A program made the position numbers and the translations under genes. Below, in pieces: positions 1-64,000 of a DNA stretch of 64,000 nucleotides. The number at the start of each line of letters is the position of its first letter. Within the stretch, counting starts at the first letter, position 1. The notes beneath the pieces are model-generated. The model saw nothing but the letters and a program-made list of their open reading frames with translations, had not been told where the DNA came from and did no database searches. The DNA is from Siniperca chuatsi (taxonomy: Eukaryota; Chordata; Actinopteri; Centrarchiformes; Sinipercidae): contig NC_058046.1 in NCBI RefSeq assembly GCF_020085105.1, positions 25,362,675-25,426,674 on the forward strand, written 5' to 3'.

Positions 1-9
1 ATACAAAGA

Positions 10-81
10 CATTTTGGTACTGTGAAATGAACTACCATTTTGGTACTGTGAAATGAACTACCATTTTGGTAGTGTGAAATG
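10..81. repeat. 26-bp tandem repeat, about 2.8 copies
   Basis: Three successive units begin at 10, 36 and 62 with a 26-base period. Each contains the core ATTTTGGTACTGTGAAATG, and the third copy has one substitution and is incomplete. The array may continue to the left of the window. It has no coding content. Confidence 0.9.
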
Positions 82-2101
82 CAGTGTGTTAATGTCAGAG
101 GTGTGTGTGTCTGTCTTTGGGTGGCATATGCTAGTATGTGGGAGGTGGTGTTGGAGGGATTGATATTTGAATTGTCAGCACATGATTATGGTGATTATCT
201 ACCATTGTGCACACTGATGTGATTCTGTTTGAAATTAGCATGCATGAATAGTATAATTGGGAAAACCCACCTAATCTAACTGAAAACTCTCTTTCCTTTT
301 GTCTGTCTCTCTCTGTACATATACTGTGGCTCCATATATCCTTGTTTATCACATGTGTTAATCTGCTGGGCGTCTTGTGACACATTCATGCTTCTTGAAC
401 TGGTGCAGCCATGGTGCTGTATGCCAGCCATGTGCTATGCAATAATTAACTCTTCTCTGAGCCGTTTCAGCCATTAAAGCTGTAAAGAGTGAGGTTGAGT
501 AGAAAGGGCTATTTGTCCAAAGGCCAGAGCAGACAGTCAGGCCTATTGATGAGATGCTGGAGCTAATCAGGAATAGTGGCTGTCGTGCCCTGAATAGCAG
601 TGTTGATGTGGTTTTTTGTGGGAGAAGGGAAACCAGTGCCACACAAAAGTCAGGCTGTCCCCCCTTGTCACCACTGCCATAGTCAGAGTTTTTTATTTTC
701 ACCTCATTGGGGCATCCAATTAAACTGGGTCTTGGCTGTAATGTCTAATCTTTGGCTTAGCTTTAAGAGATACCTGCATCATAGAAGTGTTGCCATTTGT
801 AATGTAACCATGACTACAAAGGAGAAAGAATAATGTTGATTTGGTTTTACAGAGATTGTTCAGTTTAAGGGGAACATTTACTATTATTCCTGATTGACCA
901 GAATCTGACAACTCATGGATGCCTTTCTTCTGTCTCCAGGTGCAGTTTAAAAATGTGTTCAACCATAATGTTAGCATAGCTTAGCCCAAATCATGCACAT
1001 TTATGGGATCAAGTAGCAGCTTGTTTTATAAGTCACTTTTAGACTTCTCCAAAGAGGGAGGGCTGGTCTAATGAAAGCACATATTGTAATTTCACTATTA
1101 ACAAAGAATAAGCTCATGTCAAACCTCCAATCCATTTCCTGATCACATACGCTCACAGTCACAGCACAAAAGATGGATAGACATGCATTATTCGGAAATA
1201 GCTCAAACTCTAATGTCACTCTGAGAATTTTGAATGTACTATCCTCATTGATATAAATTAGATGAACAAAATATTAGAAACACCTCTCAGCAATACAGTT
1301 TAACAGCACCACAAACCACATCCTCCAAAACCACCATAAAGTTGAATCCCCACCTTTCCAAAACAGTTTCAATAAAAACTGAACACTGCAAACTTCATGA
1401 AGGTAGGATGTATTGCTTTGACTGTAGTGTAAGACTGTGTTAGTTTTAGCTAGGTGTATCTAATAAACTGGCAACTGAGAGTAAATTAGTTTGTCTCTTG
1501 GTAAGAAAGAGAAACAGTTAAATTCCCGACAAACCGAACCCTTTCATTAGTGCTATTTTTGTTTGGTGGCTGTGTGCTGCAGATTGCATGTAGCAGGAGG
1601 GCGGTGGTAGGGTCAACCTCTCCTCTGCAGTGTTTCCACTGTTGATCAGTTGTGTTATCTGATGCTGTGATGACTTAAGGGATGGGTCGGAGCCACAGGC
1701 TTAATCAACATACGCTCACTGTTTACTTGCAAGCTAAAGGCCAATGGGAAACAAACACTGTACATTTAAACAAGCGAACACATGTATGCACACACAAACA
1801 GAGGACACGTATAAGTACTGTTCGACCCAATAGTAAGACTAAATCCATCATAAATACATAGTTCACTGTATTCAATACAATTTGCCATATTAGCATAACA
1901 AATCAATGTTTTATAAAGCTCCTCTATGAAAAGACTTTCCCAGAACTCTAGAAGGGCTTGTCAAGACACACACTGGGGCTAAAACGTTCTCTTTTTTCTT
2001 TTCTTTCTGTCTTTTTCTCTCTGTTTCTCCATGCCCATGTGCTATACGCTATTGGTCTGGGCTGCTGAATGGGCCCCAGTGTTCGCCCTCTCCTTATCAT
2101 G

Positions 2102-2114
2102 TGACCTTTGATCT
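2102..2114. promoter_or_regulatory. Near-consensus DR1 nuclear-receptor site
   Basis: TGACCTTTGATCT is the reverse complement of a direct repeat of AGGTCA-type half-sites with one-base spacing and one mismatch. Sites of this kind are bound by COUP-TF, HNF4 or RXR heterodimers. A perfect version lies about 1.6 kb away. Occupancy cannot be judged from sequence. Confidence 0.3.
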
Positions 2115-3266
2115 GTTTGGACAGCGTGACCGACAGAGGCTGCAAGGAGAAGAGAGCCAAGAGGAGCAGAAGAAAACAGAACAGAGGAAACCTGGGGCAA
2201 TTCAAACGTAAAGGCACTAACTGAAATGCAAGGATGAAAAAAAAAACATCTATGGAATGTAACAAGCATCAAGAGCACATTTATGCGGATAAAATGGAAA
2301 TATGATATATACGGTATTTGTAATACAGGCTTCACTGTATCCCTGCTAAACTCTGTATTGACCTCAAAATATTTGTCCATGACTGATAACTCATGACTTT
2401 GTGCTTTCATACATGAGAGATATGCCAGACCTGTACTACCATGCCTACACAGTGAGATCTCAGGATGTAAACTTACTTCTGACTCCTGCATCAAAAAAAC
2501 TCTGATGTCATCACATTATTTCTCCCAAAGCTCCATTTCTGTGGAAATCATGGCACCACTTTTGGGCATTTAAAAGAAGTCACTGCTCTTGGGTGTTCAG
2601 TGTAGGTTAAAAATAGCATATTCAGCCTTTGCCCTCTTAACTCTTTGTTGTTCCTCCCTCCCTGTTGTCCTTTCACCACCCTTTTACCTCTGCTGCCTCT
2701 GCTGCCCGTCACCCTGCCACAATTCCGCAGCTCTCTGTTAGCTCAATGTAACAGTCCCTATTTTTTGTCACTTTGCATTGAATCAGTCCTGCTACATCAT
2801 AAAAACAGGATTGTATGGACAGTGGATTTCTACATTTAAAATGGACAGGGCATTTTTCATTTCTGAAAACATACCTGACACTGGAATTCAAGTGACTGTG
2901 TGACTTTTAATAATCTGTTAATCCCAGCTATATGCCTCTGTCATATGCCATTCTTTGTCACCTTACCTTCATAAGCATTTTATTATTCCCTCTAATACTT
3001 GTTATGTACAAATTTGTGTGTTTTCTTGATAATACGTTATTCCTCTTTTTCTCCATTTTGCTGGAATATTTCAGTGTGAAACGCACATTTAATATTTTCA
3101 TTTGATCTGTCAGTGCGAAAAATATAAACCGAGACAAGCAGAATTATTCAGCATGACACAACATTTCTCCAAACATTAAAAGAGGGATTTCATGCATTCA
3201 AGTTTTTCCACAGTTTACTGGCTGGTGCCAGACTGATGATGTGAAACCATGCAGTTGTGTGTTTGC

Positions 3267-3278
3267 CCAGCAGAGGGC
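3267..3278. promoter_or_regulatory. CTCF-like core motif
   Basis: CCAGCAGAGGGC fits the known vertebrate CTCF core pattern CCASYAGRKGGC. A 12-base match can arise by chance, so this is only a candidate insulator or loop anchor within the desert downstream of hic2. Confidence 0.25.
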
Positions 3279-3672
3279 TGAAGCAGCGCCAAACTGCAGG
3301 GACATCAGAACAGAAACAATAAATCCATAACAGGCCAGAAGAGTATGAAACATGCAATACTTCTGTAGAACACTCTTTTCCCTACAAGTCCTACTTTCTC
3401 TCTCAGTTTAATCTAATTCTTATTTTAAATGCTACTGTATAAACTAATTTTCATGTTAAATGACAACTAAAGATTTCTTTTTGCATTATAAGTACTTTAA
3501 ACTGAGACCAATTCAGATTTTCTTTCTAAATCATACTAAAGTTTTCTCCGTTGGACTGAATCAGATTAATTAAGCACTGTCCATTGCAACCAGGCAACAA
3601 CAAAAAGCCTCTGCCACTCTCTCAACCGCCATGGCCACTGTTACCACGGAGACCCATTCAGATGCCCGGTGG

Positions 3673-3685
3673 TGACCTTTGACCT
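3673..3685. promoter_or_regulatory. Perfect DR1 nuclear-receptor site
   Basis: TGACCTTTGACCT is the exact reverse complement of AGGTCAAAGGTCA, the consensus direct repeat with one-base spacer recognised by COUP-TF, HNF4, PPAR-RXR and RXR-RAR dimers. It sits in a GC-richer, non-repetitive block (about 3600-3780). No promoter is visible beside it, so a distal enhancer is the natural reading if it works at all. Confidence 0.4.
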
Positions 3686-5673
3686 GAGGGGAGGCTGGTG
3701 AATGTAGCTGAAAGGGGCGGCTGGGCCGGGGCATCTGGGGTATCATCTGGCGCCTAACAAAGCCCCTCGCCAGCTGGGGAGGAGGGCAGGAGATAGAGAG
3801 AGAGGGAGCTGGAGGAAGGGGCACAGAGGAGAGGGGAGTGGAGAGAAAGAGAGAGCACCCTTTTCTTCTTGCCCTCTTCAGAGAGAGTGGCCATTGACAC
3901 TGTGCATCTCATTAAAATCTGTGCACCCCGCTCTCCCCTCCCCTCCTCTCTCTGGAGCACAGGGCCCAAGCAGCTGCTTGTCCTGCTCTGGCCATTCAAG
4001 CTCAAGTGCAGTCCACTGCAGGAGAGAGAGAAAAAAGGCAGACAGAGAGTGACGGGGGGTGGGAGGTCTTGGACATATGCCACCACCACTGGGACTGGAG
4101 AGGCTGCACGGAGAAAGACATCGCCCTGCTGTTATATCTTAAAACTTTCTTTTTCTTTCTTTTAAAAAACTTTTTCCAAGTTAGAAATAAAACAAAAATG
4201 GTGCTGATTAGAAAGGCGATGTACAAAGGCGATGAAAAACACCTTTTTTCCATTTTGAATCACCTCTTAGAACACTGCATGCCTAGTGTATGATTTTATA
4301 GCCCGCCTTCCTTCTTGGAAGAAAAAAAAAAAATGTCAGGTGCGGCATGTATCCTGAGTTGGTTATTTTGTTTGTGCATTTTTGAACGATGTAAGTGAGC
4401 TGAAGAGTGATGTGATGTCACCAAGGCGCCAGACTCGGCCTCATCCATGTGTAGATGGACAGCAGGATAAAACATGCAAACAGCTGCCTGGTGGCAACAC
4501 GCGTAATCACAGACAGCAAACAATGACACACTCACCCGTCAACCTCCCAGAGCCCCTCTGGTGTCCCTACACCCCTGAAGGACTTTGTGGATATGCACGG
4601 GGCTCTCTGAGGGTCATGGTCATGCAGTGTGTGTATGTGTGTGTATGTGTGTGTATGTGTGTGTGTGAAGCCAAGAGAGCACAGCAAGACTGCTGTCAAA
4701 ACAGAAAATCTGCCATGGGGTGCAAAAGGTGGGGGATCTGTAATAAGGGAGTGGGGTAAATGACTAATATGAGGGGCAGGGCTTTAACTGCTGGGTGCTA
4801 TGCCAATGAGATGATAATACTGCAGGTACACATTCATTTGCACTCACAAACACACTTAACTAGGCATATTTAAGGAATGAGTACGGAGCTGATAGACAAG
4901 ATGTATCACATGTCTGGAGAAATGAGCCTCAACTCTCCTTCCTCTGTTTTTCACTCTTCACAAGCCAGTTTGGATTCCTAAATTCAAGGGTACAGCAACA
5001 GAGCCCCTTGTCCCCCACCTCTTCTTTCTCTCTCTCTGTCATCTCCGCTGATGAATGGGGCTTTGCGTGTGGATTTTAATTACTGCTCTGTCGTGGTGGG
5101 AATTGGCCATGCATTAAATTGGAATGAGACACATTTTCCCCCTCAGCAGGGGAGGGAGGAGAATGGAGGGTAAAAGGAGAAACTGGTTACTGTATATTAA
5201 TTGAACCATCCAGTGGCACAAAGTTCTCACATAACTGTGCAAGGCTTACAAAAATGGGAGCTTGGAGAGAAGAAGTGCACATTTTTACATGCAGGAAAAC
5301 TACAGAAGAGTTATAGAATTTTACAGAGCGGTTCTGTCCGATTTATATAATGTTTAGAAGTACATAATCTGGCCAATTGATTCCCAAGAGAGACATCCTT
5401 TTTTTCTATCAAAATCAAAGAGAAAAGTTGAGTTGTTTTAGGAGTTCAAGGTCTGGTGGCTTCTTCTCTTTGAATTGTAGGAATGTATTTAGCCGATCTA
5501 CTGTAAGTGGAGGAAGTCATAGAAGCAGTTGGTTGGCAAGGGCATATGCAGTTATGATGAAGGCCTATCTGTGTCATTTACCTCTGATTAAAAAGGACAT
5601 TACATCAGTCAAATTCCATTTTGTAGTCTGCCAGTGCAGCTTAGCAACATCAAAGAAAATTGAGCTTTGAATC

Positions 5674-7413
<1,740 letters not shown>

Positions 7414-9275
7414 GTGGGTAGAGATGTATTCCCGGCCAGGGCCATAGATACCATTGAGGACACGGAGGTCAGCACAGAGACAGCACTTGTGAAAATTACA
7501 GCACTTGTCTCTGTACTTGTCTTGTTAGATCTTAGTGCTGCGTTCGACACCATTGACCATCACATCCTATTACAGAGACTGGAACATGTAATTGGCATTA
7601 AAGGAGCCACACTAAGCTGGTTTAAATCCTAACTATCAGATCGATCTCAGTTTGTACATGTTAACAGTGAGTCCTCTGTACACGCCAAAGTTAGTCACGG
7701 AGTTCCACAAGGTTCTGTGCTTGGACCAATTCTATCCACCTTAAATATGCTTCCTCTAGGCAATATTATTAGGAAACACTCCATAAACTTTCATTGCTAT
7801 GCAGATGATACCCAATTATATCTATTGATTAAGCCAGATGAAACAAACCAGTTCACTAAACTTCAAGCATGCCTTAAGGACATAAAGACCTGGATGACCT
7901 GCAACTGTCTGATGTTAAACTCTGACAAAACTGAAGTTATTGTACTTGGTCCCAAACACCTCAGAAACACATTATCTAAAGATATAGTTACTCTAGATGG
8001 CATTGTCCTGGTCTCCAGCAGCACTGTAAGGAACCTCGGAGTTATCTTTGATCAGGATTTATCCTTTAACTCCCGCATGAAACAAACTTCAAGGACTGCC
8101 TTTTTTCACCTACGTAACATTGCAAAAATAAGGCACCTCCTGTCTCAAAATTATGCAGAAAAATGAGTGCATGCATTTGTTACTTCTAGGCTGGGCTACT
8201 GCAATTCCTTATTATCCAGCTATCCGAATAAGTCCCTTAAGACTCTCCAGTTGATCCAGAATGCTGCGGCGACAAGAACTAGGAAAAGAGATCATATTTC
8301 CTCAATATTAGTGTCTCTGCACTGGCTCCCTGTAAAATCCAGAATAGAATTTAAAATCATTCTCCTCACCTACAAAGCTCTTAATGGTCTGGCACCATCA
8401 TATCTTAAAGATCTCATAATACCATATTATCCAACTAGAACACTTCCAGGATGCAGGGTTACTTGTGGTTCCTAGAGTCTCCAAAAGTAGAATGGGAGCC
8501 AGAGCCTTCAGTTATCAAGCTCCTCTCCTGTGGAATCAGGTCCCAGTTTGGGTTTGGGAGACAGACACCATCTCCACATTAAGAGTAGGCTTAAGACTTT
8601 CCTCTTTGATAAAGCTTATAGTTAGGGCTGGCTTGGGTGAGTCCTGAACCATCCCTTAGTTATGCTGCCATAGGCCTAGACCGCCGAGAGACTTCCCATG
8701 ATGTGCCTCTTTCCTATGCATTATTATGCACATCTTCTCTCTCCTGTAGTTTTGTTCTTTCTTGTTTCTCTCCTCTCTCCTTCTGTCACTTTCAGGAGGT
8801 ATTTCTGCCTCCGGAGCTGCAGAGACTGGATCTGTGGTTGTGGGCCACCTGCTGTCCCCGTGTTCCTGCTCTACAACTGCTACTACAGTTGTTGTTATTG
8901 GCTCTGTTACTAATACTGACATTATTTTTCCTATAGCTGTCATTCCTATTATTACTAATTTATTAATACTAACCCTACAATTACTATTCTACTATTTAAA
9001 AAAAAATAAATAAATTTTACGTCGTCTTTGCATTGTGCCTCCCCCTGACCCCGAACCACCCCCAGCCTACCCCCACCCACCCCCACCCCAAAACACGGCA
9101 GCGGCGGATGACCGCTCACCTTTGAAGCTGGTTCTGTCCAAGGTTTCTGCCTCTTAAAGGAAGATTTTCCTTGCCACTGTCGCCAAATGCTTGCTCATGG
9201 TGGGATTTGTTGGGTCTGTGTAATTAATATTATAATATTATAATAATTAATATCCTTGGTGCGTTGTGGGGAACG
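7414..9275 (+). mobile_element. Decayed L2/CR1-type LINE (reverse transcriptase and 3' UTR)
   Basis: A 5'-truncated non-LTR retrotransposon. The reverse transcriptase is readable in one frame from about 7500. It shows the motif [16 protein letters not shown], then HGVPQGSVLGPIL (about 7696-7734), then the catalytic CYADDTQLYL (about 7796-7825), followed by the conserved C-terminal region with [13 protein letters not shown]. It is dead: in-frame stops interrupt it at 7630-7632 and 8164-8166, and a frameshift near 8450 moves the end, including the [14 protein letters not shown] stretch, into another frame that closes at about 8647. The downstream segment at about 9110-9215 matches the well-known fish L2-type 3' UTR (a stretch around AAGGTTTCTGCCTCTTAAAG). 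The 5' limit is approximate. Family assignment to L2 rather than Rex1 rests on memory of the motifs. Confidence 0.88.
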
Positions 9276-11001
9276 TAGACTCAAAACTTTTGATTTTTAA
9301 GTTCCTGGCTACAGCCCTGTTCCCACCAGCGTTCATACAAAACACCAGCCTTTTATTCTTTAATCTACACGATTGGGAAAGATGGACATTCCTCCCATTC
9401 TGGGATTCAGTCTGAAAATACAGATCTAGAGTAAAAAACCAACATGAAGTGAAGCTGATGTAGATGTTTAGATCTTACTGTATGTATCAAAATTCAAATG
9501 AATTATCCGTTTAGGGATAGCAACTGCTTCCAGTCCAGAATCTCAGAGCCAGTAAATGTTGCCTAAAAGGAACCTTTTTATAAATAGTATTGACATTGTT
9601 CAGGTCACAGGTTGATGGAAGATGACTTAAGACCAAACGTGACTCCTGTCAGTTGGATATTGGGGGTGTGAAACTTAATAGGATCACAGCAGAAGGTAAG
9701 GACTTTGAAGTGCATATCTTATAGCAGTGTTTGCCTTCACAACAATCTATGTGGCTCTGAAGTTTCTAAAAAATTATAGAGCTGAGTGTAAAACCCAATA
9801 TTGCTCACATTTTCAGTCAATTATTTACTGTCTCTTGATAAGACCATAACCTGAACTGTCTCCTAGTCAGAGGGCTTTGACTTGAGTGTCATAAAAGTTC
9901 TCTTGTGTTGGAAGATGAGCATTTCCAGCTGACTGTGGTTCTGGGGGAAATGCAGCCCTCACATGATTTGATTGGAGGTTGCAGAGGTCACACATGGTCA
10001 TCTTCAGCTGACAGGCTGAGCCACTCTCTGATAACGAACCAGACGGGCAAAGGACAGGAAAAGCATGACTTGGTAAACAACAAGTGACCCCAACAAATAT
10101 TTTTGTCTATTTGTCCTTGTCTGTCCATTTTATTCTCTCAGACTTTCTATGTCACTCTTTTGAAGTGTGTTACACTCAGCTCTCCTAAAGCAAGCACTTC
10201 TCCTCTCTCTCAGTGTCCTGAGTGCTCCAGAGATTGTTTTCTGAATTACTGATGTCTTGTTGGGATCTGTAGCATTGCTCCTTGAGAGTGTCAAGTTTCT
10301 TAGGCCTGACAACCTGGAAGTAATGAGAAAGGGCGTTGAACTATTGTCCTTTTTCTTTTTGGATTATTCCCATTTTTAATGCGGCTTTGTTACTCCTCAA
10401 ATGTTTATTGTTGCAGGTTACTGATGTCCTGCTAAAAAATCCAATAATTAAAAAAAAGTCAAAGAAAATTGACAGTTTTCATCTACAGATTATTTCACTG
10501 AGAACAATTATGCTTATGTCTCCTTAATTAACCATTTGAACACCTTTTCTCCCTCTCACATGCTTTTAAACAAATGTATGTCAGATCAACTTTAAAAATA
10601 AGTATTGATAATCGCATTACTATATTTCATAATAAATGTGATAGATAACAGTTACCAGTTTTTAAATTTACTTTAATCTTGTTAAAGTCATTTGATCCAT
10701 CTACTTTTTTATCCTATCAACCCAGTTCTGATCCTCAGATTATAAAAGGAATACAGTCACTGAGAAGTTTATTCTATCCTCTATTTCCTCATATAGTAAA
10801 ACTTTTCCACTCCCTTCCCTACCCCTCTGCTGCTTTTCCCTCCCTTTTTCCTTCCTCTTCACCTTTTTTTCCCACTCCCTCCTCCCTCCTCCCTCCTCCC
10901 TCCTCCCTCCTGCTCTCCTTCTCCTTGTTAATGGAGTGTTGGCAGCGAGCCAGGGAAAGCCTTGCCCTGTAGGTCTTCCCTCCTTGGCAGAGCTCCCAGT
11001 A

Positions 11002-11049
<48 letters not shown>

Positions 11050-14000
11050 CGCCTGCGTGTGTGTGCTTGTGTGTGTGGCACGCACAGCGCTCTCTCATAA
11101 TCACTGCCATTCAGCACCTCGCCGGAGTGTGTCCGTGTTTACACGAGAGGGGTCAGGGAGCAGGCAACAACTCTCTCTCTTTCACTTCAAACATACGCAC
11201 ACACGCACACACACGTGCACAAACAGATGTCAAGGAAGAAACAAGGCACATGCTCAAAATATTAATCGTATGCTCTGAAATTCCCATCTTGGTGGGCGAC
11301 AGAAAGAGGTTGAAAAGTTCTGTTTTTAGTACCAAAGATGACTTTGTTCATTCTGTTAAAGATACTGTATCAGTGAATAATATATGTTATACCATGTTCA
11401 TGGAAAATACTCATAATTGGTCATTTGGCTGGTAAGTTTCCTTCTTAAATCACATAATGGGACAGCTCAATCATAACTACACTCTAAATCAGCAAGGTAT
11501 TAAACTGCTTTACAGGATAGTTTATTATTATGGGATTACTGGATCTTATTTTCATGGTCTCATTCCAAATGGTAATAATAATATAGTACTCACCAAGTTA
11601 ATTGTTGAGATTTGGGGCCAGTTTCACAAAGATATTTTAGACTTATCTGTGGTGTTAGGTTTTAATTTTGCCCTTAGATTAGTCTCATGCAAGTTAGACA
11701 GTTATCCACCCTATGACCAGGCTAATTCAGAACTAAGAACCATGTTTCCATGATAACAATCAGTGACACCTGCTGATCAGTCGTGTTAAATGACAAAAAA
11801 AAGAGCAAAACACGGATCATAGTTTGTGGTTTTCTAAAGATGTTGTTTTGTCAGTAATGGAGAAGGGAAATACTTTTTATAGACTGCAGCAGCCTGTTGG
11901 AAATATACATCAGTGTTCACATTGTTGCTCAAGGAAACTATCCTGAGCCTGACTGACGAAATTACTTCTACTTATGATAGTCATGGACTAGACAGCTTTG
12001 TGCAACAGATGAATTTAGATGTCTCTCTGAAGTCTGACTATGGCCTCTGCATGTGAAGGTGGCGATATGGCTAAAAAGAAGTCTAACGAGGCAAGAAACA
12101 CAAGCCAGATCATGCAGGTTTCACACAGAGCATCAGGTGAACCAAACATATTTCAAAGAGAAGACAGACTCAAACCAACAGACCAGTTCAATTTTGACCC
12201 ACCGTGCTTGTAGCTATGCACAGTATTTATGTGCAGTAACGGATTATAACCAACATTTTTGGTTCACTCACTTTCAGAACTACCTCTAAATAAGATGGTT
12301 AAGATAATTTGTTCTAGTTAACAGATTCTATTTTTGCCTGGTCAATGGTCGTTATATGCGTGTGAAAATACACTCCCTTTTAATGTCACTGTTCTGAGAA
12401 AATATGATGGAAGACCTGCCCTGTCATCTATTATTTTTGGATGTAATAAGACCTTGTTGTGTGTGTGCATGTTAATCAAGACTTTATTCAGTTGGTTGGT
12501 ATTTATGTCTAGCACACTGACACATGAAATGGATTTGGCATGTTGAAGCTATAATTTGTCTGCATCGCCCCGAGCAGTGACACATAAAGAACCTGAACTT
12601 GATAGCCGTTACATAAAGATACTAGTTTATGTGACAATAAAGTTGATCTAATTTGTTGATGGTTTTCGCTGTCTGTGTGAGTTTTCCTTCCAGATGCACT
12701 GTGTGCACATAAACACATTACTTTTAACTCAACAAACTTTACCAAAGAGTTCTGTGTGCAAGTGTTCATGTAAAATAATCTTTGGCTGCACTCATGAAAA
12801 GCTCTCAGCAGGGCATCCTGTACCACAGGTTTAAAGACTCACTTTGCTTACATTGACAGGAATTGTAAGGAGGTAATTGTCTTTGAAGCGACGACTCCTC
12901 TGGTATGGAGGAATGTGGCTCGTTCTCTCTCTCGTTCTGTCTGTTTTCGCTCTGTAATCTGTTTTTTTTTTCTCTCTCTCTAATAGCTACCCTGTGCACT
13001 TCCCCCTGAGAGCCTGCAAGCCATTCCCTTTACATTTACATGTTAGGAGTGGGCGTGAGAGCAGTTCAACTCTCTGTTTGAATCTCAAATAGCCCAGGGA
13101 TACACCAGTCATCACTGGATGGCAATTCTGCTTCTTGGAAGAAATGATGAAACACCTTCAACTGTGACATGAACTACCTTTGGGGCTATCCAAACACAAT
13201 TACCACTCTACAGTGTTAGAGAATTAATATTCATGTTCCTGGTAACTGACTTTGGTGTGTGTTTTTATTAGCTGTTGCAGGACCAGTGGTGCCTCTTCTA
13301 CCGGTTCCTGCCATTATGTGTGTATAATATGTTTCTGGGTATTTGTGTGTGTCCATATGGGCGTGTGAGCAAACATGTGCCTAAAGTAAGAAGTACATTG
13401 AGATCAGGCACAATAGACTGTCTGTGGGTTTTTTATTAGTTGTAATGTCATTTAACATAATTTATTCATAACAAATGACACTTAGTTTGATTTAGTGACA
13501 AACACTGTGAGGGGACGGCTCCTCGAGTATTTCTGCTGTTTTTTCAAACTGAATGCCTTCTCTTTTCTCTCTACTGAAAAAAAACCTTACTACTTACTGT
13601 AAAAGCAGTCACTTTTGAGTGAAATTGCTCCAGAACTATAAAAGATGTCACAGAGTAAATCTTTGGAAGTTCAAAGTCTAATGAACGTTTTAAAGTTAAC
13701 GGCGTCTGTACCGCAATGTCAGAGCAGTTGTCTTTCAAAGTAGGTTTGAACCGAGTTGCATCATTCCTCTCATAAACTTTATATTAACATTATAAAATGT
13801 TTGTAGCGCAAAGCATGTCGGACTGATTTGATACAACAAACGTACAGAAAACAAATTGGCTGAGCAGAGGAACAATAGTATGAGTGCTGGCCTTTACCAT
13901 CATCTTATAATCTACCCTCTGCCTCCCGAAAATTCACTTTATCCTTCTTTTACACTCGTGGCATTTAGCCCTCAGAGTGACCTACTCATCAGCAATCTGC

Positions 14001-14233
14001 TTATACCAACTGGGCCATTTGCACCTAATGAGATCAAGGAAGGGTGATCCAATGCTTTGAGCTTGAGATCATGCCAGCAGCACTTTCTGTTTGAATATAT
14101 ACGTACATACAACACAAACTCCCCCACCTTTAAGTACTTAGTATTCTTTAATCATAAATTTGTTTTGATACAATGTGATGAAAGGGCAGCTTGAAAAAAC
14201 CTTTTGTAAATAACTGTAAATAGAGAGTGAGGC
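9276..14233. other. Non-coding intergenic stretch with microsatellites
   Basis: No gene is recognised. There is a 7-base CTCCCTC tandem block at about 10875-10911 and a long GT run at 11006-11075. A possible retroposon tail at about 12540-12650 ends in a GACAATAAAG motif of the sort seen at LINE ends. The many small open frames here are non-homologous or low-complexity. Confidence 0.6.
11006..11075. repeat. (GT)n microsatellite
   Basis: A pure GT run of about 40 bases is followed by an imperfect GT/GC tract. It produces artefactual Cys-Val and Thr-His open frames on the two strands. Confidence 0.96.
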
Positions 14234-14270
14234 TATAATAATAATAATAATAATGATAATAATAATAATA

Positions 14271-14326
<56 letters not shown>

Positions 14327-14339
14327 AATAATAATAATA
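14234..14339. repeat. (AAT)n(GAT)n(AAT)n microsatellite
   Basis: Trinucleotide repeats change from ATA to ATG/GAT and back to ATA. On the minus strand they read as poly-His/Tyr or poly-Ile, which explains two apparent 106- and 120-residue frames. The array directly abuts a SINE-like element. Confidence 0.97.
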
Positions 14340-14725
14340 GGGGTGCACGGTGGCAGAGCGGCTAAAGCTCCTGCCTCCCAATAAGGAGATCGTGGGTTCG
14401 TGGGATCGATTCCCGGACCAGACCAACATCGCACAATCTCTCTGGGTGGAGTCTGCATGTCCTCCCCGTGTTACCGTGGGTTCTCTCCGGGTTCTCCGGC
14501 TTCCTCCCACCGTCCAAAGACATGCATGTGTAGGTTAATTGATAACTCTAAATTGCCCGTATTGAATGAATGTGAGAGTGAATGGTTGTCTGTCCTTGTC
14601 TGTGTCTGTGTTAGCCCTGCGACCACTGTCCAGGGTGTACCCTGCCTAAGGCCCAAAGTCACTGGGATAGGCTCCAGTCACCCGCGACCCCTAACGGGAC
14701 CAAGCGGTAGAAAATGGATGGATGG

Positions 14726-14728
<3 letters not shown>
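14340..14728 (+). mobile_element. tRNA-like SINE/retroposon with GGAT tail
   Basis: This matches a very common fish dispersed repeat. It starts GGGTGCACGGTGGCAGAGCG, a degenerate tRNA A-box region. It has a B-box-like GGTTCGTGGGATCGATTCC at about 14395, continues through the familiar CCTCCCACCGTCCAAAGACA block (about 14502), and ends in (GGAT)n at about 14715. Internal polymerase III promoter boxes are decayed, so this is not a tRNA gene. It is flanked on both sides by AAT arrays, suggesting insertion into a pre-existing microsatellite. The class name is from memory of fish repeats. Confidence 0.8.

Positions 14729-14761
<33 letters not shown>
14727..14761. repeat. (AAT)n microsatellite
   Basis: A pure AAT run lies between the SINE-like element and the 3' end of the minus-strand LINE. 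Simple-repeat tails of this kind are typical of L2/CR1-group LINE 3' ends, so this may be the LINE's own tail. Confidence 0.93.
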
Positions 14762-17260
14762 TCCACAGGGCAATATAACAGCAGAAAGCCAAACAGAAAT
14801 GCCAAACAAAAAAATTGAGACAACTTAAAAACATTGAAAAACATGACAAAGGAAATAAAAACAAATGGAAACAATAAAAGCAATAAAGAGACAAATATAA
14901 GGACGACATCACATAAAAGCAAGTCTATAAAAATTTGTTTTAAGTAGTGATTTAAAAGAAGGCACTGATTCTGCGAACCTTGTCTCCTCATGCACGTCGT
15001 TCCACAGTCGAGAGGCCCTGATGGCAAAAGCACGGTCACCTTTAGATTAAAGCCTCGACTTTGGAACAGCCAGAAGGGCCCCACCTGAGGATATTTCCAT
15101 TATGTAGCTTGGAGCCAGACCCATACGTGCTTTAAAAGTGATCAGTAAAATCTTAAAATCAATTCTAAAACGAACAGGGAGCCAGTGGAGAGAATCCAGG
15201 ATTGGGGTGCTGTGATGTCGTCTGTTAAAACCAGTGAGATGCATAGCTGCTGCATTCTGAACTAGTTGGAGGTGAGAGAGTGACTTTTGGTTTATGCCAA
15301 AAAGGAGGGAGTTACAGTAGTTGAGAAGATATTGAAGATAAATGCGGGAATAACTCTTTCCAGTTCAGAGTGTGAGGGCACTGGTTTAATTCTAGAGATG
15401 GTTCTTATTTGGAGAAAACAGGACTGGACAACTTTTTTGATTTGTGATTTAAAGTTTAGATCAGAATCAAACAGTACCCCACATTTCTGGCAGTCACATT
15501 TGCAGACAAAGGACCAAGGCTATTCTCAATGAGACTGATGGGGTTTGGGGGATTGAACAATATGATTTCTGATTTTGAGTTACTGAGTTGAAGAACATTT
15601 GGTGCCATCCAACAGTTGACATCACTGAGACAATCTAAAACAGCAGCTAGGCTTTTTGGGTCACCAGGTTTCAGGGGAAGGTATGTCTTTGTCGTCTGCG
15701 TAGCAATGAAAAGAGACGTTGCATGTAGAGAATGTAGAAAATAAAATTGGACCTAAAATTGAACCTTGCAGTACACCACAGGTAATGTGAGTTGTAGAGA
15801 ATGAGTAGTTACCTATGGTGACAGCGTAGGTTCTTTCTAAAAGGTAAGACTAAAACCAACCCAGGTTTTAAGATGGTCAATTAAAATGGCATGATCTACT
15901 GTGTCAAAAGCTGCACTTAGGTCTAAAAGAAGTTCATGGGTTACCTTGAGGAGGGCAGTTTCTGTGCTATGTAGATCTCTAAAACCTGACTGAAATGTCT
16001 CAAAGATGCTATTATAACCACGTTTTCTAAAACTTTTAATAAAGTGAAAGTTCAAAAATTGTAGTTGCCTTATATCCTTGACTCTATTTGAAAAAAAATG
16101 TAAAAACTTCTCACACAAATCTTGTGAGGTGTCTGTAAAATTACAGGGGGAGGGAGTGATGACCGAGTTTACCTTAAATAAAATTCTGGGGTTAGAGTGA
16201 TTTGCTAAAATTAAATTAAAGAAATTAAAGAAGGTGTTCTTGCTTCTTTAACTGCCATTTCAGAGTTTTTCATTGCATCATTCCAAAGCTTTTAAAGAAA
16301 CATGTAAACCTGTTTTTTTCCATTTTTGTTCCTTTCTCCTACAGTCTCTCTTTAATTCCTGGGTGGATTCATTTAGCCAGGGCTGGGGTGTTCTATTTGA
16401 CTTTTTGTCTTTGTAGGGGGCAGAGAGTCCAGGATAGTCTGACAGATGTCATTAAAAAGGGACACCAGCTCCTCTGTGTTCAAATGTGGATTAAAGGCAG
16501 TTAAAGAAGCAGCAGTAAAATGCTCAGAAAACTTGCTAGCAGACGCAGAGTTAAATACCCAGCAGCAGACAGGTGTACTGTGATTAATGGGTAGTTGAGA
16601 TAAAACCACACTGAGTAAAACTGCCTTATGATCAGACACACAGATATCCTTTCTCTCAAAGTTGTCAGGGCTGAGACCACTGCACAGAACCAGAAGTCAA
16701 GGGTATGGGCCTTTGCACGAATGGGTTCTTGTATTGCCTGAGTGAGGTTAAAAGATTCCAAAGTATCCATAAAATCAGTGACAAAAGCATGAGAAGGGCA
16801 GCAGACATTTATGTTAAAATCACCTAAAATAAGTCATACTTTGATATGATTTGATTTTTGCTCAGCAAACTCTTAGATGAAAACATTGTTTGGCCTGGGC
16901 GGTGTGTGGATAATTAAAATGATCACTGCATTTAGAGAGTTTACCATAAAACCAAGATGTTCAAATGATGTAAAACTATTATGTATAATGGGAGTGCATT
17001 TTAAAAAATTCTGTAAATAACAGCAACCCCCCCGCCTGACATCCGGGGTTGATGGAGGTGTGTAAAATCAGGCGGGGTTGCTTCAATGAGAGGACTACAG
17101 TCTCCCTAGGATAACCAGGTCTCTGTGATGATAAAAAATAACTTATTAAAAGTAATAAAATCCTGACATAAGAAAGATTTTTTATTTAGGGATTTGATAT
17201 TTAAAAGACCAAAATTCGCAGCATTAAAAAAGAGAACAGGGAGTAACAGAGGTTGCAGAG
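14762..17260 (-). mobile_element. Minus-strand L2/CR1-group LINE, endonuclease end and RT, inactive
   Basis: Read on the minus strand, this is a degenerate non-LTR retrotransposon. The end of an endonuclease-like domain lies at about 16500-16840 (DTLESFNLTQAIQEPIRAKA and SDHKAVLLSV). A linker follows, then reverse transcriptase with [20 protein letters not shown] and [20 protein letters not shown] at about 15870-16020, a GSILGPI-type block at about 15740-15790, and a degenerate YADD near 15690. The C-terminal LHWLPVRFRIDFKIL is at about 15170. Several stops and frameshifts break it. Its 3' end abuts an AAT array. The family is close to, but not the same copy type as, the plus-strand LINE at 7.4-9.3 kb. 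Confidence 0.85.
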
Positions 17261-19305
17261 GGATAATTTGTTATGGTTAGCAGCTGAGGGGTGTGATGTT
17301 AAGCATGCTGGAGTGGGTCTTTGATAAGAAATGATGGTGGTTATGAAAGTAGGCATACTAGCCAGGGACCTGTGGGGGGAGCTCTCATGGGAATCAGTAT
17401 GCTGAGGCTGTGCCGGAGAGGAATCCAAAACACCCTTCCCACCTTTTTCCTTCATTATTTTTCAAGAAACAGCAGCATTGAGCTTAGAGCTGGTTTAGTA
17501 ATTCTCCAAGCAGATTAGGATGCCTACTGCATGCTTGCAGGGGATTGGGCACACAAGCACAGAGTCCAACAATACAGCAAGACAGATTACCTATCCACAG
17601 TGGCACACGGCTGACCAAGGCTACAGGAAAAAATGTATTACTGCTGATTTTTTCTTATAGTTTTACATTTAAAACCACTCAGGCATTCATAAACACTCAT
17701 GATGATACTCTTTCCAGATATGCAGCACATGCATACTTTACAATGCACACACATGCTAGCACGCACATCCTGTACACACCAGTAGCCAAGCACTTGAGCC
17801 TGATCACCTGGTGTTGATCTCCTCTGTTTGTCATATTACATTCTTAACAATACATAGTATTATCTATAAATACAATTATATGAGCATTCACATAGATGTA
17901 TTAAGGCTTGTTTTCACCTCAGAGACAATCTGCTCTGGTGTGTAATGTTCATTTAAACAGAAATGCCAACCTTGGCATGTTGGTCTTCTGCGCCTGCACT
18001 CACTGGAGAAACTGACATGTATGATTTCTCCCTTTATGACAAAATCCACTAAATGAAATCTGGCTCAGAAACAGAAAATTAATCTGCAATTTCTGTTCTT
18101 TTTACAATATCAGAATATTTTACGTTTTATATACATGTGTTTGGTCCTCTAATACTCGTCATTCTCTCTACAGTGGGGCACGCTTGCAGTAAATATTGAA
18201 TCCTAAAATAAACATTATCCTCAATAACTGCAGTTATAATAACATAAGGATCTCCTTTAGTTTGTAACACTGATGCTTTCTTTACCTACTGTTGTGGCTG
18301 CTCTTCTCACATAAACAAGCAAACAGAAATATCATGTCAAGGAAAACTACATAATTCCCAAACCTGTAATGAATGCTTACAGCAAAGCAACAGGCGATTT
18401 GTGTGTGACATGACTTTATCTTCATGGCCGTATCCAGGTTTTTAGGAATTCTGAGGACATGAGTTCAAGTTGGCCCCTATGCCACCCTCTACTTACCTCA
18501 GAAAACCATGACCAAAAAAAGTCATAAAAATGCAGTTTTAATTTTTGTCAAATGTTACATTTTCAAAACATTTTTATTGTTTCACATAAAGGTCTAAACA
18601 CTGTTTAAAGCCTTCCCCACACTGCCAAGATTAAAATTCTGGCGAGGAAATACTGAATCATGTATTTGTGTAGTTATTATTGGCTCAGATAAAAAACATA
18701 TTGAGTCTAAAAATACTGAAATTAGCTTATGAAATACCCACCATGTGTAAGGTTTAAGCTGTAGAATGTAAACTTCCACTAGATAAACCTCTAAAACCTC
18801 TAAATTTCCACAAAAAACACAGAGGACTGACCTCAGTGTCCTCAGTGGTCTATATAATGAGCACAAGTATGAATTTGAACTATGTGATCCATCCCCATCT
18901 GCTCTGCTGAGGCAAAAGTAAACACAGAGCTGTTACGTTTCCGTCCATTATTCCCACAACTCCTAAGCTGCAACAATACAGTTTCCTATGAAAAATCTAA
19001 TTGGAGTTTGCTGTCGAATAACACCTCACATATGTTGCACAATTGCCCATTTATTGACTGCAAAATGTTCATACAAGTCATACATGCACACACAAAGGGT
19101 GCTGGTTCTGCACTAGTGAAAGCTGTATCTTCATGTCCACACAGAGCAGGTCTGACCCAGTCTAAGGGCTCGGAGTCCCAGAGGGCCAGCGAGGGTCTCA
19201 GGGCCCCAGTGGTTGAGAATAGCTAGGTGATCTATATTCATTGGCCAGCTTTGGAGAGGCCTGCTGTCATGGCCTCCCCACCCCCCATGGCAGACCAGAC
19301 CAGGG

Positions 19306-19342
<37 letters not shown>

Positions 19343-20514
19343 TGCTCCTCATGGCACTAATGCAGTCTGACAGAGATGAATGAAGCTGGACCACACAGTT
19401 TTCAGCAATGAGGGGTCCAGAGAGCAGAGAGAGAGTCATCTGCATAAAAAGGCAAAGAGAGAAGAGATGGAGAACATGTAGGTGAGGAGAGACTGCAGGG
19501 GTGAGGAGAGAGAGGGAGGGAGAGAAACAGATAAGATGAGGGAAAAGAGGGACTAGAGGGGGAAGGATGCAGGTGTTGGACTGGGCCTACAGAGAAGAGG
19601 GGAGGAAGGAGGGGAGGTATGACCCACTCTTTATTGGCACTGCATCTGCATTGGAGGTGAAGATGGAGGAGATCATTAAGGTAAGAGACAAAGAGAATGA
19701 TGATACAGAAAGAAGACAAAATATAGTGAGAGAGGAAAGAAAAGGGGGAGAAAAGATGCACATGGACGAGAGATAGTGATGGGCAGTCTGGAAAGGGTTT
19801 TGCAGAAGAAGGAGGAGGAAAAACAGGGAAGAGGATGAGCTGGGAGAATGATTTGAGAAATGGGGGCTAGTCCCATTAATGTTAATCGAACAGCCCTGAC
19901 AGATCCTAATGAAGGTTTCATAAGAAGGGTTATTCATGATTTCTCCTCATGCTGTCAATGTCACATATCCACACCAGAGCTGGAGTGGCAGGAGCCAAAG
20001 TGTTCATCTTTGTCTGTTATCCATTACTTTGTTCCCTCAATGAAATTTTCCCACAGAAAGGGTGATATTTTAAAATAAATACAAAAATAAGAAAGCAGAC
20101 TCAAATATGTCTAGGTGCTTGCCGGGCTGCTGATAACAGGAGGCCTGTTTCAGCTTAGAGTCCTTTTAAATCAGATTACAGCTGAAATAAGCTTGTATGT
20201 TTGTCGCCATACACGACATGGCACAAGTATAAAACAACAAGTGTGGACTGTACATTTGAAAATGTCACGGATTAAGGCAACCAATCAAACAAAGAGGCCT
20301 CTCTCTCACAGAACTCTCCAGAATATTTGTCTTTCTGATTCTTTCCTACTACTTGAAAGAAAAGAGTAGGTTAAGACTAAAATAAAGATGCAGAGTTTAA
20401 AAGTAAAACCGTAGCAGATATTTTAGATTACGTCTTGTGGGATTATATTTTACATTCTGTCTTTTTTTTTTTTTTTTTGTTTCCAGTGGAGGATTTTTGG
20501 TCTTGTTTTTTTGT

Positions 20515-20604
20515 TTGTTAGTTTGTCTTTTAGCAGGATCTCAAAAAACACTCAAAAGATTTCACTGAAATTTGGTGAAAGGTAAGGTCATGGGCCAACA
20601 TAAA
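20515..20604 (+). repeat. Fragment of a dispersed fish repeat
   Basis: The segment with GTCTTTTAGCAGGATCTC, then CACTGAAATTTGGTGAAAGG and CATGGGCCAA, resembles a frequent fish interspersed repeat whose consensus has the same three blocks. The limits are approximate and the class is not assigned. Confidence 0.4.
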
Positions 20605-23600
20605 GTCTGACCATCTCAGCAGAGTTATGCGCTCTCTGAGTGCTTGCTAGTTTAAATATGTAATTCTGTATCTAGTGCTTGGTTTAAAGATGTGTTCAGT
20701 TAAGTTTAGAGGCTGCACGTAAAGTCAATGCAATGATGCAAGTGGATGCAAATTCACCCTGTCAGACACATCTGAGTTTGGTGAGTTCTGAGAACAGTCA
20801 TTGTCTGAGCTGATTCACAAACACACAAAGCTACTCTTCACATGGTTGGTAAATAAACAACACACAATAAACACTCCGGTAGTCAAAATTGTGTGAATAC
20901 TGCAAGGTGAAAATTTGCAGTCTGAACACACCTTAAATCTGGGTGAGACAGAACAGTAATTGAAATTTGAAATGTTCTTTTAATGCTTGGTGGATTCTTT
21001 TATGTCATTATGAAATCCTAAAGAGACTGTCACATACTGTAGGATGGTACAGTATGATACTGTGGTTCCAGGTTTATAGGATCTGTGAAGTATTACATAT
21101 GTAACTTTGAAGAGTGATGAGACCTTATGACCACCATGTGTACACCCCATACCTGGTCATAATAATGTTCTGTAGAGGACGTGCACACATACAGTCCTTC
21201 GTTCCCTTTCTGCCATGCGTCTAAGTTGGCAGCAATGATGTGTTTATGTAACATATGCACCATGCTGGTTCCCATTATGGACCCGGGGCTCTCTCACCTC
21301 CCTCCTCCACTCGCCACGATTAACAGCACTCTCCTGTCAGACTAATGACCATGCCAGAAAGCAGAGAAAGAGAAAAAAGCGGGAGGAAAAAGAGAGAGAC
21401 GGGGTGGTTATGAGAGAGGAAGAATGAGAGGGAGATTGCGAGATTGAAAAATGATATTAATAAGGGAATGAAGTGAGAGGGGAAAAAAGAGGAAGCTACA
21501 GAAAAAAGGGGTGATCAGAGAGGCTGTCATTGTACACAGTCAGCCATCAGATCTTGAAGCAATCAGGTTTTATGCAGAGAAAGCAAGTCCCCACACTGTG
21601 AAGATGGCCTGACCTGCATATCAGAGGTCTCTGTAGAAAGGGAGTCCAACAGATTTCATACTGTTTCAAGTTTGAGGGGTAAAAGAACATTTCTTTATTC
21701 TTCATTAATACAAAGGAATCATTTTTCTACGAATTTAAAGTTGATCACATGAGAGAGAAACTTCAAAGCATCCATAATGAGATCATTTGTCAGTAATTGC
21801 TTAGAGCATGTAAGATCAGTCATTCTGGCTTTATATGCTGATGTGTTGGTTTGTCTCATGTTTCTGTTTGTTGGACCACAGTGGAACTAAGGCATTTGGC
21901 TTTATTGTGCTTCTCTCCCCAATAAATTTAACTACAACAGAGCAGAGATTTATGGTGTATTTTTAAGCAATCGAATAAAATATATCAATCAACAATGAGC
22001 TAATCTGTAATTTCCTGCATACACACTTACTGTTTAGACCTGTAGATGACCAAATTCCCCTGAAACCCATTTTTCTCTAACAAATGTCGTGTTTACTCCT
22101 TTTTGCACAATTTAGGAGTTCATACATTCTGAGTTGTATTAAAGAGCTGCAGAAATGTCACAATTTGCCGGTAAATGTTGGCTAGGAATGGACTCGTTCC
22201 ATCTCTCCGACAACCTTGTACCATACAGACACAATATACAGTACAATGCAGCTGCAGTCAGCCTTGAGTGAAACAGTGATGACAAGATTATTAAATCTGA
22301 TAGCGTTGCAGATGTTGTGCTCCTGTATAATGTGTTAAATGAAAGAGAACCAAGGTAAGATGATAACGATGACCCCGGTGAATGCCCAACCACTAAATGC
22401 CTATTTGTACAGCAAATGAATGCATGTACAGTGTCACATTTAAGCACTTTGAGAATTAATGTCCATGAATGATGATCAGGAATGATTCCATCAGCTTGTT
22501 AATAAATCATTTACTGCTGCTTCCCTGTATCTGGGCTAGATTAGTGGGGGAAATTCATAAAATTGGGGGGTGGGGGGTGGGATGATGGAGGTTGCTGTGG
22601 CAACACTAATGATACCCACCCCCTCTGTCTATGTGTGCTGGCCCTGTCCTCAAGATACTATGTAATTGCGGCTGCTGCAGAGGTTGGTGGAAAGATCTTT
22701 GATTTAATGTGGTGTATATGTGAGGTGGTGTTTGCTGTCTCAAGAAGAAAATTCCAATTCAAGACACTTTTTCTTTTCTCTGACAGTTAAGATTTGTGAT
22801 CTTGAGCACTTGAGCAAGTTACTGCCAAACATTTAAAATTAAAGTGCCAAGAGTGTGATATATTTGATTTAATTAAGCTGGAGTAAAAGCATTACAACAT
22901 CAACAAATGGAAAACAAAGCACCAAAGGCATGTTCATGGAACATGTTCTCATTATCTGATGGAAGAGTGTGTACAACTATAAAAAAAAATCCATCAGGGT
23001 CCAAACGCTAAAACATTTTACAGTCGGCAAATCGATGCTAAACTTTCAACTGTTTTCTTTTGACCAAAATCCTTATTGAAATGACAAACAAAAGTGGATA
23101 ATCAGTTGAAGAAATGTGGCATTTAAAAGTATTATCCAGTGTGTCTTTGTGAAACACAGTTATATGTTGTCGCTGTCAAGTGAACATTTTTGATCTCCAA
23201 AATGTTATTTTGAAAGAGAAGAAGACATTTCAGATTGACCACTGTGCATTTTTGTGTTCTGGTTTCATATACCCAAGGACTCTAACAGTTTTCTCAACAC
23301 ATAGAGAGCCCTGTAATCATGTAGAAGTGAAAATGTGAAAACCACCAGAGGTGGAGCTGCAGGTATTCAAGTGACAACACAAATGTGTTTTCACTACTTT
23401 AATCCTGTTTCATGTTCAGTATTTACTCGTGTTGTATACCATTTGCTCAATGTGTGTTTACATATGCGTAAATGTGCGGATGTCTTCCTGTGTGTCTGTG
23501 CATACTCATTCTGGTGTCACTCTGCAAACACTATGCTGTCGGCACGTGTTCTCAGTTTATCTGCCAGGATAAGAATGCTAGACGACTGGGCTCGCTATCA

Positions 23601-24602
23601 TTCAAATTAAGTTTATCTTTTAACTGGGGTGTTTTCTTGCTCTTTAAAATTCTGCAATGCTTCAGAACCAATCATAGTAGCTATTTCACATTGATTTAAA
23701 AACCACTAGTCTTTTCCTGTGTGAGCAAAAGGCAGGCATAGTGATGCTTAGGCCACATCCATCTGACTGGGATGAGATGACTGAGGAGCTCGGGCTGTTG
23801 GTGTGGGCTTAGACCCATAGGCTGATTACTGATTACCACAGTACTGCTGAGTATGCTAAAGCACATAGGCTCAAGGTGGGCTGGGTCACTATGATTCAGG
23901 GAAGGTGGGCGTTGTGAATTGGAGAGCGAAGGAGGTGAGAGGGCCACTGAGACCCCACCAAGAGAAAGAACTGCTGAGGTGGACCGAGTAAAGCCATTCC
24001 AGGCTTAATCGTCTCCCTCCTCTGCTCTCTGCATCCTGCCTCCCTGCATACCCAGACAGGAAAACTGATTAGGAAATTGTTCACATTTTAAAGGAAACAC
24101 ACGAGGAAATGACATAAATATTACAGAACTGCAATGTTTGGAGCAGTGCTTGGGAGATTCGCTGTTAAAAGTGTCAATCACAGATACAGAGCTTGAAACG
24201 CTGGAAGAAAGAGGCCACAGAGGAAACCTGAAGAGAACCCTGTCAGTATGTTTAGGGTCGTGGAGTCTAGTCTTGAGGGGGAAGAGGTTCAACAGACTTA
24301 AACACAAAAAGAAAATATGCTTTAGTAGAGGAAACCCTCAAAAAATGCTGAGTTCAACTTTAATCCAATGTGCATGTGTGTAAAGACCCAGAGTGAAGAT
24401 TATTAAATCCATTTGTGTGCGTGTGTGTGCATGTGTTCATCTGTCCCCTTGAGGTAGCTCATGGTTTTATTGCCCGTCGTCTTATTGCCACGGTGTAGCT
24501 GTCCAATCGCTGGGGGTGAGACCATAATGAAGTTGTCTTTTATTGGTTTAGCAGTCAAAGTCAAGAGGCCACTTCCCAGCAGCAGGACACAGCTTTTATG
24601 CA

Positions 24603-24605
<3 letters not shown>

Positions 24606-24639
<34 letters not shown>
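24606..24639. repeat. (GT)n microsatellite
   Basis: A pure GT run followed by GAGAGA. A second shorter GT-rich tract lies at about 24414-24434. Confidence 0.95.
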
Positions 24640-24645
<6 letters not shown>

Positions 24646-24966
24646 ATAAAAGAGAGACAGGAAGCGAGAGATAAAGTGAGTTCCACTTTATCTTACATAC
24701 ACTGGTATTATATTTGTAGGGAGAGTATAGGCTTGCAGGCATACACTTGTACAAACACATGCAATAACCCATCAGACGACTTTAAAGCCTTAAATTTATT
24801 TATTATACGGCTCCTGTTAGCCATTGGATATTATTCATTTTTGTTCACATGGAAATCAATTGGCAGATCGAAACTTGCTTGAATTCTGTAATAATCACAG
24901 TGAACCTCAAATCTGTTAATTTGTTAAAATATATTAAAGTTACATTACCTTGTGTGGTCACATAAT

Positions 24967-25441
24967 TTAAAGGGTCAATTCACCTAAATTACAAAATAGA
25001 TATTTTCTCATTTACCTCTAGTGACCTCTACCACAGTGAGGTCTTGGCATTCAAGATATGTTGAGTTAGATTTTTTTTAAATGAAATTTTTCAATGCTGT
25101 GAACACCACAAAAGAAGTTCCATTCAATTCCATTGCATTGGTGTGGAGGCAAAAAATCCCAGAGACAGATATCTTACATAACGAAATAGGTAAGTGAGAA
25201 TCTGCAGATTTGGTGTTTACGGTAATGGATTACACAGTTCAAGTAAGTTTCAAAAGTCTGCTAATTAATTTCCATATAATACAGAAATGAAAGAAAACCA
25301 GGAGCTGCTTGGAAAGTCAGAAATAAATTCAAAAATTTAAAACACAACAGCATGGTTTACAAAGTCACTAGATGTAATGCAAATGTGATTTGTAGTAAAT
25401 AGACTAAAACATGAAAAACAAGTGGAATGGTCCTTTTTTAA
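24967..25441. mobile_element. MITE-like element with TTAA ends
   Basis: The left end is TTAAAGGGTCAATTCACC. The right end (25412-25441) reads in reverse as TTAAAAAAGGACCATTCCAC, so the two ends are imperfect inverted repeats, each with a terminal TTAA. TTAA target duplication is the hallmark of the piggyBac superfamily, so a non-autonomous piggyBac-like origin is inferred. No transposase is present. The sequence begins like a repeat that is widespread in fish. Confidence 0.5.
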
Positions 25442-25464
25442 AGGACCATACCACTTGTTTTTCA
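25412..25464. repeat. Near-perfect palindrome at the element end
   Basis: Arms 25412-25435 and 25441-25464 are reverse complements over 24 bases with one mismatch, separated by 5 bases and centred on a TTTTTTAAA tract. The left arm is the terminus of the element at 24967-25441. The right arm is an inverted copy of the same terminus. Confidence 0.85.
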
Positions 25465-25951
25465 CTTGTTATACTTGTGCAAATTAATGAGCTGCAGAGA
25501 AAACATCACTATAAGGCAGGATAACAGCCATCAGGGGCCATTCAAAGAGGACTGACCAATGACACGACATGACGAAATGCCACAGTAGAGGGTCTTATGA
25601 CCTCAGCCTCACTGCCACACTAAATCAATAATCATTAACACTGTAGCTATGTAAAGTTAATTACATACATAGTGTTTTCAAAGCATTACACTGAGTCACA
25701 CAAAGGAGAAGCTGAAATGTTTGCATTAATTGATTGCACGGAGCCCTTCTTACATCCCGTTGTACCAATGCTTTTGAGATATAGATCATCCACATTTCGT
25801 TTGTGCTCATCTGGGGAAAATTGATATTGCTGCGGAAGCAAATATTAACACAAAATAGATAAGCTCCTCGTCTTTCGCTCATGTGAAATCTGGAATCCAC
25901 TCACAGGTTGCAAGCCACAGCATATTTACCCTCCTGCCTGCCTGCCATGCA

Positions 25952-25987
<36 letters not shown>

Positions 25988-27573
25988 GAAACACACAAAC
26001 AGTATCGCTGCCAGGCAGGGTGGAATTACCAGCTATATGTTTCAACTTGCCCAACAACATTCCCCAGAAACCATGGCAACCTGGAAATAGCAAGAGAGTG
26101 TGTGGTGTGTTTACTTCCCTTTAAGGATCTCCAGTGCCCATCAGCCTTACACAGTCTGACTGACTGCACTGGCCCTCGCTGGAGCCACTCCACATCTTTC
26201 AGGAGCTGAATAGGGTCAAGCCTGCATGGCAACAATCTCTTCTTCCTTTGTGGCTCTCTGGGATCCTTAAAAGAAACCAGGAGGGCATAAAACTCATTCA
26301 CTGACTCACCCACTCACTTGCACACTCACACACACACACACAGCCATGTACAGCTGCAGAATGTGGTGGTCTTGTGGGAATGGAAGGGTAAGTGCAATGC
26401 AACCTCAAACTGACCCTCGGTTGAATGAAGGTGAGTACATTTGTGCGCGCACACATACATACACACACACACACAATAAACTAAAGAAGGACTCAAGCAC
26501 CCTGTTTTAAAGGGGAATCCAGCATCACCATCTAACTCTATCTATCTTTAACCCTTTCCAATAAGTAGCTGGTATATTTTGATACCTTGGTTGTATACAG
26601 TTGAACATGGATTCAGGGCGAAGACAGCTAAGGGTCAGTTTACACACCTCTCCCTCTCTCTTTCTCTCCTCAATTATTTATACACTATAACATCCTCTTC
26701 TGCTCCCAGCCAATCATCATAAGCTGAGAATGAGGAGAGGAGGCTTTGGGGAGGGCATGGAGAAACTTGGGAGTGAAGAAAGAGCTAATGAATCCGTGGC
26801 CTCCGTAAGAAGCTGCCTCTCACTCATTCACTGTGAGCTCCATTATCTCCTGGAAGGTATCAGACGCGGAAGTATCTGATTCCACAGGCATAAACTGATG
26901 ATGGTACACACACACATACACATGTACACTCATTACATACACTTGCCTTCACTGAACAATACCGCCACAATTGCTGTGTAAGCATTAGCATAGTAATGAT
27001 GTCTTGAATACAGGGTCAGGCACAGCTCTTAGGTTATTAGAGCCACTCCAGGTGCCTTAAATCTTGAAATGACCCTATTTCACCATGGCTGCAGGTTCAT
27101 TTTATGTGTCAATGCAACATTTTTCTAAGGGCTCACTGATATTCATGGAATATATGCAACTGAAAGTAAAGCAGGCTAACTGTGGCATACCATGTGTGAA
27201 AGTGCAAAGGTTTTTGAAGAGGAGCAGATTAGGATGCTTACCTAGATGAAAAAATAAAGTGGGAGAAGCACCCAAAGCAATAAAGCATGGCTCAGCTTGC
27301 AGAATGGCTTGATAGATACTGGAAAATGGGAAAACGTTGGATAGGTTTGCTAAGTATGTTTCTGTCAATGTTGTGATTATTGTGTCAGCATTAAGTGGAC
27401 CAAATTGAATTTTTATGTAGGAGGAAGCAGAAAAGGGTCTGTGGTGATTAAATGTTTTAAAAAAGTGCTCTTTGTTGAGGAACATCCACAGACAAAAACT
27501 TCAAGACACCTTTTCATCCAAAAAGTTTTCTATTATGATCTCTATTTCATGATAAAATTATTTGAGAACATAT
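25465..27573. other. Non-coding intergenic stretch
   Basis: No gene is recognised. CA microsatellites lie at 25956-25985 and, shorter, near 26325 and 26460. The block at 26700-26900 is non-repetitive and of balanced composition, with no coding frame; it is a candidate for conserved non-coding DNA but without direct support. Confidence 0.6.
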
Positions 27574-28003
27574 TTAAAGGGGTACTCCTGCAGTTTAGTA
27601 TCACACTTCCATCAAGTTGGGGAACTCACAGGAGGCAAATAAATGCAGCAGAGGCCAAGATGTCCAGATTTTTAGTCCCTAGTATGGGTCAAGCTCCAAA
27701 AACACTGGATCCTACACGTCCCATAATGCAACTTGATAGTCTTTTATTAGAACCTCTCCGCCTCCTAAATGCCCACATCTTTCAAACTCCACACCTCCAG
27801 TTTGTAACACAAGCTTTCTGTGAAAAACGTCACATTTTCAAGCTCAAGGCGAGATAACCCTGATGACATCACAATTACATCATCGGGGTTAGTTTTTTTA
27901 AACTTTTGAAAGCGCCACGGAAGGCTCACAATCTAGTGGAGTAGAACTCCTCATGATGAACAAACTGAGCATCATGTATAAAATTGGTGGAATGCCCCTT
28001 TAA
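27574..28003. mobile_element. MITE-like element with TTAA-flanked inverted ends
   Basis: The left end TTAAAGGGGTACTCC and the reverse complement of the right end, TTAAAGGGGCATTCC, agree at 13 of 15 positions. Both ends are bounded by TTAA at 27574-27577 and 28000-28003. The 430-base interior has no transposase frame. This is the form of a non-autonomous piggyBac-type element. It is distinct in sequence from the one at 25.0-25.4 kb, apart from the shared TTAAAGGG start. Confidence 0.65.
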
Positions 28004-30066
28004 AACAGACACTAGTCTACAACCCTATGAACCATGAGTCATAAATCATTTTGTACCATATTAGTAAGGTTAGCTCACATTAGTTGCCATATTAAATGAA
28101 TGAGACTTAATCTATCCAAGATGAGAGGTTATATATTAATAGGTTTCTTCAGCCATATAGTGCAACATTAGTGGCATTTAGTTAATGTTTATTAATATGA
28201 AAAAACATTACTAAACTTTTGCGTCATTTTGTTTAAGTTACTAGTCACAAAACAGCTAGATGTACTTAATAAATGGCTGCTTACATTTCATAAATATTAC
28301 ATGTTGTTGTGAGGAACTGAGCAAACAGCCATAATCACCGTTTCTCCCTAGGGTGAAGCTGCCACTGACCTCTTCCCACAATGCACTCTGGTGGCTTCAG
28401 GGCGTAGGGTGTAAGGATGTAGCTCTGTGCCGCAAGGGAGCTTTCCTCCTGCTCTGTAACACACAGCCCTTACCTTTTCTCTACTCCTCTCTTCTCTTCC
28501 TCTGTCCCTGGTCGTCCTCTGTCTTTGAACACAAAGACAGACAAGTAAAGACACAAAAGACAGTGGAAGAGCAAGGGGCAAGAGAGAGCAATGAGACAAT
28601 GAACAAAGGTTTTAGAAAAACTGTATATATTGCATTATGGGGAAAGAGAGCAAGACAGAGAGGTAGCCAAAAAAAAGGAGGAAAAAGAAGACAGAAGAAA
28701 GAAAGAGAAAGGGAAGCAGATCAAATTCTGTCCAATTACAGCAGGAGCTGAGGTGTAAAGTGAAATGGTTAGGGGAAGGAGGAGGTATTCTTACTAACCT
28801 AATGTAACCAGACAGAAAGCAAAGAAGAGGAGGGGAGAGGAGGGGAGAGGGCATAGGATTGAGGCCAGTGGATGTCGAGTCAAAAGGGTGAGAAAAGGAT
28901 GGGACTGTGAAAAGTGATGGAGATAGGGAGGTGCCAAAAGTAGCGACAGAGACAAGAAACTAGATTCCAAATAATGATAAGTAGCTACACCAGCAGCCAA
29001 AAGGGGAATATGAATGGGTGCTGTTAGGCATATCATTGGTAACCTTCTGTTGATTCCCAAAAGCATTATTATATTATTGAGTTATTGAGAAGTAAAAAAA
29101 ACAAAAAACTGAGATGGTTAACAGTGAAACAATTAAATCAATGTTGGCATCAATGACAAGACAAACATTTCAATTGGTGGCCAGTCTGTAAAAGCAGACC
29201 AATTAACCCATAAAGATAACAATAAAAGCTAACATAACGTCTTAGATGCAAAAGGAAAGGCAAGTAAATCCATGAAAAACAAGAGAAAAGGGATGAAAAA
29301 ATAAATAAACAAAAACTTAATTATTTGCTTATCTACTCTGTTGAACGTTGTGAATATGCATATTATATGCTTATTATTTTAACATATAATGCCCATATCA
29401 CAGCTTTGTATAGAGGATCCCTTTACTCCACGTCCTCTGAGCCTTTAATGAGGACCATGCTAATGGAAAGAAGGAAAGAAGAGGAATTTCTCTGAAACTC
29501 AAACACGTGTGTCTTCACAGAGTCACTGCTTGATCTTCTAACAGTGCCAGATCTTCCAAGGCTCTTTCATGCCATCATCGTTAACCCTTTTAAAGTATTC
29601 AACTCTGAAATGTTTTTTATTCTTCTTTCACATGTACTGCTTTGATTTGTATGTAGGGTCAGAAACGACTGGTGATCATCAGGGAATAGAGCACAAGGGA
29701 AACATTTCAACTGACATAAAAGAGAGTAATACATCCTACTTATTATGTGAAATCTTATTGTGACTGCACATATCTGTTTTTTCCACTGCTTTGTTTAATG
29801 ATTTTTTTGACATTGTAAAACATAGAGGCATGCAATAAACGTGTCACACTCTGTTATTAAATGAACATTTATGTTTCACTGTATGTAAGCAGCGGCCAGT
29901 AATCTATTTGCTATGTTTTCCACACAAGATTATCTGTGTGCTTGTGCATGTGTGAGATGAGTGTTAATATGCACACTCTGATTAACACTCAAAGTCAGGA
30001 AGCGAATGATAAATTAGGAGCAAGTTTTAATTCACTCACCACCAAAGGGAATTACAGACACAATAT

Positions 30067-30108
<42 letters not shown>

Positions 30109-30400
30109 GGAAAGAGATAAACAAATTAATGCAAAGGGGAGGAGATTAGAGAGCAAATGAGTTTACCCATACGCCATGACGCTGATTACTCAGAGACAAA
30201 TATCTTTCCCCTCATGATATCCTTCCACTGTTTGTGGCATGATTGGGCTGTATGTCTTGTTATTGAGAGCAAATGAATGAGAAACAGTAGCAAACAGTGG
30301 ATGACCTTATATTTAGAGGACACCTTGTACTGTGGAGGGGTTTGATGTTTGCCCTAAATGTGGCTTTAATATTAGACTCCTGTTAACAAAATGAAGTATA
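28004..30400. other. Non-coding intergenic stretch
   Basis: No gene is recognised. It includes a purine-rich block at 28540-28860, which causes spurious frames, and a CA microsatellite at 30069-30104. Confidence 0.6.
30069..30104. repeat. (CA)n microsatellite
   Basis: A pure CA run of 36 bases followed by GAGGGAAAGAG. Confidence 0.95.
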
Positions 30401-30715
30401 GCTGCAATTAACAATCGTTTTCATTATCACTTTATTTATTTTTCCTTTTTATTAATTGTTTAGTTGATTAAATGTCAAAAATGCCCTTCACAATATCCCA
30501 GAGCTCAAGGTGATGTCTTCAATTTACTTGTTTTGTCTGACCAACCCAAGGATTTTCGATTTACACTATAAAACAGAGAAAAGCAGCAAATCCTCACATT
30601 TGACAAGCTGGAACCAGAGAATGTTTGTCATGTCTGCTTGATAAATGATCTAAAGGATTATTTGATTATCAAAATTGCTGTTGATTAATTTTCCTGTTGA
30701 TTCAGTCATCAAAAA
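30401..30715 (+). mobile_element. Dispersed fish DNA-transposon-like repeat
   Basis: It begins GCTGCAATTAACAATCGTTT and ends with ATTATCAAAATTGCTGTTGA and TTAATTTTCCTGTTGATTC. The order of blocks, including AGCTCAAGGTGATGTCTTC and AAGCTGGAACCAGAGAATG, matches a common teleost repeat in which both ends carry multiple ATTAATC-like motifs. A likely right-end fragment (TTTTGTCAGTTAATCAGCAAC) reappears at 31350-31380, after two other elements. The superfamily is not assigned. Confidence 0.55.
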
Positions 30716-30740
30716 AGTTCATTCTTGACCTTGGGAACAA

Positions 30741-30907
30741 CAGTTGACAAAACAATCTCACCTCAAGGTCTATTTAAGCCCTGCTGGAGCTTTTGATCAT
30801 ATACACATGATCTTCATCAGCAGATAATGATGAGTATGCCCAGAAATGTCCTTTTTTAAAATTCTTTCTTAGAGTTCTTTAGTGTTTTAAAATTGTTTTG
30901 TCAACTG
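30741..30907. mobile_element. Short MITE with perfect 16-bp inverted ends
   Basis: CAGTTGACAAAACAAT at 30741-30756 is repeated exactly in inverted orientation at 30892-30907. The 167-base unit has no coding capacity. The interior contains the palindromic GATCATATACACATGATC. It lies between the dispersed repeat ending at about 30715 and a second inverted-repeat element at 31.0 kb. Confidence 0.75.
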
Positions 30908-31028
30908 CGGCGGAAACTCAACTTTAAAGCCAACATGAACGAGAAATGCTTGGGAGAATAAATAAATAAAATTTTAACATCTACATGTCCGCGACAACTG
31001 GGCAAGTTCACCTGCTGAGGAAGATTGT

Positions 31029-31314
31029 GGCTGTGTCCAAAATCACTTCCTATTTACTGTATAGTACACTGTACTGTATTTACTCATTTTATTTCTGTGT
31101 CCGATTTCTGAGTATAAATTTATGCTCTATATAGCGCCCTCAAAAACTGAAAAAGTAATGTCCATGCCATGTTCACCACTTTCTGCTAACAATCCCACTG
31201 TGCAAGTGTCCAAAATCTTAATGTACTGCTCACTACTGTATAGAGTGAACGACTGAGCGTCTACTATAAAGGTAGTAGTATCAGTCCAATGAGGAAGTGA
31301 TTTTGGACACAGCC
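31029..31314. mobile_element. MITE with perfect 22-bp inverted ends
   Basis: The 22 bases at 31029-31050, starting GGCTGTGTCCAAAATC, are repeated exactly in inverted orientation at 31293-31314. The 286-base unit contains a TACTGTATAGTACACTGTAC core and no open frame of note. It matches the form of a common fish non-autonomous DNA transposon whose ends read GGCTGTGTCC. I could not identify a convincing target-site duplication, so the superfamily is left open. Confidence 0.85.
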
Positions 31315-31383
31315 TGTGTGTTACAACTACTAAATGGACCTCGCGATTGTTTTGTCAGTTAATCAGCAACATTTTCAGCCCTA

Positions 31384-33773
31384 GACTGAAGCTCTTAATG
31401 AGACATTTACAGTATGTAGGAGAACTGTTTCTAGTTTTCAAAATGGCACCAAGACATAAGTTAGTATTCAAGAATAGATCACAGACATGTTTCAAACTAG
31501 GTGTTAAGGGTATCTAGCCTTCTTAAATGACCTTGGATCAGGTCATAAGGAAAGCAAACCTATTTACAGAAGACAGGAAAAGTTTACTGAAAGCCACTCT
31601 GATTTCTCTTAAAGAAAACCACAGCCACAACCTCACAAAATAAAGGGGAAAAAAACAACTTCCATTCTGACTGAACAAAAACCAAAAACAGAGACTGCAC
31701 CACAAAGCAGATAAGCCAGTCCCTAATTCTTATTTAGCTCTGAAAATGGGATAATGATGATAATAAGTATTATTATCGAAATGGACGTCTTGGAGCACAA
31801 TAATCTTAACTGTCCATCACAAAGAGAAAAAAGGATCTGTGCATTTTTTTGTGTGTGCCTGTGTGTTACAGCTTACAGTACTACTTTGTAAATGAACTGG
31901 CATTAGCATGCTCTGAAAGGAGTAGAGCCGGGGTTGAAGGGAGCAGGTGAAAATCTCACTTTGAATCATTTCCCCTCCCGGTCCCTGCCATTGTTCCTAT
32001 CCTCACACATGGCAGAGGCAGAAAGAAAGGATCCTATTATTCCGGCCCAAGCCTGTTCTCCTCGTTTATCGTTTAAAGAGGGGGAAGAGAGGGGGAATAT
32101 TCTGATGGAAAGCAGGGCCTCTGTGGCAGCCTAGCAGTTGTGTGCCAGCTGAAAAGACTCCGCGGGCTGAAGCTGTGGCGGTGCCCACCACCTGCCGAGT
32201 TCTTTCTCCTTCATCTCTCCCTTCTCTCTCTGCTCTCTTTCTCTGCCTTTCACCATCAAGCGCTCGATGACTCAGCAGTCCAGGTTCAATTCAGGCTGAG
32301 GCCTCATAAAATAAAGAAAAAAAGAAGGGTTCAAAAAAAGAGAGAAAAGGAGTGCAAGAGTAGGAGTGGGAGAGTAAAAAAGGGGTGAAAGAAGCAGGCA
32401 GATACATAGCTACTGTATTTTGTTTTGCATTGAAAGAGAGGCCTAAGCTGCACCTGGCTCTGGATTTTGAAGTGATTTTCATGGGTGTTGAAGAAGGAAA
32501 AGGTTTATCTAACTCTCTTCCAGAAATCCGCACAATTTCAGGAGTGTATGAATCACAACATAATATTGCTAGTTTGTATATCTCATTCAATTCACTCAAT
32601 CTGTGCCTATTTTGGCCTTGTCTTCTTGCCATACCTGGAACACAGGCCTTGGACATTCTCCCCCTGCTCCAAAAAGAGACCCACTGAATTTAAGATCAGG
32701 TATTGATGCTGTGTACTCAGCCCCCATTAATACTGATGGGTTATTGATGGAGTGAGAGAATCCTTGTACAGCACCATCATGAGACCAGTACTGTCAAGGA
32801 AACATCTGCGCATGTGTGTGATGAAATAATGAGAAAGGGCTAAAGGAAGGTGTTGTCATATATACTATATGTCTGCACACTCACACAGCTAAAAATCAAT
32901 GAAATCCTACACAAATGGAGATATATACATTGCCTGCAGCATTGCACTTTTGTGCCAAGCCACGTGTCTTCCCAGTGGGATGGGATCCACTGCAGTCTTC
33001 CCTGAGGAAGAAGAAGGAGGAGGGCATAGTTAACTACATGGATGGAGGGAACGGCCCCACAGGCAGAGGCAGGGAGATGAAACAATGCAACTACGAAGAA
33101 GAGACGAAGTGTTGGAACACAGGGACGAACAGGACAGACCTTTGTATCAGAGGGGAAAGCAGCAGTGAATCAACATTTCCACGGATCTCTCCCCTGCTCT
33201 ACCAGGAGCAGCATCTTACAACGGCTGTACAGACAACCTGGGGCTGCGAGGCATTAATTCAACACATTGTAAATAATTAATGTGCATCAAAATATTGACA
33301 ATATATGCACACATGATCAGAAAGCATAAATTCTACTCTCTCTCTAGGGGGCTTTATCAGTCTAGTTTGTAGGCAGCTGGTACATCTTTTCTCACGCTTT
33401 ACAGCAACTTTGGACCAATAGAAGACTCTTTGCATTCAGTTTCTGTATGCATAGAGTCCTCACTGCCAATAATCTTTTTTTTTTAACTTCTGCTTTAAAT
33501 CATACTCAACCTGATCACTTAACAGGAGGAACTTTTATATACATATATAGAAATATGATGAAACTGCATGTTTCTTAAACCTTGAGTGTCTCCAGCTTTA
33601 TAAAATCATGTTGTTTTGCCAAGAATTGCTCAAACCTACAGAACATGACTATTTCACTCACTGCAAGCATCATATAGCTTTAATGAAGTACTGGAACAAG
33701 CTGATAATGTCAGAAAATGTAAAGAAACATGTATTTTTGATAGATTTTTAAGACATTTAAAAAAATCAGGACT
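31384..33773. other. Non-coding intergenic stretch
   Basis: No gene is recognised. The block at 31900-32290 is GC-richer than its surroundings and free of obvious repeats, a candidate conserved element without direct support. Frames at 32.3-32.7 kb overlap on both strands and have no domain. Confidence 0.55.
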
Positions 33774-34069
33774 TTAAAGAAATAGTCTGGCATTTTGGGT
33801 CATACGCTCATTCACTTGCTTGCAGAGAGTTAGATGAGAAGATTGATACCAGTCTCACATCTGTACAGTAAATATGAAGCTGGAGCCAACAGCCTGTTAG
33901 CTTAGCTTAGCACAAAGACGAGAAATAGGGGGAAACAGCTAGCCTGGCTCTGTCAAAGGCAAACAAGATCAGCCTACCTGCACCTCGAATACTCACTAAT
34001 GAACATGTTATATCTCTTTTGTTTAATCTGTGCAAAAACTGAAGAGTAAAAATGACAACTTGTGGTTAA
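33774..34069 (+). repeat. Percomorph dispersed repeat, copy 1
   Basis: It starts TTAAAGAAATAGTCTGGCAT and contains GAGAGTTAGATGAGAAGATT, the tandem TTAGCTTAGCTTAGC, CAGCTAGCCTGGCTCTGTC and GTTTAATCTGTGCAAAAACT. This block order is that of a very common percomorph repeat. A TTAA occurs at both limits. A shorter copy in the same orientation lies at 35259-35430. Confidence 0.75.
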
Positions 34070-35258
34070 AACAGAGCCAGTGACCAAGACAAGCCTAGAG
34101 TCCTTCTGCTTAAGATCAACATGGAGACGAGGGTCATCTGGCATTGGAGATAAAGGTGGGTGTGTGTGTGTGTGTGTGTATACCACTTATAACAGACGCT
34201 GTCCATCTCCCTCGCCCACCATGGGCAGGCCAGGCATCTCTAATTCACATTCCTCAGATTATAGAGGGCCATCCCAGACAAGCAGAGGCAAGCCTGGACC
34301 CACCTGGGCAGACCCTGGTAAATTCCACTCATGCTCGCAGACCTACTGGGATAAGAAAAGCTGGGGAGAAGTGGGGCCATTTTTAGGAATTTCCCACCAG
34401 ATAAAATTGAAAACAGCATTTGAATTTGAGAACAAGCTTCATGCTTGTTCTCGAGGAGCCAAAACAGCACTCAACATGAATGAACTCTAGCAGGCAAACA
34501 GGCACTCCAGGTCTTTGCTGTGAGTAATGTCCACGCTATACCGACCCACCTACCCACCCCCCTACGCTCACACTATTGTGTTTACTTGGCGCTGATGTTA
34601 GGGGAGAGGGAAGAGGGTGGGGGAGGGCAGGCTAGGGTTATCGTCACCAGGGCCATTGTTCCTAAGCGACCTCCATTCAGGGTCATTTAGCATGTGACAC
34701 TTCTAGGGGCACAGTGCATTTCTAATGGCACAGAAGAGCAATAAATGTGCCAGCTCCCTACACTCTGACCTGAGCCAGGATGATGAGAAATAAGGCAGGA
34801 GAGATAAGGTGGAAGGAAGGGGGTTGGCAGAGGGAGAGTGAAATTATCAACTCAAAATTAGGGACAGGAAAGCAACAGAAGAAACACATAATGACAAGAT
34901 GGTATTGAAAGACACCTATGTAAAGCAGACGAGAAGGTTGAAGGAGCTCATCTACATACCTGAGGAGGGCGTGTGCACAAGTATGTGTGATATATGCAAG
35001 TGTGTGTTGACTTTAAGTGATGGACAGGCCAGCAGCCCACAGCCAAGGGCATTCCTGCCTAGGCATCAAAAGGGATACGAGAAAGAGACACTGGTGGGAG
35101 GGGGCTGTAGACAGGCTGGAAAAGGCCCAGTGTTTACCACAGCTGGGTCTACCCTAACTACAGGAGGTGGAGACGATAGTAGAAACTCCTAACAATACTG
35201 TCAGGTGAGGCCCATCATATTCAGTTTTCATTGAGATTTTTAGACATTTTAATTAATT
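34070..35258. other. Non-coding stretch between two repeat copies
   Basis: No gene is recognised. It holds a short GT microsatellite at 34159-34179. Blocks at about 34190-34340 and 34600-34760 are non-repetitive and GC-balanced, which in a gene desert is the look of conserved regulatory DNA; this is not demonstrable here. Confidence 0.55.
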
Positions 35259-35430
35259 TTAAAGGAATAGTTTGACATTTTGGGAAGTACGCTTTTTTTG
35301 CCTTACGCTGACCGTTAGATGAGAAGATCAATACCATTCTCATATCTGTCTGTTAAATATGAAACTATGGCCAGGAGATGATTAGATTAGCTTAGCTTAG
35401 CTTAGCATAGCATAAAGACTGGAAGCTGGG
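35259..35430 (+). repeat. Percomorph dispersed repeat, copy 2 (truncated)
   Basis: It begins TTAAAGGAATAGTTTGACAT, shares GTTAGATGAGAAGATCAATA and the AGCTTAGCTTAGC run with the copy at 33.8 kb, and breaks off after CATAAAGACTGGAAGCTGGG. The 35 bases before each copy are also similar (AGATTTTTAGACATTT-type sequence), so the shared unit extends a little upstream. Confidence 0.75.
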
Positions 35431-35504
35431 TGACTGCTGGGGTGACAAGAGGGTAACAGGCGCAATGACTTCCTGGAAGTCACTCAAGGACTCTAGCATT
35501 GTTT

Positions 35505-35553
35505 AGTCAAGTGCTCTTTTGTCTACCCCTGTACCTCCCCTCATAGGTCCATA
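35505..35553 (+). repeat. Short duplicated segment, copy 1
   Basis: The segment starting AGTCAAGTGCTCTTTTGTC, with TGTACCTCCCCTCATAGGTCC further in, is similar over about 49 bases to 36294-36343 in the same orientation. It is probably a fragment of an unrecognised dispersed repeat. Confidence 0.5.
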
Positions 35554-36293
35554 CTTCTCAATTGAATGTATTTCAGTCAGAGGCACTTAACGTGAAAGAA
35601 TGTACCATTTATTGCAAATGGTTATACAGTTAGATTTTCTCTGCTGTTTGAGGGAGCTCTCAATAAATCCGAGCAGCGATGAAGAGTCTGCTGAGAGTGC
35701 TTATCCTCATACACTTAGGATACAGCATCAGATACAGAAATGTACATTAACATGAGCTTAGCAAGATAATACTAAAGCTTAAGTGACATGAGGAGGAAGT
35801 TGGGGTGGTGGAGGGAGTTGCGCAGCAATCAGCATTGGCATTAGAGAATCAGCAGAGTAATAGAGACAGTTTATAAAAGGCCCTAAAACACTTGTATGAA
35901 TGGTAGCAAACATATGATGCATCAATAATCCAATGATATGTGACAGCTGATGCAGTGCCACTTCAGTGCTCTGCTAGAATGAGGACATTCTTCATTCTTT
36001 TAATGCATCTTTTTTTAAGCTTGCATCAGTGCCAAACAGTACAATGGTGCAATGTCGCTAAAGGAAATGACTCAAGAATCATGACAGCATATGTCAAATA
36101 CAAGAAAACTGCATTTGCAAGTTGGACTAGTGGCCATAAGTTGACCCCTAACAACTGCTACTAAAGGACTCCTGGCAGGAAACTTTCTTACAACACTGCA
36201 AGCTATGGATTCAAAAATAGACAAAAAATTAAGTCAATAGCTCTGTCAAATACTGAAGGTTGTGACCTGATAATTACTGCAGGGCTCGAGTAA

Positions 36294-36343
36294 AGTCAAG
36301 AGCTATTTTGTCCCCACCCTGTACCTTACTTCCTAGGTCCCTA
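36294..36343 (+). repeat. Short duplicated segment, copy 2
   Basis: This is the partner of 35505-35553, with AGTCAAGAGCTATTTTGTCC and TACTTCCTAGGTCC. Substitutions are scattered through the pair, so the duplication is old or both are independent copies of one family. Confidence 0.5.
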
Positions 36344-36707
36344 TGCATGTTGGCCTTATATTTATTGTCTAAAGAAAACTGCCAACAGGTTTTCATTTCA
36401 CAGGAATGAAATACACATGCACACCACCACCTAACATGTGTCACTAAGGCATGTTCAAACAATGTACATAAATTTGCCCCGAGTCAAACCGCACAGGGTA
36501 GCAATACCTGAAATGAGACAAGAAACATGTGACCAGTAAGTTGGGACACATTACCCATTACTTATTATCTACAGTATGAACAGGATCCCTTACGCCAACA
36601 CAACGACAGAATCAGACTTGTTCTCAAGAGAGGAACACAAAACTAAGAAAAGTCAAACAGTCTTGGTTTTCAATCAAGCTTTTAATGAAAAGATCATAAA
36701 ATAACAG

Positions 36708-36713
36708 TTTATT
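36708..36713 (-). terminator. Candidate distal polyadenylation signal of hic2
   Basis: On the minus strand this reads AATAAA. It lies about 5.9 kb beyond the hic2 stop codon and to the left of the last ORF-poor, T-rich (plus-strand) region, so it could end a long 3' UTR. Other AATAAA-like hexamers occur between here and the gene; only transcript data can say which is used. Confidence 0.25.
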
Positions 36714-39700
36714 TTTCCTCACTGCTGTACATTAAGACTGCAAGGTTGTGAGTGCTGAGGTCAGCTGTATTACACTTTTATGACACTTTGAGTTTGCGAG
36801 CCCCATCGCTATGCACGGCGGTGGCTCTGACCTGAATACGAGCTCTCTGAGGAGTGGAGATAAAGAGAGAGCCCAACCTGGGTGCTGCCAAAAGCCACAA
36901 AAAGAGTCACAGAATTTCACCTTAAATACTGGTGTGTGCATGTTAGGTTGTTTGAAGTGTAGACGGTGGCATCTGCGTTTGCATGAGTGGAGGTGTACAT
37001 GCATACATGCCAGCAAAAGTGCACCTGGGTGTGTACACCTTTGCATGTGAAGTGTGTTTGCCAAGGGGGAGGGCTTCTCGGTCTTTAATTATTCATCAGC
37101 AAAGACCCTACATGTCCATTTCAGAGCCTTTCAGCCCACGGATCCTGATACATTATTGAGAGGCTCTTCCTGAAGAAAACAGACCAGAGAGGAAGCCGAC
37201 TTCATGGGCAGCTCCACTAATCAACTCTTCAAGTACTATTTTTTAGCAGCTAATCATGTCTTTCCATCAACGTAGTGCACATCAAGGTGACACTATGCCT
37301 TTGTGAATTAGGTTAAATAAAAAGATGCCAATTAAATTAAAGGTTACGTATGAAAATATGCTGCAACAAACTCCATTTCAAAAAGCATATTTTGGTTACA
37401 GATGGACGGCAAAAAAAAAAGTTAAAAAGTATAAATGCTGACATGTAATGGAAAAATAGCACATTTCTGTAAACACAGAGTTGAGGTAAATTGGTGCTTT
37501 CTGTTTTTCTGTACACTAAATACTGATGCGAAATGTAAAATGCAGCAGAGCTGAGGATACAGTCGCCTGCGCAGTAACAGAGATTACAGAGGGTCAAAGG
37601 GCTAAAACGGGGGGTCAGGTAAATCTGAGATAGGAAACAAGGGACAATAAAGCTTAGACATGTTTTAATGGCACTGGAGGCCATTTTAAAACTGGCTTTG
37701 GTTTAGTCTGCCGAGGTAAGAAGGAGCATCTCCATAATAACTGGACAGACCAGCCCCTCTACTATACAAAATGCCTGGAGAGGATGGTAATAGCAACAAC
37801 TGTATATAATGTAACAACAATAATACCAAGAAATGAGATGGAAACTTGAATGCTTAGAGCAGAGTACAGTCTATCGGTTGCATTTCCTGCTTTGTATATT
37901 CATTTTTAAAGCTTTTGTAACACTGCATAATGATATGACATTTCAACAAACACACAGGAACAATGATGAGGTAAGACGAGAAAGACAAAGAGTAAACCGT
38001 CAGTTAAATGGGAAGTGATATGAGAGTGCCCGGGTCTTCCCAGAGGCATTGAAAAACATACAAAGTGCACTTAGTAAAGCTATCTTACCCAACGTTTCTA
38101 AAATCCCCCGATGTAGAACTAACCGACACTAAAAACATAAATGTCATGTAAAAGAGATGAAAGAAGTGGCAAGTGGTTTAAGACAAGAAATGTAACAATA
38201 GTCACACAAACACTACCGTTCCACTGAGAGAAGTGTTGATTATGTGCATGTTTCTGCTGTGTGAATGTTTTTTTTCCTAATGGCAGCAGCATGGCAACAC
38301 CCAGGGAGAGCAAGCTTGAAAAGATACAGTAGCCTCCTTTTCTGCACAGGCAGGTCACAGTGTCCTGCCTGTGTCCACAGACACACACAAGGGGTTAAAG
38401 TTCAACTCCCCTGGTGTGCAGTCATTCAGTGAGAACTCAAGAACAAATGGGCAAAAAACACCCATAGTCAATCACATGAAATAAAAAAAAACTACAGAAT
38501 GTCAGGTGTAACTGAGAAAGAAGATATTAAATGTCATAGACCATTTTCTTTGAGTTAGGGAAAATAAAATCAGTTCTCCCACAAAAAAGTCAACTTCACA
38601 GATTGTGGTTAATGGCTATGTTTTGTGTCTCATTTTTGATTCTCAGCTTGAAATCCTCAAACGAAAAAAAAAAAAAAGGGGGTCCTGCCTCCACCTCAGT
38701 CTCACACACTGAGCATATTCTTTGCAGAGGTGAGGGCAGGACCAGAAATAAATACATTCATCACTGACAATAGACATTTGATAAAAAAAGAACACTGTCA
38801 ATAAGTGTTTGCACCAACTTTGTATGAGGCCTGGCCAGCCAGAGGTTTGTGCTGCTTTTACCCACAGAACACAGGAAGCTAAAAAAAAAAAGTTTCAAAA
38901 CATCATAAAAGCAGAAATACAACAATAACATTCACAATTAAGACTACCAGGTAAGCCTGTTTACATGCAGTGAACAAATCAAAGCTACATTCTCCAGATA
39001 GGTTTCAAAAACCGCCAGCGTAAGAGATGTACCACGTTACTAAAACAACCCAAACCATTCAAGCATCACCCACCCACTCTTACATATTAAGAAACCCAAT
39101 CAGCAGAGGTAGTCCTCAAGTGCATTTGGGTAAACACAGAGACAACATTGAGCTAAAGACCCTGACTAACAATGCCTTTTGATTAATATGTCAAGGACGC
39201 ACTGCCCACCCCCATTGCTGCAGTCCCATCTGAAGACAGGCCAGAGGGCAGGTGGACTGGGGCGCAGGGTCACCCCAAAGCCAGCTGGCAGAGGGAGGTG
39301 GGGGTGGGGTGTCCCTAAACCACACACCCCTCCCCTTAATTGAATATGCAGCAGTTCACCCCATGTTTGACGCTATGCTTTTGTTTTGGCAGCAACCTCT
39401 GTGGAAAAGCATCTTTTAAAAAAAATACACACAAAAACCACCTCTCTGACTGGCCGAGCCTTGACTGAGGTCTGTAAAACTGTAAAAGTTCATGTAAACA
39501 ATGAGATAAATACATATGTTTCTTTTTTAGAGCCACACATGGTTCCATAATCATTCAAATGTGCTTTGGTTTAAAAAATAGTTTGTGGATTTGGGTATGA
39601 GCTTTTTTTTCTTCTTAGTTCTTTGTACAACTTTGCAACTATTTCTGAACATACTGTGTAACTAACTAAAAATGTAGACTTGTTTCGAGCTGCCTCGCCT

Positions 39701-42604
39701 TTGTCAAGGCTCTTTGTGTTAGTTGAAAAAGTACCCCCCTGTTTGTCTTAAATATGAAACTAGTGTTTTGCTTTTCCCATGATTAAAATACAGAGAAATC
39801 GATACAATACTATGTCTTACAAATGTAGCTGAGAGTCTGCATTCACAGATGCAGAACAATCCCTGAAGTATTTGAATAGTAGTAGTAGTAGTAGTAATAA
39901 TAATAATAATAATAGTAGTAGTAGTAGTAGTAGTAGTATGGTCACAGTTTGGAGTTCGTAGTTTTTTTCTTCGTTATGTCAAACAAGCAAGCATTCAAAT
40001 GCAGCTGCAAAGTCTTTTGCAGAGATGGCTAGAGATCTTGTTGTACAAAAACACTTTTTGCATGACAGACATTATGCTGTATTGCAGTAAGTGCTGACAA
40101 GTACAATAACGTTTGAAGGCAATGCATTGTGGACTCCCTCTTAAGCTAGAAGAGGTCACAAGCAACAGGTGATTTATCAGGCGATAAATAACATGTTTGT
40201 GGTTGGGGGGTGGGGAGTGTGAAAAATTCATAGATGTACCATGCAATCACTAAACAGCAACTGCTTAACAGCAAGACACCAACATCCAACATAACCAAGT
40301 AACAATTCTGGGAGTCCAGGACGCAGGTACCTTAAAACGGTGATGTTTGTGTAACTGTAGCTGCATCCCTATGATAAACATTTTACAGACCATAACATGA
40401 GGACGAAAGAGGAATAATAATAAAAAAAAAAAAAATCGAGAAGACAGTTAAACCAACATAATAGAGGAATGCCTATATCAAAAACTTGTAGTGAAGGTTC
40501 ATGCTCCACAGTGTAACTGTTAAGAGTAGATACACTGGACATGTTTCAGTGAAACCCACAGACAACAGAGGGGCCATTCCCAACTTATGGTTGTCTATGA
40601 TGAGGTAAAGCTTTAGAGGTTTAAAATAATTTAAAATCATTCTGTGATATAATGGAATACAATCAGAAACAAAAGGATGCTGCAGGAGACCAATGAGTTG
40701 TCCAACTGTCCAGTGCATCTCTGCTTCTCCCTTCTTATTACAAGTTTTCACAAGTCTGGCTCAAAAAACTAACAAGCAACTTGAACTTCACATTAAAATT
40801 CTGATTATAATTGCTATCTTTTTTTTCCTTTTTCTTTTTTTGGTCTGAACAGAACACATCCTGTTTTTAAAGTCAGGGAATATAAAGTGATAAGGACTCT
40901 GGATACAAACAAAAAGAAATGAAAAACATGTTCAGGGAACAAGTTTTTAAATTTTACCATTTTCGTTAGGTGGTAAAGTTTACATTATACCGGCCCACCA
41001 ATCAGCACAAGCTTTCCTTGCAAACCACAAGAACCTTCCTCAGTGTCAGTGGATTTTTTTGTCTGGACTTAGAATATAATTCATAATTTGTTTTATACAG
41101 CAAAAAGAAATCAAAAGTAAAATAATTTAGTACGTTATATATCTTAAGTACATCTTTTTAAAAACTTTGGTTATGAACTTGTCTAGCAATGTTTGTTAGT
41201 TAGCTCTGTCCTCCTCAACATTCATAAGATCTTTGGAAAACTATACATCTACACTAACTAACCACTATTTGCTCCAGGCAGGAAGCTACAGTACACTTTG
41301 AGGCGGGGCCACACTGAGCAGGGCACCCAAAAAGCTGTATTTGACAAGTAAAAACAACAGCTAAAAACAATATTAATGTGTGAAATCTATGAGCATTAAA
41401 AACCTGTGTTGAGAGATGGGCAGGTTAAAGCATTAGGTGAAAAGTTACCATAATCTACACACTTTTTACAATTAATTACATAGGAACTTTCAACTAATCA
41501 ACAGAGTTTGTAAGAGTAATCAGAGGTAGCGAGGTCACAAGCCTATATAAATAGACTTTTCTTTTTTCCGAGGGGAGGAAAGCTATACAGACAAAAAATA
41601 AATGTACCCACTGAACATAATGTTCAGTCTAAAACACCATCTTCTTAACCCCAAACTACCCCCCCACCCCAACCCAAATATCTCCCCTCCACAAGAAAAA
41701 TCCCAAGACCTTCCAGTTTAAACATTCACTTTAACATTACAAGTTCTTTAAGTAAAACAAGTACCTCAAGGGGTTCATCTTTCCAACCAGGATTCATTCC
41801 TGGGAGCACTAGCAGGCAAAACCGAAAACAATGAAAATCTCTCTATAATATTGTGAACAGCTGTAGAGAGACTTTGAGTATTTGTAGTCTGTAAAACTAA
41901 AACTTAATCCAATGTCATCCCACCATGAGCCGACTTTCAGTTAAAGCATGGGGATGGTTCCGAACCCAGTAACCCCTCTTCTTACACACAGATCCCCATC
42001 ACCAACATAACAAAGGATATAAAGCTGTGAGGGTAGAAATAATCTTTTTGCTGAATTATTGCCAGTATTGTTTGCATGGGTTTTTGGTCAAAATAGCACT
42101 GGAGTACAGAGGGGACTCTTGACTTAATCAGTTTGGGGAACAATCTGAAAAATTCAAAGACTCAATGCTCAAATGTAGAAGAGAGAAAGGCTGCTGCGGG
42201 GTATGAGGTGAGGGGGCTTGACATTATATCAGTACCCACATTCACATTTGACAGACTTACAACGCAGACCAGAAGTCATGCCACTCCACCATGGCTTTGT
42301 GACTTTGGAGAGAGACAGGAGTAATTGTCCCTCTAGAACTCCTGAGAGGTGAGCAGACATCACTCGATATAAATGATGACATGATCCTTGCATCAACAAG
42401 ATCCCACCGTCACCAAGAGCCCACTGTGGCTAACAGCTACATCATTCACTTAGCCAGGGCGTCGTAAACTGGAATTAATATGTTGAACTGTGTGTGTCTG
42501 CATGTGAATGTGTACATGTGCGTTTCTTTGCTGTTGAGATGGAAAAAGGGTAGAGAAATGTTTCTTTTTTTTCTATTCCCAGAGTTCTTTGGCTTGATGC
42601 ATTT
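36714..42604 (-). other. Probable long 3' UTR and flank of hic2
   Basis: The 5.9 kb beyond the hic2 stop codon contains no convincing coding frame on either strand, few recognisable transposons, and a mixed trinucleotide array at 39877-39938. Vertebrate hic2 transcripts carry a 3' UTR of several kilobases, so part of this stretch is likely transcribed with the gene. The boundary cannot be read from the sequence. Confidence 0.4.
39877..39938. repeat. (AGT)n(AAT)n(AGT)n microsatellite
   Basis: A trinucleotide array with an AAT core flanked by AGT runs. Confidence 0.95.
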
Positions 42605-44367
42605 CTAAGAGGGTGAGGTGTGCATTCTCAGGTGACTGATGAGGTTGCGCTGCTGGGTAAACTTCCCTCCGCATAGCTGACATTCATACGGCTTCTCCCC
42701 AGAGTGGACACGCATGTGCTCTGTCAGACGGTACTGGCGTGTGAAGCGCATGCCACACTCTTCACATGCAAACGGCTTTAGACCAAGGTGGCTGCGCATG
42801 TGGCGTGTCATGGTGCCCCTCTGGGTGAACATTTTGCCACAGATGTTGCATGGGAAAGGCCTGGTCAGCCAATGGCTCTTTTCATGTTGTCTCAGCGTTG
42901 CCGGGTCTTTGTAGCTCTTACTGCAGACTGTACACTTGAATGGACGCGTTTCAGAGCCAAAGCTGGAAGGACCCACAGGGGCAGAGAGGTCCTCTGCCTC
43001 CTCCTCATCTTCCTCTTTCACAAAGGTCCCTCCCTCCTCTTTGATGTAGAGCTCATCCTCAGTGTGTGTCTCCACATGAGCATTGAGCTGCTCAGAACTG
43101 GGAAAGCCCTTACCACAGGGAATGCACACATATAGGTTGTCTCCAAAAGCTGGCTCAAAACCTTCCTGCCGGTACACGTAGTTGGCGCTTTGGTGTCCGC
43201 CTCCTGTTCCTCGCCCACCTCCTGCACTCTCTCCGTCACTTTGCCCACTCTCATCACTATGGTCCTGGCCATTCTCTCCTCCTTCTTCCTCATCTTTACA
43301 CTGGAAGGACTGGTCAGAGGCGAAGCTGCTACCACTGCCCCCTCCAACTACAGAGGAGCGGCCATCTTTAGGACCCATAATCACCCCATTAACCAGGGGC
43401 TTGTCATGATCTTCAGACTTCAACCCTGACGCCTCTCTCTTAGGCCATTCATTCTTGCGAGCACCCTGCCGGGATTTCTTCTGAGGTGGGGGCCATCAGG
43501 CTGGTTTTGGGTTTCCTCTGAGGCTTTAGAGGAGGAGTTGAGCTCCATGGTCTCTGAGCCACAGGTGTCTACACCTGGTAGGGTGGTAGAGGAGTCATCC
43601 AGTGAGGCACTGTTGGTTGTGGATACTGAGGCAGATTGAGGGGATTCTTGGGAGTTGCTGTGTGGGCTGAGGGCATCAGTGGCTGTGCCTGCAGAGGGAG
43701 GGCTTTTCTTGGACAGGTCTAGTCCAAGGTCTGGCTCCCCAGCACTTCCTCCACTGCTAAGATTCCCGTTACTGCTGCCATTCCCTCCATTCCCATTCCT
43801 CCCCGAGCTGCCGACAAACATTTCGTCATCTGAGAGCTTGTCCCGAATTCCTTCATCTGGCTGTGGCTGGTCGGCATCGGAAGGGGTCGGAGGATAGTGG
43901 TTGTTGGGGCCAGCAGGGGTAGAAGAGGAAAGGCGCTGGTTGTTGAGGCGTAAGCGGCTAAGGGGACCTGGTGTGGAAGGTTTACCTGGCAGGGGTTTCC
44001 CACCACTGCGCTTGAGCTTCTTTCTGCACAGAGCAGCAAGGTCATGGAGCTGGAGGTAGCTGGCTGCGGTTAAGAGGGCACTGAAGTTCTGCTCACTGCT
44101 CTGGTCCGACGAGGACAGGAGCTTCCCAGTGTAAATGAAGTCCAGAACTTGTCTGAATACAGAGGGGTTAACCATCTCTGTGTCAAGGTTAATGAGGTTA
44201 TCGTGGAGGACCAAAGACTTGAAGTAGATGCTGCTTGCCGCCAGGATGTTCTTGTGGGCACGGAAGAGCGCATTCTCCACCACGATGATAACATCACACA
44301 GGAATCCCTTGGCTCTCTGCTGGTTGAGTTGCAGCAGCAGTTGTTTGGCATGATTTGGCAGTTCCAT
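42605..44367 (-). CDS. hic2: HIC2-type BTB/POZ zinc-finger repressor, frameshifted in this sequence
   Basis: This nuclear sequence-specific repressor of the HIC family is recognised from its near-invariant BTB start and its C-terminus, which ends HLRMHTSPS as in HIC2 and unlike HIC1. The start is the ATG at 44365-44367 (MELPNHAKQLLLQLNQQ); an in-frame GTG two codons upstream is not used. The BTB/POZ domain covers residues 15-120. The CtBP-binding motif GLDLSKK lies at residues 214-220. Lysines in YIKEE and FVKEE fit sumoylation sites. Five C2H2 fingers run from about residue 413 to 583, the first separated from the other four. Corrected length is about 587 residues; human HIC2 has 615. The frame breaks at the five-C run 43488-43492: upstream sequence runs into a stop at 43420-43422, while the conserved frame (KNEWPKREAS) resumes one base out of phase. 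A sequencing or assembly indel is the likeliest cause. Confidence 0.93.
43488..43492 (-). other. hic2: Frameshift site in hic2
   Basis: The minus strand has CCCCC here. The frame upstream ends 21 codons later without family-like sequence, whereas the zinc-finger frame is open from just after this run. That frame is closed immediately upstream by a TGA (about 43495-43497), so the shift must fall between that TGA and about 43480. One extra C would join the two frames. Confidence 0.85.
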
Positions 44368-44387
44368 TTCCACCTTTCTTCTTTCCT

Positions 44388-44411
44388 TCTCTCTCTCTCT
44401 CTCTCTCTCTT
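44388..44411. repeat. (TC)n tract in the hic2 5' UTR
   Basis: A GA run on the coding strand lies between the predicted exon-2 acceptor and the start codon. Confidence 0.9.
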
Positions 44412-44433
44412 CCTACACGAGCACCACCTGAAG

Positions 44434-44448
44434 CTGAAAGAAAGAAAT
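44434..44448 (-). promoter_or_regulatory. hic2: Splice acceptor of the hic2 coding exon
   Basis: On the minus strand the sequence TTTAATTTCTTTCTTTCAG precedes CTTCAGG, giving a strong polypyrimidine tract and AG at 44434-44435. The exon would start at 44433 and leave about 66 bases of 5' UTR, with an in-frame stop, before the ATG. A second AG six bases later is an alternative. In other vertebrates the large coding exon of HIC2 is likewise preceded by a non-coding exon. Confidence 0.6.
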
Positions 44449-44646
44449 TAAAAAGGTGGTTAGTTTTATATTTTAGACATGAAGAAGTACTAGACTGATG
44501 CCATGACAGGTTGTTCAATACAATGTGTAAGCCAGAGTAAAAGACATGAAAGAACAGTAGTAGTCTACAACAGAGTGCACAAAATGTTTCCCCACTCGAG
44601 TTGGCAATATACGAGAAAAAGTAAAAAGAAAAATGCAGCATTCAGC

Positions 44647-45230
44647 CAGGGTTTTCCCTGCCATTATACAGCTTAGGCGCAGCGCTTAAGCATTTTTGCT
44701 CACTGTATCAATGGTAAAATGGTGTAAACCACAATTAATGGGAAATAAATTAGTTGATTAGGAAGTATACTAGCACTAAAAGTAGAAAGCAGCACATAAT
44801 ATCACCGGTAAAAGTGAATCATCAACCTGTCATTCCGTTAGAATGCTGGGTCAGAAGTGGTTGTTTACTAAAATGCAATGATAAGCACTGATAAAACAAT
44901 GTTCATCACACTAATTGAGTGCCAAATAGATAGGTAGTTAGCAAATAAGTACAAGAAGAATGTCGCTTAAGTACTATGCCTGTGTTGTTAATATTAATTT
45001 TTTCAGTTTATTGGCCCCAAGCAGTGGAAAATAAATCAATAACACAACAATAGTAGTTCGTAACATACTCATTATGTTTTGAACACACCTGATGCAACTC
45101 ACCAGCTCTTACTATTGGATCAGGGCTTGAGCATCAGCTGGCTCAGGTGTGCTAGAGCAGAGATAACCGTAATGGGCAGTTAGGGGTTCCTGGAGGTCTG
45201 GAGTTGGGAACCCAGGGTCTAGGCTGCTGC

Positions 45231-45278
<48 letters not shown>

Positions 45279-45471
45279 CATCATCAAGCTCCTTTTTGTA
45301 AAATAATTAGACTAATTAAATGTTCAGATGAAGGCTGTGATATGTGTAAATAATAAAATAATTATTTAACTATAGCAAGTTTTGCCAATAATAATGGTCC
45401 AAAATGATTGCCTGCACACCCCCACCTGCACCCCCAGGGCTGCACAGCACCTGAGCCCTCTAAAAACCCTG
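44647..45471. mobile_element. Possible hAT-like remnant with CAGGGTTTT ends
   Basis: The left end CAGGGTTTTCC and right end TAAAAACCCTG are near-perfect short inverted repeats. Both inner flanks resemble a fish repeat I recall. An ATT array and other sequence sit inside. No matching target duplication was found and the termini are short, so this is tentative. Confidence 0.3.
45232..45279. repeat. (ATT)n microsatellite
   Basis: A pure ATT run of 48 bases, followed by ATCATCATC. Confidence 0.97.
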
Positions 45472-48400
45472 AGAGCTCGCACTGTTCAAAAGCTGTATGT
45501 TTTTATGCAAGTTTGGTTTAATTACTAGTTTACTGCAGCCTTCACTATGGTTAAAATTTAATACAGGTTAAAAAAAACTGACAGTTACAGAGCTTGCATG
45601 TCGGACATGTCTAACAATAAACTGCATGTGTTATGACTCCCACTGTGAGTACATCAATCTAAGCTTTTAGCTCTCACGGGCAAATTAGCAAACTGTTAGC
45701 ACAGTGTGCCACATAATCACACAGCGAGCTTAGAAACTGGAACCCTTCCCTCCCTCCCATCTTCCTTTTTAAACAAATTGCAACTCTACATGGATCAAGT
45801 TCAGACTGTAAACACTGCCAGTGTTCTGCCACAAAAGCCAAAGGGGCGGAGGAGTAGTAAGGGTAAAGTAACTACTTTTCTAAAGGTGCCTCCCCACAGC
45901 TTCTCTTCCCTATCTCCGCAGCGTAACTCTAGTTTCGGTGGGGTGCCCTCTTTGGAGACTCCGCTAACTAGAGTCTCCATTAGGTCATGGTAATGTCAGC
46001 CCTGCCCCATTGTCTGTGGGTGGGGGTCGGTGGCACAGCAGGGCCGGGGGGAGGGATTAGGTGACACCTGAGCAGGTAAAACTACACAGGAGCTAGGGCG
46101 TGGGGGGGTGTTGGCTCAAAGACAAGGATAGCAACACCTGATCCTCCAGAGAGGTCCTCATTTATGGAATTAGGACAGATGAACCTAATTCACTGTTAAA
46201 CTACATGCTGATGACCTACTACATACCACAGTGCTCTACTTTCAGTGCTCTAGTCTGACACTGAAAACCGAAATTTTGTCGAAGAAAATAAATGCAATAG
46301 ATGCAAAGAACCTATCCACAGCTCAAGTGCGATGGTAACAGTTGTAGTGTGCTTTAGTTGAAGCAGCAGGGTCTGTCCTTGACTCATGTTTAACATGTTA
46401 TTAAAGCCCTGGACATGCTGGGAAAATGGATACACATCTTTAATGCCCCTGATCAGAACAGGGTATACCGTATTACAGGAGATTACACAGTAATGCAGAG
46501 AAATGCTTAATTCAAGCTGTAAATACATGTGAAAATGTGCCATTTCAACCCAGTGCCAACCTAGAGATTTACTGAAAATCATATTTCATAATATGCAGCA
46601 GGAAAGAAGGGAGTGGTTCCTAAACTCAGCTAGAGTGACAGAAGTGTCAAGCCTGAATGCAAAGACACACAACTGAATTCTGTTTAACAAAACCCCCTCT
46701 GGAACAAGGGTTCATCTGAAGGCTGAAATTCACAAAAATGCACCAAGCCAAGAGCAGCGGGTACAGCCCGTTTTGAATACTTTTCAGTGTATCCTAACCA
46801 AGAACAACTGCAGTGCATACAGATAAACAATGTAGTTCAGCATCACCACAAATTTAGTTTAATCTGTTCACCTTTAACCAGTCAAGAACCAGATGAGAGA
46901 ATAACACACATAAAAACAGCAAACTGAGGAAGGTGTTATAGGACGATATATGAAGGGAATGTGTTAGGTCTGGATTGTAAGGACAACACACTGTTGCAAA
47001 AATAGTCTATTACAGGCAACACGAAAAACAACAAGGTGACAATTATTAACTGGAGATGGCTGGCTGACGTATCAATGCCGGCTCTGGAGGAACAGTCAGG
47101 CTAGCTGATACAATCAGCTGGAGTGATCATTACTCTCAGGTCCAGGCCTGGGCTTGCCTCCTCTGCTTTGACACTACTCATGGTCTTCTTCCCCTCCCCC
47201 GTCTTTCCTCTGCTCCTTTCCTCCTTTCTCTCCCACCCTCACCAGCCTCTCACCGGGCATGCAGACGCATCCCAGGAACAGTTCGCTGTCCTCAACGTGA
47301 ATTATAATGAGCTATTCTGGAATACATAACCCAGATCTGCAGTAAATTGCAGAATGTGCTACAGAGGTGTACGACACTAAACCCTGCAGGCAGTAATGGA
47401 GAAGAGGGCTGCTAGAGAAAGAAGGGCCTCTGCTATGATGCCAGCCAGGAAGCCATATATCAGTCAAGTCTCTTAACACACACACACACACACACCTCTG
47501 CGGGCTTTGTGGGGGGATTCAAGAGGCTTTTCCAGCAGACCAACATAAAAAGGGGGCTGGGCACAGAGTAGAGAAGCCAGCTCAGGAGGAAAAAAAAAAA
47601 GAGCCCTCCCCCATCCCTCCTCTTCTCATCCCTCGTTCTCTCTCTCCTCCCCCCATCACCCACACGGCTACCCCTCTAGCCCTGGCCCCTCCAGTGTTGT
47701 GCTGTGCCGGCTGGATTCCAGGGAGCTGCTAATGGATTACGGCTGATCTATATGCAGCTAGGGTGGGACATGTGTATGCCCAGCTCCCCTTCCAATGGTG
47801 CTGCCCAGGAAAGCAGGTTTAATACCACAGGGGACAGATAGGCCGGCACCATCATGGCAGCTCAATATGTGACTGTATGGCACTCTTTGCAGTTTGTAGA
47901 AACATTTTCAATACGATATCTAGGTTCTGTTACAGCAACGCAACACAGTTATATTGTAAAGTTAGGGATGGATGAACGATTAGAAGATGACCCTACTAGA
48001 ACAGCTAGAACGATGTTTCCAGTATGCAGGATGACTAGTTCATATGTATAATGTGACGTAGTTAGCAAGCAGCATTCCCTACAGGGTTGGATCCCAGTTT
48101 TTTTTTTTTGGGGAGGTTGAGAGATGGCAAGATAGCTGGTCAGGAGGGACATGAGAAACAATACTTGCTCTGACCAAATATGGCACCACACCAACCACAG
48201 ACAGCTCTGGGCTTGGACTACAGAGCGGGGTAGATGTTGCCCTTCAAGCACAGGCACAGGATCGGCTTACCTTGCCTGCAGTGTTAACCTTTTCAAAAAA
48301 TGACTGTGGCTTAATGATAGAGGGGGAAACCTCATTTTAAAAAAAAAACACAGCACACCTACTGCTTAGCTGCATGATCAGTATAACATAATCGTGGGTT

Positions 48401-49475
48401 GATTTGGGACTGAAAACTACTGCCCCCAGCAGTGAATTAATGTCAGTCTCCTTTAAATTAAACTGGCTACACCACAGATCTGGATGATCTAGTTTATGGA
48501 TTAAACAGTGAGTTAGTAAACCTTTCAGAGTCAGTGTTCATGCAGCGAAGGTGACTGAAAGAGCGGTGGGCTGTGGCATTAATCTCCTAAACAGAGGGTA
48601 GAGAGCCAGGAGAGAGGGCAGAGGTGAGGCAAAGTCCTGTGGCGCAATAACAAAACACACCCTACTACTGTGAAAGGTCATCTGCTAAACAACCAACAGA
48701 AAACAAGACTGAGAAGGATTTTAAAACATATTCAACCTAGGCTTTATTGCAGGGTTATCTTTCACAGTGATTCCTTTAAAACAATATACACAGATATATA
48801 CAGACTTTGTAAAACTGCGTAGATGGTCACATTGTGCGGGGGAACATGGGCAGAAAAGACAGATGTGCAGGTAAAGACTGTTTGAAGCAGACAGAGAAAG
48901 AGAGCCAGTCATGTACATGAGCAAAAGGCCTTCCTGTGTGCGCACACTCACAGAGACAGTGTACTTAAACACATGCACACAGCACACACTTAAATATACA
49001 CACACCCAGAGAGTATGCTGGTGGGCAGAGAGAGTGGGGGAGGGGTTAGGGGGATGGTACAAAGCCAGTTTGAAATACAAATACCGAGCAACCACCTCTG
49101 AGCCATTTCAACATGGCTGACACAGCTGCATGGGTAAGGTTGATCCATGCAGGACTCGTGGGTACTGCAATTATCTGACTTTCCGTTCTCTCGTGAGTGA
49201 AAGGGTGGCTCACAGTACGGTGTGGAGATTAAACAGAACAGCTGTGCTTTCCGGATTCCTACTCTATACGTTCATTTTCACCTGTGTAATATCTGCTGCA
49301 TCAGAGGAAACGCCATAAACCTATCTCTAATGATTTCAGTTTTAAGAAACATTTTAGAGACTTTAGTCCAGTTACTGTGTTTAAATGCACACACAAAAAC
49401 AGGATACTGGCGCAAGGGTTAGGGTTTGTATTGAATTTTCTAAACTAGATACAGTGGTGAATCTAGTGCAGTACT

Positions 49476-49630
49476 GTTGTGCCAAGCAGGATATGCAGGG
49501 TTTTTGTTCCAACCAGAGACTACAGAGGGTGAAATAATAAATGAATTCACCTGCTGTGGTCTTTTCTTGAAATAAAAACCTGCCTATACTTGTGTCGCCA
49601 TGGCAAAAGGTTGAATAGCTCTGATACAGA
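49476..49630. repeat. Dispersed fish repeat fragment
   Basis: The segment with TGTGCCAAGCAGG, GGGTTTTTGTTCCAACCAGA and AAATAAAAACCTGCCTATAC, in this order, resembles a common teleost interspersed repeat. The limits are approximate and the class unassigned. Confidence 0.4.
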
Positions 49631-51196
49631 GCATCTGCTGGAATTCTGGACACTGATCCAATTCTGGTTATAATCTCTTCAGCAAAGCTGCAGGGGAGAC
49701 GTCCTGCTGTACAAAAGCTCAAAAACATTAAGACAAGAGGTAAAAGCCGATCTGTCTTAGAGACATGAATTTACTTTTTTGGTTAAAAATGTTGGAGAAC
49801 AGGTGCATAACCCTGATGCTGTATGACTGAATGGGGGAGTACATGAATTGCAGTGTCCCTACAGCAGCCTGGGTAGAACCCTTCCAATTAAGACTCATTT
49901 TCTGTTAGGCAGTTCAGCCATGTTGCAGACAAACAAGTCCAGCCCAGGGTGCAGTGGAATGAAAAGAGCCCCGTCCATTTCATCACAGGAGGGAGCCAAT
50001 AGTTGCTGCGTACCCCAGATGTGCCAGTGCTGTGCAGCAAGGGAAGAAAAGGCAAGACTCTCACACGCACACACAAGCACATGAATCCTCTTACATGTGC
50101 ACAACCCGGCGTGCAATCAAACCCATGGATCCATTTTTGTGTGAATTTGTGCAATTTTCTAAAAATTACATGCCTGTTTAAATAACACCTTGTTGCATTT
50201 CAGGATTTACTTGCCTCAGGGCATTAACACAGTGAAAGCAAGAAGAACGGTTTTTCTGATGATTTCCGTCATACGATAAAGCAGTAGAGTCTTAATCTTT
50301 TTTCCTACATAACTTAACAGGTCATTAATGAATTTGGTCTGTGGTGTGCATGTCATCCACAGGTAATACTAACACTAAAGCCACAGCCAAGACTAGGGGG
50401 AGTAACAGGTATAGTACTCTCTCATGTGTGCAAATATAGCACACACCCCCCTTCACATTTATTGGTGTGCAGTTACCTAACCTAGGCAAGTTTTATATTC
50501 CCTGTGCATAAAACACAATGCTAGAAGAAGAGAAGTTCCCTAAAGGCATAATGCTTTCTTAAAATGTTTATTCTCTGCTGCTGTGGTACAGTTTTGTTGG
50601 ATTTATACTGGCTTCAGGAGATTTCACTTTCTGATTGTTAATACATTTGCAAAAATGTCTAAAAGCACGTTTTCACTTTGTCATTATGGGTTATTGTGTG
50701 GAGAAAAGTACATGTAATCGATTAAATTACATCTTTAACACAAAGTGTGCAAGAAGTGGGTCTGAATAATGGGAGCAGGCTGAATTCACTGCACAGTATA
50801 TGCGACTTATCTTATATTTTCTGGTTTGACAGCATTTTACTGAATCTCAAATTGAGTGTTCAGTCTGTTTATTATAGCCAAATCCTTTCAAATGCCTTAT
50901 TGAATATATTTTGCTTTAGCTTCTGTCAATTTTAGGTAGAAAAATTAATACATAACTTAATATTTAAATTAAAAAATGAGACATTCAAAGAAATAAAATT
51001 TGCTATTTAGTTAAACTACTACCTGAGTGTGTGTTCTTTGTTAATAAAAAAAAAAAAAAAAGATAAGAGATTATATCGGATCTATATAAATTTGTTGACT
51101 CTGAGATTGACACATCCAGGTATTTAAGCAGATCCAAAATAGAAATGTCTAACCCAACCCACTTGGGCCTTTTTCAAAAACAGCAAAGAGTTACTA

Positions 51197-51199
<3 letters not shown>

Positions 51200-51277
<78 letters not shown>

Positions 51278-51291
51278 TCTGTGTGTGTGTG
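51200..51291. repeat. (TC)n(GT)n microsatellite
   Basis: About 80 bases of TC repeat with one substitution, followed by a short GT run. It causes spurious Ser-Leu and Arg-Glu frames on the two strands. Confidence 0.97.
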
Positions 51292-51650
51292 CATCTCTGT
51301 TCTGTGTCCATGCTGTATTGTATTTTGTGGCTCAGTTGCTGCATCCAAAGTGGATGGAAGAAATTAAATAAAGACTGAAATGAACACTGAGACTTTCACC
51401 GAGGCTACCAGCAATACTGGCTAGCAATTGGCACCCACACATGGTGTATCCAACTGCGTACCCTCACCACAAGTGAAGTAATCAACCACTTCTCTAACAA
51501 GTGAACATATGATTAGTATGATAAAGTGACCTCTGTCTTGAGAGAATGAACTTTGTTGATGAGATAACCCCCCCCCCACCTGGAGCCTAATGCTGTGTCT
51601 AAGGACAGAGGGCATGTTGGTCCAAGGTTTTACAGAGAGCTGCCACCCCC

Positions 51651-51682
51651 TCCTCCTCCTCCTCCTCCTCCTCCTCCTCCTC
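51651..51682. repeat. (CTC)n microsatellite
   Basis: A pure trinucleotide run that reads as poly-Pro or poly-Arg in the overlapping frames. Confidence 0.96.
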
Positions 51683-52708
51683 CACCCTTTAAACACTACA
51701 TAACCTTCTGGCTATCAGCCCTACATTCCACAGACTGTTTCTTCTTCTTAAAGAACAACAACAACCCTGCCCTGAGGTGCTATAGCCACTGAACGAACCT
51801 AACTGCCCTCGAACAGGCAGAACGGAACAGACAGATCCGTATAGATACGACAGCCAAGCACAATTTGTAAGTCCTCGTCTAACATGTCAGCAGAACATAT
51901 AGCCTAAGTAGCCTTACTGCATTGTGCTGCCCACACACTCCACTGTAAGCCATGATCACAATGTACACAGGATACTGTGCGTGAGCTGAGAAAGGGAAGG
52001 GGCAAGTAGGGTGAAGCAAGACCAACCGGCCGATCATGAGGATCATGAGGCGCACACACACGGGCCTCAAATTACCCTTCAGGCCACACTTGTTCCATAG
52101 TAATCAATGAATCTAGTCACTGATCAGTTGACTTGGTCATTTTAAATGGCCTAAATCAACTTGTTTGACAGTTACTACTAGATGTGCCTACATATAATGT
52201 ATATTTAACAACAGCTACAATATGTAGATGGTTAGGCTTGGCAATACAACAAGTAAAAGAGTACAACTGTTACTTCATTACACTTTTTGGTCAATATTTT
52301 CCTCTCATCTCTGTTGTGTGTTTTGGTAGAGATACCAGCTTGTTACACACCTGCCGCATAGCATAAATAAAACATTTTCAGAGTAATATTTAATCTAATA
52401 TCTGACAGGGGAGTGGTCGGTTAAAATGCAACTCACTCATTCTCACAAGTTCATAATTTCTGCATACCTGTATAAGTTTATAAGAAACACTGTCTTGAAA
52501 ATAATGGGATCAAATTAACTAAACACTTAGTACTGTCAGTCTTCAAAGCTTATTGCTGTTACAGATGCACCACTGTCATCATCAAACCCATAAAATCAGT
52601 ACAACCAGGATCCCTATTCCAGCTATAAAAGCCTCAGCAAATTTGATTATGTATATAAAGTGTAAAATGTATTTGGACGCACCTTGTCAAGCCTTGAATA
52701 TCTTGTAC

Positions 52709-52735
52709 TTTTCAACTGTATTGTTGAACAATACA
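52709..52735. repeat. Short inverted repeat
   Basis: CAACTGTATTGTT is followed after one base by AACAATACAGCTG, giving 13-base arms with one mismatch. It could form a small hairpin; no function is suggested by the surroundings. Confidence 0.7.
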
Positions 52736-52840
52736 GCTGTATTGTTTGGCCAAATTTTAGGCTGGGCAGGCAGAGCAAGTGCACACACTTCTGGGTGGGT
52801 GTAACCAGCCAAAATCTAGTCCTATAATCTTCATATTACA

Positions 52841-52896
52841 GGCTACAGCACCCTGCAACCCTGAGCAGGATAAGAGGTTGTGAAAATAAATGGATT
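52841..52896 (+). mobile_element. SINE-like 3' fragment
   Basis: CCCTGCAACCCTGAGCAGG, then ATAAGAGGTTGTG, and AAATAAATGGATT resemble the last 50 bases of the tRNA-like retroposon present in full at 14.34-14.73 kb. This copy lacks the head and is degenerate. Confidence 0.6.
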
Positions 52897-54010
52897 TATC
52901 TCCATATTGCCCTAAAGTTGTGACAAAACTGTGAAACCTTGTAATGCAAAACAGAATGCCTACTTAAAATGTGTTTACCCCAACAACTGCCCTGGATGTT
53001 TTCAAGTTAACTTTGCGTGATTAAGCTACAAACAAGACTATGCCAAACTATTTTGTCATACATGACAAGAACAAAAAAAGGGAATATCATTGTGGCTAAC
53101 CAACTTCAAACCCACATTTTCCAGACAGACCCATCTGTTACTGGACAAGTGAAGGCCTCTGGCTTCTGCTGAGGCAACATTTTTTACTCAAGCATCAAAA
53201 GCGACACATTTAATACAAAAACTGGCATTACTCTGAGAGAGTTTACCATTATTATACGGCCACACACACATTGTTAACATGTATAACAGGTACACCAGTT
53301 CCATTAACCCTAAAATACAGCAGAAGTGTCTTATCAGAAGCTCATCTTGTGTGCTGTGTAATTTCTCTTTTTTTCTTGAAACTAAGCAACGTAACAGACC
53401 TATAGTGGAAATGTTTTTTTACAGAACTAAAATACAAAAACATCAGTCAGTCAAGGGAACCCACATTACTGACATTCCTGGGCCTCATTATCTCCATGCC
53501 CCTTGGTACTTTAACAACACTAATCACCAGAGAAGCCAAGCTGCCTTCACACCTGAGCACATACATTGTTTTATTAGCTACCAAGTGATTTGGTTGGTTT
53601 GAATTAGTTTAATAATCAAATATTCAACATACTATTGTGGCTTTTTATAAATGATAATTTGCACCCGGGAATAAATATCATGCAACACTGTTTCTATAAA
53701 GCATAGCAGCATAGTTTTGGGTCACAATGTAACGTTACACTCACACTGTAGCCGATCACAAAGATGGTCGATGTATAGCAGTAGCCCACCTATTGGCTAT
53801 AGAGACACATACAATCCCCTGCATCGACAGAATTCACGTATAAAAGACAACGTTTGAAACCAGAAAGTAGCTGCGTCTACATTGTACTGGGTATATTTGC
53901 AAGTCAATGCTGTTGAATCATATTTAATTAGCCCTACCTAAGACCAAAGTGGCTTAACCTACATATAAACAATGCAGGTTACACTATAGGTATCGGCTGT
54001 TATCAAGATG

Positions 54011-54020
54011 ATTGCGCAAA
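54011..54020. promoter_or_regulatory. C/EBP-type palindromic site
   Basis: ATTGCGCAAA contains the C/EBP dimer consensus ATTGCGCAA. It lies just to the left of the CpG-richer promoter candidate. This is a motif match only. Confidence 0.3.
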
Positions 54021-54189
54021 ATACCGTGCGTAAAATCCACAGAATCAGTCCTGTTTCATTTAACATATTGTGCAATTTACTGCTATTTGACAAAAGTCCA
54101 TGTTATGATCACATGAGAGCGATCGATTTAAATGAAACTCATCTTACATGTTGGTAAACAATTCACGGAACATACTGGACTATAAAATA

Positions 54190-54960
54190 GAGAAAACGAG
54201 GTAAAGTGTGGAAACATTTCAACATTTCTGCGAAGCGCTGCGACGAGCCGTTTGTGGATCCTTTCTGTCGCCTAATGTGCTTTGCCAGCCTGGTAATTAT
54301 TTTGGTACACACTCCTGTGGGGCATCTCTTAGAAAACCACGACGCCAAAATAAACGCCGCAAAATATGCAAGCAATTTCTTTTGCGGTTTCGAGCAGGAG
54401 CCGCGATAAGCTCGAGCAAGTAAAGAGGGATTTCTCGGCTTGCCAAGCAGGCTGGTAGAGCGAGAATAGGCACCAGCGGAGCTCCTTTTTGTTGGCACGA
54501 CGTGGAAAAAAAAAAACACACCACCGTAACGCCGAAAACCCTTGCGGTCCTTGCAGCAGCTGGGAGAAAAACGATCCGATCAAAACAGACATGAAAGAAG
54601 CACCCTTACGCATTTACACTCCACCTTACAGAGAAATGATTCATTTTAAATACCTTATTACATCGGTAGGATCGTTCTCAAGCGTTCTTTACCATCCTCT
54701 TGCTCATCTCACAGCCTTCGGGACGCCATGTTGCAAGCTTATGACGTTAGGCTTCCTCACCCCTGACCCACATTTGAATATAAACCAGCCCAGAGTGCAG
54801 CAGAGAAAACATCACACTGTGGGAGGGTTTAGCCACTTTCTCAGCCCAGGACCCTTGGCAACTTTACCTGCAAGATGGCAGAGAGAGAGAGAGCTATATG
54901 CCGTGTTCAGTCTGTGCTTTCGGCCTTCTTCTTCTGCCATCAGCACGGCTCAGCCATGAT
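54190..54960 (-). promoter_or_regulatory. hic2: Candidate hic2 promoter and non-coding exon 1
   Basis: CpG dinucleotides are clearly denser at 54,200-54,560 than in the flanking DNA. Two YY1-like motifs are present: CGCCATGTTG at about 54725 and AAGATGGC at about 54875. There is a CRE-like TGACGT at about 54742. On the minus strand TTGCAG|GTAAAG at 54871/54870 is a good splice donor, and AT|GTAAGA near 54147 is an alternative. A non-coding first exon ending at 54871 would splice to 44433 and give a leader with an in-frame stop before the hic2 ATG. The strand assignment is inferred from the neighbouring gene. Confidence 0.4.
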
Positions 54961-57292
54961 CCCATATTGCTGAATACAGGTCTACGCTGCAAAAAAAAAA
55001 AAAAAAAAAAACGTTGACAAGTTGTTTTGTGTAAGGTCATGAAGATTTAAACAAACAAAATATTTTATGAGATGGTGTGGGGAAACACGCAAGTTTCGAG
55101 TGCAGTTTCACCTAAATGCTATAAAAACAAGTGCCGGTAAGCCATGGACTGAAAGAAAGTGGGAACATCCTTTTCATTAGAAAAAGGTTTTAATCAAGGT
55201 TTGTATCGCAAGCTAACTAAATGATCTTCACTTCACCAGGTTTACATTGCAGATTAATTAACGTGAGGTTTTTTTTGCAGTGTACATTATATCTCTCTGC
55301 AAGATAAAGGGTATAAAGAGTATCTCTGCAATGTATTTAATACGCCTATTGCAATCACCTTAGACAACTGCATCAACCCTGTTTATTCTGAAATCAGTTT
55401 ATTAGTTGGACTTAAGATAATAATTGCAATTTGAGAATTTCAAATTTGTCCTCAAAGCAATAACAGATCTCTAGATGATTGATGGCCAGATTATTTAGAG
55501 TTATCAGCAGAAAAGTAGAGAGAGAGAGAGAGAGAGAGATTCAGAAATTGGGCACCAGATGTGCGGAAGTGTGGCGATGTGTTGGCTCCTCCTCTTTGCA
55601 CAGATGGTCTCACCTATGCCATTTATTGGACCTCTATCAACGAGATTGCTTCGATGCTACCACCCGGCTGCAGCTAAAAATGGATATTCTTGCCCATCGC
55701 ATGCAATGTGCTGAAGAGACAGAGATGAATCTACATATTGTATCAGTTTATTCTCCCATGCTTTATGTTTATGGTTCACATTCCGTGGATAGCGAAGTTA
55801 TGGCGCTGTGCCAAAGTGCTCTTCTGACACTCTGTGGTTGCCGCGGAAACTGCATCCTCTGCGGGGAAGCTCGGCACACTGAGTTGCATAATCAAGGTGC
55901 ATGTGTTTTTGTATTATTAGCTCGCCTTAGCTGAGGATCCTTCACGAAAAACGACAATGGCTATAAGGCAAACACGGCGATAAACCTCATGAAGGATATA
56001 ACGTAAATCAAATTCCTAATAGCCTATATGTCTTTAATTGGAATTTATACAATAATTCAGTGAATCCAGCCGATCAGTCCGGATAGATAATTCCCCCTTT
56101 TGCCAAGTTTCAGTGACAAACGCTTAACATTTACTACAGCAAAAATCTTTTTAATTTAGGTGTCATGAAAACTGCCAAACAGTCTCTGGAAAGATGCTGG
56201 AGGCTTATCAGAACTAGTACTGATAGAGGCGGCGGCACACTTTGTCCTTTGCATACTTCACATGTAATTGTTTCCAATAAGGAACCTTATAGATGTTGAC
56301 AGTTAAAAGAGAAAACAATATGCCTGTCGGTAATTACAAAAAGTTGGCACAGTTTCAGTTATTGAATTTAATTTTTATTTACGGAGATACGTAGTATACA
56401 AAATACAACCAAATTCAAACACGCCCCAGGATCAGTGTCCATGTGTAATTTCCATCAGTTCTTTGTGGAACAACTTTTCTCATGGCAAGACATTCAGACT
56501 AAACACTTAGCCGAGATCTGAAATTCGTTCATTGCGATTTGAGAACAACAATGGAAATAATAAGGTAAAACAGAGTAGATGTGCTGAGTACATTATGAAA
56601 CATTTCCATCTTCCAAGAAACCCAAAGCCTAAACTTGTTCTCGTTTGACAGCAAGCGTGCTTTCCAATGAAACTTCCTCATCAAGTATTTGATTAGCTTG
56701 GTTAGAAAACAACGTTTACTTTGACATCCATCCAACTTTTAAATTAGGCTGCGGGGACTGGGTGCTTATAGGGCCAAGTCGTCCAGGATGTCGCCTTATG
56801 AAGGGAAGCAGAGAAGGGGAAAAAGACATTTGAATCAATTTCAAGATCCAATTACTTATTGCCAAACCAACTCAACATTTGCCTCAGGGCAGATAAAAAG
56901 ACAGAAAGATAAAGAATTTCAAGCAAGATCCAACAAAAAAGAACAGGTAAAACATATAAAATCATAAAGTGCAAAACACATATTCCTACAGTGTAACCGT
57001 GCACAGTGAGCTACAATATATTCATGTCAACAAGTCGTGAAAAGTGGCAGAGGGGCATTCAGAATATTGTCATAAATACATGATATTGAGGGCCTATAAG
57101 TGTTGTTTTGTGATCAAACAAAAATAAACAAATACATTTCCGTTTTCTGCAGCATCTATAGTGATTCGGGGCTCGGGTGTGATCAAATTACTGCGTAAAA
57201 CCTTTGAAAACTGAATTTAACTATCATGAAAGGCATCTTAGGATAACACTGAGTTAACGACGTGTCGACTCGTCGAACACATCATCACCTTC
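54961..57292. other. Intergenic stretch between hic2 promoter candidate and receptor A
   Basis: It starts with a 21-base A run at 54991-55011. An open plus-strand frame at 55479-55934 (151 codons) has no domain I recognise, starts in low-complexity Arg-Glu repeats and is probably not a gene. The minus-strand side at 56790-56890 contains two polypyrimidine-AG acceptors that could serve a second exon of the receptor gene to its right. Confidence 0.5.
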
Positions 57293-58159
57293 TTACGTCC
57301 TCCTGCAGCGGGGTCTCCACACTTGGCTCAGCAGAGCCGCTCTGAGCGCAGTGCACCCTCTGATGTACAGGATGGGGGTCAGGGCAGCATTAACTCGGGG
57401 CAAAATGCGAAGAGGGTCAGTGCCTTCATTTTTAAATGTATAACAGGTTGAACCAATGAAATTGCAGGCAATAATGTGACAGAATATAGGAAGCCACGTC
57501 GCTAAGAAAAACACAGCCACCACCAATATGAGATACACCGATGAGCGCTTGCTGTCTCTCTCCTCAGAGGGAGGCTCCCTCTCCAGCTGGAACCTGGCTA
57601 TGAGGAACAGTCTAATATTCAGCCCTATCATTATAATCACTGTGAATATGTTCCCCACAAACGTACCAATGCTCGTGATCTTTTTGGCTACCCCGATTGT
57701 GACCAGGTTGTGCACAGCCACGATCAAGAAAGCATAGACCCAGTAGGCAAAGATGACCAGCAGGGTCCTGTTTAGGGTCATGCGCTGGGAGTATTTAAAG
57801 GGTGACACCACCGCGTGGTACCTGTCTGCCTGCGCGGCCAGGATGGCCATGTAAGACAGCCCTAGAAATGTGGGTACGATGTAAAAGGTTCTCGTAGGGG
57901 AGTCGAAGCTATCCCTCACATCGAGAACACCAACATAATAATATGACACGCCGGTGCAGATGTCACTGAGGCAGGTGCTCAGCATGTACATGAAGCGGTT
58001 CTCGCTGCGCAGCGCCTTGTTTAGCAGTATGGAGAGAAACACAGACACGTTGAGGAAAATGATGGTCGCAGCCAAGAAAATGCTGAAAAGAAGCATCAAC
58101 ACATTGCCAAAGCTCGTGGGGAGCACCACAAGAGACAAACCCTGGCTTCTGTTACTCAT
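57293..58159 (-). CDS. Orphan class A GPCR-like receptor A
   Basis: A seven-helix receptor of 288 residues, presumably at the plasma membrane; ligand unknown. It has N-glycosylation site NRS at 3-5. TM1 has Asn37, TM2 LSTCLSDICTG has Asp66 at the sodium-site position, and TM3 ends in DRY (112-114). The TM6 motif is TWLP (221-224) in place of CWxP, and the TM7 motif is TPILY (261-265) in place of N/DPxxY. No cysteine is seen at the top of TM3, so the usual TM3-ECL2 disulphide is absent, as in the melanocortin/lipid/cannabinoid/adenosine receptor group. It is a clear paralogue of the plus-strand receptor 2.7 kb away, divergently oriented. The codons before the stop read AGG ACG TAA G, in which GTAAGA is a good splice donor; the true C-terminus may therefore lie in a second exon (acceptor candidates before 56882 and 56794). 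I do not recognise a named orthologue. Confidence 0.85.
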   Translation of the reverse strand: MSNRSQGLSLVVLPTSFGNVLMLLFSIFLAATIIFLNVSVFLSILLNKALRSENRFMYMLSTCLSDICTGVSYYYVGVLDVRDSFDSPTRTFYIVPTFLGLSYMAILAAQADRYHAVVSPFKYSQRMTLNRTLLVIFAYWVYAFLIVAVHNLVTIGVAKKITSIGTFVGNIFTVIIMIGLNIRLFLIARFQLEREPPSEERDSKRSSVYLILVVAVFFLATWLPIFCHIIACNFIGSTCYTFKNEGTDPLRILPRVNAALTPILYIRGCTALRAALLSQVWRPRCRRT

Positions 58160-58711
58160 CGGTGCGGAGAAAACGTGTGCAACAGAGTGTTCAGGCTTCG
58201 TCGCACAGCAAAGACTGACAGCAATGCAGCTGCGTGACTGTACAGCTGAGGCGGAGCGGGCTTACCTCTGCTCTGATTTATGTAGGAAGCACTGTCAAGC
58301 TTACAGGAAGACTTAGACCTGGGTGACTTTAATTCCCATGGACAACAAGTCAACAAGCTCCTGACAAAAACATACAGAGGCCAACAACTTGTACAAATAA
58401 CTGCAGTGACAGGCCTAAAAATGAAAGTACAATCTGACTAAATTCATATTTTATCATTATCTCAGGGCATAAGTAGGTTTATCAATTTAAATTTTACATT
58501 AACACCACATCATAGTTCTGTCTTCAGTACTTTTCATATAAAATTGAGTTGAAGAACATATTAGTCACTAAACTGATGATACAACAACAACAAATAACCC
58601 TTTCTCTATCTCTTATTGTTTCTAAATGTATAGCACCTGAAGCAGTTCAGCATATTTGACGAAGTTGATGTACTAATTTTTGGGTGGTATCCGCATGGTG
58701 TGCACTTATTG

Positions 58712-58752
58712 TAAGTCTCTTTGGATAAAACCATCAGCTAAATAAATGTAAT
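58712..58752 (+). mobile_element. LINE/SINE 3' tail fragment
   Basis: TGTAAGTCTCTTTGGATAAA, then ACCATCAGCTAAATAAATG, closely resembles a 3' tail shared by many fish LINEs and SINEs. Sequence to its left is too degenerate to assign. Confidence 0.6.
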
Positions 58753-59507
58753 ATAGTTTTGCAGGTTCTTCTGCAGTCTCCCTCTGGGTCTGAGGAAAGC
58801 AGCATCAAGAAAGGCATTTTAGCATGAGCAACAAACCAATTGTTTTAGCTTTGCTTGACCTAGAATCTGTTATTACAACTCAAATACAATTTTATTATAA
58901 ATCACCTTTGGCAATTTTAACAATCTTTCTGTTGGCAGAGTCTATTGCTGCATAAGCCAAAACGTTTTACTTCTGTTTAAGTTGTCTGCCCTCTCTTTCT
59001 AATTGTTAAATTATCTAATTCTTATAATGACATGGTTTTCTTTGAATGTAAATCACTTTATGAAAGCACTTCAGCTGAATGAAAGCTGTTTAGTATTATT
59101 AGCAGACATCAGCCTCTGAAACTGCATGCTTGTTTAAATGTTAAGACAAAAAAAAAGGTAATAACCTGCTAAAATCTTTAAACTATTTTGTGCAGCGGTT
59201 TCCAACATTTGTTGCTTTAGGGCCACAAAAGAACAATACTGAACCCTCAGATTTAATAGGAGGAGGCTCCCTTACTGTTTGTGTAACAGTCACATAAACC
59301 CTCTCTAACGGGGCTAATTATTAATCTATAAAAAGGGTCAATTAGTCTACTGGGGCTTTTTTTTAAAACATAACCTTTTTTAATTAGTCATCACCGCTGA
59401 TGAAGACCACTCATGATTCATAGTGTCTGGAAGAAGAAGAAGCTGCCAACAGCATGTGTCAACTGTTCAAAGTGTCTGTGTCTGGGGCAAGAAAAGGATT
59501 TTGTCAA

Positions 59508-59508
<1 letters not shown>

Positions 59509-59555
<47 letters not shown>
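59509..59555. repeat. (TG)n microsatellite
   Basis: A pure TG run of about 46 bases lies between the two divergent receptor genes. Long TG tracts can adopt Z-form DNA, but no role is implied. Confidence 0.97.
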
Positions 59556-59559
<4 letters not shown>

Positions 59560-60740
59560 TAATGCATCTATACCACAGCTTTATTCTCACCTCTTTCAAC
59601 TGGTTTTTATTTCAAGCATATGTTTATAATTGACAGTCCTTAAAGAGAAAATCCTGAGTGGACCAAAAACATTTCTACATGAAGATGTCCACTGTGAGGG
59701 CCAATTAATGAGCGGATCAAACTTTCGGATTTACTGCACATATTGAATTGAACTGAAAAAAAAAACCTTTACAGGCATGTATGGGACAAGAATTGAACAT
59801 GTTTGGTGCAAGATTAGTGATAGTGGAGAGAAGCATTTTGACCTTAAAGTGAAAAAAAATGCGTAGTGCTCCATCTAGTGTTTGAAAAACGCATTGACTT
59901 CAGTCAGGTATTGTAGGGTGAAAGTTCTTATAGATCAAATGATTCAATAACTTTTAAGAGGACAGACATGATCAATATCTTAAAGTAATAACGCAACAAA
60001 AACCAGCTAATGATTGTACAATCCAATGACAGTTTAATGAAGAGGCTTTCAAGTCATCAATGCTTTGTTTGGAAACTTTTTGCAAAATATGCCTGGATTA
60101 AAAGAAAATACAGTGTCTGTTATGGCATGTGTTTACAATATGTTGTTATAATACGATCTGTGTGTGTTGGTTCGTTTTTATGATTGAAACCAGCACTTCA
60201 TGCCCGTGCAGGGTAATTTGGATGGAATATGTAGACACTATGGCTATAATCGCTGTCTACATTTGATAACAACAGAAAACAGGACTAGAGAGGACAAAAC
60301 AGACATTTGTGAGCATTCTACTCATCCTCCATTACAACTGTGTCGTAAAAAAGGAAAGCCTAAAAGGACTTAGACAGTCCGGCAGACTCAAGATTTAGAA
60401 GCTAGTTACGTTTCTGCTCTGCTCTGAAGAGGAGGCAGAAGTGGAGGAAGGGAAGGCACTGAACAAAAGTGATAAAAACGTGATTCAAGTATTCCTGGGT
60501 CATCCTGAACCATGGAGACATCAGACTTCAGGGTGAAAGGAATTTTTAGGACGCGGGCCTCACCAAACCACTAAGAAGGTGTTATGGAAACCACAGGACG
60601 CAAAAACAAGTGACTGGTAATCATCTTGTTTCAACCATTACCGAACACCCCTGGGACTTGTAGTGATTAGGCCTCATTTTTATTCTTTCCATATGCGGCT
60701 GTCCTGCCTGTTAACATGACACTTGTTTATGCTAAAGCCT

Positions 60741-60752
60741 CTGCCCTCTAGA
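60741..60752 (-). promoter_or_regulatory. CTCF-like motif upstream of receptor B
   Basis: The minus strand reads CTCTAGAGGGCAG, which contains the CTAGAGGGCA core of CTCF sites. It lies about 90 bases upstream of the receptor B start codon. This is a motif match only. Confidence 0.25.
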
Positions 60753-60841
60753 GATCAGGAGGGTTGCTTAAACTCTGAGAAGTCGTACCTTTAACACATC
60801 TTTAAATATCATGCTTGCGCGTCTTCTAGCGGAGCGTCAGG

Positions 60842-61708
60842 ATGCTCCTCAACGCCACCGTCCCTCTGTCGGTGGACTTCGACACTCCGGAGGACTTCCT
60901 CATCTTCATCTTCCATATCATGTTCGGCACAAGCGCCGTGCTCGTCGCCGGCTCGGTGGTCATCGCGATATCCGCCACCCGGTCTCTGCGAGGCCAGAAC
61001 CGGTTTATATTCATGCTGAACACGAGCATCAGTGACACTCTGACCGGCTTCTCGGTCTACTACCTCGGCCTCTTCGACGTCCAAGAGGGCTACCCCTCTA
61101 GGAATGGGACATACTACATTTTACCCTCATTTCTAGGTGTCAATGTGTTAACCTTCCTCTTCGCTCAGTTTGACCGGTACTTCGCCGTGTGCCATCCATT
61201 CTTTTACAACCGCTGCATAACAAGGTCTTTTGTCATTGGGATTTGCGCGTTTTGCTGGATTTACACATACTCTATCCTCACGGTGCAGAACATGGTGCCT
61301 ATTTCAAAGGCGGCTCAGATAAACGCGTTTGGTGTGATGACTCTACAGATTATAGTTCTAACTAAAGTGTTGATGACAATTAAATTATACATCATAGCCA
61401 GGCATCACCTGGGGAGAGAGGCGCCCAGTGCTGAGAGGGACAACAAGACGGAGTCGCTGCGCATCATTGTGTTTGTGGTGATTTGCTTCTTGGCTCTGTG
61501 GTGTCCATCCTTTGTCAATATAATTGTCAGACAGTTGACTAGGGAAGGTCTGAGGTTTCGGAATGAAGCTACTAACCTGTTCGCCACCATGGCACGTCTG
61601 AACGCACTGGTCACCCCGGCTGTGTACATCTGGGGCAGCCCGGCGCTGCGGGGTGCCGTGTGGAGCACGGTGTGGCGGAGGCTCTGCTCCAGGCGGAGGG
61701 CAAGGTAA
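60842..61708 (+). CDS. Orphan class A GPCR-like receptor B
   Basis: A 288-residue seven-helix receptor, paralogous to receptor A and the same length. It has N-glycosylation sites NAT (4-6) and NGT (88-90, before TM3). TM2 carries TSISDTLTG (Asp64-65 region), TM3 ends in DRY (111-113), TM6 has LWCP (219-222) and TM7 has TPAVY (259-263). The Asn expected in TM1 is replaced by Ala/Gly, and there is no cysteine at the TM3 start. The ECL3-TM7 segment is basic and the C-tail is Arg-rich (CSRRRAR). The ATG at 60842 is chosen because it fits the paralogue's length; an out-of-frame ATG precedes it at 60811. The final codons read GCA AGG TAA CT: CAAG|GTAACT is a plausible splice donor, and a strong acceptor at 61907-61908 leads into 13 further open codons. 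Ligand and orthology are unknown to me. Confidence 0.87.
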   Translation: MLLNATVPLSVDFDTPEDFLIFIFHIMFGTSAVLVAGSVVIAISATRSLRGQNRFIFMLNTSISDTLTGFSVYYLGLFDVQEGYPSRNGTYYILPSFLGVNVLTFLFAQFDRYFAVCHPFFYNRCITRSFVIGICAFCWIYTYSILTVQNMVPISKAAQINAFGVMTLQIIVLTKVLMTIKLYIIARHHLGREAPSAERDNKTESLRIIVFVVICFLALWCPSFVNIIVRQLTREGLRFRNEATNLFATMARLNALVTPAVYIWGSPALRGAVWSTVWRRLCSRRRAR

Positions 61709-61908
61709 CTGGTCGGTCTGAACACTCGGGCGTTCTTTAAAATGTCACTATTCAGGTGTTTTCCTCGCGTTACGGAAGCCTACTGTTTTAATGGGCTGGG
61801 TTTTAAGTCAAATTAGTAGGCAATTAGCTTTTTTTGTCCAATTGTGTGTGTGAATAAGAACTATTATGTAAGATCATTGCTGTAACTCTCTCTCTCTCTC
61901 TCTTTCAG
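61705..61908 (+). other. Putative alternative 3' intron of receptor B
   Basis: The donor CAAG|GTAACT ends at 61704 and the acceptor (TC)n-TTTCAG at 61907-61908 has an excellent polypyrimidine tract. Removal of these 204 bases eliminates the TAA at 61706-61708 and continues the frame with RIGFNFDGVTNKL before a TAA at 61946-61948. Receptor A has a donor at the same codon position and phase. Confidence 0.5.
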
Positions 61909-61948
61909 AATTGGCTTTAACTTTGATGGAGTGACCAACAAATTATAA
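61909..61948 (+). CDS. Putative last coding exon of receptor B
   Basis: It completes the split Arg codon and adds IGFNFDGVTNKL, then TAA. A polyadenylation hexamer follows 80 bases later at 62029. The exon would replace only the last residue of the unspliced product and extend the C-tail by 12 residues. It is supported by the splice signals and the parallel in receptor A, not by transcripts. Confidence 0.45.
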
Positions 61949-61983
61949 CAGCATCGCTTGCTAACGATGTAAGCATACAGTAT

Positions 61984-62040
61984 ATGAAAAGTGCAATGAG
62001 ATAACTTCTGTCATGAATCGGCGCTGTGAATAAAAACTAA
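61984..62040 (+). mobile_element. LINE 3' tail fragment providing AATAAA
   Basis: TGAAAAGTGCAATGAGATAA, CTTCTGTCATGAATCGGCGC and TGTGAATAAAAAC match, with few changes, the 3' terminal block of fish L2-type LINEs, which ends in a GGCGCTATATAAATAAA-like sequence. Nothing else of the LINE is visible next to it. Confidence 0.65.
62029..62034 (+). terminator. Polyadenylation signal of receptor B
   Basis: AATAAA lies 320 bases after the unspliced stop and 80 bases after the spliced stop. It is the first AATAAA downstream of the gene. Confidence 0.5.
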
Positions 62041-62828
62041 ATATTGTTTTTCACATGAAACACACCTGTCATACTTGTCATAAACAGGTTATATTTATAG
62101 GTTATATATTTAACACAATAATTAAATATTGGGTAATCCTTTTTTGTAATCGCCTCTATTGCTTATCTTGAACTTAGATGTGTTTTTATTTTCTGGAAAA
62201 TTCATCTTCATCCAGGTGCTAACACTGCATGTTACAGGAGTTACAGGAGCCTGCTATTTCCCTGTATTTAACGTCCTGCTATGCCATCTTACTTTTCTTT
62301 GAAGCTGGTATTTAAAGTTTGGATGCCATTTTAATTATACAACTTTTTGCAATAACAGTTGTGAAGTTTACCATACAATAGTAGGCCTGACAGAAATGAA
62401 TCTCACCGTTCATTACCAGTTCAATCGCACAGTAATGACAGGATTGGGGATAATGAGAGGATTAAGTAAATTAAGTCCTTCCCTTCAGGGGCAGGTTCTC
62501 GGGTTAATGCGGCTGTAAATGGTACTGGTCTAAAATAATATGTCCAGCAGTGATAAAGACTAGATCTGAAAGCATACTGCTTCCCTGTTCAGCTCAAGTG
62601 GATTATTTGTTCTACAGGAGTGTCACGACCGCCGCCCTGATCCCGGGGCCGCCGGGGATCCGGGGCAGTCCAGGATACTCGCCCGCGTCGATAAACTTAC
62701 CAGCAGCATTCCCGCAGTGAAACCTTACCTGGAGGGGCGGAAATGGCCGGTAAATTGTTACGTTTTGTTGGTGTAATAACAGACTCTAATAACAGAAAAC
62801 AAACATAAACTGGTTTGGACGCTTCTGA
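62041..62828. other. Intergenic stretch
   Basis: No gene is recognised. A short GC-rich, CpG-rich block at about 62627-62695 stands out from AT-rich surroundings. One frame of it has weak similarity to the receptor TM7 region, but this is not convincing. Confidence 0.5.
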
Positions 62829-62890
62829 TGGTTCAGTTTGACCGGTGTTTTGCCGTGAGTCATTCTTTCTTTTATGGTCGACGCGTATAG
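62829..62890 (+). pseudogene. Remnant of a third receptor paralogue
   Basis: Translation of 62831-62887 gives VQFDRCFAVSHSFFYGRRV, followed at once by a stop. The same region of receptor B reads AQFDRYFAVCHPFFYNRCI, covering the end of TM3, the DRY motif and the second intracellular loop. The DNA match is also clear (CAGTTTGACCGGT is identical). The Tyr of DRY has become Cys and no neighbouring domain is recognisable, so this is a small relic, about 1.1 kb downstream of receptor B in the same orientation. Confidence 0.8.
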
Positions 62891-63734
62891 CTGGGTGCAT
62901 GTTTACGGTCAGCTGCAAGCGATCCAACAGGCTGGCTGGACTAATTCCTTTAAGGGGAAACTAATACTTTATCTGGATTGTGGAGTGTTTGAACTTGACA
63001 GAGCTCGTTTCAATCGTTAATAAATTACACCGAAATTCAGACTGAACGGCAGCAATAAAGGGCTTTCCAACGGCAGATGGCTCAGGTTTCGGGGCCCTGA
63101 TATTGTGTATGATGGCTCGTGGCATGGATTTTGCTCCGATACAATTTCTGTTCGTGCGACTGAAGCATTATTAAACGAATGGTTTGGTTGCGGTATAAAT
63201 GTTGTACTTCCTTTGCTCAAAAAAACCGTTGCCTGTGCACAGACAGTAATCCAGCCAGCAAATCAGCCTGTTAAATCAGCTCAACTCTGTAAAGGCTTTA
63301 TCATTTTAGACATGATCTTTTCCTTTAAATTTAAGGTTATGACAACATACATTCTCAAAGCTAAAATAATTTTTATTCTAGCGCAATGGTACAGAATTTG
63401 TTTTGACTTTCTTGATTTTAAGGGCACTTCTATAAGTTGAAAGTCTATTGTTGAAATAGCCAATTTTGCTTAAATCAAACTGGCTATCTCAACAAATGAT
63501 CAAACAAATAATGTCATCCAGGTTTAAATATAATCGTCTAAGCTTCACACACTGTACTTGCGGTTTTCCCAGGAATAAATAATAATAAGAAAATCCATAA
63601 TACTCAGCATGCTACCTCACCTATTGGAGCTTGGTTTTCATATTTTGTGGCAAATATGCAGCTGGATTATTCCTCTGTAGTCTTTCTAAATGTCCACGCG
63701 AGTGTATTGAATTCATTCATCAGTCTAGTCTAAA
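62891..63734. other. Intergenic stretch
   Basis: No gene or recognisable repeat is seen. The small frames on both strands lack homology. Confidence 0.5.
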
Positions 63735-63800
63735 GACTTTTACTAAGGCAGTTTCTGTGCTATACGCACTTTGGAAGCCTGACTGATAATACAAAGGACA
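63735..63800 (-). mobile_element. LINE reverse transcriptase fragment
   Basis: On the minus strand the sequence reads SGFQSAYSTETALV, the N-terminal RT block seen in the minus-strand LINE at about 15950-16010 ([15 protein letters not shown]). The DNA block GGCAGTTTCTGTGCTAT is shared by both. The flanks are degenerate; the element may extend to the window end. Confidence 0.65.
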
Positions 63801-64000
63801 ACATCAGCAATGTGGTTCACAAACTCCTTTAAAAAAGTGTGAATGGGATTCAGACATAGAGGACTTAATTCTGCTATTATTGTAACAACATCTGATTTTC
63901 TTAATGTGCTAAAACATAAATAGCTGTAGGAGTGGAGTTGTTGTGGAGAGGCTGGATATATAGGTATTATGCTGGATCCACAAGAAACACATAATTGAAT

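Follow-up and report, generated by a model that had tools for sequence, protein, structure and literature searches.

The 64,000-nucleotide stretch of Siniperca chuatsi DNA analysed here (the window) carries two class A (rhodopsin-like) G protein-coupled receptor genes, which we call receptor A and receptor B. Both match the Pfam model 7tm_1 above its curated cut-off of 30.5 (receptor A, 63.9 bits, E 2.2e-17; receptor B, 60.2 bits, E 2.8e-16). The genes lie head to head. Receptor A is on the minus strand, with its ATG at 58159, and receptor B is on the plus strand, with its ATG at 60842. The proteins are ~38% identical and each unspliced open reading frame has 288 codons. Relatives of A and B carry close locus numbers in Pampus, Channa and Lucifuga, which suggests that the two genes remain neighbours in other fish. 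The names given to relatives of the two receptors are inconsistent between sources. Naming receptor B via solved structures was dropped; the matches were many, weak and mixed, with 5-HT2A the best (1.6e-8). An Rfam search of positions 56000 to 64000 found nothing at gathering scores.

A sequence-only reading had claimed that both receptor frames end on the TAA of a GTAA splice donor. We confirmed this for each gene. The predicted gene parts are given below, with a slash marking the exon boundary.

57293–58159, minus strand: receptor A unspliced open reading frame, ending AGG AC/G TAA G
57297–58159, minus strand: receptor A main coding exon, encoding the seven-helix domain and helix 8, from the ATG to the first two bases of codon 288
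57293–57295, minus strand: TAA closing the unspliced receptor A frame, equal to donor bases +2 to +4
56795–57296, minus strand: predicted receptor A intron, phase 2, 502 bases, GTAAGA...ATAAG, GC 36.5%
56716–56794, minus strand: predicted receptor A last exon, completing Thr288, then RHPGRLGPISTQSPQPNLKVGWMSK and a stop; matched in frame by orthologue tails
56374–56379, minus strand: AATAAA 3' of the receptor A last exon
60842–61708, plus strand: receptor B unspliced open reading frame, ending GCA AG/G TAA CT
60842–61704, plus strand: receptor B main coding exon, encoding seven helices and helix 8, from the ATG to the first two bases of codon 288
61706–61708, plus strand: TAA closing the unspliced receptor B frame, equal to donor bases +2 to +4
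61705–61908, plus strand: predicted receptor B intron, phase 2, 204 bases, GTAACT...TTTCAG, GC 39.7%
61909–61948, plus strand: predicted receptor B last exon, completing Arg288, then IGFNFDGVTNKL and a stop; matched in frame by orthologue tails
62029–62034, plus strand: AATAAA 3' of the receptor B last exon

Joining 57297 to 56794 gives a receptor A of 313 residues with the C-terminal end HPGRLGPISTQSPQPNLKVGWMSK, also given as RRTRHPGRLGPISTQSPQPNLKVGWMSK. The tail beyond the split codon is 25 residues long. For receptor B, joining 61704 to 61909 gives 300 residues ending RARIGFNFDGVTNKL, with 12 residues beyond the split codon. If retained, the introns contain 8 (receptor A) and 4 (receptor B) in-frame stops. 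The acceptor, tail and AATAAA (62029) of receptor B had been placed correctly beforehand; the 13 codons described for the tail comprise the split codon for Arg and 12 further codons, followed by the stop. The acceptor of receptor A had not been located, and we recognised the last exon of this gene via the tails of its relatives. A receptor A junction had been proposed from 57298 leftwards. The donor is indeed there, but the last exonic base is 57297 and the donor G is 57296.

Both predicted introns have U2-type features: GT and AG ends, a fair donor, a pyrimidine tract and no AG just upstream of the acceptor. The splice signals of receptor A are weaker than those of receptor B; the former are mediocre and the receptor B acceptor is strong. 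Thus, receptor B has the donor AAG/GTAACT and 16 of 16 pyrimidines before the CAG that ends at 61908. In receptor A the donor is GAC/GTAAGA; 14 of the 16 letters scanned are pyrimidines, the final one is an A, and AAG follows. Unfavourable in receptor A are the C at −1 of the donor and the A at −3 of the acceptor. Donors were scored with a consensus matrix. By this matrix, and counting both strands of the window, the receptor A donor is equalled or surpassed by 394 of 7463 GT dinucleotides and the receptor B donor by 128. Acceptors were compared by pyrimidine share, a pyrimidine at −3 and the absence of a close AG. Only 5 of 8648 AG dinucleotides match the receptor B acceptor, itself included. 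The pyrimidine share of receptor A is reached by 49 of 8648 under the same rules, which the receptor A acceptor itself fails owing to its A at −3. A candidate branch point, TTGAT with its A at −41, is present in receptor A; no yUnAy motif occurs within the stretch scanned for receptor B. The introns have a lower GC content (36.5% and 39.7%) than the main exons of receptors A and B (50.5% and 52.7%), and the last exon of receptor B is itself AT-rich (30% GC). Neither intron contains AATAAA or ATTAAA. Hence, intronic polyadenylation is not favoured as the origin of a short form.

The decisive evidence for an intron is the recovered last exons, rather than the coincidence of the two stops. From 304 fetched proteins we cut 146 tails of at least 14 residues and searched them against all 64 kb of the window. 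Five A-type tails (P0123, P0159, P0191, P0198 and P0225) matched the receptor A exon in frame (56716–56800; best E 2.9e-12), the best orthologue tail with 81% identity over 26 residues. Three B-type tails (P0010, P0019 and P0028) matched the receptor B exon in frame (61880–61950; best E 4.5e-4). Reversed tails gave no match in either exon in the same whole-window search, and none of the 146 tails matched the exon of the other receptor. Up to an E value of 0.05, the search returned 59 matches for the tails and 28 for the reversed tails. Some tails had been cut too early and held part of helix 7; these matched the main exons and were left uncounted. A few matches fell elsewhere, namely in a repeat at 3661–3797, in a glycine-coding run near 51650 and at weakly scoring sites.

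The Micropterus A protein aligns with the window as two collinear pieces, the second at 56796–56719 with 81% identity (E 6.6e-9). A tail of the form H.GRL.P. is present in the A models of Micropterus, Semicossyphus, Labrus, Scatophagus and Halichoeres. We also compared the tails of longer models with those of the window by shuffling, using the best 120 of 264 relatives for receptor A and the best 120 of 431 for receptor B. Tails of 5 of the 40 longer A models beat all 500 shuffles, and these are the same five that match the receptor A exon in the whole-window search. Two more reached 3 in 500 or better. For receptor B, 13 of 51 tails beat all 500 shuffles and three more reached 6 in 500 or better. 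In this test, 33 of the 40 A models and 35 of the 51 B models had no clear match to the window tail. Most of the listed models, 80 of the 120 A and 68 of the 120 B, are short. P0185 and P0208 (A) and P0051 (B) were moved from the long to the short set, and the truncated B model P0114 was excluded. These gene models may in part have been predicted from one another.

The stops at the donors are explained by donor sequence and phase. A codon split in phase 2 by a GTRAG donor would read nnG TRA if the frame ran on, so that the overrunning frame would stop at once on TAA or TGA. An AG before such a donor would make the final codon AGG (Arg). A passage of a yeast genome survey describes the same for Yarrowia lipolytica, where phase-2 GTGAGT and GTAAGT donors give an in-frame stop on retention, whatever the intron length (PMC2911113). 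The likeness is in donor bases forming the stop; that passage concerns a genome rather than receptors, and discusses nonsense-mediated decay. Donor overrun at AG/GTRAG predicts a terminal Arg. In the short models from the best-120 lists, this residue ends 67 of 80 A models and 62 of 68 B models (129 of 148 together).

Coincidence of such stops, in the same phase, had been called unlikely for two diverged paralogues. Among 312 stop-to-stop open reading frames of at least 60 residues in the window, a set that takes in receptors A and B, the donor at the end equals or exceeds the score of the receptor A donor in 12 and that of the receptor B donor in 5 (same matrix). Each alone is unremarkable; jointly, two such stops have a probability of ~6e-4 under independence. 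The two donor-like stops thus carry some weight. Conversely, the shared phase adds nothing and is not independent evidence, because a stop written nnG TAA and read as nn/GTAA is phase 2 by construction.

A third paralogue, C, was found among the relatives. The 304 fetched proteins comprise 132 closest to A, 133 closest to B and 39 closest to C. Tails such as RRVGSCHGKEDTKNSWK are common among the 39 C-like models. Others (P0251, P0276, P0287, P0293 and P0299) stop after KGR, KKR, KRR, NKR and RRR; the C-like set admitted proteins of about 301 residues or more, and these short ends do not represent a frequency. A 39-row tree, midpoint-rooted and with 12 of 36 inner branches well supported, placed A with the bowfin (Amia) protein in one set and B with C in another (100/100 support for each). 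In the alignment, the residue split in A is three columns away from that split in B. Of 17 tail pairs compared by 2000 shuffles, five were alike. Two of these pair the bowfin A tail with ostariophysan A tails (Prochilodus, 4 shuffles as good; Tachysurus, 2); the third ostariophysan A tail compared with it, that of Pygocentrus, was not similar (864). The others are B-type: the copies of two Anguilla species (0), Anguilla B with Conger B (0) and window B with Salvelinus B (4). For the remaining 12 pairs, between 132 and 1951 of the 2000 shuffles were as good. These include the bowfin A tail with Anguilla A (132) and with window A (477), and the window B tail with Siniperca C (1704). Homology of the A and B tail peptides of the window was likewise undetected (1377 of 2000). 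Since these two tails are not detectably alike, common ancestry of the intron rests on position and phase. An ancestral phase-2 intron near the C-terminus, as first suggested from the sequence of the window, is nonetheless probable given the neighbouring split residues, the short and long ends of C and the bowfin A tail. We envisage an intron ancestral to A, B and C, which would have been inherited rather than gained repeatedly. There is thus probably one old intron with fast-changing tails, seen in DNA in this window only.

The predicted tail exon is separate, and the junction at residue 288 appears to be at helix 8 or immediately beyond it. Structure models of low to modest confidence were used for this placement only. 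The last helix spans residues 270–289 in the Micropterus A model (mean pLDDT 57, low confidence) and 267–281 in the Limanda B model (mean pLDDT 70). From residue 288 on, pLDDT is below 50 in both. The receptor A tail holds five Ser/Thr residues, counting the split Thr, and the receptor B tail a single one, a Thr. A classic arrestin phosphocode is hence unlikely in these tails, in that of receptor B above all. For the same reason, the proposal that the tail acts as an arrestin switch is weakly founded.

Taken together, the genomic and orthologue sequences give good support in both receptors for a phase-2 intron located at helix 8 or immediately beyond it. Receptors A and B very likely consist of a main exon, this intron and a short last exon, spliced to proteins of 313 and 300 residues; such a gene structure is ordinary. 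In each receptor the seven helices and helix 8 would come from one exon and the tail from the last. Splicing would be the main outcome, with the predicted junctions used in RNA. The 288-residue form may be merely an open reading frame overrunning the donor, and the short database models may be predictions of such frames. None of the matches listed in a search of the open-access literature (titles and abstract openings) concerned the C-terminal intron of these receptors.

Known systems offer partial parallels. In somatostatin receptor 2 (SST2), also a class A receptor, the tail depends on splicing near the C-terminus, giving SST2A or SST2B, and both forms are reported in rodents according to an excerpt of PMC6148080. 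However, in SST2 it is the unspliced form whose tail is long and functional, the spliced one being shorter and poorly conserved. In A and B splicing would give the longer form, with a tail that is conserved among several fishes, and without splicing the frame closes on the donor itself; both forms are here predicted from DNA sequence. CCR2A and CCR2B are alike in that a single-exon form stands beside one joined to a second, C-tail exon, and the spliced, Ser/Thr-poor tail of CCR2A resists arrestin-mediated internalisation (as excerpted from PMC9102224). The unspliced tail of CCR2B is Ser/Thr-rich, whereas unspliced A and B have no tail beyond the helix 8 region. In the pejerrey, the teleost class A receptors kissr2 and kissr3 acquire an early stop through a retained intron, and an excerpt of PMC6200147 gives the proteins as likely non-functional. 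Conversely, retention in A or B would leave seven helices and helix 8 in place.

These precedents bear on regulated intron retention, by which the ratio of a tailless 288-residue receptor to a tailed one would alter trafficking or desensitisation. The retained frames of both genes would be open to helix 8, and the splice signals of receptor A are mediocre. In addition, with no AATAAA or ATTAAA in either intron, transcripts that keep the intron would extend as far as the downstream signal that both forms share. Nonsense-mediated decay is not expected for a retained message whose stop lies in the last exon. We conjecture that such a message, if no further intron follows, would escape decay and encode the tailless receptor. 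However, a stop at the exon boundary needs no selection when a phase-2 GTRAG donor makes it, the introns are AT-rich, the receptor B acceptor is strong and both tails are poor in Ser/Thr. We therefore consider regulated retention unlikely; ordinary splicing accounts for the observations without a retention switch. The broader idea that A, B and C have kept a stop-forming donor for longer than teleosts have existed, with retention versus splicing as a shared tail switch, seems to us likewise unlikely.

Two other accounts concern the intron itself. Independent gains in A and B at nearly one place are consistent with the dissimilar tail peptides, the three-column offset of the split residues and the ~38% identity of the receptors. 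Against this, the introns share their phase and nearly their site at the end of helix 8, the coding sequence is otherwise uninterrupted, and paralogue C also shows short and long ends. Repeated gain is accordingly improbable. That there is no intron, so that residue 288 is the true C-terminus of both receptors and the matches further downstream are relics or due to chance, would fit the majority of short models among those listed (80 of 120 and 68 of 120). It is extremely improbable given that orthologue tails match the predicted exons in frame and reversed tails do not, and that terminal Arg is as frequent as donor overrun predicts.

The preferred structure, of a main exon spliced to a short tail exon, has consequences for annotation. 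Models of these receptors may often be cut short, as in the 80 A and 68 B models lacking a tail among the best 120 of each. Expression constructs and trees would then lack a Ser/Thr-poor tail that can be recognised in several orders of fish. Where a 'single-exon' frame ends Arg-TAA or Arg-TGA at AG/GTRAG, overrun of a phase-2 donor should be suspected. A short last exon behind a stop-forming donor is an ordinary structure, easily overlooked, and seems often to be mis-modelled. In several perch-order A models (Perca P0129, Anarhichas P0147, Sebastes P0149 and Notothenia P0151) the sequence continues through KRVM or ERVM, which resembles KKVMM, the start of the window receptor A intron read in another frame. 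One possible cause is an indel that shifted the phase of the donor in these models.

Some of the A-like models among the fetched relative proteins, including perch-order representatives, run on: P0129 (Perca), P0147 (Anarhichas), P0149 (Sebastes), P0151 (Notothenia), P0161, P0175 and P0216 read through as KRVM, ERVM, KRVV or KRVI. These stretches resemble the start of the receptor A intron translated in another frame. In the models that carry them, the donor may have been lost or may no longer be in phase.

The third paralogue, C, is intact in Siniperca chuatsi. The protein, P0266, shares ~70% identity with receptor B and, as far as seen, is positioned outside the window. A relic of a further receptor, of B/C type, lies ~1.1 kb downstream of receptor B. 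This and other features of the window are as follows.

62813-62917, plus strand: B/C-type receptor relic, in which a stop or a change of frame follows the third-helix stretch VWTLLMVQFDRCFAVSHSFFYGR
3661-3797, minus strand: stretch matching the C-terminal end of the Merluccius receptor A model P0234 (86-100% identity)
42605-44412, minus strand: BTB/POZ domain, with C2H2 zinc fingers in the next ORF
7633-8163, plus strand: reverse transcriptase fragment (RVT_1)

The stretch shared with P0234 is perhaps a dispersed repeat, absorbed into the Merluccius gene model. The BTB/POZ and zinc finger matches probably mark a ZBTB-type gene. Among the relatives, P0121 (Labeo, 493 aa) and P0241 (Boleophthalmus, 572 aa) each resemble a fusion of two copies of the receptor; these models are perhaps annotation errors.
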